A DNA stretch of 40,241 nt from an uncultured Flavobacteriales bacterium (GTDB taxonomy: Bacteria; Bacteroidota; Bacteroidia; Flavobacteriales_D; Sanyastnellaceae). Location of the stretch: assembly GCA_937881575.1 (NCBI GenBank), contig CALGEI010000195.1:1-40241 (forward strand), written 5' to 3'. Position 1 is the first letter of the stretch, and the number at the start of each line of letters is the position of its first letter. Position numbers and translations under genes: made by a program. Below the pieces are notes generated by a model, which saw only the letters and a list, made by a program, of their open reading frames with translations, was not told the origin of the DNA and ran no database searches. This document shows positions 1-40,241 of the stretch, piece by piece.

Positions 1-1049
1 TCTCCAGCGCTATTGATATTGGCTCCAAAATTCACAGGTGTGCCAAATGCATCTTCTTTGCTGTCATAACTCACATACCACAAGTCCTTTCCTCCAAAGC
101 CGCCCGGCATATCAGACACGAACATCAAGAAATCATTCTCCACCGTAAATGATGGGTGACCAACTTGCGAACTATCATTTGAATCGCGATCAATTAACTC
201 GACAACTTCTGCTGGTCCAAAACGTTGACCCATCGCATCCGCTCGGTAGATATCGCAGGCAAATGAGTTCTCATCATCGGAGACACATCGCGTGAAATAA
301 ACTTTCTTATACTTCTTATCAAAGGCCACCGTGCCCTCGTTGGACGGAGTATTGACTGTATTATTGAGAGGCTCAGGGGTGCTCCAACGCCCTTTTTTAT
401 CCTGTTCGGACCGGAACAAGTCCATATAACTTTCCCCTGTAATGGGGTCTTCCCCAGAGCCCGTAGAGGATTCTCGAGAAGATGCAAAAACAACTTCATC
501 TGCTTTGTTCGAAGCGAAAGCTATTCCAAAATCATAGGCATCCGAATTGAGCAGAAGCATATTCTCTACGCGATAACGACTGGGTGGCTCATCAAGTGCC
601 AACGCGTCATTGTCAGCTGCAAGAATCTTTTGATCCGCAATACCTTGGTCACCACCATTTTCCTTGAACGCCATGAACCATTCGATGGCATCATCAAATT
701 TCTGTTGCGAAGACATGACCTCGCCATAGTTCAAAAAGACCTCAGGATGCTTTTCACCATACCGCAATCCGATGGCCTTATCGTACCACTCTTCAGTTGC
801 AGCAGGATCCATCAGCATTCGGAAACTCTCCCCAATCATAAATGCGATGCGCCCTTTCTCATCAATCTCCTTCACTTTAGCGTAGGCCTTGATGTATTCT
901 TGAGCGGATACGTGAAATCCTCCTCGAGCATAGGCTGCATCAGCAACTGCTGCGTAATCCGTTTGGGAAAAGGCAGCACCGAAGGTGATGGTCAGCAGCA
1001 GGCAGGTCATCCCTATCCGTGTGTAAAAAGCTTGCAGGTAGTTGTGCAT
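1..1049 (-). CDS. PorE-like TPR/PD40 protein (5' part; 3' end outside window)
   Basis: Reading from the ATG at 1047-1049, 349 codons stay open to the window edge; an in-frame TGA lies 15 bases before this ATG, so it is the first possible start. Residues 1-28 form a signal peptide ending near FSQ. Residues 30-150 read as tetratricopeptide-like helices (repeated A-Y and W-Y-KA patterns). From about residue 170 there are PD40 beta-propeller repeats, seen as phrases such as VFASSRES, VYFTRC and FMFVSDMPGGFGGKDLW-like strings. This order (signal, TPR, PD40) is that of the outer-membrane/periplasmic OmpA-family proteins of Bacteroidota, of which PorE of the type IX secretion system is the best known; that family continues into a carboxypeptidase-regulatory domain and an OmpA domain, which would lie off the window. 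Other PD40-OmpA paralogues are common in this phylum, so PorE itself is only an inference. Confidence 0.75.
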   Translation of the reverse strand, partial: MHNYLQAFYTRIGMTCLLLTITFGAAFSQTDYAAVADAAYARGGFHVSAQEYIKAYAKVKEIDEKGRIAFMIGESFRMLMDPAATEEWYDKAIGLRYGEKHPEVFLNYGEVMSSQQKFDDAIEWFMAFKENGGDQGIADQKILAADNDALALDEPPSRYRVENMLLLNSDAYDFGIAFASNKADEVVFASSRESSTGSGEDPITGESYMDLFRSEQDKKGRWSTPEPLNNTVNTPSNEGTVAFDKKYKKVYFTRCVSDDENSFACDIYRADAMGQRFGPAEVVELIDRDSNDSSQVGHPSFTVENDFLMFVSDMPGGFGGKDLWYVSYDSKEDAFGTPVNFGANINSAG

Positions 1050-1136
1050 TTCGAAACCTTTGAATCAGTTCCCGAATGTAAGGCACGAAGGTTAGAACAA
1101 AGAAATGTTGCCTAAAAAACCCTGACAAAATTCACT

Positions 1137-1182
1137 CCAATAAAAAGAGGAGGCGAATCCAATTCAGGAAACGCCCCCTCTT
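1137..1182 (-). terminator. Rho-independent terminator after glnN
   Basis: Arms 1145-1155 and 1172-1182 pair over 11 positions with one mismatch and a 16-base loop. On the minus strand the stem is followed by a T run (complement of 1142-1146). It lies about 40 bases past the glnN stop and before the next minus-strand gene, so it should separate the two. Confidence 0.65.
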
Positions 1183-1220
1183 CTATCAAGTCTATTCGAT
1201 GAAAACGAGACCCCGTAATC

Positions 1221-3407
1221 TTATCGGGTGAACAACAATTCAGCAAACTTAGGCAGAGGCCAAAGCGCGTCGTCCACGGTCACCTCCAACTCGGCACAGG
1301 TTGCTCCCAAAGACTCCATCAGCGGCATCACTTTCTCTGCATACCCCTTGGCCTTTTTGGAAACGGATTCAATGCTTTCCAAATCGTCATGTGTGGACTG
1401 CAATGTGTTGGCTTCCGCATGCATTTGCTGGATCAAGGCTCCCGCTTTTTTGATGAGATCCAGTTGAGCTCCGGAATACTTTGCGGCTTCTTTCCCTAAA
1501 ACATCATTGAGCCCCTGCACATTCATAAGTAGCTGGCTTTGATAATCAACAGCCGCTGGCAGGATCGACCCGCGAGCCATCTGCAACAAAACGTGGGTTT
1601 CAATTTGGCGCTTCAAGATGTAATTCTCCATCTCCACTTCGTAACGAGCATGGAGCTCTTCCTTTCGGAGCACTTGTTGCTTTTCGAACAAGGCAATGAC
1701 CTCAGGACGATTGAACACCGCCAAGGCATCGGGTGTATTCGTTAGGTTCGAGAGGCCACGCTTGGCCGCTTCAACCACCCATTCATCCGAATAGCCATTG
1801 CCTTCAAAACGAATCGCCTTGCTCTGGGTAATAAGTGTTTGCAGCTCTTTCAGAATGGCGTCATCCTTCTTGTCTCCTTTTTCAATGCGTTGGTCGACCG
1901 CCACCTTGAACAACTCCAATTGTTCTGAGACTATGGTGTTCAAAACGATCATGGGAACCGCGCAATTGGCTGTGCTTCCGACAGCCCGCAATTCGAATTT
2001 ATTGCCCGTAAAGGCGAATGAAGACGTGCGGTTGCGGTCGGTATTGTCGAGCAAGACTTCCGGGATGCGGCCGATTTCTAATTTCAGCGCTGTTTTGTCC
2101 TCTGGAGTCAACTTTCCCGCCTTGATGCTCGTCTCTAATTCATCCAACAGTTCGGACAATTGAGAACCAATGAACGCGCTGACAATGGCCGGAGGCGCTT
2201 CGTTTCCTCCCAATCGATGATCATTCCCTGCTGAAGCGAAAGATGCTCGAACGACATCCGCATGCTTGTGCAACGCCGCCAACGTATTGACGAAGAACGT
2301 CAAGAACCGCAAATTCGTTTTGGGGTTGTTGCCTGGCTTCAACAAATTCACACCGGTATTGGTTCCGAGCGACCAGTTGTTGTGCTTGCCAGAGCCATTG
2401 AGACCTGGGTAAGGCTTTTCATGCAAGAGCACACGGAAATTGTGCTTTCGTGCCACTTGCTCCATCACCTCCATGAGCAAAAGGTTGTGGTCGTTGGCCA
2501 AATTCGCTTCCTCATAGACAGGAGCGCATTCAAACTGGTTTGGCGCCACCTCGTTGTGTCGCGTGGTTACAGGAATCCCCAACTTATGGGACTCCAATTC
2601 AAATTCCTTCATGAAGGCACTGGCCCGCGCTGGGATGCTACCAAAGTAATGGTCATCCAACTGCTGTCCCTTGGCGGGTTTCGCCCCAAATAAGGCACGG
2701 CCCGTGAGCTGCAAATCCGGCCGCGCACCGTGCAAGGATTTATCGACCAAGAAATACTCCTGCTCCCACCCCAACGTAGCAACTACCTTGGTAACATTCT
2801 TATCAAAATACTGGCACACCTCAGTCGCCGCTGTATCGACCCGAGCCAACGCCTTCAACAAAGGCATTTTGTTGTCCAAGGCAAAACCGGTGTAACTGAT
2901 AAAAATGGTCGGAATACACAAAGTGCTCTCCCAAACAAAAGCAGGTGATGTTGGATCCCAAAGGGTATACCCTCTCGCTTCAAACGTGTTTCTTATGCCT
3001 CCATTGGGAAATGAACTCGCGTCTGGCTCTTGCTGCACCAACAAAGAACCGTCAAACTTTTCAATCGCTCGGCCATCGCCAGTTGGCGTGATGAAGCTGT
3101 CGTGCTTTTCAGCCGTAGCTCCCGTCAAAGGCTGGAACCAGTGCGTGTAATGGGTTGCGCCCCGTGAAATCGCCCACTCCTTCATGGCCGATGCCACCTG
3201 ATCCGCAATGGAACGACTGATGGAAGTGTGATTCTCCATCGCGTCCACGATGCTACCACAAGCCTCGTCTGTCAAGTATTCCCGCATGGTATGCAGGTTG
3301 AATACGTTCTCTCCATAGTACTGGGAGATCTTGTTCGAGGGACGCTCCCGGTGACGGGGAGTGCGCTCTAAAACATCCTCAAGGGCTTTTTGACGAGAAA
3401 TGCTCAT
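1221..3407 (-). CDS. glnN: Type III glutamine synthetase
   Basis: Predicted 728 aa, the usual length of GSIII (about 720-730 aa), much longer than GSI. It makes glutamine from glutamate, ammonia and ATP in the cytoplasm as a large ring oligomer. Family landmarks are visible: the N-terminal GENVFNLHTMREYL segment typical of GSIII, NEVAPNQFECAPVYEEANLA, the ammonia/ATP-site stretch LNGSGKHNNWSLGTNTG, and NRTSSFAFTGNKFELRAVGS. The longer open frame begins 42 bases upstream, but the ATG at 3405-3407 (MSISRQKAL) matches the family start and leaves room for a promoter box at 3435-3442. The gene stands alone, bounded downstream by a terminator. Regulation by nitrogen is expected for the family; the sequence shows only an inverted repeat overlapping the promoter region. 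Confidence 0.97.
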   Translation of the reverse strand: MSISRQKALEDVLERTPRHRERPSNKISQYYGENVFNLHTMREYLTDEACGSIVDAMENHTSISRSIADQVASAMKEWAISRGATHYTHWFQPLTGATAEKHDSFITPTGDGRAIEKFDGSLLVQQEPDASSFPNGGIRNTFEARGYTLWDPTSPAFVWESTLCIPTIFISYTGFALDNKMPLLKALARVDTAATEVCQYFDKNVTKVVATLGWEQEYFLVDKSLHGARPDLQLTGRALFGAKPAKGQQLDDHYFGSIPARASAFMKEFELESHKLGIPVTTRHNEVAPNQFECAPVYEEANLANDHNLLLMEVMEQVARKHNFRVLLHEKPYPGLNGSGKHNNWSLGTNTGVNLLKPGNNPKTNLRFLTFFVNTLAALHKHADVVRASFASAGNDHRLGGNEAPPAIVSAFIGSQLSELLDELETSIKAGKLTPEDKTALKLEIGRIPEVLLDNTDRNRTSSFAFTGNKFELRAVGSTANCAVPMIVLNTIVSEQLELFKVAVDQRIEKGDKKDDAILKELQTLITQSKAIRFEGNGYSDEWVVEAAKRGLSNLTNTPDALAVFNRPEVIALFEKQQVLRKEELHARYEVEMENYILKRQIETHVLLQMARGSILPAAVDYQSQLLMNVQGLNDVLGKEAAKYSGAQLDLIKKAGALIQQMHAEANTLQSTHDDLESIESVSKKAKGYAEKVMPLMESLGATCAELEVTVDDALWPLPKFAELLFTR

Positions 3408-3434
3408 GACAATTGGCTTTTTTTGATAATTCCG

Positions 3435-3442
3435 CAAAGTTA
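3435..3442 (-). promoter_or_regulatory. Possible -7 box for glnN (TAACTTTG on the minus strand)
   Basis: Exact match to the Bacteroidota TAnnTTTG element, 28 bases before the chosen glnN ATG. No clear TTG -33 element sits at the usual 19-21 base spacing, so confidence is limited. Confidence 0.35.
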
Positions 3443-3461
3443 CCCCCAAAAATTAGGGGGT
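3442..3461. repeat. Inverted repeat ACCCCC-N8-GGGGGT upstream of glnN
   Basis: Perfect 6-base arms with an AT-rich 8-base centre, touching the putative -7 box of glnN. It could be an operator or a small leader hairpin; no regulator is identified. Confidence 0.4.
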
Positions 3462-3580
3462 CACATCCAAATTAATTAAAAAATTACCAACAAAGTCCAT
3501 TTTTTCAACGGTAATCACGAGAAAAACTCAATAATTACTCCAAATCACTCATCCAAGCTCCTGCAGACCTCCATCAAGGC

Positions 3581-6500
3581 CTACTGATGGCTCAACTGAA
3601 TCCAGCGAGTGATTTCTTCTCCTGACTCATGCGTTAGCGTCAGTGCATACGTTCCGTCTTGAAAAGCCCCCAACTGCAACACCAGCAATTCGCCTTGACT
3701 CATGCGCTTTGACCCTTGATCAACCAATCGCCCCATCGCATCGCGCAAAGTCCAAAATGCAGGTTGTCCTGGCTGCCATCCGTCCAAACGCACATTGAAT
3801 TGCGCAGGGCTCGGGTTCGGAAACACATGCATCGCAATAGGCTTGGTCATCTCCGGTTCTTCGATTCCCACGATGTTGGTCTGGAAAAAGAATGCTTGCG
3901 AAATGGACTTGCCAAAATCAGGTTCGAAATTGATGAAGTTTCCGCCTTGGACTTTTTTGACGCGGGTGTAACCACTTCCATCGTTGTTGGCCCAAAAGCT
4001 TTGGCCATCATCTCCAACATCGTAGATGGTCATGCGATAGCACCCTTCGTTCAATGCCAATGTATCTCGGAATGTGGCGTTCGCTTCTGAGTAGCCCCGC
4101 TCCCAAACCACGTTGCCCGCTTCATCGGTTATTTCAATTGTTGTTTCGCTTGGTGTCAAATTGGTTTTGGTCCAAACAATGATGCGGTTGTCATCCAAGT
4201 CCGGATACGACCATGTCGGGACGCGATGAAACTGGCTCGAAGTGGCATTGTTTCGAACCTCTTGATCCAATTGACCATTCGGCGCGTCGACAGCGACCTC
4301 AAACACCAACAACGCTTCATCATCTCCTTCGGTCAGTGCGGGATCGAGGTAAGGCAAGTCAACCACTTCTGATTCCAAGAATGCCAGCTCACCGGCCCAC
4401 TGGTATACGTAAGACTCGCCTCCCTGAATCCCATAAGTGAAGGTGCAACTCGTGAGGGTTTCCGCACCGTTGTTTCGAATCACAACTTGCGGAGATTCAC
4501 AGATCGGATTGAACCGTGACTGCAACTTGTCATCGGATGGGGCCAACACCTCTGAAATTTCCACATCTTGCTGCATATTGGGTTCACCGTATGCGACCAC
4601 TTGTCCTTCGAAACGATAGTTCCCATATGGATCGTAGGTAATGTCATAATCCACCGAGAAGGGTTGGCTGGAATCCACGACACCGGTCAACTCAAACTCC
4701 TTCGTGTCCACCGGAGCACCTGGGCACCAAGCGGCACGGTCGTAGATCCATGTTCCGCCCTGAGGATACAGAGGATTGTCCGCACATTCACGCATCACTT
4801 CCCACGTCCATTGAGGTTCTCCATTGACCTTGACCGAATGAGCGTTGTAGCAGAATTCCCCGCAGTTATTCCCCGTTCCAAATCCATGGCCACTGGCCCG
4901 GGTTTTCAACTTGAACATAGACTCACCAGCTTCCGGAGTGAACACGTAATCCGTAACGTTTTCATCAAACGTGCTCAAGCTGTATTGCCCTTTCCAGAAA
5001 GCTTCAACGCGCTTGACATCCCGTGCCGGAGTGCCTTCGATGAAAGCGAACCGCAAGTCCAGCAGCTCCTGCCAATTTCCGGCCTCCAGCTGCACACTAT
5101 CCCGCAACAATCCCATGAAGTCCGTCACGTCAAACACCCATGTCCAGCCGTCATCCCCCAACGTCAAGTTGATGCCATAAGGGGTGATGTAACGGGCCAG
5201 TTCGTAGCGATCAACAACTTCAAATGCAGGTGAAAAATACTCCAGCGTATCATTGACTAAAATCACGGACTCCCCCAAGACGGGGTAACTAGCAATCAGC
5301 TCCCCGCTCGCCCAGCGCGTTTCCATGACAGCATCGTGCGGCCAAGCATAGTCCAAATTGATCCAATTGACACCGTTGCCGTCAACCGCCCATTCCGAAA
5401 TGCTCATTGGAGGAACCGGAACAGCGCGATCCACTTCAACCGTTTCATAGGAGATCGGCGTCCCGTTCAACCACGTTAGGACCGGCCTCGCAGCGTCGGG
5501 CATGGGCCCTTGGTTCATAAAAGCGTCCGCTCCGCGGTGAGCCACCCTGCCCGCATTGCCATGGAAAAAGCCCGAAGCCCCAATCCCTTCTGTTTGATAC
5601 CCGCCTGCTGATTCCCAATCAAAATGAGCCTTGAGTTGAGTGAATTCCGGATGATTGACATTCGGTGTTTGACCCATCCATTCTTTAACCGTTTCAACAT
5701 CCAACGCCACGGACCAAATGCGAAACTCATCGACATCACCGCGATAATCGTTGCCTCCGTTGCCATTGCAACCTATGTGAAATCGGACCATTTCTCCGAA
5801 CGAGTTGTCCAGTTCAAGTCCAGCATGCCAAAGAGAACCATTTAAATAAATGGACATTTTGCCCTCTGTTGCATCTTTTACAAATGCCCAGTGATTCCAT
5901 TGGCCTTTGTAATTTTCTGGAGCCGCTGCTTTGTCGATTCGATCATAGCCGCCATCGTATCCCGCATCCCAGTAGACGCGGCCATTGGACCATGGAAGAT
6001 GCACATTCAATTCCCGCTGATTCAAGGCATTGAAGCCCTCACAAATGGAATTGACCTCCGGCTGGAATTCGGCATTTCCTCGCTGCCAAAATTCAACAGT
6101 GATTTCTTCGCCAATGCCATCCAATGCCAAGGCATCCACTTCGAATCGGTCGTTGCCATCAAATCGGATGAAGTGCCCCGCTGAAGAGGCTCTCCAGGTT
6201 TGATCGGGGGCATAAACCGTGGGGACATCCACAGAAACAGCATCGTTCCAGATGGCTTCGTTCAATTGCAATTCAAGAATCAGGTGGGATTCCCCATCCC
6301 AAACCAAGGGAGCATTCCAAACGAATCGTCCGGGATTGTCTGGATCCGAAACCCCTGACATGGCGGCGCTTACTCCGTTCCAAAATCCACCCAACGAATC
6401 TTCACTGGTCCAATACGCGGTCCATTGGGCGCCATCTCTTTGCTCCGACAATTCGGTGAGCACGGGCAATTCGAAACCCGACGAAGTGGAATCCAACCAG

Positions 6501-7096
6501 CCCAAAGACGCCAATTCTGAGCCCCTCCACAACCATTGATAACGCGCTGTTTGAGAGAGACTAACCGCCCCTGTCATGGCATCCAACCAAGCCATGCTTC
6601 CATCCGACTCTTCCACAATGCTCTCGACGCCATCCAACTGGATCAATTCATATGCCGCACGGATGGTATCGAAGACCGTCACGCTCGCTGGTATATAGAT
6701 CAAGGTGTCGGCGATAAAAGGCAAGTCATCAACAAGCCAACGAGGATGAGTCAACAGGTTGCTGTCCAACAATCCCGTATGATCAAACAAATAATTGTAC
6801 GTGAGGTAATCCCACTCTCCACAAGCATAGCCCAACCCACCGGCCGTACCATCTTCAAAACACTTCAACGTGTGATACATCAACACTTTTTGATACGCCG
6901 TATCGTTGTTCGACGAAGGAAAATCAAACCATCGTCGACCAGGGCTTTCGTAATTCGTTGCAGGGTTGTTTTGTTCTTCCCAAGTGAATGTCTGAACCCA
7001 CGTTGTATCAGCCGTTTGGGCATGAGATTGCAGAGCAAGACTGCATGCAATACCGACAATAAAACTCCATTGAAGAAACGATTGGAAACAATTCAT
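3581..7096 (-). CDS. Secreted PNGase F-like protein with LamG insert and T9SS tail
   Basis: Predicted 1171 aa from the ATG at 7094-7096; a longer frame upstream has no signal-peptide logic, whereas this start gives a clean signal (residues 1-27, ending SHAQ). Peptide-N-glycosidase F cleaves N-glycans from the asparagine of glycoproteins. Its hallmarks are present but widely split: CGEWDY at 92-97 (W-D corresponds to catalytic Asp60 as I recall the Elizabethkingia enzyme), RYITPYG at 636-642 with DVTDF at 656-660, CGEFC at 745-749 (corresponds to Glu206), and GGTW..DRAAWCPG at 780-793. Residues about 306-465 read as a LamG/concanavalin fold (FDGNDRFEV, EFWQRGN, W.HWAFVKD, DVDEFRIW). After 870 come a CARDB-like module, a second beta module, and a type A sorting domain from about 1090 (VFPNPSPAQFNV). 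The position of Glu118 appears not to be Glu. Substrate is unknown; a surface or secreted glycan-acting enzyme or lectin is inferred. Confidence 0.8.
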   Translation of the reverse strand: MNCFQSFLQWSFIVGIACSLALQSHAQTADTTWVQTFTWEEQNNPATNYESPGRRWFDFPSSNNDTAYQKVLMYHTLKCFEDGTAGGLGYACGEWDYLTYNYLFDHTGLLDSNLLTHPRWLVDDLPFIADTLIYIPASVTVFDTIRAAYELIQLDGVESIVEESDGSMAWLDAMTGAVSLSQTARYQWLWRGSELASLGWLDSTSSGFELPVLTELSEQRDGAQWTAYWTSEDSLGGFWNGVSAAMSGVSDPDNPGRFVWNAPLVWDGESHLILELQLNEAIWNDAVSVDVPTVYAPDQTWRASSAGHFIRFDGNDRFEVDALALDGIGEEITVEFWQRGNAEFQPEVNSICEGFNALNQRELNVHLPWSNGRVYWDAGYDGGYDRIDKAAAPENYKGQWNHWAFVKDATEGKMSIYLNGSLWHAGLELDNSFGEMVRFHIGCNGNGGNDYRGDVDEFRIWSVALDVETVKEWMGQTPNVNHPEFTQLKAHFDWESAGGYQTEGIGASGFFHGNAGRVAHRGADAFMNQGPMPDAARPVLTWLNGTPISYETVEVDRAVPVPPMSISEWAVDGNGVNWINLDYAWPHDAVMETRWASGELIASYPVLGESVILVNDTLEYFSPAFEVVDRYELARYITPYGINLTLGDDGWTWVFDVTDFMGLLRDSVQLEAGNWQELLDLRFAFIEGTPARDVKRVEAFWKGQYSLSTFDENVTDYVFTPEAGESMFKLKTRASGHGFGTGNNCGEFCYNAHSVKVNGEPQWTWEVMRECADNPLYPQGGTWIYDRAAWCPGAPVDTKEFELTGVVDSSQPFSVDYDITYDPYGNYRFEGQVVAYGEPNMQQDVEISEVLAPSDDKLQSRFNPICESPQVVIRNNGAETLTSCTFTYGIQGGESYVYQWAGELAFLESEVVDLPYLDPALTEGDDEALLVFEVAVDAPNGQLDQEVRNNATSSQFHRVPTWSYPDLDDNRIIVWTKTNLTPSETTIEITDEAGNVVWERGYSEANATFRDTLALNEGCYRMTIYDVGDDGQSFWANNDGSGYTRVKKVQGGNFINFEPDFGKSISQAFFFQTNIVGIEEPEMTKPIAMHVFPNPSPAQFNVRLDGWQPGQPAFWTLRDAMGRLVDQGSKRMSQGELLVLQLGAFQDGTYALTLTHESGEEITRWIQLSHQ

Positions 7097-7128
7097 GGTA
7101 GGACTTTTCTCTGTTGGACCGGAAAGAT

Positions 7129-7143
7129 ACAAATCAGATTTGT
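7129..7143. repeat. Perfect 15-base palindrome in the divergent region 7097-7273
   Basis: ACAAATC-A-GATTTGT lies 33 bases before the start of the PNGase-like gene. A second, looser inverted repeat (CCTTG-N9-CAAGG) follows at 7147-7165. The rest of the 177-base divergent region holds no gene that I can see. Function is inferred to be regulatory at most. Confidence 0.4.
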
Positions 7144-7273
7144 GGGCCTTGTAATTTTTGCAAGGTCGTGCATCAAGTCTGTGTCCATTTACTCTAATTT
7201 CGCGCGCGCAATTTGTAAGTTCCGAGCGCACAGACCTTCCATTGGAAAACGAATCAAGAAGAACCCCCTACTC

Positions 7274-8305
7274 ATGAACATCTGCTTTATAATGTACCCT
7301 TGGGAGAACATCACTCCTCAATCCGATAGCACGCTGAGAATGATTCATGAAAGCGTCATTCGCGGGCACCGCGTGGCCATCACGTCTGGAGCCAACTTGA
7401 CCATACGGGATTCTCTGACCATGGCATTCTGCAAGTTGGTCGAGGAAAAGTCGAAGCATTCATCCGTTCCTGAGACATTTTACAAGCAAGCCAAATTCAG
7501 GGAGCAAATGCTGCCGTTGGCGGGTTTTGATGTGATCTTCATGCGAGCCAATCCACCGTTGGACACCATTGTCTTGAATTTTTTGGACTCCGTCAAGGAT
7601 GAAGTGCTCATTGTCAATGACGTCCAAGGACTGCGTGAAGCCAATAACAAACTGTACACGGCAGCCATGAACGATGCGGCACAAAGCATCACGCCGCGCA
7701 CGTTTGTGAGCAAAAACAAAGATTACTTACTGAAAGTGGTCAAGGAAAGTGACTCGCGTAAAATGATCATGAAGCCTTTGAACGGTTTTGGGGGGAGTGG
7801 TGTCATTGTCATTGAAAAAGATGCCATGCAGAATGTCAATTCGCTGCTCGATTTCTACATCACGGGCAAAGGCGGTGAAACCAATTACGTCATCCTGCAA
7901 GATTATGTAGACGGGGCTGAGGAAGGAGATGTTCGCGTCATGATGCTGCATGGCGAGCCAATTGGAGCCATGAAACGAGTACCGGCGGAAGGCGATGCCC
8001 GAAGCAATGTGCATGCCGGAGGGAAGGTTCAAAAACACACTTTGACACGCGAAGAACTTCGCGCTTGCCGACTCATTGGCCCGAAACTGGTGAAAGACGG
8101 ATTGTATTTTGTCGGCTTGGATTTGATCGGCGGTAAATTGATCGAAGTGAACGTTTTAAGTCCTGGGGGCATCGTGAACATCAACAAATTGAACAAAGTC
8201 AAACTGCAACGACGCATCATCGATTGGGCTGAAGACATGGTGCACCACCGGTCCATGGCGCATTCACGACGATTCGAACTCCGTCAAACGGTCTCCAACG
8301 CGTGA
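7274..8305 (+). CDS. ATP-grasp ligase, glutathione synthetase/RimK-like
   Basis: Predicted 343 aa starting MNICFIMYPWEN. The frame is open far upstream (to 6536), but that part is the antisense of the neighbouring gene, and the ATG at 7274 matches the GshB-like N terminus. ATP-grasp enzymes join a carboxylate to an amine via an acyl-phosphate. Visible landmarks: KPLNGFGGSGVIVIE (nucleotide-binding loop), LQDYVDGAEEGDVRVMM, GAMKRVPAEGDARSNVHAGG (a motif shared with bacterial glutathione synthetases), and LIEVNVLSPGG (metal-binding Glu/Asn). No gamma-glutamylcysteine ligase is nearby. Its stop overlaps the GTG start of the next gene by 4 bases, so the two proteins are probably made together. 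The substrate cannot be read from sequence; true glutathione synthesis is possible but the partner suggests another peptide-like product. Confidence 0.85.
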   Translation: MNICFIMYPWENITPQSDSTLRMIHESVIRGHRVAITSGANLTIRDSLTMAFCKLVEEKSKHSSVPETFYKQAKFREQMLPLAGFDVIFMRANPPLDTIVLNFLDSVKDEVLIVNDVQGLREANNKLYTAAMNDAAQSITPRTFVSKNKDYLLKVVKESDSRKMIMKPLNGFGGSGVIVIEKDAMQNVNSLLDFYITGKGGETNYVILQDYVDGAEEGDVRVMMLHGEPIGAMKRVPAEGDARSNVHAGGKVQKHTLTREELRACRLIGPKLVKDGLYFVGLDLIGGKLIEVNVLSPGGIVNINKLNKVKLQRRIIDWAEDMVHHRSMAHSRRFELRQTVSNA

Positions 8306-10314
8306 GCACGCTGTTGAATTTATCCAGCGCTGAGATCATCAAGCGCATTCGCGCTGGCAGGGATTTTGAGGCCATCGCTACGGACACCGGGATGCACATT
8401 CGCATCACGGACTATGTCCCCTTTGTTTGCACGGCCATTCATGCCGGGAATAAAATGCGGCACGAGCTTCAAATCAAATGCGCGCTGGATGAGTTTGATC
8501 GCTGGTATGAAGAAGACCCCGACACGGATGCATTCATTGGCGGCATGCCCATCGCCGTCATTGGCACGGACTCGCGCTATGCCTATGACCTGAACCGCTC
8601 GCCAGAGACGGCCATCTATGACGATGCGTGGGGAAAGAAAGTGTGGAAACGCCCGTTGAGCAAGGCGGAAAAAAAGCGCAGCATGATGCGTCATGAAAAG
8701 TTCTATGCCATTCTGTCCGCGCTCATTGAAACCTTAGAACGCCGGCACAAAGCCTGCGTTGTCTATGATATCCACAGCTACAATTGGAAACGCTGGGAAC
8801 GGGAAGTGCCAACCTTCAACATTGGGACCGAAAAATTGGACCCGCATTGGAATGGTGAAGCAGAGGCTTTCAAAAAAGCATTGACGGAACAAACGCTGCC
8901 CCACGGGATCTCAAGCGCCTGTGCGATCAACGACGTTTTCATGGGGCGCGGATACAATTTAGCTCGCATCAGCCAACAGTTTAAGCGAACGCTTGTATTG
9001 GCGACTGAGGTCAAAAAAGTGTACTGTGACGAAACCACAGGCGAGCGATTTCCGGCCATTGTGCACGCCGTGCAAGTGGCCTTCAAGCATGCCATCCTCC
9101 TGCATGCCCGAGGATTTACAGAGCGACACACCAGCGCCTCATATGCTGACGAACCGGCCATGCTCCCCTCCGTTCCCTCAGTGAAATTGATGGAAGTGGA
9201 TGCGCAACTCTACGAATTGACACGCGGGTTTGAAGTGCTGAACTTCGTGAATCCCATTAACATCGAACAAGAGAAACGCGCTTTTTTCGCATCGCACGCA
9301 AGCAACAACCCTCAGTTTGCTTACCGCCCTTTGCGGATCGAGCCGTTTGAACTGAAACGAAAATTGCTGCGAATTCCCGTGGAAGAAATTCCCGACGCCT
9401 CCATTCGTGAGTTGTATGAGAGCACCATCAGTGCCTATTTGGACAAAGTTGACTTGTTGTCGACGTTGGGAACAAGTCAGTTTTTATACAACAGCTTGCG
9501 CTACTATGGTCAACCGAGCGCGCTGGACTTGAAAAACGCCGAATACCTCTTGCACCTTCCTGAAGTGGAGGATGAGAATGGACCTGAGAAGAGAGTCGGA
9601 ACGGATGAAGCCGTCAAAGCCTTCCAACAGGGACTCCTCGACTATGGATTCAAAGGGAAAGTTCAGATCTCGAGCCGGATTGTTGCCGACGCTATGGTCA
9701 ACAACAGCAAGAAACAGGTCCTCATCAAGAAAGGAGCGACGTTTCGCCCCAAGGAATTGAGGTACCTCGTGCACCATGAAATCGGCGTACACATGGTCAC
9801 TACCATGAATGCACTCGAACAGCCTTTGAAGTTGCTCAGCATCGGCACGCCCGTGAGCACGCGCACCCAAGAAGGACTTGCTGTACTCGCGGAATACCTC
9901 AGCGGCAATACAACGTTGCAACGCCTGAGAGAGTTGGCATTCCGAGTTATGGCTGTGGACAACATGGTCAAAGGCGCCGATTTTGTGGAGACTTACCGGA
10001 ATCTCACGAAGAACTTGGGCATGGAGGCGAACTCGGCTTTCACCCTCACCACCCGCGTTTATCGAGGAGGCGGATTGACCAAAGATTACTTGTACTTACA
10101 AGGGCTGCGAGAGGTGTTTGACTTGTATCGAAATGGCGGCGATCTCCGACCTCTGCTGATGGGAAAATGCAGCATTGAAGTCTACGACACTTTGGAAGAA
10201 ATGATGGAGCGCGGGTTATTGAACCCCCCAAAACACATGCCCATTCCATTGACCCATCCACAGACGGAAAAAAACCATCCTGTGTTCGATTACATCGTGA
10301 AAGGAATCCGTTAA
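8302..10314 (+). CDS. N-formylglutamate amidohydrolase-like / DUF1704 (QEGLA) metallopeptidase fusion
   Basis: Predicted 670 aa from a GTG that overlaps the upstream stop (GTGA). Residues about 35-275 resemble N-formylglutamate amidohydrolase: AIHAGN near 45-50, YDLNRSPE at 95-102, HEKFY at 131-135, and VVYDIHSYN at 153-161 supply likely zinc ligands and the substrate Arg. Residues about 295-670 are the DUF1704 domain, also called the flavohemoglobin expression-modulating QEGLA family: HHEIGVH at 491-497 gives an HExxxH-type metal site and TQEGLA at 522-527 the name motif with a further Glu. DUF1704 is also the domain of the animal tubulin carboxypeptidase MATCAP, so a peptidase activity is plausible. 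With the ATP-grasp ligase it forms a make-and-cleave pair. Its stop shares TTAA with the convergent aminotransferase stop. Confidence 0.85.
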   Translation: MSTLLNLSSAEIIKRIRAGRDFEAIATDTGMHIRITDYVPFVCTAIHAGNKMRHELQIKCALDEFDRWYEEDPDTDAFIGGMPIAVIGTDSRYAYDLNRSPETAIYDDAWGKKVWKRPLSKAEKKRSMMRHEKFYAILSALIETLERRHKACVVYDIHSYNWKRWEREVPTFNIGTEKLDPHWNGEAEAFKKALTEQTLPHGISSACAINDVFMGRGYNLARISQQFKRTLVLATEVKKVYCDETTGERFPAIVHAVQVAFKHAILLHARGFTERHTSASYADEPAMLPSVPSVKLMEVDAQLYELTRGFEVLNFVNPINIEQEKRAFFASHASNNPQFAYRPLRIEPFELKRKLLRIPVEEIPDASIRELYESTISAYLDKVDLLSTLGTSQFLYNSLRYYGQPSALDLKNAEYLLHLPEVEDENGPEKRVGTDEAVKAFQQGLLDYGFKGKVQISSRIVADAMVNNSKKQVLIKKGATFRPKELRYLVHHEIGVHMVTTMNALEQPLKLLSIGTPVSTRTQEGLAVLAEYLSGNTTLQRLRELAFRVMAVDNMVKGADFVETYRNLTKNLGMEANSAFTLTTRVYRGGGLTKDYLYLQGLREVFDLYRNGGDLRPLLMGKCSIEVYDTLEEMMERGLLNPPKHMPIPLTHPQTEKNHPVFDYIVKGIR

Positions 10315-11513
10315 TCGTAGGTGACTCCTGGATAAACTTCTAGCGCGTGGCGCAAACATTGCACGGCTTTTTGAATCTCTTTCACATTGAGTACATAGGC
10401 CATGCGCACTTCCTGTTTGCCCAGTTCGGGAGTCGCGTAAAACCCGGTATTCGGTGCCACCATGACCGTCGTCCCTTCCCACTCGAAGGATTCCAGGATC
10501 CATTGACAAAACAAGTCCGAATCGTCAATGGGCAATTTGGCCACAGCATAAAAAGCACCGCCCGGCAGCGGGCACTCTACCCCCTGGATGCTGTTCAATC
10601 CGTCGACCAAAGCGTCCCGGCGCTTCATGTATTCTGAACGCACTTCGTCGAAATATGATTCCGGCGTCTCCAGCGCCGCTTCAGCAGCGATCTGAGCAAT
10701 GGTTGGAGGACTCAATCGAGCCATCGCAAATTTCATCGCCGCATTGCGCACATCCTCACTGCGCGTGACCATGCAACCCAAACGAGCTCCGCACATGCTA
10801 TACCGTTTGGAAATGCTGTCAATCATGACCGCATGCTCTTCAATGCCCGGCACACTCATGATGCTGCGCGGCAATTCACCACCATAGGTGAATTCGCGAT
10901 ACACTTCATCCGCGAACAAATACAAATCATGTTTTTTAACGAGAGCGGCCAAGCCTTCCAGATCAGCATCGGCGTAATTCGTCCCGGTCGGATTCCCGGG
11001 ATTGCAAATCAAGATGGCCTTCGTACGCTCATTGATCATGGCTTCAAAGTCCTCCATGGGAGGCAATGCAAATCCATTTTCAATCGAAGCTGTTACGTGG
11101 ACAATGTGCACCCCCGCAATCTCTGCAAATGCATTGTAATTGGCATAAAAAGGCTGCGGAATGATGATTTCATCACCCGGATTCAAACAAGTCAAGAAGG
11201 TAAAAATCAACGCCTCAGACCCCCCGGTTGTTACCAAAACATCATCGGGTGTCACGTCCACTCCGACGGATTTATAATACTGTGCGAGCCCCTTTCGATA
11301 AGACTCATAGCCTTCACTGGGACTGTACTCCAACACCGTGCGATCGATGCTACGGATGGCATCCATGGCAATCTTGGGCGTGTCGATGTCCGGCTGACCG
11401 ATGTTCAAATGAATGACATGAACACCACGCTCCTTTGCCGCATTGGCATAGCGTGTCAATTTCCGAATAGGACTATCGGGCATTCGAAGCCCCTTATTGG
11501 AGATAATCGGCAT
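10311..11513 (-). CDS. Class I/II PLP-dependent aminotransferase (aspartate aminotransferase-like)
   Basis: Predicted 400 aa, normal for fold-type I aminotransferases. It transfers an amino group between an amino acid and a 2-oxo acid using pyridoxal phosphate. Visible residues: GGSEA at 97-101 (phosphate-binding loop), NPGNPTG at 171-177 (Asn contacting the cofactor), ADEVY at 201-205 (Asp to the pyridine nitrogen, Tyr to O3'), SISKRYSMCGARLG with Lys236 as the Schiff-base lysine, and a C-terminal VRMAYV Arg for the substrate carboxylate. The N-terminal LNIGQPDIDTP is typical of the broad-specificity Asp/aromatic subgroup. It follows the GNAT gene by 23 bases and probably belongs to the same transcript. 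The exact substrate is not decided by sequence. Confidence 0.93.
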   Translation of the reverse strand: MPIISNKGLRMPDSPIRKLTRYANAAKERGVHVIHLNIGQPDIDTPKIAMDAIRSIDRTVLEYSPSEGYESYRKGLAQYYKSVGVDVTPDDVLVTTGGSEALIFTFLTCLNPGDEIIIPQPFYANYNAFAEIAGVHIVHVTASIENGFALPPMEDFEAMINERTKAILICNPGNPTGTNYADADLEGLAALVKKHDLYLFADEVYREFTYGGELPRSIMSVPGIEEHAVMIDSISKRYSMCGARLGCMVTRSEDVRNAAMKFAMARLSPPTIAQIAAEAALETPESYFDEVRSEYMKRRDALVDGLNSIQGVECPLPGGAFYAVAKLPIDDSDLFCQWILESFEWEGTTVMVAPNTGFYATPELGKQEVRMAYVLNVKEIQKAVQCLRHALEVYPGVTYD

Positions 11514-11536
11514 GGCAGCTGGATGACGTGGTAAAA

Positions 11537-12004
11537 TTAAAGTGAACGAGCCATCATTCGGTGGAGACCAATGCGCTCAATATTAAAATCTTCAGAAACA
11601 AATTCAAATCCCAAACGCTCATAAAAACCAAAGGCCACTTGACGCGCATCGCACCAAACACATTTCACGCCTTGCGCAGTGCACCACTGACAAACGTAGT
11701 CGATTATATCCGCCGCTGAACCTTGACCACGAACTTCTTCGAGAGTCCCCATGGTGCGCAATCGATAGACCGGGATGTCCCGGGAGATGGCCTCTGGAAA
11801 TCGCTCAGAACGCTGTTGGAATAAGGAGCAAACTCCCACCAACTTGCCGCTGGCATCAAAAGCTCCAATGTGGTGGGCATGAGGTGCGTGATCCATGTCG
11901 ATCACACACGATTCCACATCCGGCAGATGCGGCCACAAAACCTGGTGCCGGACCGGCCGAGTCTCCTCCGCCGCAATGTTCCGAATGACGAAGTGGTGTT
12001 TCAC
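11537..12004 (-). CDS. GNAT-family N-acetyltransferase
   Basis: Predicted 155 aa starting at the GTG at 12002-12004, which overlaps the hslR stop (GTGA); the longer open frame upstream is antiparallel-frame shadow over hslR. The acetyl-CoA motif A is clear: RTMGTLEEVRGQGSAADIIDYVC, with the Q/R-x-x-G-x-A core RGQGSA, followed by the typical C-terminal ARQVAFGFYERLGFEFVSEDF. These are features of small soluble GNATs that acetylate amines of metabolites or proteins. The acceptor cannot be named. Coupling to hslR and proximity to the aminotransferase suggest co-transcription rather than a shared pathway. Confidence 0.85.
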   Translation of the reverse strand: MKHHFVIRNIAAEETRPVRHQVLWPHLPDVESCVIDMDHAPHAHHIGAFDASGKLVGVCSLFQQRSERFPEAISRDIPVYRLRTMGTLEEVRGQGSAADIIDYVCQWCTAQGVKCVWCDARQVAFGFYERLGFEFVSEDFNIERIGLHRMMARSL

Positions 12005-12360
12005 TCGAATTGCTTTTCCCAATCCCGACGATCCCTTTTCGTGGGACGCCCTGCCGGGCGGGTCAAATCCCGTTGAGCCGCACGAATGTCTTCCCACTTT
12101 TGCAATTCCTCTGGAGCTGTGACATCCCGCGCATACGTCTCTACCAAAGCGGCGCCCACGCGGCTTTTTGGAAACAAGAGCACTTTCCATTCAAATTGGA
12201 CCGCTCCTTTGCGGACACGAATGCGTTCCTCTCCGGTCAGCACGTGAGCAGGCTTCACTGCTTTTTCACCCACAAAGACCTTGCCCTCGCGGCAATGCGC
12301 ACTGGAAAGAGAGCGCGTTTTGAATACGCGGATCGCCCAGAGAAATTTGTCGATGCGCAT
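12001..12360 (-). CDS. hslR: S4-domain RNA-binding protein, Hsp15-like
   Basis: Predicted 119 aa. An S4 RNA-binding fold occupies residues 1-60 (MRIDKFLWAIRVFKTRSLSSAHCREGKVFVGEKAVKPAHVL, then IRVRKG), and the tail is basic and rich in Arg/Lys (RPAGRPTKRDRRDWEKQFE). In E. coli Hsp15 binds stalled, dissociated 50S subunits carrying nascent chains; the same length and layout support that role here. It starts 24 bases after the end of the preceding small open frame and its stop overlaps the GNAT start. Confidence 0.88.
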   Translation of the reverse strand: MRIDKFLWAIRVFKTRSLSSAHCREGKVFVGEKAVKPAHVLTGEERIRVRKGAVQFEWKVLLFPKSRVGAALVETYARDVTAPEELQKWEDIRAAQRDLTRPAGRPTKRDRRDWEKQFE

Positions 12361-12384
12361 GCCTCCGAAGATAGCCGATTCCGT

Positions 12385-12838
12385 TTAATCTGATGACGTG
12401 AACCCTTTAATTTCTCGCAGCACACTGCGCGCTAAAGATTGATCCGTGAAATCATGCAGTACCTGATTCGTCCCATCCGTTCGGTCCCAAACCAACTCCC
12501 ACGATTCAATCCCCACGTCATAGGCTCCTCGTCGGTTCATCAATGTTTCCTTTGTGTGGGCAAGCGTGAGATTAGCCATCTCGGGAAGCACGTGCCATCG
12601 GCCCCACCCGCGCCACATTCCCCCGAACACCCAGCCCGTTGTCGAACGGAATTTGCGTTCAGAAGCAGTCCATTGAACACCTGATCTCGCTGAAAAAAAA
12701 AAGAATGGCAGACAACAAAGCCAATGCCGCTAAGGCCCAGAAAGAATTCATAGAAGCAGCCCCTGTCAAGACCATCGAAATAACGCCTTGTGGCAAGCAC
12801 GACCAACTGACACCTTCATCCCAAACCTTGACATCCAT
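12385..12838 (-). pseudogene. Small membrane protein gene interrupted by a frameshift at a T10 tract
   Basis: An ATG at 12836-12838 follows the TonB receptor stop after 3 bases. Its frame gives MDVKVWDEGVSW... and a hydrophobic segment (about residues 18-50, ending SAILFFF) but ends at a TGA soon after a run of ten T (minus strand; 12693-12702 on the plus strand). In another frame, directly after that run, an uninterrupted protein-like sequence (SARSGVQWTASERKF ... GAYDVGIESWELVWD ... SLARSVLREIKGF) reaches a TAA at 12385. Removing one T joins them into about 150 aa: one N-terminal membrane helix plus a soluble tail. This could be a sequencing or assembly indel, a real mutation, slippage, or phase variation. 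I do not recognise the family. A GTG at 12628-12630 could alternatively start an 81-aa tail-only product. Confidence 0.5.
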
Positions 12839-12841
12839 GCA

Positions 12842-15259
12842 TCAAAGCTCGATGATAATCCCCAATGCAGGCAAAACAGCTCCGCTACTGGGATCGATGA
12901 CCCGTTGGTCATAGAAGCCTGGTTGAGTGACGGAAGGGACAGGTACGCCTGTCGAAGGATTCCGCACCACATCACTGAAGTTGGGCTGAGGAACGGCTGC
13001 GCCTGTTGCATTCTGCACTTCCATGAACACATCGAGCGACCACCGCTCAAAGAACCACTTCTTGTCAATCCGAATGTCCAACTGGTGGAATGCGCCATTC
13101 CGTTCTGAATTCAGTAAGCTGTAATCCAACAGAGGCCGACCGTAAAAATCCCAACTTTCAATGCTGTAAGACCCTGCATCCGTTGGCGTGTAGGGCAATC
13201 CTCCGCTGAAAAGCAAGCGCGTCCCAATTTCCCATCCATTCTCGAATTTCTTCCCCCCTGTCATGCTCAGGATATGGCGGTTGTCCCAGCTGCTCGGAAC
13301 AAATTCACCTGAGCCATCTTCAAATTCACTCCGTACAAAGGTGTAGGCCAACAGTCCATAAAAGCCTTTGTAAAGACGTTGTTGAAGCAGGAGTTCCGCC
13401 CCATATGACCTCCCCAATCCATCAAAGGTTACGGCTTCATTGCCCACCACACCAAAGTCTGCTCCCAAATTGGCCAAGGCCACCCCTTGCAATGAACTGA
13501 TCGGAGAGTTTTGATAGCCCTTGAAAAAGCCTTCCAAAGAGACCACGAAGTTCTTTTCACTGCCATCCCATTTTAAACCTGCAACCAATTGCCTGTTGTT
13601 CAGATAAGACGTCGAGTCTGTTGCATTGACACGCGCATCGTCGACTGCATACCCTAGGATGGTATAGGCTGGAAGTTGTGAATACATGCCGGCATTGGCA
13701 TTGAAGGTCCAGCCCGGAGCAAAGGCATAGCTCGCAGAAACCCGAGGGGACCACTGTTTCAATGGATTCACCAGCCCCGACGCCGCCGTCGAGCCATCGA
13801 TCCGCATCCCGGCTGACACCGTCAATCGCTCCTGCATCAATCGCCGATTGGCTTGAACAAACGCTCCGTATTTGTGTGCCTTAAAATCCGATTGGAAGGC
13901 AACCGACTCCAGTGCACCCGTGGCTGGGTTCAGTCGCTTTTCTGAAGTGCTGTTGTTGTATTTGGCATACTCGTACAACACACCATAGGTCGCCTCCATT
14001 CCTTCTTTCAGAAATAATTTCCGCTCTGCCCGGAACTTGTTCTCAATCTCTTGAGAGAGGTAATCCCGAATCAACGGGTTCTCTTCGTCATTGTCCAAGT
14101 GTTTGAAGGCGCGGTTGTTGAGCATGTTCCGACTCGCGACGAATGTCCATTTCCCGTTGTCTTGATACCGATCCCACTTCACGCCCTGCGTGTAGTTCCA
14201 TTGCCGTTGGATGTCCAACGCTCCCAAAATGGCCACTTGGTCAAGATAATTGTCTTGGGCGGAATCCTGTGCAATGCCCAAGTTCAGTTCGAAATTATCC
14301 AACGCCCCCAAACCAATGACGGTGATGGCGTTGCGGTCATCAGGACGCGCCGTCCACTTGAACTGGTAGTCATTGTAGATCGGCAAAAACGGCAGTCCGA
14401 TGGCCTCGAAAAGCAGCTGCAAATAGCTCCTGCGCATGCTCATGATGAGCGATGACTTTTCACCTGTTGGGCCTTCAAGGGTCAATCCCAGGTCGCTCGT
14501 GCCCACGACCATGTTGGCCGTCCATTCATCGGTCCGCGCCTCTTTGAAGCTGAATTCCATCACGGAGCTCAGTGCATTTCCGCGCGCTGCGGGAAAGGCT
14601 CCGGCATAGAAGTCGATGTTCTCAACCAAATCGACATTGATCATGCCCACTGGGCCTCCGCTCGCTCCCTGTGTCGCGAAGTGGTTGATGTTGGGGATTT
14701 CGATGCCATCGATGTAAAATCGGTTTTCATTGGGAGCTCCACCTCTTACTACAATGTCATTCCGAAAGCTGGGGATGGCGGCCACACCAGGCAACGTGCG
14801 AATCGCCCGGCTAATGTCCCGACCTCCTCCTGGATTTCGCTTGATTTCATTGGAACCCAAACTCCGGACGCTGAGCGGAGCTTCAGCTTGTGTTGCGCGA
14901 CGTGACCCTTGCACTTCTGCTTCAGCGATGGCAATCGTGGATGGCTTCATGACTACGCTGATTGCGGCGGGCCTCGATGGCGTAACCTCCACTTCGAAAA
15001 TGGTTACTGCGTCATAACCGACAAAACTGAATTGCACATTGTGCAGTCCTGTAGGAACCTGTGTCAATTCAAAAAGACCATCGAAATCCGTAGTCGACCC
15101 CGTAACCTCACCCTGCAAAACCACATTGGCGAAAGGTATTGGATCGTTGGTCATTGCATCCGTCACTTTTCCTCGAATCGCCCCCACAGATTGGGCCAAA
15201 ATTTCGGCTGAGAAGGCCACAACAGATAGAATCGTAAAAACCGAAAGAATGCGCTTCAT
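12842..15259 (-). CDS. TonB-dependent outer-membrane receptor with carboxypeptidase-regulatory-like domain
   Basis: Predicted 805 aa. Residues 1-23 form a signal peptide (ends ILAQ). Residues about 27-105 are a CarboxypepD_reg-like beta sandwich (IRGKVTDAMTNDPIPFANVVLQG, TTDFDGLFEL), a hallmark of Bacteroidota receptors. Residues about 130-235 form the plug (RDISRAIRTLPGV, DIVVRGGAPNENRFYIDGIEIP, GAFPAARGNALSSVMEF), and the remainder alternates aromatic beta strands of the barrel to the C-terminal GIIIEL. Such receptors import large or scarce ligands using TonB/ExbBD energy. No SusD partner is adjacent, so it is not a Sus-type polysaccharide pair; the ligand is unknown. A 12-base palindrome lies upstream at 15322-15333. 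The frameshifted membrane-protein frame starts just after its stop. Confidence 0.93.
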   Translation of the reverse strand: MKRILSVFTILSVVAFSAEILAQSVGAIRGKVTDAMTNDPIPFANVVLQGEVTGSTTDFDGLFELTQVPTGLHNVQFSFVGYDAVTIFEVEVTPSRPAAISVVMKPSTIAIAEAEVQGSRRATQAEAPLSVRSLGSNEIKRNPGGGRDISRAIRTLPGVAAIPSFRNDIVVRGGAPNENRFYIDGIEIPNINHFATQGASGGPVGMINVDLVENIDFYAGAFPAARGNALSSVMEFSFKEARTDEWTANMVVGTSDLGLTLEGPTGEKSSLIMSMRRSYLQLLFEAIGLPFLPIYNDYQFKWTARPDDRNAITVIGLGALDNFELNLGIAQDSAQDNYLDQVAILGALDIQRQWNYTQGVKWDRYQDNGKWTFVASRNMLNNRAFKHLDNDEENPLIRDYLSQEIENKFRAERKLFLKEGMEATYGVLYEYAKYNNSTSEKRLNPATGALESVAFQSDFKAHKYGAFVQANRRLMQERLTVSAGMRIDGSTAASGLVNPLKQWSPRVSASYAFAPGWTFNANAGMYSQLPAYTILGYAVDDARVNATDSTSYLNNRQLVAGLKWDGSEKNFVVSLEGFFKGYQNSPISSLQGVALANLGADFGVVGNEAVTFDGLGRSYGAELLLQQRLYKGFYGLLAYTFVRSEFEDGSGEFVPSSWDNRHILSMTGGKKFENGWEIGTRLLFSGGLPYTPTDAGSYSIESWDFYGRPLLDYSLLNSERNGAFHQLDIRIDKKWFFERWSLDVFMEVQNATGAAVPQPNFSDVVRNPSTGVPVPSVTQPGFYDQRVIDPSSGAVLPALGIIIEL

Positions 15260-15321
15260 GCTCTTTAAACCCGCATTGCGGTCAAGTCGTTCATTTGAAA
15301 TTAGAAAAAGTCCTCATCTCA

Positions 15322-15333
15322 GTCAAATTTGAC
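15322..15333. promoter_or_regulatory. 12-base palindrome upstream of the TonB receptor, overlapping a possible -33 element
   Basis: GTCAAATTTGAC is a perfect palindrome 63 bases before the receptor ATG. On the minus strand its TTTG is followed after 20 bases by TAATTTCA, a degenerate -7 box. A repressor site covering a promoter is a reasonable inference. Confidence 0.35.
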
Positions 15334-15341
15334 ACTGCTTA

Positions 15342-17120
15342 CTAACCCAAATCCAAATCAAGTCGTTTTCTCAATGTGTCTAAGTGCGGGTTTTTGTCCA
15401 CAAAAACATCGTAGCGCTCGCGTTCTGTGAGGAATTGAGAGGAAACTTCCGCTTCCGCTGCAGCGGGGACTTGCAGGCTCAGTTCGATGAAGTCATTCTT
15501 CAATTCGGCTCTCAAGAATTCAAACAAAGGAACGCGTATTTCCTTCACCTGCTCTTCTTGCACCTTATTCAACAAATCAATCTGAATCGCCTCTCCTTCC
15601 ACCCCGACAGAACAGGCCAATAAGGTTGAGCTTAAGTTGAGCTTTTCCGCCTTCTCTTGGATCGCGGCGAATGCTTTCCAAACTTCCAATAGACGACCTG
15701 CATCGAAGGATTCACGAAGCTCAGGCTGAAACTCTTTTTTCTCCACCGGCACATTGACTTCAATGGCCTGAAGGGATTTTGGCTTCGCTATCGAAATCTT
15801 GCGCTTCTTCAATATGCCCACTTCAGTATTCGCAGTGCCCCGTTCTGGCTGCGCCAAAGCAGAAACTAAGAGACTGGCTGACCCGTCCGACTCAGGCTTT
15901 GATTCCTGAACTGACGGAGCCGACTCAGAAACAATCGTTGCGGACACGGATTGAGGTTCATTGCGTTTGACAGAGGGAGCCTCCGCCTGCTCAACCGAAC
16001 GACTTGCTCTCCAAGCATCCGCCTGGATCGCAATTAAGCTATTTTTTTTTTTGTCCACTCCTCGAAGGGAGCAGATTTGCATCAGCGTGAGTTCAACAAG
16101 CAACCTTTGATGGTTGCTCCCTCGGTATTGAACATCCGCTTGGTTCACATGATGCATGGCTTGAACCAAAAAGTGCAAATCCGTTTCTTGCGATTGCTCA
16201 ACAAATTGCCGTCTCAAATCGTCTGTGCCTTCCATTAGCTTCACGGTAGAAGCATCTTTGCTCACCATCAAATTGCGCAAATGAGCACCCAAGCCTGAAA
16301 TGAAATGGTGCGGGTCAAACCCTCTTGCCATGATGCCGTCGAGCACGAGCAATGCAGCAGCTACCTCTCCCGCTAGAGCACATCGAAGCACTTCAAAATA
16401 CGTCTGGTGATCAAGCACATGTAAATGCTCTGCTACAACTTCATAGGTCAGTTTCTTCCCAGCAAAGGCGACCAGTTGGTCAAATATACTGAGAGCGTCT
16501 CGCAACGCTCCGTCTGCTTTTACTGCCACTACGTGCAACGCCGACTCTTCAGCTTCGATTCCTTCTTTCGTACAAATGCCCTGCAAATGAGCCACCATAT
16601 CTGGGACCGTAATGCGGTGGAAATCAAAAATCTGACACCGCGACAAAATCGTAGGAAGGATCTTGTGCTTCTCTGTTGTGGCCAAGACAAAAACCGCATG
16701 AGGTGGCGGCTCTTCCAACGTCTTCAAAAAGGCATTGAAAGCCGCTTGTGACAACATGTGGACCTCGTCAATGATGTAAACCTTGTACTTGCCCCGCTGC
16801 GGCGGAATTCGCACTTGATCGACTATGGAGCGAATGTCTTCGACCTTATTGTTCGAGGCTGCGTCCAACTCAAATACATTGAAGGCATAATCCTCTCCTG
16901 CGTCGGCATCAAAATCATTGATAGCACGCGCAAAAATCCGTGCTGAAGTGGTTTTACCTACACCACGTGGCCCGCAAAACAAATAGGCTTGTGCGACTTG
17001 ATTCTGCTCGATGGCTTGTCGCAAGGTTCGCGTAATTCCTTCTTGTCCCACTACCGCATCCCACGCTTGTGGACGATATTTGAGAGCTGATACAGTGTAT
17101 GTGGCGTTGTTCGAATCCAT
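15342..17120 (-). CDS. dnaX: DNA polymerase III subunit tau (and probably gamma)
   Basis: Predicted 592 aa from the ATG at 17118-17120 (MDSNNATYTVSALKYRPQ); a longer frame adds 26 residues not typical of the family. It is the ATPase of the clamp loader. Walker A is GPRGVGKT at 50-57, Walker B IIDEVH at 116-121, sensor 1 near TTEKHK, and the arginine-finger motif SRC at 160-162. The short loop at 66-86 lacks the four cysteines of the usual zinc module. Domain III ends near residue 350 (LMQICSLRGVD); an A11 run then encodes Lys357-Lys359-Asn360, and the remaining 230 residues are the tau-specific region with a conserved C-terminal alpha-binding part. See the separate entry for the slippage site. 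It is divergent from rpsF. Confidence 0.96.
   Translation of the reverse strand: MDSNNATYTVSALKYRPQAWDAVVGQEGITRTLRQAIEQNQVAQAYLFCGPRGVGKTTSARIFARAINDFDADAGEDYAFNVFELDAASNNKVEDIRSIVDQVRIPPQRGKYKVYIIDEVHMLSQAAFNAFLKTLEEPPPHAVFVLATTEKHKILPTILSRCQIFDFHRITVPDMVAHLQGICTKEGIEAEESALHVVAVKADGALRDALSIFDQLVAFAGKKLTYEVVAEHLHVLDHQTYFEVLRCALAGEVAAALLVLDGIMARGFDPHHFISGLGAHLRNLMVSKDASTVKLMEGTDDLRRQFVEQSQETDLHFLVQAMHHVNQADVQYRGSNHQRLLVELTLMQICSLRGVDKKKNSLIAIQADAWRASRSVEQAEAPSVKRNEPQSVSATIVSESAPSVQESKPESDGSASLLVSALAQPERGTANTEVGILKKRKISIAKPKSLQAIEVNVPVEKKEFQPELRESFDAGRLLEVWKAFAAIQEKAEKLNLSSTLLACSVGVEGEAIQIDLLNKVQEEQVKEIRVPLFEFLRAELKNDFIELSLQVPAAAEAEVSSQFLTERERYDVFVDKNPHLDTLRKRLDLDLG
16042..16052 (-). promoter_or_regulatory. 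dnaX A11 slippery tract (likely tau/gamma switch)
   Basis: In the coding strand eleven consecutive A follow GAC (Asp356). Adding one A (or a -1 shift) gives a TAG immediately after the run; losing one A (or +1) gives Ile-Ala then TAA. Either event would end the protein at residue 360-361, just past the clamp-loader domains, the size of a gamma subunit. A purine-rich AGGAG lies 5 bases before the run, like the internal Shine-Dalgarno that stimulates E. coli dnaX frameshifting. Thermus dnaX uses a similar A run for transcriptional slippage. Confidence 0.65.
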
Positions 17121-17241
17121 GGTCGTAGTCTTTGCAAATATCGGCAGCCGTCCATGGCGAAGGACGTGGAGTTTTGAACAGAACACGAACAACTGCAAAG
17201 GGGAGCTGAATAAAATCCCTCGAAATCAGGGGGATGACTTA

Positions 17242-17272
17242 TTGTTTTTCAGTGGTTCCTGAATTACTTTTG
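17242..17272 (+). promoter_or_regulatory. Promoter of the rpsF-rpsR-rplI operon
   Basis: The box TACTTTTG at 17265-17272 matches TAnnTTTG exactly, and a TTG at 17242-17244 lies 20 bases upstream of it, the usual Bacteroidota -33/-7 arrangement. Transcription would start about 20 bases before the rpsF ATG. Confidence 0.6.
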
Positions 17273-17299
17273 CCCCCCATTTAACAAACCCCGTTCTAC

Positions 17300-17668
17300 A
17301 TGAACCGTTACGAAACTGTTTTCATTATGACTCCCGTGCTATCTGCTGAGCAGGTGGCGGAAACAGTAGAGAAGTACCGTGCATACCTCAAGGACAATGG
17401 TGCTACCATTGATCATGAGGAATCATGGGGATTACGAAAATTGGCCTACCCCATTCAGAAGAAGTCCTCGGGCTTCTATCAACTGTTTGAGTTTGAGGCT
17501 GAGGCTCCTGTAATCCTGCCCTTCGAAACTGAATTCCGGAGAGACGAGCGCATCATCCGATTCCTATCGACTCGGATGGACAAGCATCACACTGTGTATG
17601 CTGAGTCACGCCGCAACAAGTCGAGCCAAGCCCCTACGGCTGCTCCTGAAACTGCCGAAGAGGCTTAA
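17300..17668 (+). CDS. rpsF: 30S ribosomal protein S6
   Basis: Predicted 122 aa. The start [15 protein letters not shown] and the internal [23 protein letters not shown] are diagnostic of S6, which binds 16S rRNA with S18 in the platform of the small subunit. The C-terminal tail after residue 100 is Ala/Thr/Glu-rich and variable. First gene of the rpsF-rpsR-rplI cluster, 19 bases before rpsR; the common single-stranded-DNA-binding gene between rpsF and rpsR of some phyla is absent, as is usual in Bacteroidota. Confidence 0.98.
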
Positions 17669-17687
17669 TTCTTAAAAAAGAATCACC

Positions 17688-17951
17688 ATGGCTGACAAGA
17701 ACGTCCGTTACCTGAACCCCATCAGCATTGACACCCAGAAGGAGAAGTACTGCCGCTTCAAGAAGAAAGGCATTAAGTACATCGACTACAAGGATGCTAG
17801 TTTTTTGTTGATGCTCTGCAACGAGCAGGGCAAAATTTTGCCTCGCCGATTGACAGGCACCTCTCTTAAGTACCAACGCAAAGTGGCTCAGGCCATTAAA
17901 AAAGCGCGTCACTTGGCTTTGATGCCTTATGTGGCTGACAACCTCCGATAA
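17688..17951 (+). CDS. rpsR: 30S ribosomal protein S18
   Basis: Predicted 87 aa. [15 protein letters not shown], then [33 protein letters not shown] is the conserved S18 core. It pairs with S6 on the small-subunit platform. Lies 11 bases before rplI in the same operon. Confidence 0.98.
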
Positions 17952-17962
17952 ACCCGACGATC

Positions 17963-18409
17963 ATGGATATCATTCTGAAGCAAGACGTCGAGCTACTTGG
18001 TAGCAAAAACGACATCGTCACCGTTAAGAGCGGTTACGCTCGCAATTTCTTGATCCCTCAAGGTATGGCTACAGCAGCTACTCCTTCCGCCCGGAAGATC
18101 GTAGCTGAAGTCATCAAGCAGCAGTCTCACAAAGCTGCTAAAGCAATGGAGCAAGCGCAAGTATTGGGTAAGTCATTGGAAGGCTTGAAGTTAAAAATCG
18201 GAGCGAAGGCAGGCGAAAGCGGCAAGATATTCGGTTCCGTCAATTCCATTCAATTGGCCGAAGCCATCCAGGCTGCTGGTCATCAAATTGATCGTAAGCT
18301 GATTCACTTATCTGACGATAGCATCAAAGAACTCGGTTCTTACGAAGCAACGATCAAGTTGCACAAAGAGGTTGTCGTGACAGTAAGCTTTGATGTTGTA
18401 GCTGACTAA
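17963..18409 (+). CDS. rplI: 50S ribosomal protein L9
   Basis: Predicted 148 aa, the standard length. MDIILKQDVELLGSKNDIVTVKSGYARNFLIPQGMA is the N-terminal 23S rRNA-binding domain; a charged central helix (about 45-75) connects to the C-terminal domain (KIGAKAGESGKIFGSVNSIQLAEAI ... GSYEATIKLHKEVVVTVSFDVV). L9 binds near the L1 stalk. Last gene of the operon, followed by a strong terminator. Confidence 0.98.
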   Translation: MDIILKQDVELLGSKNDIVTVKSGYARNFLIPQGMATAATPSARKIVAEVIKQQSHKAAKAMEQAQVLGKSLEGLKLKIGAKAGESGKIFGSVNSIQLAEAIQAAGHQIDRKLIHLSDDSIKELGSYEATIKLHKEVVVTVSFDVVAD

Positions 18410-18430
18410 TCGTCACGAACATCACACAAT

Positions 18431-18460
18431 AAAAGCCAGGCCAAAAGCCTGGCTTTTTTG
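18431..18460 (+). terminator. Rho-independent terminator after rplI
   Basis: Ten-base perfect stem (18431-18440 with 18448-18457), 7-base loop, and a T6 run at 18454-18459. It ends the ribosomal protein operon 22 bases after the rplI stop. Confidence 0.9.
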
Positions 18461-18498
18461 TTTCCATTTTGCGCGTGTGAAATACGCTAGTCCACCCG

Positions 18499-18506
18499 TA
18501 AATTTG
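18499..18506 (+). promoter_or_regulatory. Possible -7 box for uvrB (TAAATTTG)
   Basis: Exact TAnnTTTG match 13 bases before the uvrB ATG and after the rplI terminator. No TTG sits at the expected -33 distance, and the leader would be very short. Confidence 0.35.
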
Positions 18507-18519
18507 TCGCACCCACCGC

Positions 18520-20547
18520 ATGCAATTCAAACTCCAAAGCGAATACCAACCTGCGGGTGACCAACCCGAAGCCATCCGCCAACTTGTGGAAGGCGTAGAG
18601 CAAGGAATCAAGCACCAGACTTTGCTCGGGGTTACCGGATCAGGAAAAACATTCACGGCTGCCAATGTCATCGCACAGACTCAACGTCCGACGCTGGTGC
18701 TCAGTCACAACAAAACGTTAGCCGCTCAACTTTACTCTGAGTTCAAAGAGTTCTTCCCGGAAAATCTCGTTGAATATTTTGTCAGTTATTACGACTACTA
18801 CCAGCCCGAAGCCTACATCGCTTCAACCAACACGTTCATAGAAAAAGACTTAGCCATCAACGAAGAGATTGAAAAGCTTCGTTTGAGTACCACCTCTGCC
18901 CTCCTCAGCGGTCGACGTGATGTCATCGTCGTCGCATCGATTAGCTGCATTTATGGCATCGGAAACCCCGTCGAATTCCATAAAAGCATCATCCCGCTCA
19001 ATGTCGGACAGAAATGGGGACGCAATGCCTTCTTGCACGCCCTCGTGAGCAGCCTTTACAGCCGAACACGTGCTGAATTCAAACGAGGTACATTTCGGGT
19101 TCAAGGCGATACAGTCGATGTTTTTCTCGCCTATGCGGACCACGCGCTGCGCATTCAGTTCTGGGGGGATGAAATTGAGGCATTGCAAACCATCGATCCC
19201 GAATCGGGGCAACTGCTGCATGCGTTTGATAACATCGTCATCTATCCGGCCAATCTCTTTGTTGCGAGTAAATCAACCACAGACCAAGCTGTTTGGGAAA
19301 TCCAACAGGATTTAGAGAAGCAAAAAGATTTTTTTCAAGAACAATCCAAATTTCTAGAAGCCAAGCGACTGGAAGAGAGAACGTTGTACGACTTGGAGAT
19401 GATCAAGGAAATTGGCTTCTGCAATGGCATTGAAAACTACAGCCGGTACTTCGATCGACGTAAACCAGGTGAACGCCCTTTTTGTTTGCTCGATTATTTC
19501 GCGGATGACTTCTTGCTTATCGTGGATGAAAGCCATGTGACCATGCCGCAAATAGGGGCCATGTATGGCGGGGACCGCTCCAGAAAAACAGCTCTCATTG
19601 ACTACGGATTTCGGCTGCCCTCTGCTTTGGACAATCGGCCACTGAAAGGCGATGAATTTCATGACATCACAGGGCAACTGCTCTATGTTTCAGCTACGCC
19701 CGCCGATTACGAATTGGAAAAATCGGAAGGGGTTGTCGTTGAGCAGGTCATCCGCCCAACTGGATTGCTTGATCCACCAATTGAAGTCCGACCCTGCGAA
19801 CACCAAGTCGATGATTTGGTTGCGGAGATCCAGTCCACCATTGCTGCAGGAGATCGAACGCTGGTAACAACCCTGACCAAGCGCATGGCCGAAGAACTAA
19901 CCAAATATCTAGAACGGTTGAGCATCAAAACCCGTTACATTCATTCCGATGTCAAAACGCTGGATCGCGTGGAGATCATCCGTGAATTGAGAGACGGTGT
20001 GTTTGATGTTTTGGTGGGAGTCAACTTGCTTAGAGAAGGTTTGGACATACCAGAGGTCGCATTGGTGGCCATCATGGATGCCGATAAAGAAGGATTCCTT
20101 CGCTCCAATCGCTCCTTGACCCAAACAGCGGGCAGAGCCGCAAGAAATATCTCAGGCCGCGTCATTATGTACGGTGACCGCATCACCGATTCGATGGCCA
20201 TGACCATTGATGAAACCTCACGCAGAAGGGAAAAGCAGGAAGCCTACAACAAAGCGAATGGCATGGAGCCCACGCAAATCAGGAAACAGCGGAACACCCT
20301 GTTCGAACAGAACAACAGCATTGAAGACCGGCCTCGTCATCTCGCCGCAGAGCCCGATGTGACCATGGAGACAATATCCGCTGACCCCGTTGTCAAAGCC
20401 ATGGGAATTGAAGCCCTCAAAAAAACAATCGAACGCACCAAGAAAGCCATGGAAGGCGCCGCCAAGGAACTCGATTTTATGGAAGCCGCGCGATTGCGCG
20501 ATGAATTCTTGGCCTTGCAACAACTCGCAGAATCGAAAAAGTCATGA
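18520..20547 (+). CDS. uvrB: Excinuclease ABC subunit B
   Basis: Predicted 675 aa, typical of UvrB. It verifies DNA damage handed over by UvrA and recruits UvrC for the double incision of nucleotide excision repair. Walker A GVTGSGKT at 37-44 (Lys43), the damage-inserting beta-hairpin YYDYYQPEAYIA from 90, DESH at 336-339 (helicase motif II), the conserved GVNLLREGLDIPEV, motif VI QTAGRAARN, and a C-terminal UVR helix-loop-helix (MEGAAKELDFMEAARLRDEF). The ATG at 18520 gives the usual MxFKLxSEYxPxGDQPxAI start. Its stop overlaps the next start (ATGA). Confidence 0.98.
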   Translation: MQFKLQSEYQPAGDQPEAIRQLVEGVEQGIKHQTLLGVTGSGKTFTAANVIAQTQRPTLVLSHNKTLAAQLYSEFKEFFPENLVEYFVSYYDYYQPEAYIASTNTFIEKDLAINEEIEKLRLSTTSALLSGRRDVIVVASISCIYGIGNPVEFHKSIIPLNVGQKWGRNAFLHALVSSLYSRTRAEFKRGTFRVQGDTVDVFLAYADHALRIQFWGDEIEALQTIDPESGQLLHAFDNIVIYPANLFVASKSTTDQAVWEIQQDLEKQKDFFQEQSKFLEAKRLEERTLYDLEMIKEIGFCNGIENYSRYFDRRKPGERPFCLLDYFADDFLLIVDESHVTMPQIGAMYGGDRSRKTALIDYGFRLPSALDNRPLKGDEFHDITGQLLYVSATPADYELEKSEGVVVEQVIRPTGLLDPPIEVRPCEHQVDDLVAEIQSTIAAGDRTLVTTLTKRMAEELTKYLERLSIKTRYIHSDVKTLDRVEIIRELRDGVFDVLVGVNLLREGLDIPEVALVAIMDADKEGFLRSNRSLTQTAGRAARNISGRVIMYGDRITDSMAMTIDETSRRREKQEAYNKANGMEPTQIRKQRNTLFEQNNSIEDRPRHLAAEPDVTMETISADPVVKAMGIEALKKTIERTKKAMEGAAKELDFMEAARLRDEFLALQQLAESKKS

Positions 20548-21068
20548 GTCCATTGGGAGAACGTACACGTCCGGAGTCTTATACCACATCACAGACCGTC
20601 CCCATTCGAGTGGTGCTAGAAAACATCCGTTCGGGTCAAAATGTGGGCGCTTTTTTCAGAACGGCCGACGCTTTTCGAATCAGCGGAATTGATTTGTGTG
20701 GATACACCGCACATCCACCCCATCGCGATATACTCAAAAGCGCTCTGGGCGCAGACGAACACGTCCCATGGGCAGCCCACCCTGATGCCACTACCGCAAT
20801 CGATCGATTGCGGTCAGAAGGCTATCATGTCGCATCCATCGAACAGACTGATGACAGCATTTCAATTTTAGATTGGCAGCCACAACCCAACGAAAAATGG
20901 GCTCTCGTATTCGGCAATGAAGTGAAAGGTGTCGAACCAGCAACATGCCTCGCCTCTGATGTGGTCGTGGAGATCCCACAGTTTGGAGTCAAGCAAAGCC
21001 TGAATGTTAGCGTGTGTGCGGGAATTGTTTTATGGCATACCGCTCAACGCATCGGCTTGCCAGGCTAG
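20544..21068 (+). CDS. SpoU/TrmH-family RNA 2'-O-methyltransferase
   Basis: Predicted 174 aa. SPOUT trefoil-knot motifs are all seen: motif 1 NVGAFFRTADAFRI with the catalytic Arg, motif 2 ALVFGNEVKGV, and motif 3 VVEIPQFGVKQSLNVSVCAGIVLW. These enzymes methylate a ribose 2'-OH in tRNA or rRNA with S-adenosylmethionine. The protein has no extra N-terminal RNA-binding domain, so it is a short TrmH-type enzyme; which nucleotide it modifies is not clear. Translationally coupled to uvrB by ATGA, and its TAG shares CTAG with the stop of the convergent peptidase gene. Confidence 0.92.
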   Translation: MSPLGERTRPESYTTSQTVPIRVVLENIRSGQNVGAFFRTADAFRISGIDLCGYTAHPPHRDILKSALGADEHVPWAAHPDATTAIDRLRSEGYHVASIEQTDDSISILDWQPQPNEKWALVFGNEVKGVEPATCLASDVVVEIPQFGVKQSLNVSVCAGIVLWHTAQRIGLPG

Positions 21069-22396
21069 TCTTCAACAGCCATTTCTGACAGCGTACCAGT
21101 GACAGGCATGTCCATCCAACGTTCCAACGCCTCCTTGATACGCTGTTTTTGCTCTGAATCCATATTCTCTATGCGGGCCGTCCCATGACTTTCGTCCTCC
21201 ATGAAAAAGTACAAGGCATCGCGATTCTTGTTGGGAGGCATGGCCGTGGCACTCCACGTATCAAGGGCTCCGTTGATGTAAACGATCCGGTCACCTGACG
21301 CTTCAAGCCACGCATGAACTTCCCCCGCTAGCTCACCTCCGTCGTATGAAACCTCTTCGTGGTCTGGCGTGAAAATAGCAGAAGGATTAGGCGTTGCAGG
21401 AAGAGCACGAAGCAAATCCTTTACCGCTTCCGTTTCATAGCTGTAATAACCAAATTCTCGGGCGCACTGATAGTAATGCGAAGCATAATCGGTCATGCTC
21501 ATGTTAGAGAAAAATGCCAAACCACTGACTTCCAAAAAGTGATCCAAGACCACCTCCAAATCATCCGTTGCTTTTGGAATTTCCGTGCAATCTGCTCCCC
21601 ATTGCCAAAATGAAAATGGATATTCAAGCACTGCATATTCAAAGGCTTCTTCAAGGCTCAAATACCCAAATTCAAGACCTTCACCTTTCGCGTGCCATTT
21701 CAGACGGAGAAGGCTCTCTTCATAGTCCTCCAGAATCCGTCGTTGAATTGACAGGATGTCTTTTCGACAAGATTTCGAGCCAACCGAACGAAGGAAACCG
21801 TAGATCCGCTCATCTTCCAAAGCCAAATTAATGGGGGCCACATACGGAGCACTCACAGCAACATCATCTGGATAGAGGTACCGATAATACAACGTGGTCT
21901 GCCCTCCCTTACTAATGCCCGATGCCACCCAAGGGGCATCGTATAAGCCACTCAACATTTCCTTGATGTGATGCAAATCAGCTGCGGCTTGGCGAATGTT
22001 CAAGTGAACGTAATCCATGGAGTCCGGCATGCTCGCTCCATAGAACCGGTGTTCCACTACGACTTGATTGGCTCCGATGGCTGACGCCAACTCACTGGTA
22101 TAGTTCCTACCGCGATTGTAGCCTTCCGTAATCAGGACAAGAGGACGATCCGACTCGAAGTGAGATACATACACTTTTTGACGAAAACTGCCCTTTTCAG
22201 GATGTTCATGATCCAAGGGCTGTTGGACCATCAACTCCCAGGCAGATTCAAACATCTTGGGTGCTGGAATGGCTTCAAACTGAACTCCTGGCAAATCGAA
22301 CAAATACTTTTCCACCTCATCACTCGTTTGCGCCCAAGAAGGCCGTGATAAGAAAAGTCCCACGAACAAACAAACTACGATCGAAGCATATTTCAT
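21065..22396 (-). CDS. Secreted S37-family serine peptidase (prolyl tri/tetrapeptidyl aminopeptidase-like)
   Basis: Predicted 443 aa with a signal peptide (residues 1-22, ends SWAQ). An alpha/beta-hydrolase fold is indicated: GISKGGQT at 160-167 with nucleophile Ser162, INGALDTWSA with Asp379, and ESHGTARI with His404. VEHRFYGASMPDSMDY and QPLDHEHPEKGSFRQKVYVSH are characteristic of the S37/PS-10 peptidase family, which removes tri- or tetrapeptides ending in proline from peptide N termini. Expected location is periplasm or outside. It lies alone between a convergent gene and a terminator. Exact cleavage preference is inferred only from family. Confidence 0.85.
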   Translation of the reverse strand: MKYASIVVCLFVGLFLSRPSWAQTSDEVEKYLFDLPGVQFEAIPAPKMFESAWELMVQQPLDHEHPEKGSFRQKVYVSHFESDRPLVLITEGYNRGRNYTSELASAIGANQVVVEHRFYGASMPDSMDYVHLNIRQAAADLHHIKEMLSGLYDAPWVASGISKGGQTTLYYRYLYPDDVAVSAPYVAPINLALEDERIYGFLRSVGSKSCRKDILSIQRRILEDYEESLLRLKWHAKGEGLEFGYLSLEEAFEYAVLEYPFSFWQWGADCTEIPKATDDLEVVLDHFLEVSGLAFFSNMSMTDYASHYYQCAREFGYYSYETEAVKDLLRALPATPNPSAIFTPDHEEVSYDGGELAGEVHAWLEASGDRIVYINGALDTWSATAMPPNKNRDALYFFMEDESHGTARIENMDSEQKQRIKEALERWMDMPVTGTLSEMAVED

Positions 22397-22433
22397 CCGA
22401 CCAAAGTAACCAAGATCTTACGCTTTCAAAACG

Positions 22434-22466
22434 AAAAAGGCCACTCCAGATGGAGTGGCCTTTTTT
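22434..22466 (-). terminator. Terminator after the TPR lipoprotein gene
   Basis: Perfect 10-base stem (22439-22448 with 22451-22460) with a very short GA loop, flanked by A5 on one side and T6 on the other, so it can work in both directions; on the minus strand it ends the gene stopping at 22487. Confidence 0.85.
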
Positions 22467-22486
22467 ATCAGAAATATCAAAGAGGC

Positions 22487-24178
22487 TTACATGCCCAACT
22501 GATCTCGAACATTGCGGAATTCCAAGTCTTTCTCCGACTTGGCACGCAACCCTGGATCTTTGGCAAGCGCATCCGCCAAGTGCGCCTTCACGCCGTTGGC
22601 ATCGCCCAATCGCGCGCAAGCTACGGCCATGAGATAACTGGCTACAGCACTCTCATCGCCTGCATTCTCTAAAGTCGTTTTGGCACCTGCAGCATCTCCA
22701 TTGAGCATCTTCGCCAGCGCAACATTGACCGTAGATGAACGCCCCATATTGGAAATTGCTGAAGGATAATCGCCCTTCTGAATCAAAATGATGCCCTTGT
22801 TGTAAGCCACCTCAGGACCTGCACCATTCGCTTCGTTGAGCAGCTTCATCGCAGCATCGACATCTCCCTCTTGGCGCTTAATCGCTGCCACATTATTCAA
22901 AACAGCCTTGTTGCGCTCCAAAGACAAAGCTTGATTGAACAACTCCTTCGCTTGCGCATTTCGCCCCATTTGGGTGAGGCACCAGCCGGCATTGTTGTAA
23001 GCTCGGAAATCGGTTGTGTGGACACGCATGGTGTTCTCGAAGATGGTCAACTTCTCATTGAGCGACTCAAACAATGTCGCAGAAAACAGCAACTCATCAG
23101 CGGACAGCAGTTGAGGAGACTCCATGCACATCATCATCAATTCTTCGTCCGTAAACCCTTCGACATCATATGAAATCACCATTTGAGAGCGACGCAGTGC
23201 AGGAAGGATTTCTTTTTCGATCTCTTGGTAGGTCTTGGCTATGTTCCGAATTTCTTCTTCTCGCTTGTTCTTATCCGAGTACATCTCCAAAACGCGTAAG
23301 ATGAGATTCTTGTCCGCGATTGAAGAGGATTGCATCAAACTCTTGAATCCACTCCAATCTTCTCCTTTCGGTACCTCATTGTAGAAAGCGTCATTGGTTG
23401 CAATTTTGGATCGCTTCAACTCACTGCCCATAGCCTTCGCTGCTGAACTAGCTCGATCACTTGCGAGGTCTTCGTTCAAGGTGATCTCACCTTCAGGAGA
23501 AGCATACGACTCGATGTTCACGCCTGTCAGCGTCACACTGTCCGCTGAGGCTGCCAACTTGATCAACGACTTCAATTCCTTCCAATCAGCATCACGAAAT
23601 TCAGACCCTCGCACAGCGGAAGAACTCACCGTGTAGTTGACCGTAGCTTCTTGCGTGTAGGCAATCACTCGTTTGTAAGCATCAGGAACAGCGATGAACT
23701 GGTCATCCGATTGAACCCAAAGCGGGGTCGTAATCACACCTGCACCAATGACGATGGGATCGAATGTTGCGGACTTGTTTCCTTGAGATCCTGCAATGCG
23801 AACAGCCAATTCCGCTGCATCCTCCATGGCGGCCTCAAAAGGCACCGACGCCTCATAGACGAAAGACTTGCCCGATTCAAAAGGAATCACTTGAAAATTA
23901 CCCGCGGCATCTTCGCCTTGGAATCCTTGGGCATCAAATTCCGATGTTCCTCCTTCCCAAGTCAACACTGGAGTCGCCTCCATACTGACCTTTTTAGCAA
24001 AGTACTTGGGTGGGAATTTGCCTTCTATCTTCAATTCAACCTGGTCTCCGCGCAAAATGAGCGGTTCAGGTGATGCTTGGAGACCCAGCGCTTCAATTTC
24101 TTTTTCCATGCTTCCCAATCCAGCGCAGCCAGCGAGAAACAAAAATGAAGTAGCGACCAACGTTAGTGGTGACTTCAT
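22487..24178 (-). CDS. TPR-containing lipoprotein with OmpA-like-associated N-terminal region
   Basis: Predicted 563 aa from the ATG at 24176-24178; this start puts a lipobox (LFLAGC, Cys18) at the correct place, while the longer frame adds 7 residues. Residues 40-200 are beta-rich. Residues about 205-270 contain a stretch resembling an OmpA-like peptidoglycan-binding motif (VTLTGVNIESYASPEGEITLNEDLASDRASSAAKAM). Residues about 385-530 are tetratricopeptide repeats (AYNNAGWCLTQMGRNAQAKELFNQALSLE, NNVAAIKRQEGDVDAAMKLL, AYNKGIILIQKGDYPSAI). It is probably anchored in the outer membrane facing the periplasm, acting as a scaffold. The same architecture is common in Bacteroidota but I cannot give it a defined role. 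Confidence 0.82.
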   Translation of the reverse strand: MKSPLTLVATSFLFLAGCAGLGSMEKEIEALGLQASPEPLILRGDQVELKIEGKFPPKYFAKKVSMEATPVLTWEGGTSEFDAQGFQGEDAAGNFQVIPFESGKSFVYEASVPFEAAMEDAAELAVRIAGSQGNKSATFDPIVIGAGVITTPLWVQSDDQFIAVPDAYKRVIAYTQEATVNYTVSSSAVRGSEFRDADWKELKSLIKLAASADSVTLTGVNIESYASPEGEITLNEDLASDRASSAAKAMGSELKRSKIATNDAFYNEVPKGEDWSGFKSLMQSSSIADKNLILRVLEMYSDKNKREEEIRNIAKTYQEIEKEILPALRRSQMVISYDVEGFTDEELMMMCMESPQLLSADELLFSATLFESLNEKLTIFENTMRVHTTDFRAYNNAGWCLTQMGRNAQAKELFNQALSLERNKAVLNNVAAIKRQEGDVDAAMKLLNEANGAGPEVAYNKGIILIQKGDYPSAISNMGRSSTVNVALAKMLNGDAAGAKTTLENAGDESAVASYLMAVACARLGDANGVKAHLADALAKDPGLRAKSEKDLEFRNVRDQLGM

Positions 24179-24227
24179 GGTGTAATAAATACGGTTCATA
24201 CTATGATGTGAATCTTCAAATTCATGA

Positions 24228-24235
24228 CAAAACTA
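24228..24235 (-). promoter_or_regulatory. Possible -7 box for the TPR lipoprotein gene (TAGTTTTG)
   Basis: Exact TAnnTTTG match on the minus strand, 50 bases before the chosen ATG and after the accA stop. No convincing -33 element at the standard spacing. Confidence 0.4.
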
Positions 24236-24253
24236 AGCAATCGAAAGACAACC

Positions 24254-25207
24254 TCAGCCATTGACAACACCCATCGACGAGAACTTCCTAATTCGTTGAT
24301 CGACCCGCTTGTTGGCGTCCATGGGAATCAGCTTCGCTAGGTGGGTTTTTATCTCTTTTTTTACGAGAGAATACATGGCCTCACGGTCAGCATGAACGCC
24401 TCCAAGAGGCTCTGGAATAATCCCGTCGATCAGTTCCAATTTCAACATGTCCTCACCAGTTAACTTCAATGCCTCAGCTGCTTCCATTTTGTGTTCCCAG
24501 TTGCGCCATAAGATGGAAGAACACGATTCAGGACTAATCACTGAATACCATGTGTTTTCCAACATGAGCACACGGTCACCGATGCCAATGCCCAATGCGC
24601 CGCCGGAAGCCCCTTCTCCAATGACAATGCAAATAATGGGAACTTTCAACTGACACATCTCAATGAGGTTGCGCGCGATGGCCTCACCCTGTCCTCGTTC
24701 TTCCGCCTCCAATCCGGGATAGGCTCCAGGGGTATCAATCAGCGTGACAACCGGACGATTGAATTTTTCAGCCAATTTCATCAGCCGCAAGGCCTTCCGA
24801 TAGCCTTCTGGATTCGCCATACCAAAATTTCGGTATTGACGCATCTTCGTGTTGATTCCTTTTTGTTGTCCGATGAACATAACGCACTGGTCATCAATGA
24901 AGCCGAAACCTCCAACCATCGCCTTGTCATCTTTGACCGTTCGGTCTCCATGCAATTCCGTAAATCGACCTCCAGTAATGGCGTCGATGTAATTCAACGT
25001 ATACGGACGATCCGGGTGCCGACTGACTTGCACGCGCTGCCAAGGCGTTAAATCCGAGTAGACTTTTTCGGTGACTTCTCGAATTTTGGACTCTAAGTCC
25101 TGCACCAAGGCCTCCATGTCTACGTCACTCGTTTCTTGCAACTCTTTCGCTTGGGCAAGCTGGTCGCGCAACAAGCGAATAGGCTCTTCAAAATCCAGAT
25201 AATTCAT
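24254..25207 (-). CDS. accA: Acetyl-CoA carboxylase carboxyltransferase subunit alpha
   Basis: Predicted 317 aa starting [10 protein letters not shown], the usual AccA start; a longer frame adds 15 residues. It transfers CO2 from carboxybiotin to acetyl-CoA with AccD, making malonyl-CoA for fatty acid synthesis. Landmarks: ERV-type helix region ([21 protein letters not shown]), [59 protein letters not shown], and [16 protein letters not shown] forming the oxyanion region. It lies 54 bases after rdgB and may be the last gene of the men transcript. Confidence 0.97.
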
Positions 25208-25261
25208 CTGACTGCAGTTTACTAGACAAAGATGCAACTTCTTGACGTTCACGCGCCATTT

Positions 25262-25870
25262 TCATTGAAACCTTGCCAACAATGCATTCACCATTTTACG
25301 GACAGCTCGTCCCCGGTGACTCACGGTGTTTTTTTCAACTTGACTCATTTGAGCAAAGGTCCTGAACTCCCGTTCGGGATGAAAAATCGGGTCATACCCG
25401 AAGCCAGCGGTCCCTTCCAATTCTAGCGCTATGCGACCTTCACAAATTCCTTCTAGAAGCAATTCCTCTTCGCCTTGAATCAAACAGATAGAAGTCCGAA
25501 ATCGTGCTCCACGATCTGTTTCAGGAACTCCCTCCAATGCCTGAATTAGCTTGGACATGTTGGCCTGAGAATCCGCTTTTTCACCTGCATAACGAGCCGT
25601 TCTGACGCCTGGGAGCCCGCCTAGCGCCTCCACTTCGAGCCCGGTATCGTCAGCGAAGCAATCCATTCCATACTGGGTTTTGACAAAACGCGCCTTGATG
25701 CGCGCATTCCCCTCCAGCGTATCAGAGTCTTCTACGATTTCTTCATCGCACCCAATGTCACTCAATGTCAGGATGCGGTACCGACCTTCCAGCATGCGCT
25801 CGACTTCTGCTGCTTTGTTCGCGTTGTGTGTCGCAAACACCAAAGTGGGCAGTTCTTCTTTTGATTTCAT
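25262..25870 (-). CDS. rdgB: RdgB/HAM1 non-canonical purine NTP pyrophosphatase
   Basis: Predicted 202 aa from the ATG at 25868-25870, which overlaps the menE stop (ATGA); a second ATG 15 bases upstream is less likely. It hydrolyses ITP, dITP and XTP to monophosphates so that deaminated purines are kept out of nucleic acids. LVFATHNANKAAEVE is the N-terminal signature, FADDTGLEVEALGGLPGVRTARYAGE holds the catalytic Asp and substrate loop, and GTAGFGYDPIFHPE and SHRGRAVRKM complete the pocket. It is the sixth link in a chain of ATGA-coupled genes and has no direct role in menaquinone synthesis. Confidence 0.96.
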   Translation of the reverse strand: MKSKEELPTLVFATHNANKAAEVERMLEGRYRILTLSDIGCDEEIVEDSDTLEGNARIKARFVKTQYGMDCFADDTGLEVEALGGLPGVRTARYAGEKADSQANMSKLIQALEGVPETDRGARFRTSICLIQGEEELLLEGICEGRIALELEGTAGFGYDPIFHPEREFRTFAQMSQVEKNTVSHRGRAVRKMVNALLARFQ

Positions 25871-26916
25871 CGGGGACTTTTCCATTTGCCTGATTCGGTT
25901 TGATCAAGGGGTTTCCATTCTATGGCTCTCGGTGCATGATGACGTGGCAACGATTCCAAAATCAACTGCTGAAACTGGGTGCGGAGATCCTGCGCATTGG
26001 CGGGTTCTTCGTGGGCATGTATTCTCAACACAACCTCTTCGCCCAATGCATCATGCGGCCGCCCAAACACCACAAAAGGCTCTGAAATGATTCGGGATAG
26101 AACGGTTGAAACCACATGAGGATGGACTTTCACTCCTCCAGAATTGATCACATCGTCCAATCGCCCCATCCAGCGAAAGGTCTGTTCATCCAAAATTTCC
26201 ACCTCATCGTTGGACTGCAAAACGGACTGTCCCGGAAGAATAACTTGAAGCGCACCGTCAGGGTTGGCTCCAACCACAATTCCAGGTAGACAGCGGAAAG
26301 CCTCTTCCCGAACAGGGGACCATTGACGGACAGCAAAATGGCTGATGGTCTCTGTCATCCCAAAGGATTCGAACACTTCCAATCCAACAGGCAAATCATC
26401 CATCCAATTCGCCAACAAAGGCGCTCCTCCAAGCAACAACGTTTTCCAAGTCGCCATGTTTTCAACTTGCTTCTGATCGAGACACATCGCGCGCGCTTGA
26501 GCCGGAGTCAGAGCCACAAAGTCGAAGTGCGTCGTTGGAAATTGAGGCGCCATTTTGGGTTCCAACACATCCAAATTTAAACCACCAAGAACGGCTCGAA
26601 CCAACATCATCATGCCTCCCACAAATTCTGCTGGCATGGCCAGCGCAGCATGCGCTCCAGGCTCCAGTTGGAAGTGCGCCAATGTCCTCAAGGCACTGGC
26701 TTCAATGGCCGTTTTGGAATGCTGAATTTCTCGGGGGGCTCCTGTTGAACCCGATGTTCTCATCTCCATGCATGCTTCCGAATTCCACCAAGACGCCAAG
26801 GTTTCGATTGCTTTGTTTTCCCAAGGATGCCGTGCCAGTTTTCTGGCCTCATCCAACGAACTCGGCTCCAATGGAACCGAGCCGGCGGCGAGGTGCAAGA
26901 TGCCAACGTCTTTCAT
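25867..26916 (-). CDS. menE: O-succinylbenzoate-CoA ligase-like AMP-binding enzyme
   Basis: Predicted 349 aa, short for the acyl-CoA ligase superfamily but normal for Bacteroidota MenE. Start at the ATG 26914-26916, which overlaps the menC stop (ATGA); a farther start would overlap menC by 31 bases. It activates o-succinylbenzoate with ATP and CoA. Motifs: RTSGSTGAPREIQHSK (P-loop), SFGMTETISHFA (adenine-contact loop), GRLDDVINSGGVKV (hinge and Asp for ribose), and GKWKS with the C-terminal catalytic Lys. Position between menC and rdgB inside the men cluster supports the name. Confidence 0.93.
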   Translation of the reverse strand: MKDVGILHLAAGSVPLEPSSLDEARKLARHPWENKAIETLASWWNSEACMEMRTSGSTGAPREIQHSKTAIEASALRTLAHFQLEPGAHAALAMPAEFVGGMMMLVRAVLGGLNLDVLEPKMAPQFPTTHFDFVALTPAQARAMCLDQKQVENMATWKTLLLGGAPLLANWMDDLPVGLEVFESFGMTETISHFAVRQWSPVREEAFRCLPGIVVGANPDGALQVILPGQSVLQSNDEVEILDEQTFRWMGRLDDVINSGGVKVHPHVVSTVLSRIISEPFVVFGRPHDALGEEVVLRIHAHEEPANAQDLRTQFQQLILESLPRHHAPRAIEWKPLDQTESGKWKSPR

Positions 26917-28007
26917 TGTTCGAATGAATTGGGCCACACCCATGGGGTGCTCGGCTTGATCGAAAGATATTCTCCTTCAATCACAAGTGGTGAATCCACA
27001 TTGTTCGTAAACAACCCACCCGTGCCCAACCCTTGAGGCAAAGGACTCGTTGCATGTTCCAATTGGCCTGCCGTCCATTGTGCGATGGCATTGAGTCCCA
27101 CATTGGACTCCAAGGCCGATGTGGCCCACCAATTCACACCCAACGATTCGGCCAAAGTCAGCCATTCACCGGCAGCGGCTAACCCTCCGATTAAACTGGG
27201 TTTCAGGACGAGGAATTGAGGCTGCAGTGCCTCCAAAAGACGATGCCGCTCTTCTCCAAAAACTCCGATGAGTGATTCGTCCAATGCGATCGGCAGCGGA
27301 CTCTCAGCACACAGCTTCGCCAGCCCTTTGCGGTCGGAAGCCAACAAGGGCTGTTCAATGCTATGGACTCCAAGATGCGCTAGTTTTTCGAGCTTCTGCA
27401 ACGGCTTCCAGTCGTCATCTGACTTTGAAAAAGCTCCATTCGCATCGACCCTCAGCGTGAACCCTTCAGATTGCGGAGCCAAACTTCTAACCGCCTCCAG
27501 CCACACCAATTCTTCCGCAAAAGGCAGCACACCAATTTTCATTTTCAACGTTTTGAATCCATGCTGGATCAACTGCGCAGCCTGCTGCATCATGTGTTCT
27601 GGAGAATTCATCCAGATCAAGCCATTGATTTTAATGGATTCTTGGCCGCGCGCAAAATCATTGTCCAAAAGCAACTGGGCTCCCCCCCCTTCTAAATCCA
27701 TCAAGGCCATTTCAACCGCAAACCGGACCGCGGGACATTGCGCTGAAACAGACACTGGATCCAATGTTCCCGATTTTACGACCTCCTGCAAGGCTCTCAA
27801 AGCAATCTCCTCGGATTCCGGACTTAGTCCTGGAATCAGGCTGCATTCGCCACAGCCGCGGCGACCGTCAGGGTGCTGAGCTACCAAGAAAAAAGTCGGC
27901 TTCGTTGTGAGCACATCGCGGGACGTTCTAGCAGGCTGAACGAATTCTAGCGGATGCCGAATAACCCGAAGTTCTAGCCCCTCCATCCGCGGTTCCTTCG
28001 GTTTCAT
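26913..28007 (-). CDS. menC: o-Succinylbenzoate synthase
   Basis: Predicted 364 aa from the ATG at 28005-28007 overlapping the menA stop; the longer frame upstream runs antisense-frame through menA and is not real. It dehydrates SHCHC to o-succinylbenzoate. Enolase-superfamily residues are in order: KMK at 155-157 (acid/base Lys pair), LRVDANGAF with metal Asp188, SIEQPL with Glu218, ALDES with Asp243, and VLKPSLIGG with Lys269. Such enzymes are cytoplasmic and need Mg2+. Confidence 0.94.
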   Translation of the reverse strand: MKPKEPRMEGLELRVIRHPLEFVQPARTSRDVLTTKPTFFLVAQHPDGRRGCGECSLIPGLSPESEEIALRALQEVVKSGTLDPVSVSAQCPAVRFAVEMALMDLEGGGAQLLLDNDFARGQESIKINGLIWMNSPEHMMQQAAQLIQHGFKTLKMKIGVLPFAEELVWLEAVRSLAPQSEGFTLRVDANGAFSKSDDDWKPLQKLEKLAHLGVHSIEQPLLASDRKGLAKLCAESPLPIALDESLIGVFGEERHRLLEALQPQFLVLKPSLIGGLAAAGEWLTLAESLGVNWWATSALESNVGLNAIAQWTAGQLEHATSPLPQGLGTGGLFTNNVDSPLVIEGEYLSIKPSTPWVWPNSFEQ

Positions 28008-28939
28008 ACCGGTAAGGATTGGGTTTGGGATAACAACAGAAATAAAGCCACGAGGGCCGTGCTCAATGCCACCCGTTTTAATTCCGGGTCCAACGCTTGC
28101 GGATCGGTGGTTTGGAACACGCGGATAAGATGCGCTACATGCAATAGCGACAGCGCAAAAATCCAATGGGAACCGCGCCATTGCCCCGGCTCAATAACCA
28201 AGCAAAAACACCACCAAGAAGTCCACGCCAAAATGAAACAAACCGCCTGGTACCGTCGTGCTTTCTTCCAACCGATCCTGACGACGAGCGTGCGTTTTCC
28301 AGCAGTTTCATCGGATTTGAAGTCCCGCATGTTGTTCAAATTCAAAACCGCGACACTGAGCGCACCGGTCAATGTGCCCGGCAACAGCCAAGCCCAAGTC
28401 CAAGTGTGAGACAACAAAAAGGCCGTCCCCGCCACGCCAATCCAACCGAAAAAAAGAAAAACTGCCAGATCTCCCAATCCCACATATCCGTAGGGATTCT
28501 TTCCAGCCGTGTAGCGGTAAGCCGCGACCATTCCTGCAATTCCCAGCAGGATCAAAACGACCGCTGGCAATAACAGTTCGGTACCCTGCAATGCCATCAT
28601 GACCGTTCCGACTCCTGAGACGAGCACCACCACACCCAAACCCTTCACAGCCTGCTTCATAGCTTGTGGCGAAATCCGTCCTGATGCGACAGCACGATCC
28701 AAGCGTTCTGGACCGTCTGCTCCGTTTTCAGAATCTCCCAAATCGTTGGCCCAATTGGACAGGATTTGAAGTCCGAACACGGTGCATAAAACCCCCACAA
28801 ATACAGGCCAAAACCGGTCCGAAATTGCGGGGTCAATTTGAGCATCAGTGAAGGCTACCGCGCCGCCAACCATGACGCAAGCAGCGGCCAAAGGCAGTGT
28901 CCTCAATCGCGAGGCATCCAACCAATCGCGTCCGTTCAT
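28004..28939 (-). CDS. menA: 1,4-Dihydroxy-2-naphthoate prenyltransferase
   Basis: Predicted 311 aa integral membrane protein of the UbiA superfamily. It attaches the polyprenyl tail to DHNA, releasing CO2 and diphosphate. The first Asp-rich motif is [12 protein letters not shown] (N-D-x-x-D) and the second [10 protein letters not shown]; between and after them are about eight to nine hydrophobic stretches (for example [44 protein letters not shown]). The ATG overlaps the menB stop. Located among men genes, so MenA rather than UbiA. Confidence 0.95.
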
Positions 28940-29760
28940 CCGGGGAATTTCGGGAATTGCTGGAAATCAGGATCCCGCTTTTCCAAGAATGCATTCTTGC
29001 CTTCCTGGGCCTCTTCCATCAAATAGTACATCAAGGTCGCATCGCCTGCAAATTCCATCAATCCTCGTTGACCGTCCAATTCAGCATTCAACCCACGCTT
29101 GATCATACGCAGCGCCATGGGCGATCGCTTCAGGATAGTGGCGCACCAGGCCATGGTTGTGTTTTCCAGCTCTTCGAGCGGCACCACCTTGTTCACCATG
29201 CCCATGGTTTCCGCCTCATGAGCAGTGTATTGCTCGCACAAGAACCAAATTTCGCGCGCTTTCTTCTGGCCCACGTGGCGCGCCAAATAGCTCGAACCAA
29301 ATCCGGCATCAAAGCTCCCCACTTTAGGGCCTGTTTGACCAAAACGCGCATTCTCCGACGCGATGGTCAAGTCACATACGACGTGCAACACGTGTCCACC
29401 TCCGATGGCGTATCCATTCACCATGGCGATCACCGGTTTGGGCATCGACCGAATCTCCTTGTGCAAATCCAGCACATTCAATCGCGGCACACCATCCTTT
29501 CCAATATAGCCACCGCTTCCCTTAACATTTTGATCTCCTCCACTGCAAAAAGCCTTGTCCCCTGCTCCTGTGAAGACGACAACACCAATGTCACTGCGTT
29601 CACGGCAGATGTTCATGGCATCCAACATTTCGATGTTGGTTTCAGGACGGAAAGCATTGTAAACTTCCGGTCGATTGATCGTGATTTTGGCGACGCGGTC
29701 ACACCATTCAAATCGAATGTCTTCGTACGTCTTGATCGTGGTCCAAGTTCTTTGACTCAT
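28936..29760 (-). CDS. menB: 1,4-Dihydroxy-2-naphthoyl-CoA synthase
   Basis: Predicted 274 aa from the ATG at 29758-29760 ([15 protein letters not shown]), which overlaps the menD stop; 44 extra in-frame residues upstream lie inside menD and do not match the family. A crotonase-fold enzyme that cyclises o-succinylbenzoyl-CoA. The oxyanion loop [11 protein letters not shown], the substrate loop [37 protein letters not shown] and the long helix [22 protein letters not shown] are classic MenB. Confidence 0.97.
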
Positions 29761-31457
29761 TTCGGTTGGGATGTATTTCTTCGTCCTGGCATCGCATCTC
29801 CAATGGCTTCCTGCAATTCTTGGAAGCAGAGGGATGAAGTTGATCCGGATGTCTGAATTTCTAACAAGGCTGGGGCATCGTTGTTGCTCCAAGCTTCAAA
29901 TATTTTTGTGAATTCTGCCTTTTCACTTACGCGGAAGTAATCCAGTCCGACCGTGGCTGCAGATGCGGCGGCATCTTCTAGGAAGGGCACTTCAAAATGG
30001 GTTTCCAGCAAACCGATTTCCCGTGGCCCCTTCAACCAGTGGAAAATGTTGCCCCCCCCATTGTTGATGACGACCACCTTCAAGTTCTGCGGCATGGGCT
30101 TGACCATCAAACCGTTCAAATCATACAGCCATGCGGAATCACCCGTCACGTGTACCACGCGTTCATCCGGGTGCATCAGGGCATCACCAACAGCGGTTGA
30201 CAACCCCCCATCGATGCCTGCTACACCCCGATTGGCATGCAAGCGAACAGCATTCCAAGGAAACCACTGAGCATACCGAGCCGAGGTGGAATTCGCAAAG
30301 TGAATCGCACTTAGGGGAGCCTGTTGATACAATTTATTCGACAGCATGAAGAATGCCATCCAGTCACTCCAAGGCATTTCTTTGGTCACCAAAACTTGAC
30401 GCTCAGCCATGTGAATTTGGTCCATCAAAACACTCCAAGAAGCCGCGTAAGCATTGTATTCAGGCAAAGATTCCAACAACAACTGCAGCCCCTGAGGCGC
30501 GGGCACGTTCCAGTGCTGCACACCTCTTCCGAAAACATTCCATGCTGCTCCATCCGACCCAATATGCCAATGGTCTACTTCGAGTGCAGACAATTGAGAC
30601 CGAAGCAACTTGCTCATGGGAGGCAACCCGATGGTGATGATGCATTGAGGTTTCAGTGCATCGGGAAACGAGCCTAAAACTCCTGCTAAGAATCGTTCTG
30701 AAGAACCTTCGAGATCCTCTCCTCGCAAGTGGCTAAACACATCCACAAATGCTGCCACTTTATTGGACAATAGGGGAGACAATTGGGACCATGTGGCATG
30801 ATATGGCAGGGCACCAGCCAGCAGTAAAACCCGCGGGTCATGGGTGCACAAGTGGTCCAAAAGGTCTTCTGGAATGGACCATTCCTCCGAGGATTCGCGC
30901 TGAAGCGAAGGAGTCCCACCCCATGATTCCCAATCCTTTGCATCATACAAGGGCTCTTCAAAAGGAATGTTGAGATGGACGGGGCCGAACAAAGCCGACT
31001 CCCATGCATTGACAGCATGAGCCCGCAAGGAAGCAGCGTCCATGGACACTTCATCGAGTTCCATGTCAAACAGGGTGTGGACCGAAAAGAGTTGTTGCTG
31101 ATAAACGACCTGTCCGAGGCCTTCATTTCTTCGGGAGGCCGGTCGATCCGCTGTGATGCTGATCAAGGGGGTTCTTTGAAAATGAGCCTCTGCAATTGCA
31201 GGTCCATGATTGACCGCTGCTGTTCCCGAAGTGGAAATGACCGCTGCCGGCACGCGGCTCTTCAATCCCATGCCCATGGCCATATGCGCCGCAGAGCGCT
31301 CGTCCAAAGCGATGAAGACCCGCAAGAGCGGATGAGCTTCCGCAGACAGAACCAACGGGGCATGACGGGAGCCAGGAGAAACGACCACGTCGCGCAATCC
31401 ACAAGAGACCAATGCGTCTAGAACATGAAACGCTCCGGGATGACTCGACGATTTCAT
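29757..31457 (-). CDS. menD: SEPHCHC synthase
   Basis: Predicted 566 aa, standard for MenD, a thiamine-diphosphate enzyme that joins 2-oxoglutarate and isochorismate. N-terminal [15 protein letters not shown] and [12 protein letters not shown] (catalytic Glu region), [14 protein letters not shown], and the C-terminal ThDP motif [12 protein letters not shown] ending in [13 protein letters not shown] are present. The start ATG at 31455-31457 lies 28 bases after the menF stop, the only loose junction between menF and rdgB. The C-terminal coding end overlaps menB by 4 bases. Confidence 0.97.
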
Positions 31458-31485
31458 GGTGTAAAGTTACGGCCTGAAGACCTGC

Positions 31486-32457
31486 TCACCCGCGAGAAAC
31501 TTGACGAATGGATTGAAGTTTCATCACCGTTTCTTGCCATTCCGCTTGGGCATCAGACCCTGATACAATCCCTCCTCCGGCGAAGATTCTCGCCCCTTCA
31601 GCAAACCACTGCATGCAACGCAAGTTGACATAGAAGGTTGATTGCTCTCCGGTGGCCCAGCCAAAATAGCCGGCATAGTATGCTCTGGACTGCTTCTCGT
31701 GGGCAGCGATGAACTCGAGGGCATGAGCTCTTGGCTCACCTCCCACAGCCGGTGTTGGATGCAATGCCGATAACAAGTCCGGTGTTTCTGCGCTGGAAGC
31801 GAACTGGATGCGCGATTGCAAATGGACGAAAGCCCCGTAATTCCGATCAGCAGCAGGCTCAATCACCACATTTTCCGCATGAAATTCATCCAGTTGTTCC
31901 GCAATGAACTTCGTGACCAGCGACTGCTCTCTAATTTCTTTGGACGTCCAATTCTCTCGGTCCGCATGGCGGGTGCCAGCTAAGGAAACCGTTTCAAATT
32001 GATCTCCTCGCTGGTGGAGTAAAAGCTCAGGGGTTGCTCCCAGCCAAACTCCCGCTTGCGGAATGCTCAAAAGATAAACGAGCGCATTGGGATGCTCCGT
32101 GCATTTCCGAGCGAAGACGCTTTCAGGGTGGCTGGTTTCATCCCACCAATCCGATCGACTCAAAACCACTTTTTCCAATGACGTGTTTTCAATGGAATCC
32201 AACGCAGAGCGAATGGATGCGAGATAATCTGACTTCGAAACCACCGTGCGATCCATGACCCTTGGCAATGGAATGGTTCCAGGCATCGGCGCTGGACTCC
32301 GTTCAATGCGTCCCTTCACCGTACAATGCGGGTGCTCCTTGGATTCCTCAAAAGGAGCCAAATAAAACGTGGTGGGCCCCGAAGAATCAGGGACCAGCGT
32401 CCAAATCTCATCGGAATCAGCTCCCGGATTTCTCCACCAAAGATCGAATTCAGGCAT
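31486..32457 (-). CDS. menF: Isochorismate synthase
   Basis: Predicted 323 aa; shorter at the N terminus than E. coli MenF (about 430 aa) but with an intact chorismate-binding core. It isomerises chorismate to isochorismate, the committed step. Seen: LEKVVLSRSDWWD, VWLGATPELLL, VSLAGTRHADRENWTSKEIREQSLV (catalytic Lys/Glu region), HPTPAVGGEPR, EKQSRAYYAGYFGW, and ARIFAGGGIVSGSDAQAEWQET, all typical of the family. Starts 4 bases after the thioesterase stop. Confidence 0.95.
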   Translation of the reverse strand: MPEFDLWWRNPGADSDEIWTLVPDSSGPTTFYLAPFEESKEHPHCTVKGRIERSPAPMPGTIPLPRVMDRTVVSKSDYLASIRSALDSIENTSLEKVVLSRSDWWDETSHPESVFARKCTEHPNALVYLLSIPQAGVWLGATPELLLHQRGDQFETVSLAGTRHADRENWTSKEIREQSLVTKFIAEQLDEFHAENVVIEPAADRNYGAFVHLQSRIQFASSAETPDLLSALHPTPAVGGEPRAHALEFIAAHEKQSRAYYAGYFGWATGEQSTFYVNLRCMQWFAEGARIFAGGGIVSGSDAQAEWQETVMKLQSIRQVSRG

Positions 32458-32461
32458 GAGG

Positions 32462-32851
32462 TTAGGTTGCAGAACTCGATACGATCATCACCGTCAATCG
32501 GCTCGTACAGACCAGACGACCTTGGTCGTCCTTGATGGAAATATTCCAAACATGCAGTTTTCCTCCTCGATGCTGCAACAGCGCTTCTCCATGCACCCAG
32601 CCTGACCGCACTCCGCGCACGTGATTCGCATTGACCTCGATTCCAACGGCCTGCTTCCCTTCAGGTGCCACCAAAAAATGAGACCCGACTGAACCCAACG
32701 TTTCAGCAAGCACCACACTCGCTCCTCCATGAAGCAGACCGTAGGGCTGATGCGTCCGACCATCCACAGGCATACGGCCTGTCACGCGACTGGCTTCCAC
32801 CTCCAATACCTCTATCCCCAAAACATCTCCGATGTTCGGTTTCGAACTCAT
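32462..32851 (-). CDS. menI: Hotdog-fold thioesterase, probable DHNA-CoA thioesterase
   Basis: Predicted 129 aa from the ATG at 32849-32851 (MSSKPNIGDVLGI); another ATG at 32864-32866 would add 5 residues. PaaI/YbdB-like hotdog protein: THQPYGLLHGGASVVLAETLGS contains the HGG turn (His41) and the catalytic Glu50. First gene of the men cluster, 4 bases before menF; in this position the natural role is release of DHNA from DHNA-CoA before prenylation. The name rests on context plus fold, since related hotdog proteins also serve other acyl-CoAs. Confidence 0.8.
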   Translation of the reverse strand: MSSKPNIGDVLGIEVLEVEASRVTGRMPVDGRTHQPYGLLHGGASVVLAETLGSVGSHFLVAPEGKQAVGIEVNANHVRGVRSGWVHGEALLQHRGGKLHVWNISIKDDQGRLVCTSRLTVMIVSSSAT

Positions 32852-32896
32852 TTCGTCCAGTGCCATTCCCAAAGTTTTTCGTCCGAAATTTACCAC

Positions 32897-33616
32897 ATGC
32901 AGGAGCAGCCTCCACTTCAACCTCGAATCCTTCTTGCAGAAGACGATCTCGCCTTGCGGCGTATGCTCAAATTGAACTTTGAAAAAGAGGGCTGGTTTGT
33001 TTTAGAAGCCGCCAATGGAGAAGAATCGCTCCGATTGGCTCGTCAAAATCGGGTTGACGCTGCTGTCCTTGACGTGATGATGCCCAAATTAGACGGACTT
33101 TCTGTTTGCAAGTCGCTGCGTTTAGAGGGGTTGGAAATCCCCATTTTATTCCTAACCGCTAAAAACCAAATTGAAGACCGGGTGGAGGGCTTGAGGATTG
33201 GCGCAGATGACTACCTCGGCAAACCCTTCCACCTGGAAGAACTGCTGCTGCGCGTTCGCAATTTGATCCGATTGGGACAAGGAAAGGACCGAAGACTCGC
33301 GTCCGCTCGATTTGAGTTTAGCTCAGACTGTTGGATTGATTTTTCAACTTACACCATCCGAACTCGAGTGGGAGAAGAACGAAACATCTCCAAACGGGAG
33401 GCGATGCTTCTTCGCTTATTGACTTCAAAAGCTGGAGAGGTGGTAAGTCGAGAGGAAATTTTGGAAGTGGTCTGGGGTTACAGTGCATTTCCAAGCACGC
33501 GCACGATTGACAATTACATCTTGGCTTTCCGAAAGTATTTCGAGCCCGACCCCAAGGTTCCTCAGCATTTCTTGTCCACTCGCGGAATCGGCTACCGATT
33601 CCAAACGGAAAAATAA
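32897..33616 (+). CDS. OmpR/PhoB-type response regulator (orphan)
   Basis: Predicted 239 aa from the ATG at 32897 (MQEQPPLQPRILLAEDD); the longer frame reads through the divergent thioesterase gene. Receiver domain residues 10-125: acidic pair EDD at 15-17, phospho-acceptor Asp59 (AVLDVMMP), Thr in FLTAKN, and Lys in LGKPF near 109. Residues 140-237 form a winged helix (ISKREAMLLRLL, VVSREEILEVVWG, RTIDNYILAFRKYFEPD, GIGYRF). No histidine kinase gene is adjacent. Starts head-to-head with the men cluster, 45 bases apart, so they may share control. Target genes unknown. Confidence 0.93.
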   Translation: MQEQPPLQPRILLAEDDLALRRMLKLNFEKEGWFVLEAANGEESLRLARQNRVDAAVLDVMMPKLDGLSVCKSLRLEGLEIPILFLTAKNQIEDRVEGLRIGADDYLGKPFHLEELLLRVRNLIRLGQGKDRRLASARFEFSSDCWIDFSTYTIRTRVGEERNISKREAMLLRLLTSKAGEVVSREEILEVVWGYSAFPSTRTIDNYILAFRKYFEPDPKVPQHFLSTRGIGYRFQTEK

Positions 33617-33711
33617 TTTCCGTCGCAAGGCAACCCCTCCTTTTTTCGTTCGTCTATGAGTCAAACACGGTCTGAGAATACTGTGTTGGTTTCAATTTCT
33701 TGCAGGTTATT

Positions 33712-33747
33712 GAAGAGGGACCCAAAGGGGTTCCTCTTCTTATTTTA
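33712..33747 (+). terminator. Hairpin terminator downstream of the response regulator
   Basis: Arms 33712-33718 and 33733-33739 pair, extended inward by ACCC/GGGT, and are followed by TTATTTT. It lies 95 bases after the stop. A weaker hairpin (33664-33670 with 33681-33687) precedes it. No gene is visible in 33617-33784. Confidence 0.6.
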
Positions 33748-33784
33748 AGCCCTTTTTTTTTGCAAGATTGACAGGCACAAGCCG

Positions 33785-34411
33785 TCATTGCATCCGAACA
33801 TAGACCACCGCTTTGGTATCGAAAAAAGGCTGAGGAAACCATTGAGAGACGGGCAACACTTCAGTCGCTTGGGACACCTCGGCCAGCTCCTCCTTCAAGT
33901 CTCCGCCTTTCAAATACAATATTCCATTGGGCCATGGATTGATGGTTCTTCGGTCAAATCGATTCTGAACCCAAGGCACAAATCCATTCAATCGCGTCAC
34001 AGCGCGACTCACGACAAAGTCAAATCGCTGGTTTTTCAGCTCTTCCGCTCTTCCATGCACAGCCGTGACATTTTGAAGTTTCAACGCATCAACAATGGCT
34101 TGTACGACTTTGATCTTCTTTCCGATGCCATCGCACAGGACAAACTCAACATCAGGACAGGCGATGGCCAAGGGAATACCAGGGAATCCCCCTCCTGTTC
34201 CCACATCCAACACGCGGCTTCCTTTGACAAATCGCATGGCCCTGTATATGGCCAGGCTATGCAGCACATGTCGTTCATCGAAAGCTTCCATGTCCTTTCG
34301 AGAAACCACATTGATTGCAGCATTCCATTCTTCGTACAAAGGTTTCAATGCGCGCAGTCGATCAGCAGCCCCTGAAGGCAATCCAGGCAGTAAAGCGTCG
34401 TAATCCATCAT
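33785..34411 (-). CDS. rsmG: 16S rRNA (guanine527-N7)-methyltransferase
   Basis: Predicted 208 aa, normal for RsmG (GidB). It methylates G527 of 16S rRNA with S-adenosylmethionine; loss in other bacteria gives low-level streptomycin resistance. Seen: LYEEWNAAINVVSRKDMEAFDERHVLHSL, the SAM loop VLDVGTGGGFPGIPLAIACPD, and the conserved VVSRAV and LKGG. Two adjacent ATGs (34409 and 34406) are both possible starts. Lies 13 bases after the sigma factor gene. Confidence 0.96.
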   Translation of the reverse strand: MMDYDALLPGLPSGAADRLRALKPLYEEWNAAINVVSRKDMEAFDERHVLHSLAIYRAMRFVKGSRVLDVGTGGGFPGIPLAIACPDVEFVLCDGIGKKIKVVQAIVDALKLQNVTAVHGRAEELKNQRFDFVVSRAVTRLNGFVPWVQNRFDRRTINPWPNGILYLKGGDLKEELAEVSQATEVLPVSQWFPQPFFDTKAVVYVRMQ

Positions 34412-34424
34412 GTTCAGTGGGGGG

Positions 34425-35042
34425 TCAAATGGTCTCGCGGACCTCTTTCATCACTTGGAATAAAATGTCCCGAGCGCGAAAAAGTTGTGCTTTGACCGTT
34501 CCTAACGGAAGATCCAACTCAGCAGAAATTTCCTCATAACTGCGTTCTTCGAAATAGCGCAATTCAACCAAGCGTCGGTAGCGAGGCTTCAATTGTCCAA
34601 CAACATCCCGCATGCGTTCAATGCGTTCCTTTTTTTCCAGGGATTGGAATGGATCCAGTCCATCATCGGCCACATGGATTTCCATGGAATCTCCATCGTC
34701 ATTTTGAAATCCTTGATCCAAAGACAATGCCTTGATGCGCTTCTTTCGAATGAAGTCAATGGTATGGTTCGATGCGATTTTGAATAACCACGTGGAGAAA
34801 GCAAATGCCGGTGTGTACTGCTCGAGTCGCTGAAAGGCCTTGCTAAACGTTTCCATCGTCAAATCCTCCGCGTCATCTGAACTAAAAACCATCTTGTTCA
34901 CCAAGTGAAAAATGGAATCGCGGTAACGTTCCATCAACTCGGCATATGCTTTTTGATCCTTTTCCTTGGTTGCACGTAGGACCAGCGCATAATCATAGCG
35001 CGCTTTGTCTGATAGGTTAGGATTCACGTCCATGTTTGGCAT
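34425..35042 (-). CDS. ECF-type RNA polymerase sigma factor
   Basis: Predicted 205 aa from the ATG at 35040-35042; an ATG three codons later (35031-35033) or a GTG upstream are alternatives. Region 2 (AYAELMERYRDSIFHLVNKMV, DAEDLTMETFSKAFQRL, FSTWLFKIASNHTIDFIRKKR) binds core polymerase and the -10 region; region 4 (RYRRLVELRYFEERSYEEISAELDLPLGTVKAQLFRARDIL) is the helix-turn-helix for -35 recognition. The middle linker is longer and acidic (about residues 115-140). No anti-sigma gene is adjacent; downstream is rsmG. Confidence 0.94.
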   Translation of the reverse strand: MPNMDVNPNLSDKARYDYALVLRATKEKDQKAYAELMERYRDSIFHLVNKMVFSSDDAEDLTMETFSKAFQRLEQYTPAFAFSTWLFKIASNHTIDFIRKKRIKALSLDQGFQNDDGDSMEIHVADDGLDPFQSLEKKERIERMRDVVGQLKPRYRRLVELRYFEERSYEEISAELDLPLGTVKAQLFRARDILFQVMKEVRETI

Positions 35043-35114
35043 TGATGCGATCGATGACACTCACCGATGAGGGTGAGAGGAGATTGGGTGGTGCCGCTGC
35101 GTTTGGAGTCTTTC

Positions 35115-36356
35115 TCAATCCCAAGTGTTCGATTTTCGAACCCCTCTGGACTTTTGAATCTGCCACCCCAACCAAGCATCGACGACAGGTTGAACCCATC
35201 CCAGCCAATACCATGAAGAAGGTGCTCCACACGCTTGAGCGAATGACCGAAAGTTAAGCATCCTCCACGCCCATCCTCCAGTGAGAACCACACTGAGTAT
35301 CCATAAAACATTGTGCAAAACCCCTTCTTTCAGCGCGAGGCAAATCCAAACGCCTGCTGCCACCCAAATCAACACTGACGCGACCCGTGGGAGCGTCAAT
35401 CCCCATTGATGCAAAACACTGTAACGCCATGCAGTCGTCAAGTGACGTTGTTTTTGACGGGACCAGGCAGCCCAAGTAGCAGGAGCATGGGTGTCCGTTT
35501 GCGACGAGCGGTGAATCATGGGGACCACCTGCAAGTCAGGCAGACCCAACCACGATTGAATCAACAGATCATCGTCTCCAGAAGGCAAATCGTCATGGCT
35601 CGAAAACCCTTGAAACAACTCCTTCCTGTAGGCCATATTTCGGCCTACTCCCATATACGGGCGACCGGAACTCGCCCACCCCGCGTATGAACGTGCGATG
35701 CGCAGCGCATCCGCTTTTTCACACCATCCCAGCAATCCATGTCCTGACGACAACAGGGGGAGGCTTACGCCCAAGATGACATCCGCTCCCTTGCGGAATT
35801 CCTCATTGAGTGTTGCCAGCCATGTCTCACTGCTTGGATGGCAGTCTACATCCGTTACAACAATGTTCTCAGCCTGGGCATGGTGAATCCCCCATTTCAA
35901 GGCATCTTTCTTCCCAGGGCGGGAATCGCTTATTTCCAGCCACTGAACGGAAAATTCAACCGTTTCTTTTTTGGCACTTTTCAATACAGTGTGCAGACCA
36001 TCGGAAGAACCATCATCCACTATGACCAATTCCCAGCATACGCCCCGCTGTTTTTTTAGAGCGTCCCACAAGCTCTGCCAATGGATGCATCCATTCCGAA
36101 TGCACACCACCAAACTCAATTCGGGCGGTGCGCCTGTCCCTCTCCGCGATTTTGCGGCCAGCGTTTGATGGTTTGTTGGCTCTGCCTTACGATTGGACTT
36201 CATCGCTGCGCGGTGCAACCAGTGCTCGTGCGACCAAGCGATTGCAATGCCCACAAAGGTCAAGGACGCGGCAACCGGAGCCACAAGTGCAGCCTCGAAA
36301 ACTCCACGAAGGCTGACCTCCTCAAGCCCAAGCAAAAACGAGTCGGAAAGAATCAT
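35115..36356 (-). CDS. Family 2 glycosyltransferase, membrane-anchored
   Basis: Predicted 413 aa. One N-terminal hydrophobic segment (about 20-40), a cytoplasmic GT-A domain, and two C-terminal hydrophobic segments (about 320-370). GT2 motifs: ELVIVDDGSSDG (nucleotide), VTDVDCHPSSETW (DxD-like metal site), SGDDDLLIQ (catalytic base region), and RQKQRHLTTAWRY (QxxRxx acceptor motif). It adds a sugar to a lipid- or surface-linked acceptor; donor and acceptor unknown. Its ATG overlaps the stop of the upstream secreted protease gene (ATGA). Confidence 0.9.
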   Translation of the reverse strand: MILSDSFLLGLEEVSLRGVFEAALVAPVAASLTFVGIAIAWSHEHWLHRAAMKSNRKAEPTNHQTLAAKSRRGTGAPPELSLVVCIRNGCIHWQSLWDALKKQRGVCWELVIVDDGSSDGLHTVLKSAKKETVEFSVQWLEISDSRPGKKDALKWGIHHAQAENIVVTDVDCHPSSETWLATLNEEFRKGADVILGVSLPLLSSGHGLLGWCEKADALRIARSYAGWASSGRPYMGVGRNMAYRKELFQGFSSHDDLPSGDDDLLIQSWLGLPDLQVVPMIHRSSQTDTHAPATWAAWSRQKQRHLTTAWRYSVLHQWGLTLPRVASVLIWVAAGVWICLALKEGVLHNVLWILSVVLTGGWAWRMLNFRSFAQACGAPSSWYWLGWVQPVVDAWLGWQIQKSRGVRKSNTWD

Positions 36357-38623
36357 TCACGGACATACAAGGGCAAGGAAATGGCTCCGTAATCCGCTTG
36401 ATGCAATTGAATGAAGTAAACGCCAGGCGACCATCCGTTGACTTGAATGTCCGTCACCCCTTGGCTCAGATGGCCCTGAGCAACCTTACGACCTCTTGTA
36501 TCTATGGCGGACCACTGACCTCCCGCCCATGCATTGGCTTGAATGGCACACTGCCCATTCGTTGGATTCGGAAACAACATCGGTCGCGCCGCTGCCTCCA
36601 CCCCTTCGATATCACTGGCCTCTTCTACACAAAATGTCTCTTGATCCTGATCCTCATAGACTCCACCGGTTGCCACTGTAGTGCCATCGGCACCTATAAT
36701 TTCCCAACCGCCTTCACCATACTCACAACACAATCCATCGCCGTAGCTATCCGAAATCTCAAACGTGTAGCAACCGGGCTGAAGACACCACTCCAACGCA
36801 ATTTCGGTCCCATCCACATCATCTTCGTATGGTCCGCCGGTATAAAAGACTTGGCCCAGCTGACGCAGCTCCCAAGTCACTTCACTACCGTAATCATCCA
36901 AGGTCAGAATCATTTCATAATTCACCGTAGGCCCCGAGAACGAAGAGAACGACCCGGCGGAGGCATTGTTGTAGGCGTTTTCATCCAATGCACCATTCGG
37001 ATTTTCCACCGAAACTTCCAATTCATTGGTTCCTGACGCCACGGTCAACGCGGGCAAGTCAATCACCTCCGATTCATACTGTGCAAGCGATCCCGTCCAT
37101 TCAATGCTCTGGGCTGCAGCACCATTGAAGCTGTAAATCACAGTTGCAGAAACCAAATCGTTCAGCCCCATATTGGTCAAGAGAACACTTGGCGCCACCG
37201 TCTCAACACCGCACAAAATCGTTTCTGGCAGGCCCGTCACCTGAACCCCCGCATCCACCTCGTATGACACAGCGCCTTCAGGCCAGCCATCCAAAATCAA
37301 CACACCCGAATTGGCAGGGTCCAACCAGTCCCAGAGTCGAGTCGATGACGCTGTTCCATCCCAACTGACATCAAACCGGCCATAGTAATCGACCTGACCA
37401 TTGTTCACTGAACCGTTGCACGCGGCAGCGCCACCATACAACTGACCAACGACGCGGTGATTTTGATCAAATAGCGGGGATCCTGATGAACCGGGCTCCG
37501 TGACTCCATCTTCCCATTGGTTGATGTACCAAACCGCGGCACCGGCTGCGTTTTGAGCATTCGGCCCGTCTTCATCAAAACAGATTTTTTTGACATCTCC
37601 ACTGGGATGGTGAATGCCCGTCACCGTTTCTGGATTGTCCCCGGTGGCGTCCCAGCCGGCATACTGCACATCATACGATACAGGTGGCGCCTCACTCAAT
37701 TCCACCAAGGCAAAATCACTTCCCGCGTTGCTCGCCTTCAATGTGCCTCCGCTGATGACATCAGACGTCGGGGCATTGTTGGTATTCCCTGTGCAATCAG
37801 CGATTTCATGATTGAACAAATAAATCCAGTTGTTGGGATTCCCCAAGCAATGGTTGGCTGTTAGGAAATAAGGCGTTCCGTCTTGCGCCGTGTTGTTGAC
37901 CAATGCGCCGGTACAAGCGGCAAATCCACCCTGTAGAATGAGTGCCACACTTTTACTTTCCGTGGCCCATGGAATGCCTTCTGGACAATTCACGTTGATG
38001 TTGCACGCACCTGAGTTGCCGTAGGGGCCTCGATTCTCCAAAACAGCCTCTGGGCGAAATACACTGCGGTACGCGTGCACGACTTGGGCAATGTGAAGTT
38101 CCGCTTCAAATGCGGCGTTCAAAGGTTCATGGTATTCTATAACAACAGACGAACCAGCCGTTTGACCCATGGCTAGACTTCCCCATTTTTTGTTATTTCG
38201 ATGATCAAATGCTCCAATGAAGTCCGTTCGAGCAGCATTCCAAACGAACAACTGCGCTCCTTTTGGCAACTCAAATTCATCGAAATAAAAACTCAAAGCC
38301 AACGCTTCAGGTGAGTCAAATTGCATGCGCCAGATCCGCTCATTCGCCCCCATTGTCCATTGACCCTGTTGCGCGGGTGAAATGTCTACTTCAAACTCGA
38401 CCCCAAAACGCCATGGCACTTCCTTGTAGGTATCCGTAACAGCATCCTCTGCGGCCAATGCGGTCCGATCGATGGCAGGCAATCTGAAGGTTGGAATCTC
38501 TTCCACAACCACATTCCAATCAGGAGAGCCCCCTCTGCTAATTTGGGCAAGGGAGAGCTGGGTAAGAGAAAGGGCAATCAGGCAAACGATGCCAGTTCGA
38601 AGAGAGCGCTGGTGATCAGTCAT
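36353..38623 (-). CDS. Secreted trypsin-like serine protease with T9SS sorting domain
   Basis: Predicted 756 aa. Signal peptide 1-26 (ends SLAQ), a propeptide-like region to about 200, then a chymotrypsin-fold domain (about 205-445) with TANHCL (His258), SDFALVEL (Asp303) and EPGSSGSPLF (Ser380). The layout resembles lysyl-endopeptidase relatives. Cysteine pairs (CNINVNC, ACTGA) fit disulfides for an exported enzyme. A CARDB-like module (about 471-560) and a second beta module (about 568-665, with CYTFEISDSYGDGLCC) follow, then a type A T9SS tail from about 682 (LFPNPTNG ... GVYFIQL). Both C-terminal modules resemble those of the large PNGase-like protein in this window. Start overlaps the lipoprotein stop by 8 bases. 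Confidence 0.92.
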   Translation of the reverse strand: MTDHQRSLRTGIVCLIALSLTQLSLAQISRGGSPDWNVVVEEIPTFRLPAIDRTALAAEDAVTDTYKEVPWRFGVEFEVDISPAQQGQWTMGANERIWRMQFDSPEALALSFYFDEFELPKGAQLFVWNAARTDFIGAFDHRNNKKWGSLAMGQTAGSSVVIEYHEPLNAAFEAELHIAQVVHAYRSVFRPEAVLENRGPYGNSGACNINVNCPEGIPWATESKSVALILQGGFAACTGALVNNTAQDGTPYFLTANHCLGNPNNWIYLFNHEIADCTGNTNNAPTSDVISGGTLKASNAGSDFALVELSEAPPVSYDVQYAGWDATGDNPETVTGIHHPSGDVKKICFDEDGPNAQNAAGAAVWYINQWEDGVTEPGSSGSPLFDQNHRVVGQLYGGAAACNGSVNNGQVDYYGRFDVSWDGTASSTRLWDWLDPANSGVLILDGWPEGAVSYEVDAGVQVTGLPETILCGVETVAPSVLLTNMGLNDLVSATVIYSFNGAAAQSIEWTGSLAQYESEVIDLPALTVASGTNELEVSVENPNGALDENAYNNASAGSFSSFSGPTVNYEMILTLDDYGSEVTWELRQLGQVFYTGGPYEDDVDGTEIALEWCLQPGCYTFEISDSYGDGLCCEYGEGGWEIIGADGTTVATGGVYEDQDQETFCVEEASDIEGVEAAARPMLFPNPTNGQCAIQANAWAGGQWSAIDTRGRKVAQGHLSQGVTDIQVNGWSPGVYFIQLHQADYGAISLPLYVRE

Positions 38624-39059
38624 ATGAATAAGGTAAAATAAGCGTGTCCAGCAGAATAACAGTTATTCCGTGAGGGGTGGATTTATAACGCGACAAATCA
38701 AACATTTGTTCATTCTGAATCAAAGCGCGACAAGGGTCTCCCGTTGATTCATGGACAACAACTACCGGCTGTTTCGGCGGCAAGCTTTTCATCGCTGGAC
38801 CGGACGCCATCAGACTGAACCGGTGGTCACCGCATCCACCTCCGTAGCCCACGACCACTCGAAGTGAATCTCCAACCACCTCAGCCGAAATCACATCAAC
38901 CGAAGCGTCTTCCCAAGAAGGACCGGGAAGCTCCATTGAAGGCGACATGTCTGGATTCAAGGCCTCACGAGGAAGCCCTTTTTGATCTTGGCATCCGTAG
39001 CATAAAAACACGATTGCAATGCCCGCAATGGCGCACATCTTAGAGCTGAGTGTCGGCAT
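38616..39059 (-). CDS. Small predicted lipoprotein, unknown function
   Basis: Predicted 147 aa. Residues 8-22 are hydrophobic and followed by LCYGC with Cys23 as the probable lipidation site, then a polar region. GYGGGCGDHRFSL and GDPCRALI, with two or three cysteines, are the most distinctive parts. It overlaps the start of the protease gene by 8 bases, so the two are probably translated together. I do not recognise a family. Confidence 0.75.
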   Translation of the reverse strand: MPTLSSKMCAIAGIAIVFLCYGCQDQKGLPREALNPDMSPSMELPGPSWEDASVDVISAEVVGDSLRVVVGYGGGCGDHRFSLMASGPAMKSLPPKQPVVVVHESTGDPCRALIQNEQMFDLSRYKSTPHGITVILLDTLILPYSYD

Positions 39060-39141
39060 GTCCGAATATAAGTCAACAACAAGAGTTACATGAACATCGA
39101 CTTCATAAAGACTTCGAATTCACGTGCCAGCCTCACTCCTA

Positions 39142-40241
39142 TCAGCGGATATCAATCAAGTAAGGCATCCGCGCTTGCACGCGATCGCCTGACTCCAACA
39201 TCCGATGCACCCGCATCAATTCAAGCGTTTGAAGTTCAGACATGCCCATCCGTTCGAGGACTTCACCTGCTACAGTCACACCCGCAAATTCCTCTATGAA
39301 TGCTTCGATTGGATTTTTCATTTCAGGCAAGTACACGACGTCGTCTTTTCCCAGTGAATCCAATCCAGCCAGTTCAACGGCTCCAGCGATGGCGTCATCC
39401 AAGTTTCCGATGACATCAACCAATCCGCGTTCTTTTGCGTCGGACCCGGTCCAAACCCGTCCACGGGCCATTTCATTCACTTCATCAAAGGACTTGCCGC
39501 GTCCCTCCGCTACAATCGAAACGAAGTCATTGTAGATATCGGTGATCGATGCATTCATCGCTTCCATCTGCAGCGCATCCAACGGTTCGTCTACCCCAAT
39601 TCCAGCATGAGGATGTGTGCGAACATCATCAAAAGCCAATCCCATCTTGTCCTTGAGCAATTCACCGGCATGCGGCAGCATCCCGAACACACCGATAGAA
39701 CCGGTAATCGTTGTCGCATTGGCATAAATACGGTCCGCTCCAGCACTGATGTAGTACCCGCCTGAAGCAGCTAAATCTCCCATACTGACTACCAAAGTTT
39801 TTCCGGCTTCCTGCAGCAATTGTGTTTCTCTCCAAATGACATCGCTAGCCAAAGCAGATCCTCCAGGACTGTTTACGCGCAGCACCACCGCTTCCACATC
39901 CGGAGCGAGGCGTGCCTGACGCAATGCCTTGGACAAGGTCTCAGATCCTATTGTTTGGTCATCTCCTTCTCCAGACTCAATCGCACCCACCGCATAGATC
40001 ACAGCCAAGCGACCGCCAAGAGGCTCTTCCTCTTCCTTCTCCCCTTCTGGCTCGTTCATAAAGCTCATGAAGCTCAAGTCCAGTGCGGCTTCTTCCATCG
40101 TCGGCATGAGGTAGTCACTGAATGTCAAATATTCCGGCTCCTCTCCGACTTGCTCACGAACCCAATCCTTCACCTCATCCTCGTACATCAACCCATCGAA
40201 CAGGCCGACATTGACCCCGTCTTCCGCCACACGCAGAGACA
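39142..40241 (-). CDS. sppA: Signal peptide peptidase SppA, 67K type (5' end outside window)
   Basis: The last 365 codons of SppA are present; the frame is open to the window edge, so the real start lies beyond 40241. SppA is a membrane serine protease that degrades leftover signal peptides. The visible C-terminal half has LAVIYAVGAIESGEGDDQTIGSETLSKALRQAR, VVLRVNSPGGSALASD, the nucleophile motif SMGDLAASGGYYISAGAD, ITGSIGVFG, and the tail GRVWTGSDAKERGLVDVIGNLDDAI, all typical. In the 67K form the general-base Lys lies in the N-terminal half, off this window. There are 82 bases without visible features between it and the lipoprotein gene. Confidence 0.93.
   Translation of the reverse strand, partial: SLRVAEDGVNVGLFDGLMYEDEVKDWVREQVGEEPEYLTFSDYLMPTMEEAALDLSFMSFMNEPEGEKEEEEPLGGRLAVIYAVGAIESGEGDDQTIGSETLSKALRQARLAPDVEAVVLRVNSPGGSALASDVIWRETQLLQEAGKTLVVSMGDLAASGGYYISAGADRIYANATTITGSIGVFGMLPHAGELLKDKMGLAFDDVRTHPHAGIGVDEPLDALQMEAMNASITDIYNDFVSIVAEGRGKSFDEVNEMARGRVWTGSDAKERGLVDVIGNLDDAIAGAVELAGLDSLGKDDVVYLPEMKNPIEAFIEEFAGVTVAGEVLERMGMSELQTLELMRVHRMLESGDRVQARMPYLIDIR

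Follow-up and report, generated by a model that had tools for sequence, protein, structure and literature searches.

A long A run in dnaX of Bacteroidota as a probable transcriptional-slippage switch between tau and gamma

We propose that a run of 11 A's (A11) in the dnaX gene of the window (the whole 40,241-nucleotide stretch that was analysed, from an uncultured Flavobacteriales bacterium) is a programmed transcriptional-slippage site from which both tau and gamma are made. We assign this reading a probability of roughly 0.77, a figure that overlaps with an alternative in which slippage and, to a minor extent in the window's own clade, ribosomal −1 frameshifting both act. RNA polymerase would add or drop A's on the T11 template in a share of the dnaX mRNAs. 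Those whose A number is 11, or differs from 11 by a multiple of three, would yield the 592-residue tau, and all others would reach TAG or TAA within three codons and yield a gamma of roughly 360 residues, with the ratio of the two products and a function for gamma being presumed. The run would be kept over Bacteroidota (a lineage assignment taken from named matches), and probably over sister lineages, because both products arise whatever frame the DNA is in, and single-base indels could swap the templated product while losing neither. Comparison of dnaX loci strongly supports the tau/gamma switch suggested in the initial annotation of this DNA: over a phylum-wide sample we repeatedly find the run itself, the closure of both wrong frames and a reversed default product.

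Results

The dnaX gene lies on the minus strand at 15342–17120, where a 592-codon tau open reading frame begins with ATG at 17120 (the ORF lister's first start is a TTG at 17198). Its product matches TIGR02397 with 382.8 bits (cut-off 250), the model being covered end to end and ending at 16071, as well as the Pfam DnaX domains. On re-reading the sequence, A11 was found at 16042–16052 (minus), comprising the codons of Lys357–359 and the first two bases of Asn360, and the Pfam domain III match (28.3 bits, cut-off 24.4) ends at residue 357, in agreement with the initial placement of the run at the end of clamp-loader domain III (Asp356). Residues 1–356 (16053–17120, minus), delimited by the TIGR02397 and Pfam domains and the translation, are common to tau and the predicted gamma. 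Around the run the minus strand reads CGA GGA GTG GAC AAA AAA AAA AAT AGC TTA ATT (T11 on the plus strand), in the frame Asp356, Lys357–359, Asn360. One extra A gives K357–K360 followed at once by TAG (16039–16041, minus), a stop that a ribosomal −1 shift would also reach and that would end gamma at residue 360. One A fewer gives KKK-Ile-Ala-TAA (ATA GCT TAA; TAA at 16034–16036, minus), with the product ending at residue 361. The two non-tau frames therefore stop after 0 and 2 codons, just as first described, and full-length tau is in the templated frame, its specific tail (15345–16041, minus) including the type of C-terminal region used here to locate the tau frame in relatives. The AGGAG noted 5 nt upstream of A11 was located at 16058–16062 (minus), a Shine–Dalgarno (SD)-like motif with a putative role. 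Downstream, the stretch at 15960–16039 (minus) is more stably folded than shuffled versions of itself (z = −2.63; 3 of 200 shuffles equal it), and a hairpin lies near 16010–16027. Beside dnaX, rpsF, rpsR and rplI (bS6, bS18 and bL9; 17300–18409, plus) are divergent from it, and a TonB-dependent receptor with an N-terminal carboxypeptidase-regulatory-like domain (12845–15259, minus) lies downstream on the same strand.

Relatives were collected in four sets totalling 335 loci, or 333 after removal of duplicates (83 family, 155 class, 78 named and 17 outgroup). For the family, 88 genomes at least 80% complete were searched and 83 matched; the matches in G065 and G070 fell short of the site and were left out, and two genus members of lower completeness bring the set to 83 loci. 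For the class, 149 genomes were drawn and 146 matched, all of which were included (G000 and G058 are counted with the family), and 11 extra class members brought the set to 155. The named set is the best 80 of at least 594 matches, less two exact duplicates of class loci. Outside the class 87 genomes matched, and 17 loci entered the statistics (15 family codes, one represented three times); 19 further outgroup loci, hand-picked from 28 genomes with two family codes, many for their short open frames, were kept out of them. The run was taken as the longest stretch of A's within the 330 nt that follow the domain III landmark, so that in run-less loci the 'site' is some short A stretch chosen arbitrarily.

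A run of at least nine A's follows domain III within 330 nt in 291 of the 333 loci, with length 10 the commonest, whereas no locus has a run of exactly 8 and the remaining 42 have 7 or fewer. By set it is present in 83/83 family, 134/155 class and 6/17 outgroup loci, and in 68/78 of the named set (from the best 80 of at least 594 matches). An alignment of relatives had been suggested as a check on the conservation of run and stops, and the family bears it out for the run: all 83 loci, over 19 genera, carry A10 (71) or A11 (12). The site is reached in dnaX of 19 of the 22 genomes of the window's genus, four with A11 and fifteen with A10. AAG codons in relatives had been named as evidence against the switch, and 14 of these 19 loci do write AAA AAA AAG; the preceding codon ends in AA, however, and A10 is kept nonetheless. 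The 19 hand-picked outgroup loci, which we infer to be Chlorobi-like, carry A9 (2) or A10 (17); a zero-frame stop falls 29–43 codons after the landmark in 14 of them, and five stay open for at least 256 codons. Several named run-less loci are from gut or rumen Bacteroidales. In L172, L173, L180, L182, L199, L210 and other run-less loci the placed tau tails are single-frame, and these may be lineages that make tau only.

Such runs are rare elsewhere. The 2.59 Mb genome of the window has eight A/T runs of at least 10, two of length 11 and six of length 10, and only the dnaX run is clearly intragenic; the other seven, placed by eye from the covering open reading frames, are intergenic or upstream of a likely start. 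We thus rejected the genome's other A≥10 runs as additional slippage genes, none being clearly inside a gene. The A10 at 12693–12702 (plus) of the window is in no convincing gene, since the covering open frames have only 112–114 codons, and another A10 (L131; G000 C135) is just upstream of the apparent start of what we take, from its peptide, to be carB. An A9 in the same genome (L117; G000 C63) follows closely on a signal-like segment inside a long open frame. In the rest of dnaX over the 333 loci, the N-terminal part holds one A9 and nothing longer in 341,739 bases, and the tails hold six A9 and two A10 in 204,771 bases. Among loci with an N-terminal GC content above 55%, 27/35 carry the run; lysine in these 35 is written with 83 AAA versus 274 AAG codons, so AAG is preferred. 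The dnaX run is not due to chance. A lysine stretch would be tolerable after domain III and 42 of 333 relatives do without the run, so that one might take it for a coincidental lysine-rich linker in a gene that makes tau only. Runs in AAG-preferring, GC-rich genomes, the lack of length 8 and the double stops and frame-shifted tails described below make this the least credible of the explanations, and we give it almost no weight.

In 193 of 279 run-bearing loci both non-tau frames stop within five codons (family 49/78, class plus outgroup 99/136, named 45/65, the last a best-match sample). At control positions in the tails, double stops within this distance occur in 8.1, 12.0 and 12.5% of cases (family, class plus outgroup, named), and after control A6–A8 runs elsewhere in the same genes in 40/341 and 16/202. 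The frequency persists after thinning to below 75% identity (70/100), and a wrong frame stays open for more than 20 codons in four run-bearing loci. Run-less loci, scored at their longest short A run, have double stops in 1/35, and at fixed places 48–60 nt past the landmark both frames stop within eight codons in 19% of them, like the background. A ribosomal −1 shift alone needs one stop, and the close stops in a frame that such a shift never enters thus point to RNA-polymerase slippage.

The tau tail was located with a profile of the tau C-terminus built from 215 seeds, which found it in 317 of 335 loci; with placement at E below 3e-4 and duplicates removed, 280 run-bearing loci have a placed tail. 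It is in the frame of the N-terminal part in 183, in the frame reached by one extra A (or a ribosomal −1 shift) in 78, and in that reached by one A fewer in 19. Except in L186, the tail frame can be followed without a stop back to the run, which leaves 279 loci divided 183, 77 and 19. In 96 of 279 run-bearing genes tau is therefore encoded in another frame and the default product is gamma, in contrast to 0 of 35 run-less loci with a shifted tail. The run itself starts in codon phases 0, 1 and 2 in 23, 50 and 10 of the 83 family loci, and all three phases are used among the sampled loci. The tau peptide continues directly after the run in frame 0 in Aquimarina mytili (NDQPYIIPPSYF), and the shifted peptides of Aquimarina sp. 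RZ0 (GQHYIIPPDYF) and Flavobacterium quisquiliarum (VEQFIIPPVYF) line up from the run. Within the window's genus, NSLIAIQADAW of the window (frame 0) corresponds to HSLIPIVAEAW of G014 (shifted), where A10-CATAG gives a default product ending in KKKT and tau needs one A fewer; this reversal within the genus comes from one genome, in 200 contigs. Several shifted-tail loci belong to named strains, so errors in metagenome-assembled genomes do not explain all of them.

A single FastTree tree, built from the dnaX N-terminal domains, requires at least 39 changes of the three-state tau frame (mean 87 with shuffled labels), six of these within the family, and at least 36 changes between shifted and unshifted tau. 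Run presence changes 22 times over all rows and 18 times among rows with a placed tail, gains and losses pooled. Tree-controlled comparisons of nine well-supported pairs gave a median p of 0.06 for the run with double stops and 0.5 for the run with shifted tau; these weak tests indicate that shared ancestry accounts for part of the raw counts.

Long runs of a single nucleotide mutate readily, and both run length and frame vary between species, which could reflect phase variation at the DNA level: replication slippage would mutate the run and a population would mix tau-on and tau-off alleles. dnaX is, however, expected to be essential, and cells unable to make one of the products should be lost unless the frame is corrected during expression. 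The sharp peak of lengths at 10–11 and the stops in both wrong frames speak against it too, and we regard phase variation as very improbable.

The more serious alternative is an E. coli-type ribosomal −1 shift at A_AAA_AAT (A_AAA_AAG in a sister clade), aided by AGGAG and the hairpin, in which a homogeneous mRNA would be read to the TAG to give gamma. SD-like 4-mers do precede the run in 86/291 loci versus 10.3% in controls. In the family the figure is 57% of 83 versus 14% in control windows, in the named set 26% of 68 versus 9% (a best-match sample) and in the class/phylum set 15% of 140 versus 9%. The motif is found in 17/19 genus loci, where a −1 shift would lead to a stop within 0–1 codons in 18/19 and within 3 in G014. 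The E. coli heptamer A_AAA_AAG is missing from the window, whose run ends A_AAA_AAT, but occurs in 14/19 genus loci, and G follows the run in 82/148 loci of the most frequent layout (phase 1, A10), giving the heptamer. The window's downstream fold is a further point in favour of the ribosomal shift. Yet the motif is absent from 10/19 family genera, and it is present in 11/13 family loci with tau frame 1, where the opposite direction is needed; we thus rejected SD dependence as the main mechanism, the motif being enriched yet not tracking the −1 direction. A general downstream stem-loop was also rejected: the fold is present in the window, but relatives show only a slight shift (mean z −0.41 versus −0.19 in controls, 280 each; z below −2 in 8.6% versus 5.4%).

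The ribosome itself bears on this question. In Bacteroidia, ribosomes are reported not to recognise the SD, with bS21, bS18 and bS6 holding the anti-SD (PMC9976891); bS6 and bS18, two of these three proteins, are encoded beside dnaX in the window. SD-bearing prfB frameshift sites are nevertheless described as common in Bacteroidia (523/726), and the authors of that study suppose that a ribosome pause lets the anti-SD pair there (PMC8710568), which would leave room for SD action in elongation. The efficiency of the prfB frameshift in F. johnsoniae is said to be low (PMC12421855), and prfB of the window genome, inspected by eye, has no frameshift site and reads through. The Chryseobacterium clade, with a reportedly altered anti-SD and no prfB shift (PMC8710568), keeps the run in the loci seen (A10 in L170 and L189, A11 in L188). 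The initial annotation had regarded the run as an unusual blend of E. coli and Thermus features, a reading that the comparison supports weakly. What stands of this is that AGGAG and the fold are both present in the window and that the motif is enriched; the run and double stops are general, and the SD part is weakened by its absence from 10 of the 19 family genera and by the reportedly SD-blind ribosomes.

Runs of nine or more without any of eight suit polymerase slippage, as a ribosomal heptamer needs only 6–7 A's. Whatever its phase, a run of at least 10 contains a shifty heptamer, so that freedom of phase by itself is compatible with ribosomal shifting, and 77 of the 96 shifted tails could also be reached by a ribosomal −1 shift. 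The other 19 of 279, in which tau needs one A fewer, are left unexplained by it, and two-directional shifts among homologues were used as a criterion for transcriptional realignment by Antonov and co-workers in 2013 (PMC3711429). RNA-polymerase slippage accounts for the length threshold, phase freedom, both directions and both stops, and the comparison points to this Thermus-type process, rather than an SD-stimulated ribosomal −1 shift, as the main mechanism. Ribosomal shifting on its own seems to us unlikely. A little less so, but still doubtful, is that both act, ribosomal −1 shifting adding gamma to an ancient transcriptional slippage in the window's genus: the arguments for each would then apply, and motif and fold do coincide in the window, but SD-like motifs are equally common where tau needs the opposite direction.

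Discussion

We lean, by a modest margin over even odds, towards a poly-A slippage switch in dnaX that goes back to the common ancestor of Bacteroidota and their sister lineages and acts as a frame-randomiser. Slippage would refill all three frames, so indels would be nearly neutral and the tau/gamma default could have been flipped dozens of times (the count of at least 36 above); the 18–22 changes in run presence would point to lineages in which tau may be the sole product, several gut Bacteroidales among them. The role of gamma has long been disputed (PMC5009743), and a switch kept over a phylum-wide sample through frame flips would argue that the short clamp-loader subunit matters, with run-less lineages as natural controls. 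If so, dnaX genes whose tail lies in a different frame may have been annotated as broken or as gamma-length genes. It also makes a testable claim on RNA-polymerase slippage in organisms whose ribosomes are reportedly SD-blind.

Transcriptional slippage in Thermus thermophilus dnaX was reportedly described by Larsen in 2000. Thermus slips on A9 (PMC1088944, PMC5009743), and the Thermus-type feature of a homopolymer of at least nine A's in dnaX is found in the window as A11. In both systems dnaX has an A run with stops close by in both other frames, and tau corresponds to the templated number of A's or to that number plus multiples of three. Unlike Thermus, the window has A11 with an SD-like motif and a fold nearby, and slippage, demonstrated in Thermus, is inferred here.

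Antonov and co-workers (GeneTack) listed 17 two-ORF dnaX genes from 12 genera, nine of them with 10 A's, in which tau is made by recoding, and proposed transcriptional realignment (PMC3711429). G014 and 95 other run-bearing loci have this two-frame layout, whereas the window is single-ORF with tau in frame 0. Their 17 genes shift one way and the present loci shift both ways, and the two collections may overlap in lineage. In our literature search, confined mostly to open-access papers, we recognised no report of dnaX slippage across Bacteroidota, the GeneTack study being the nearest; within the scope of that search, four points are new: how far the run extends over the phylum, the missing length 8, the close double stops and the count of frame flips.

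As in E. coli dnaX, gamma would arise from a stop met soon after an A-rich site that is preceded by an SD-like motif and followed by a fold (PMC5009743, PMC3711429). In contrast to the A_AAA_AAG of E. coli, the window has A11-T, and its relatives show a length threshold and both directions in a class where the SD is reported to be unrecognised. A 2016 review points out that the two dnaX products can exchange roles through a change of one base (PMC5009743).
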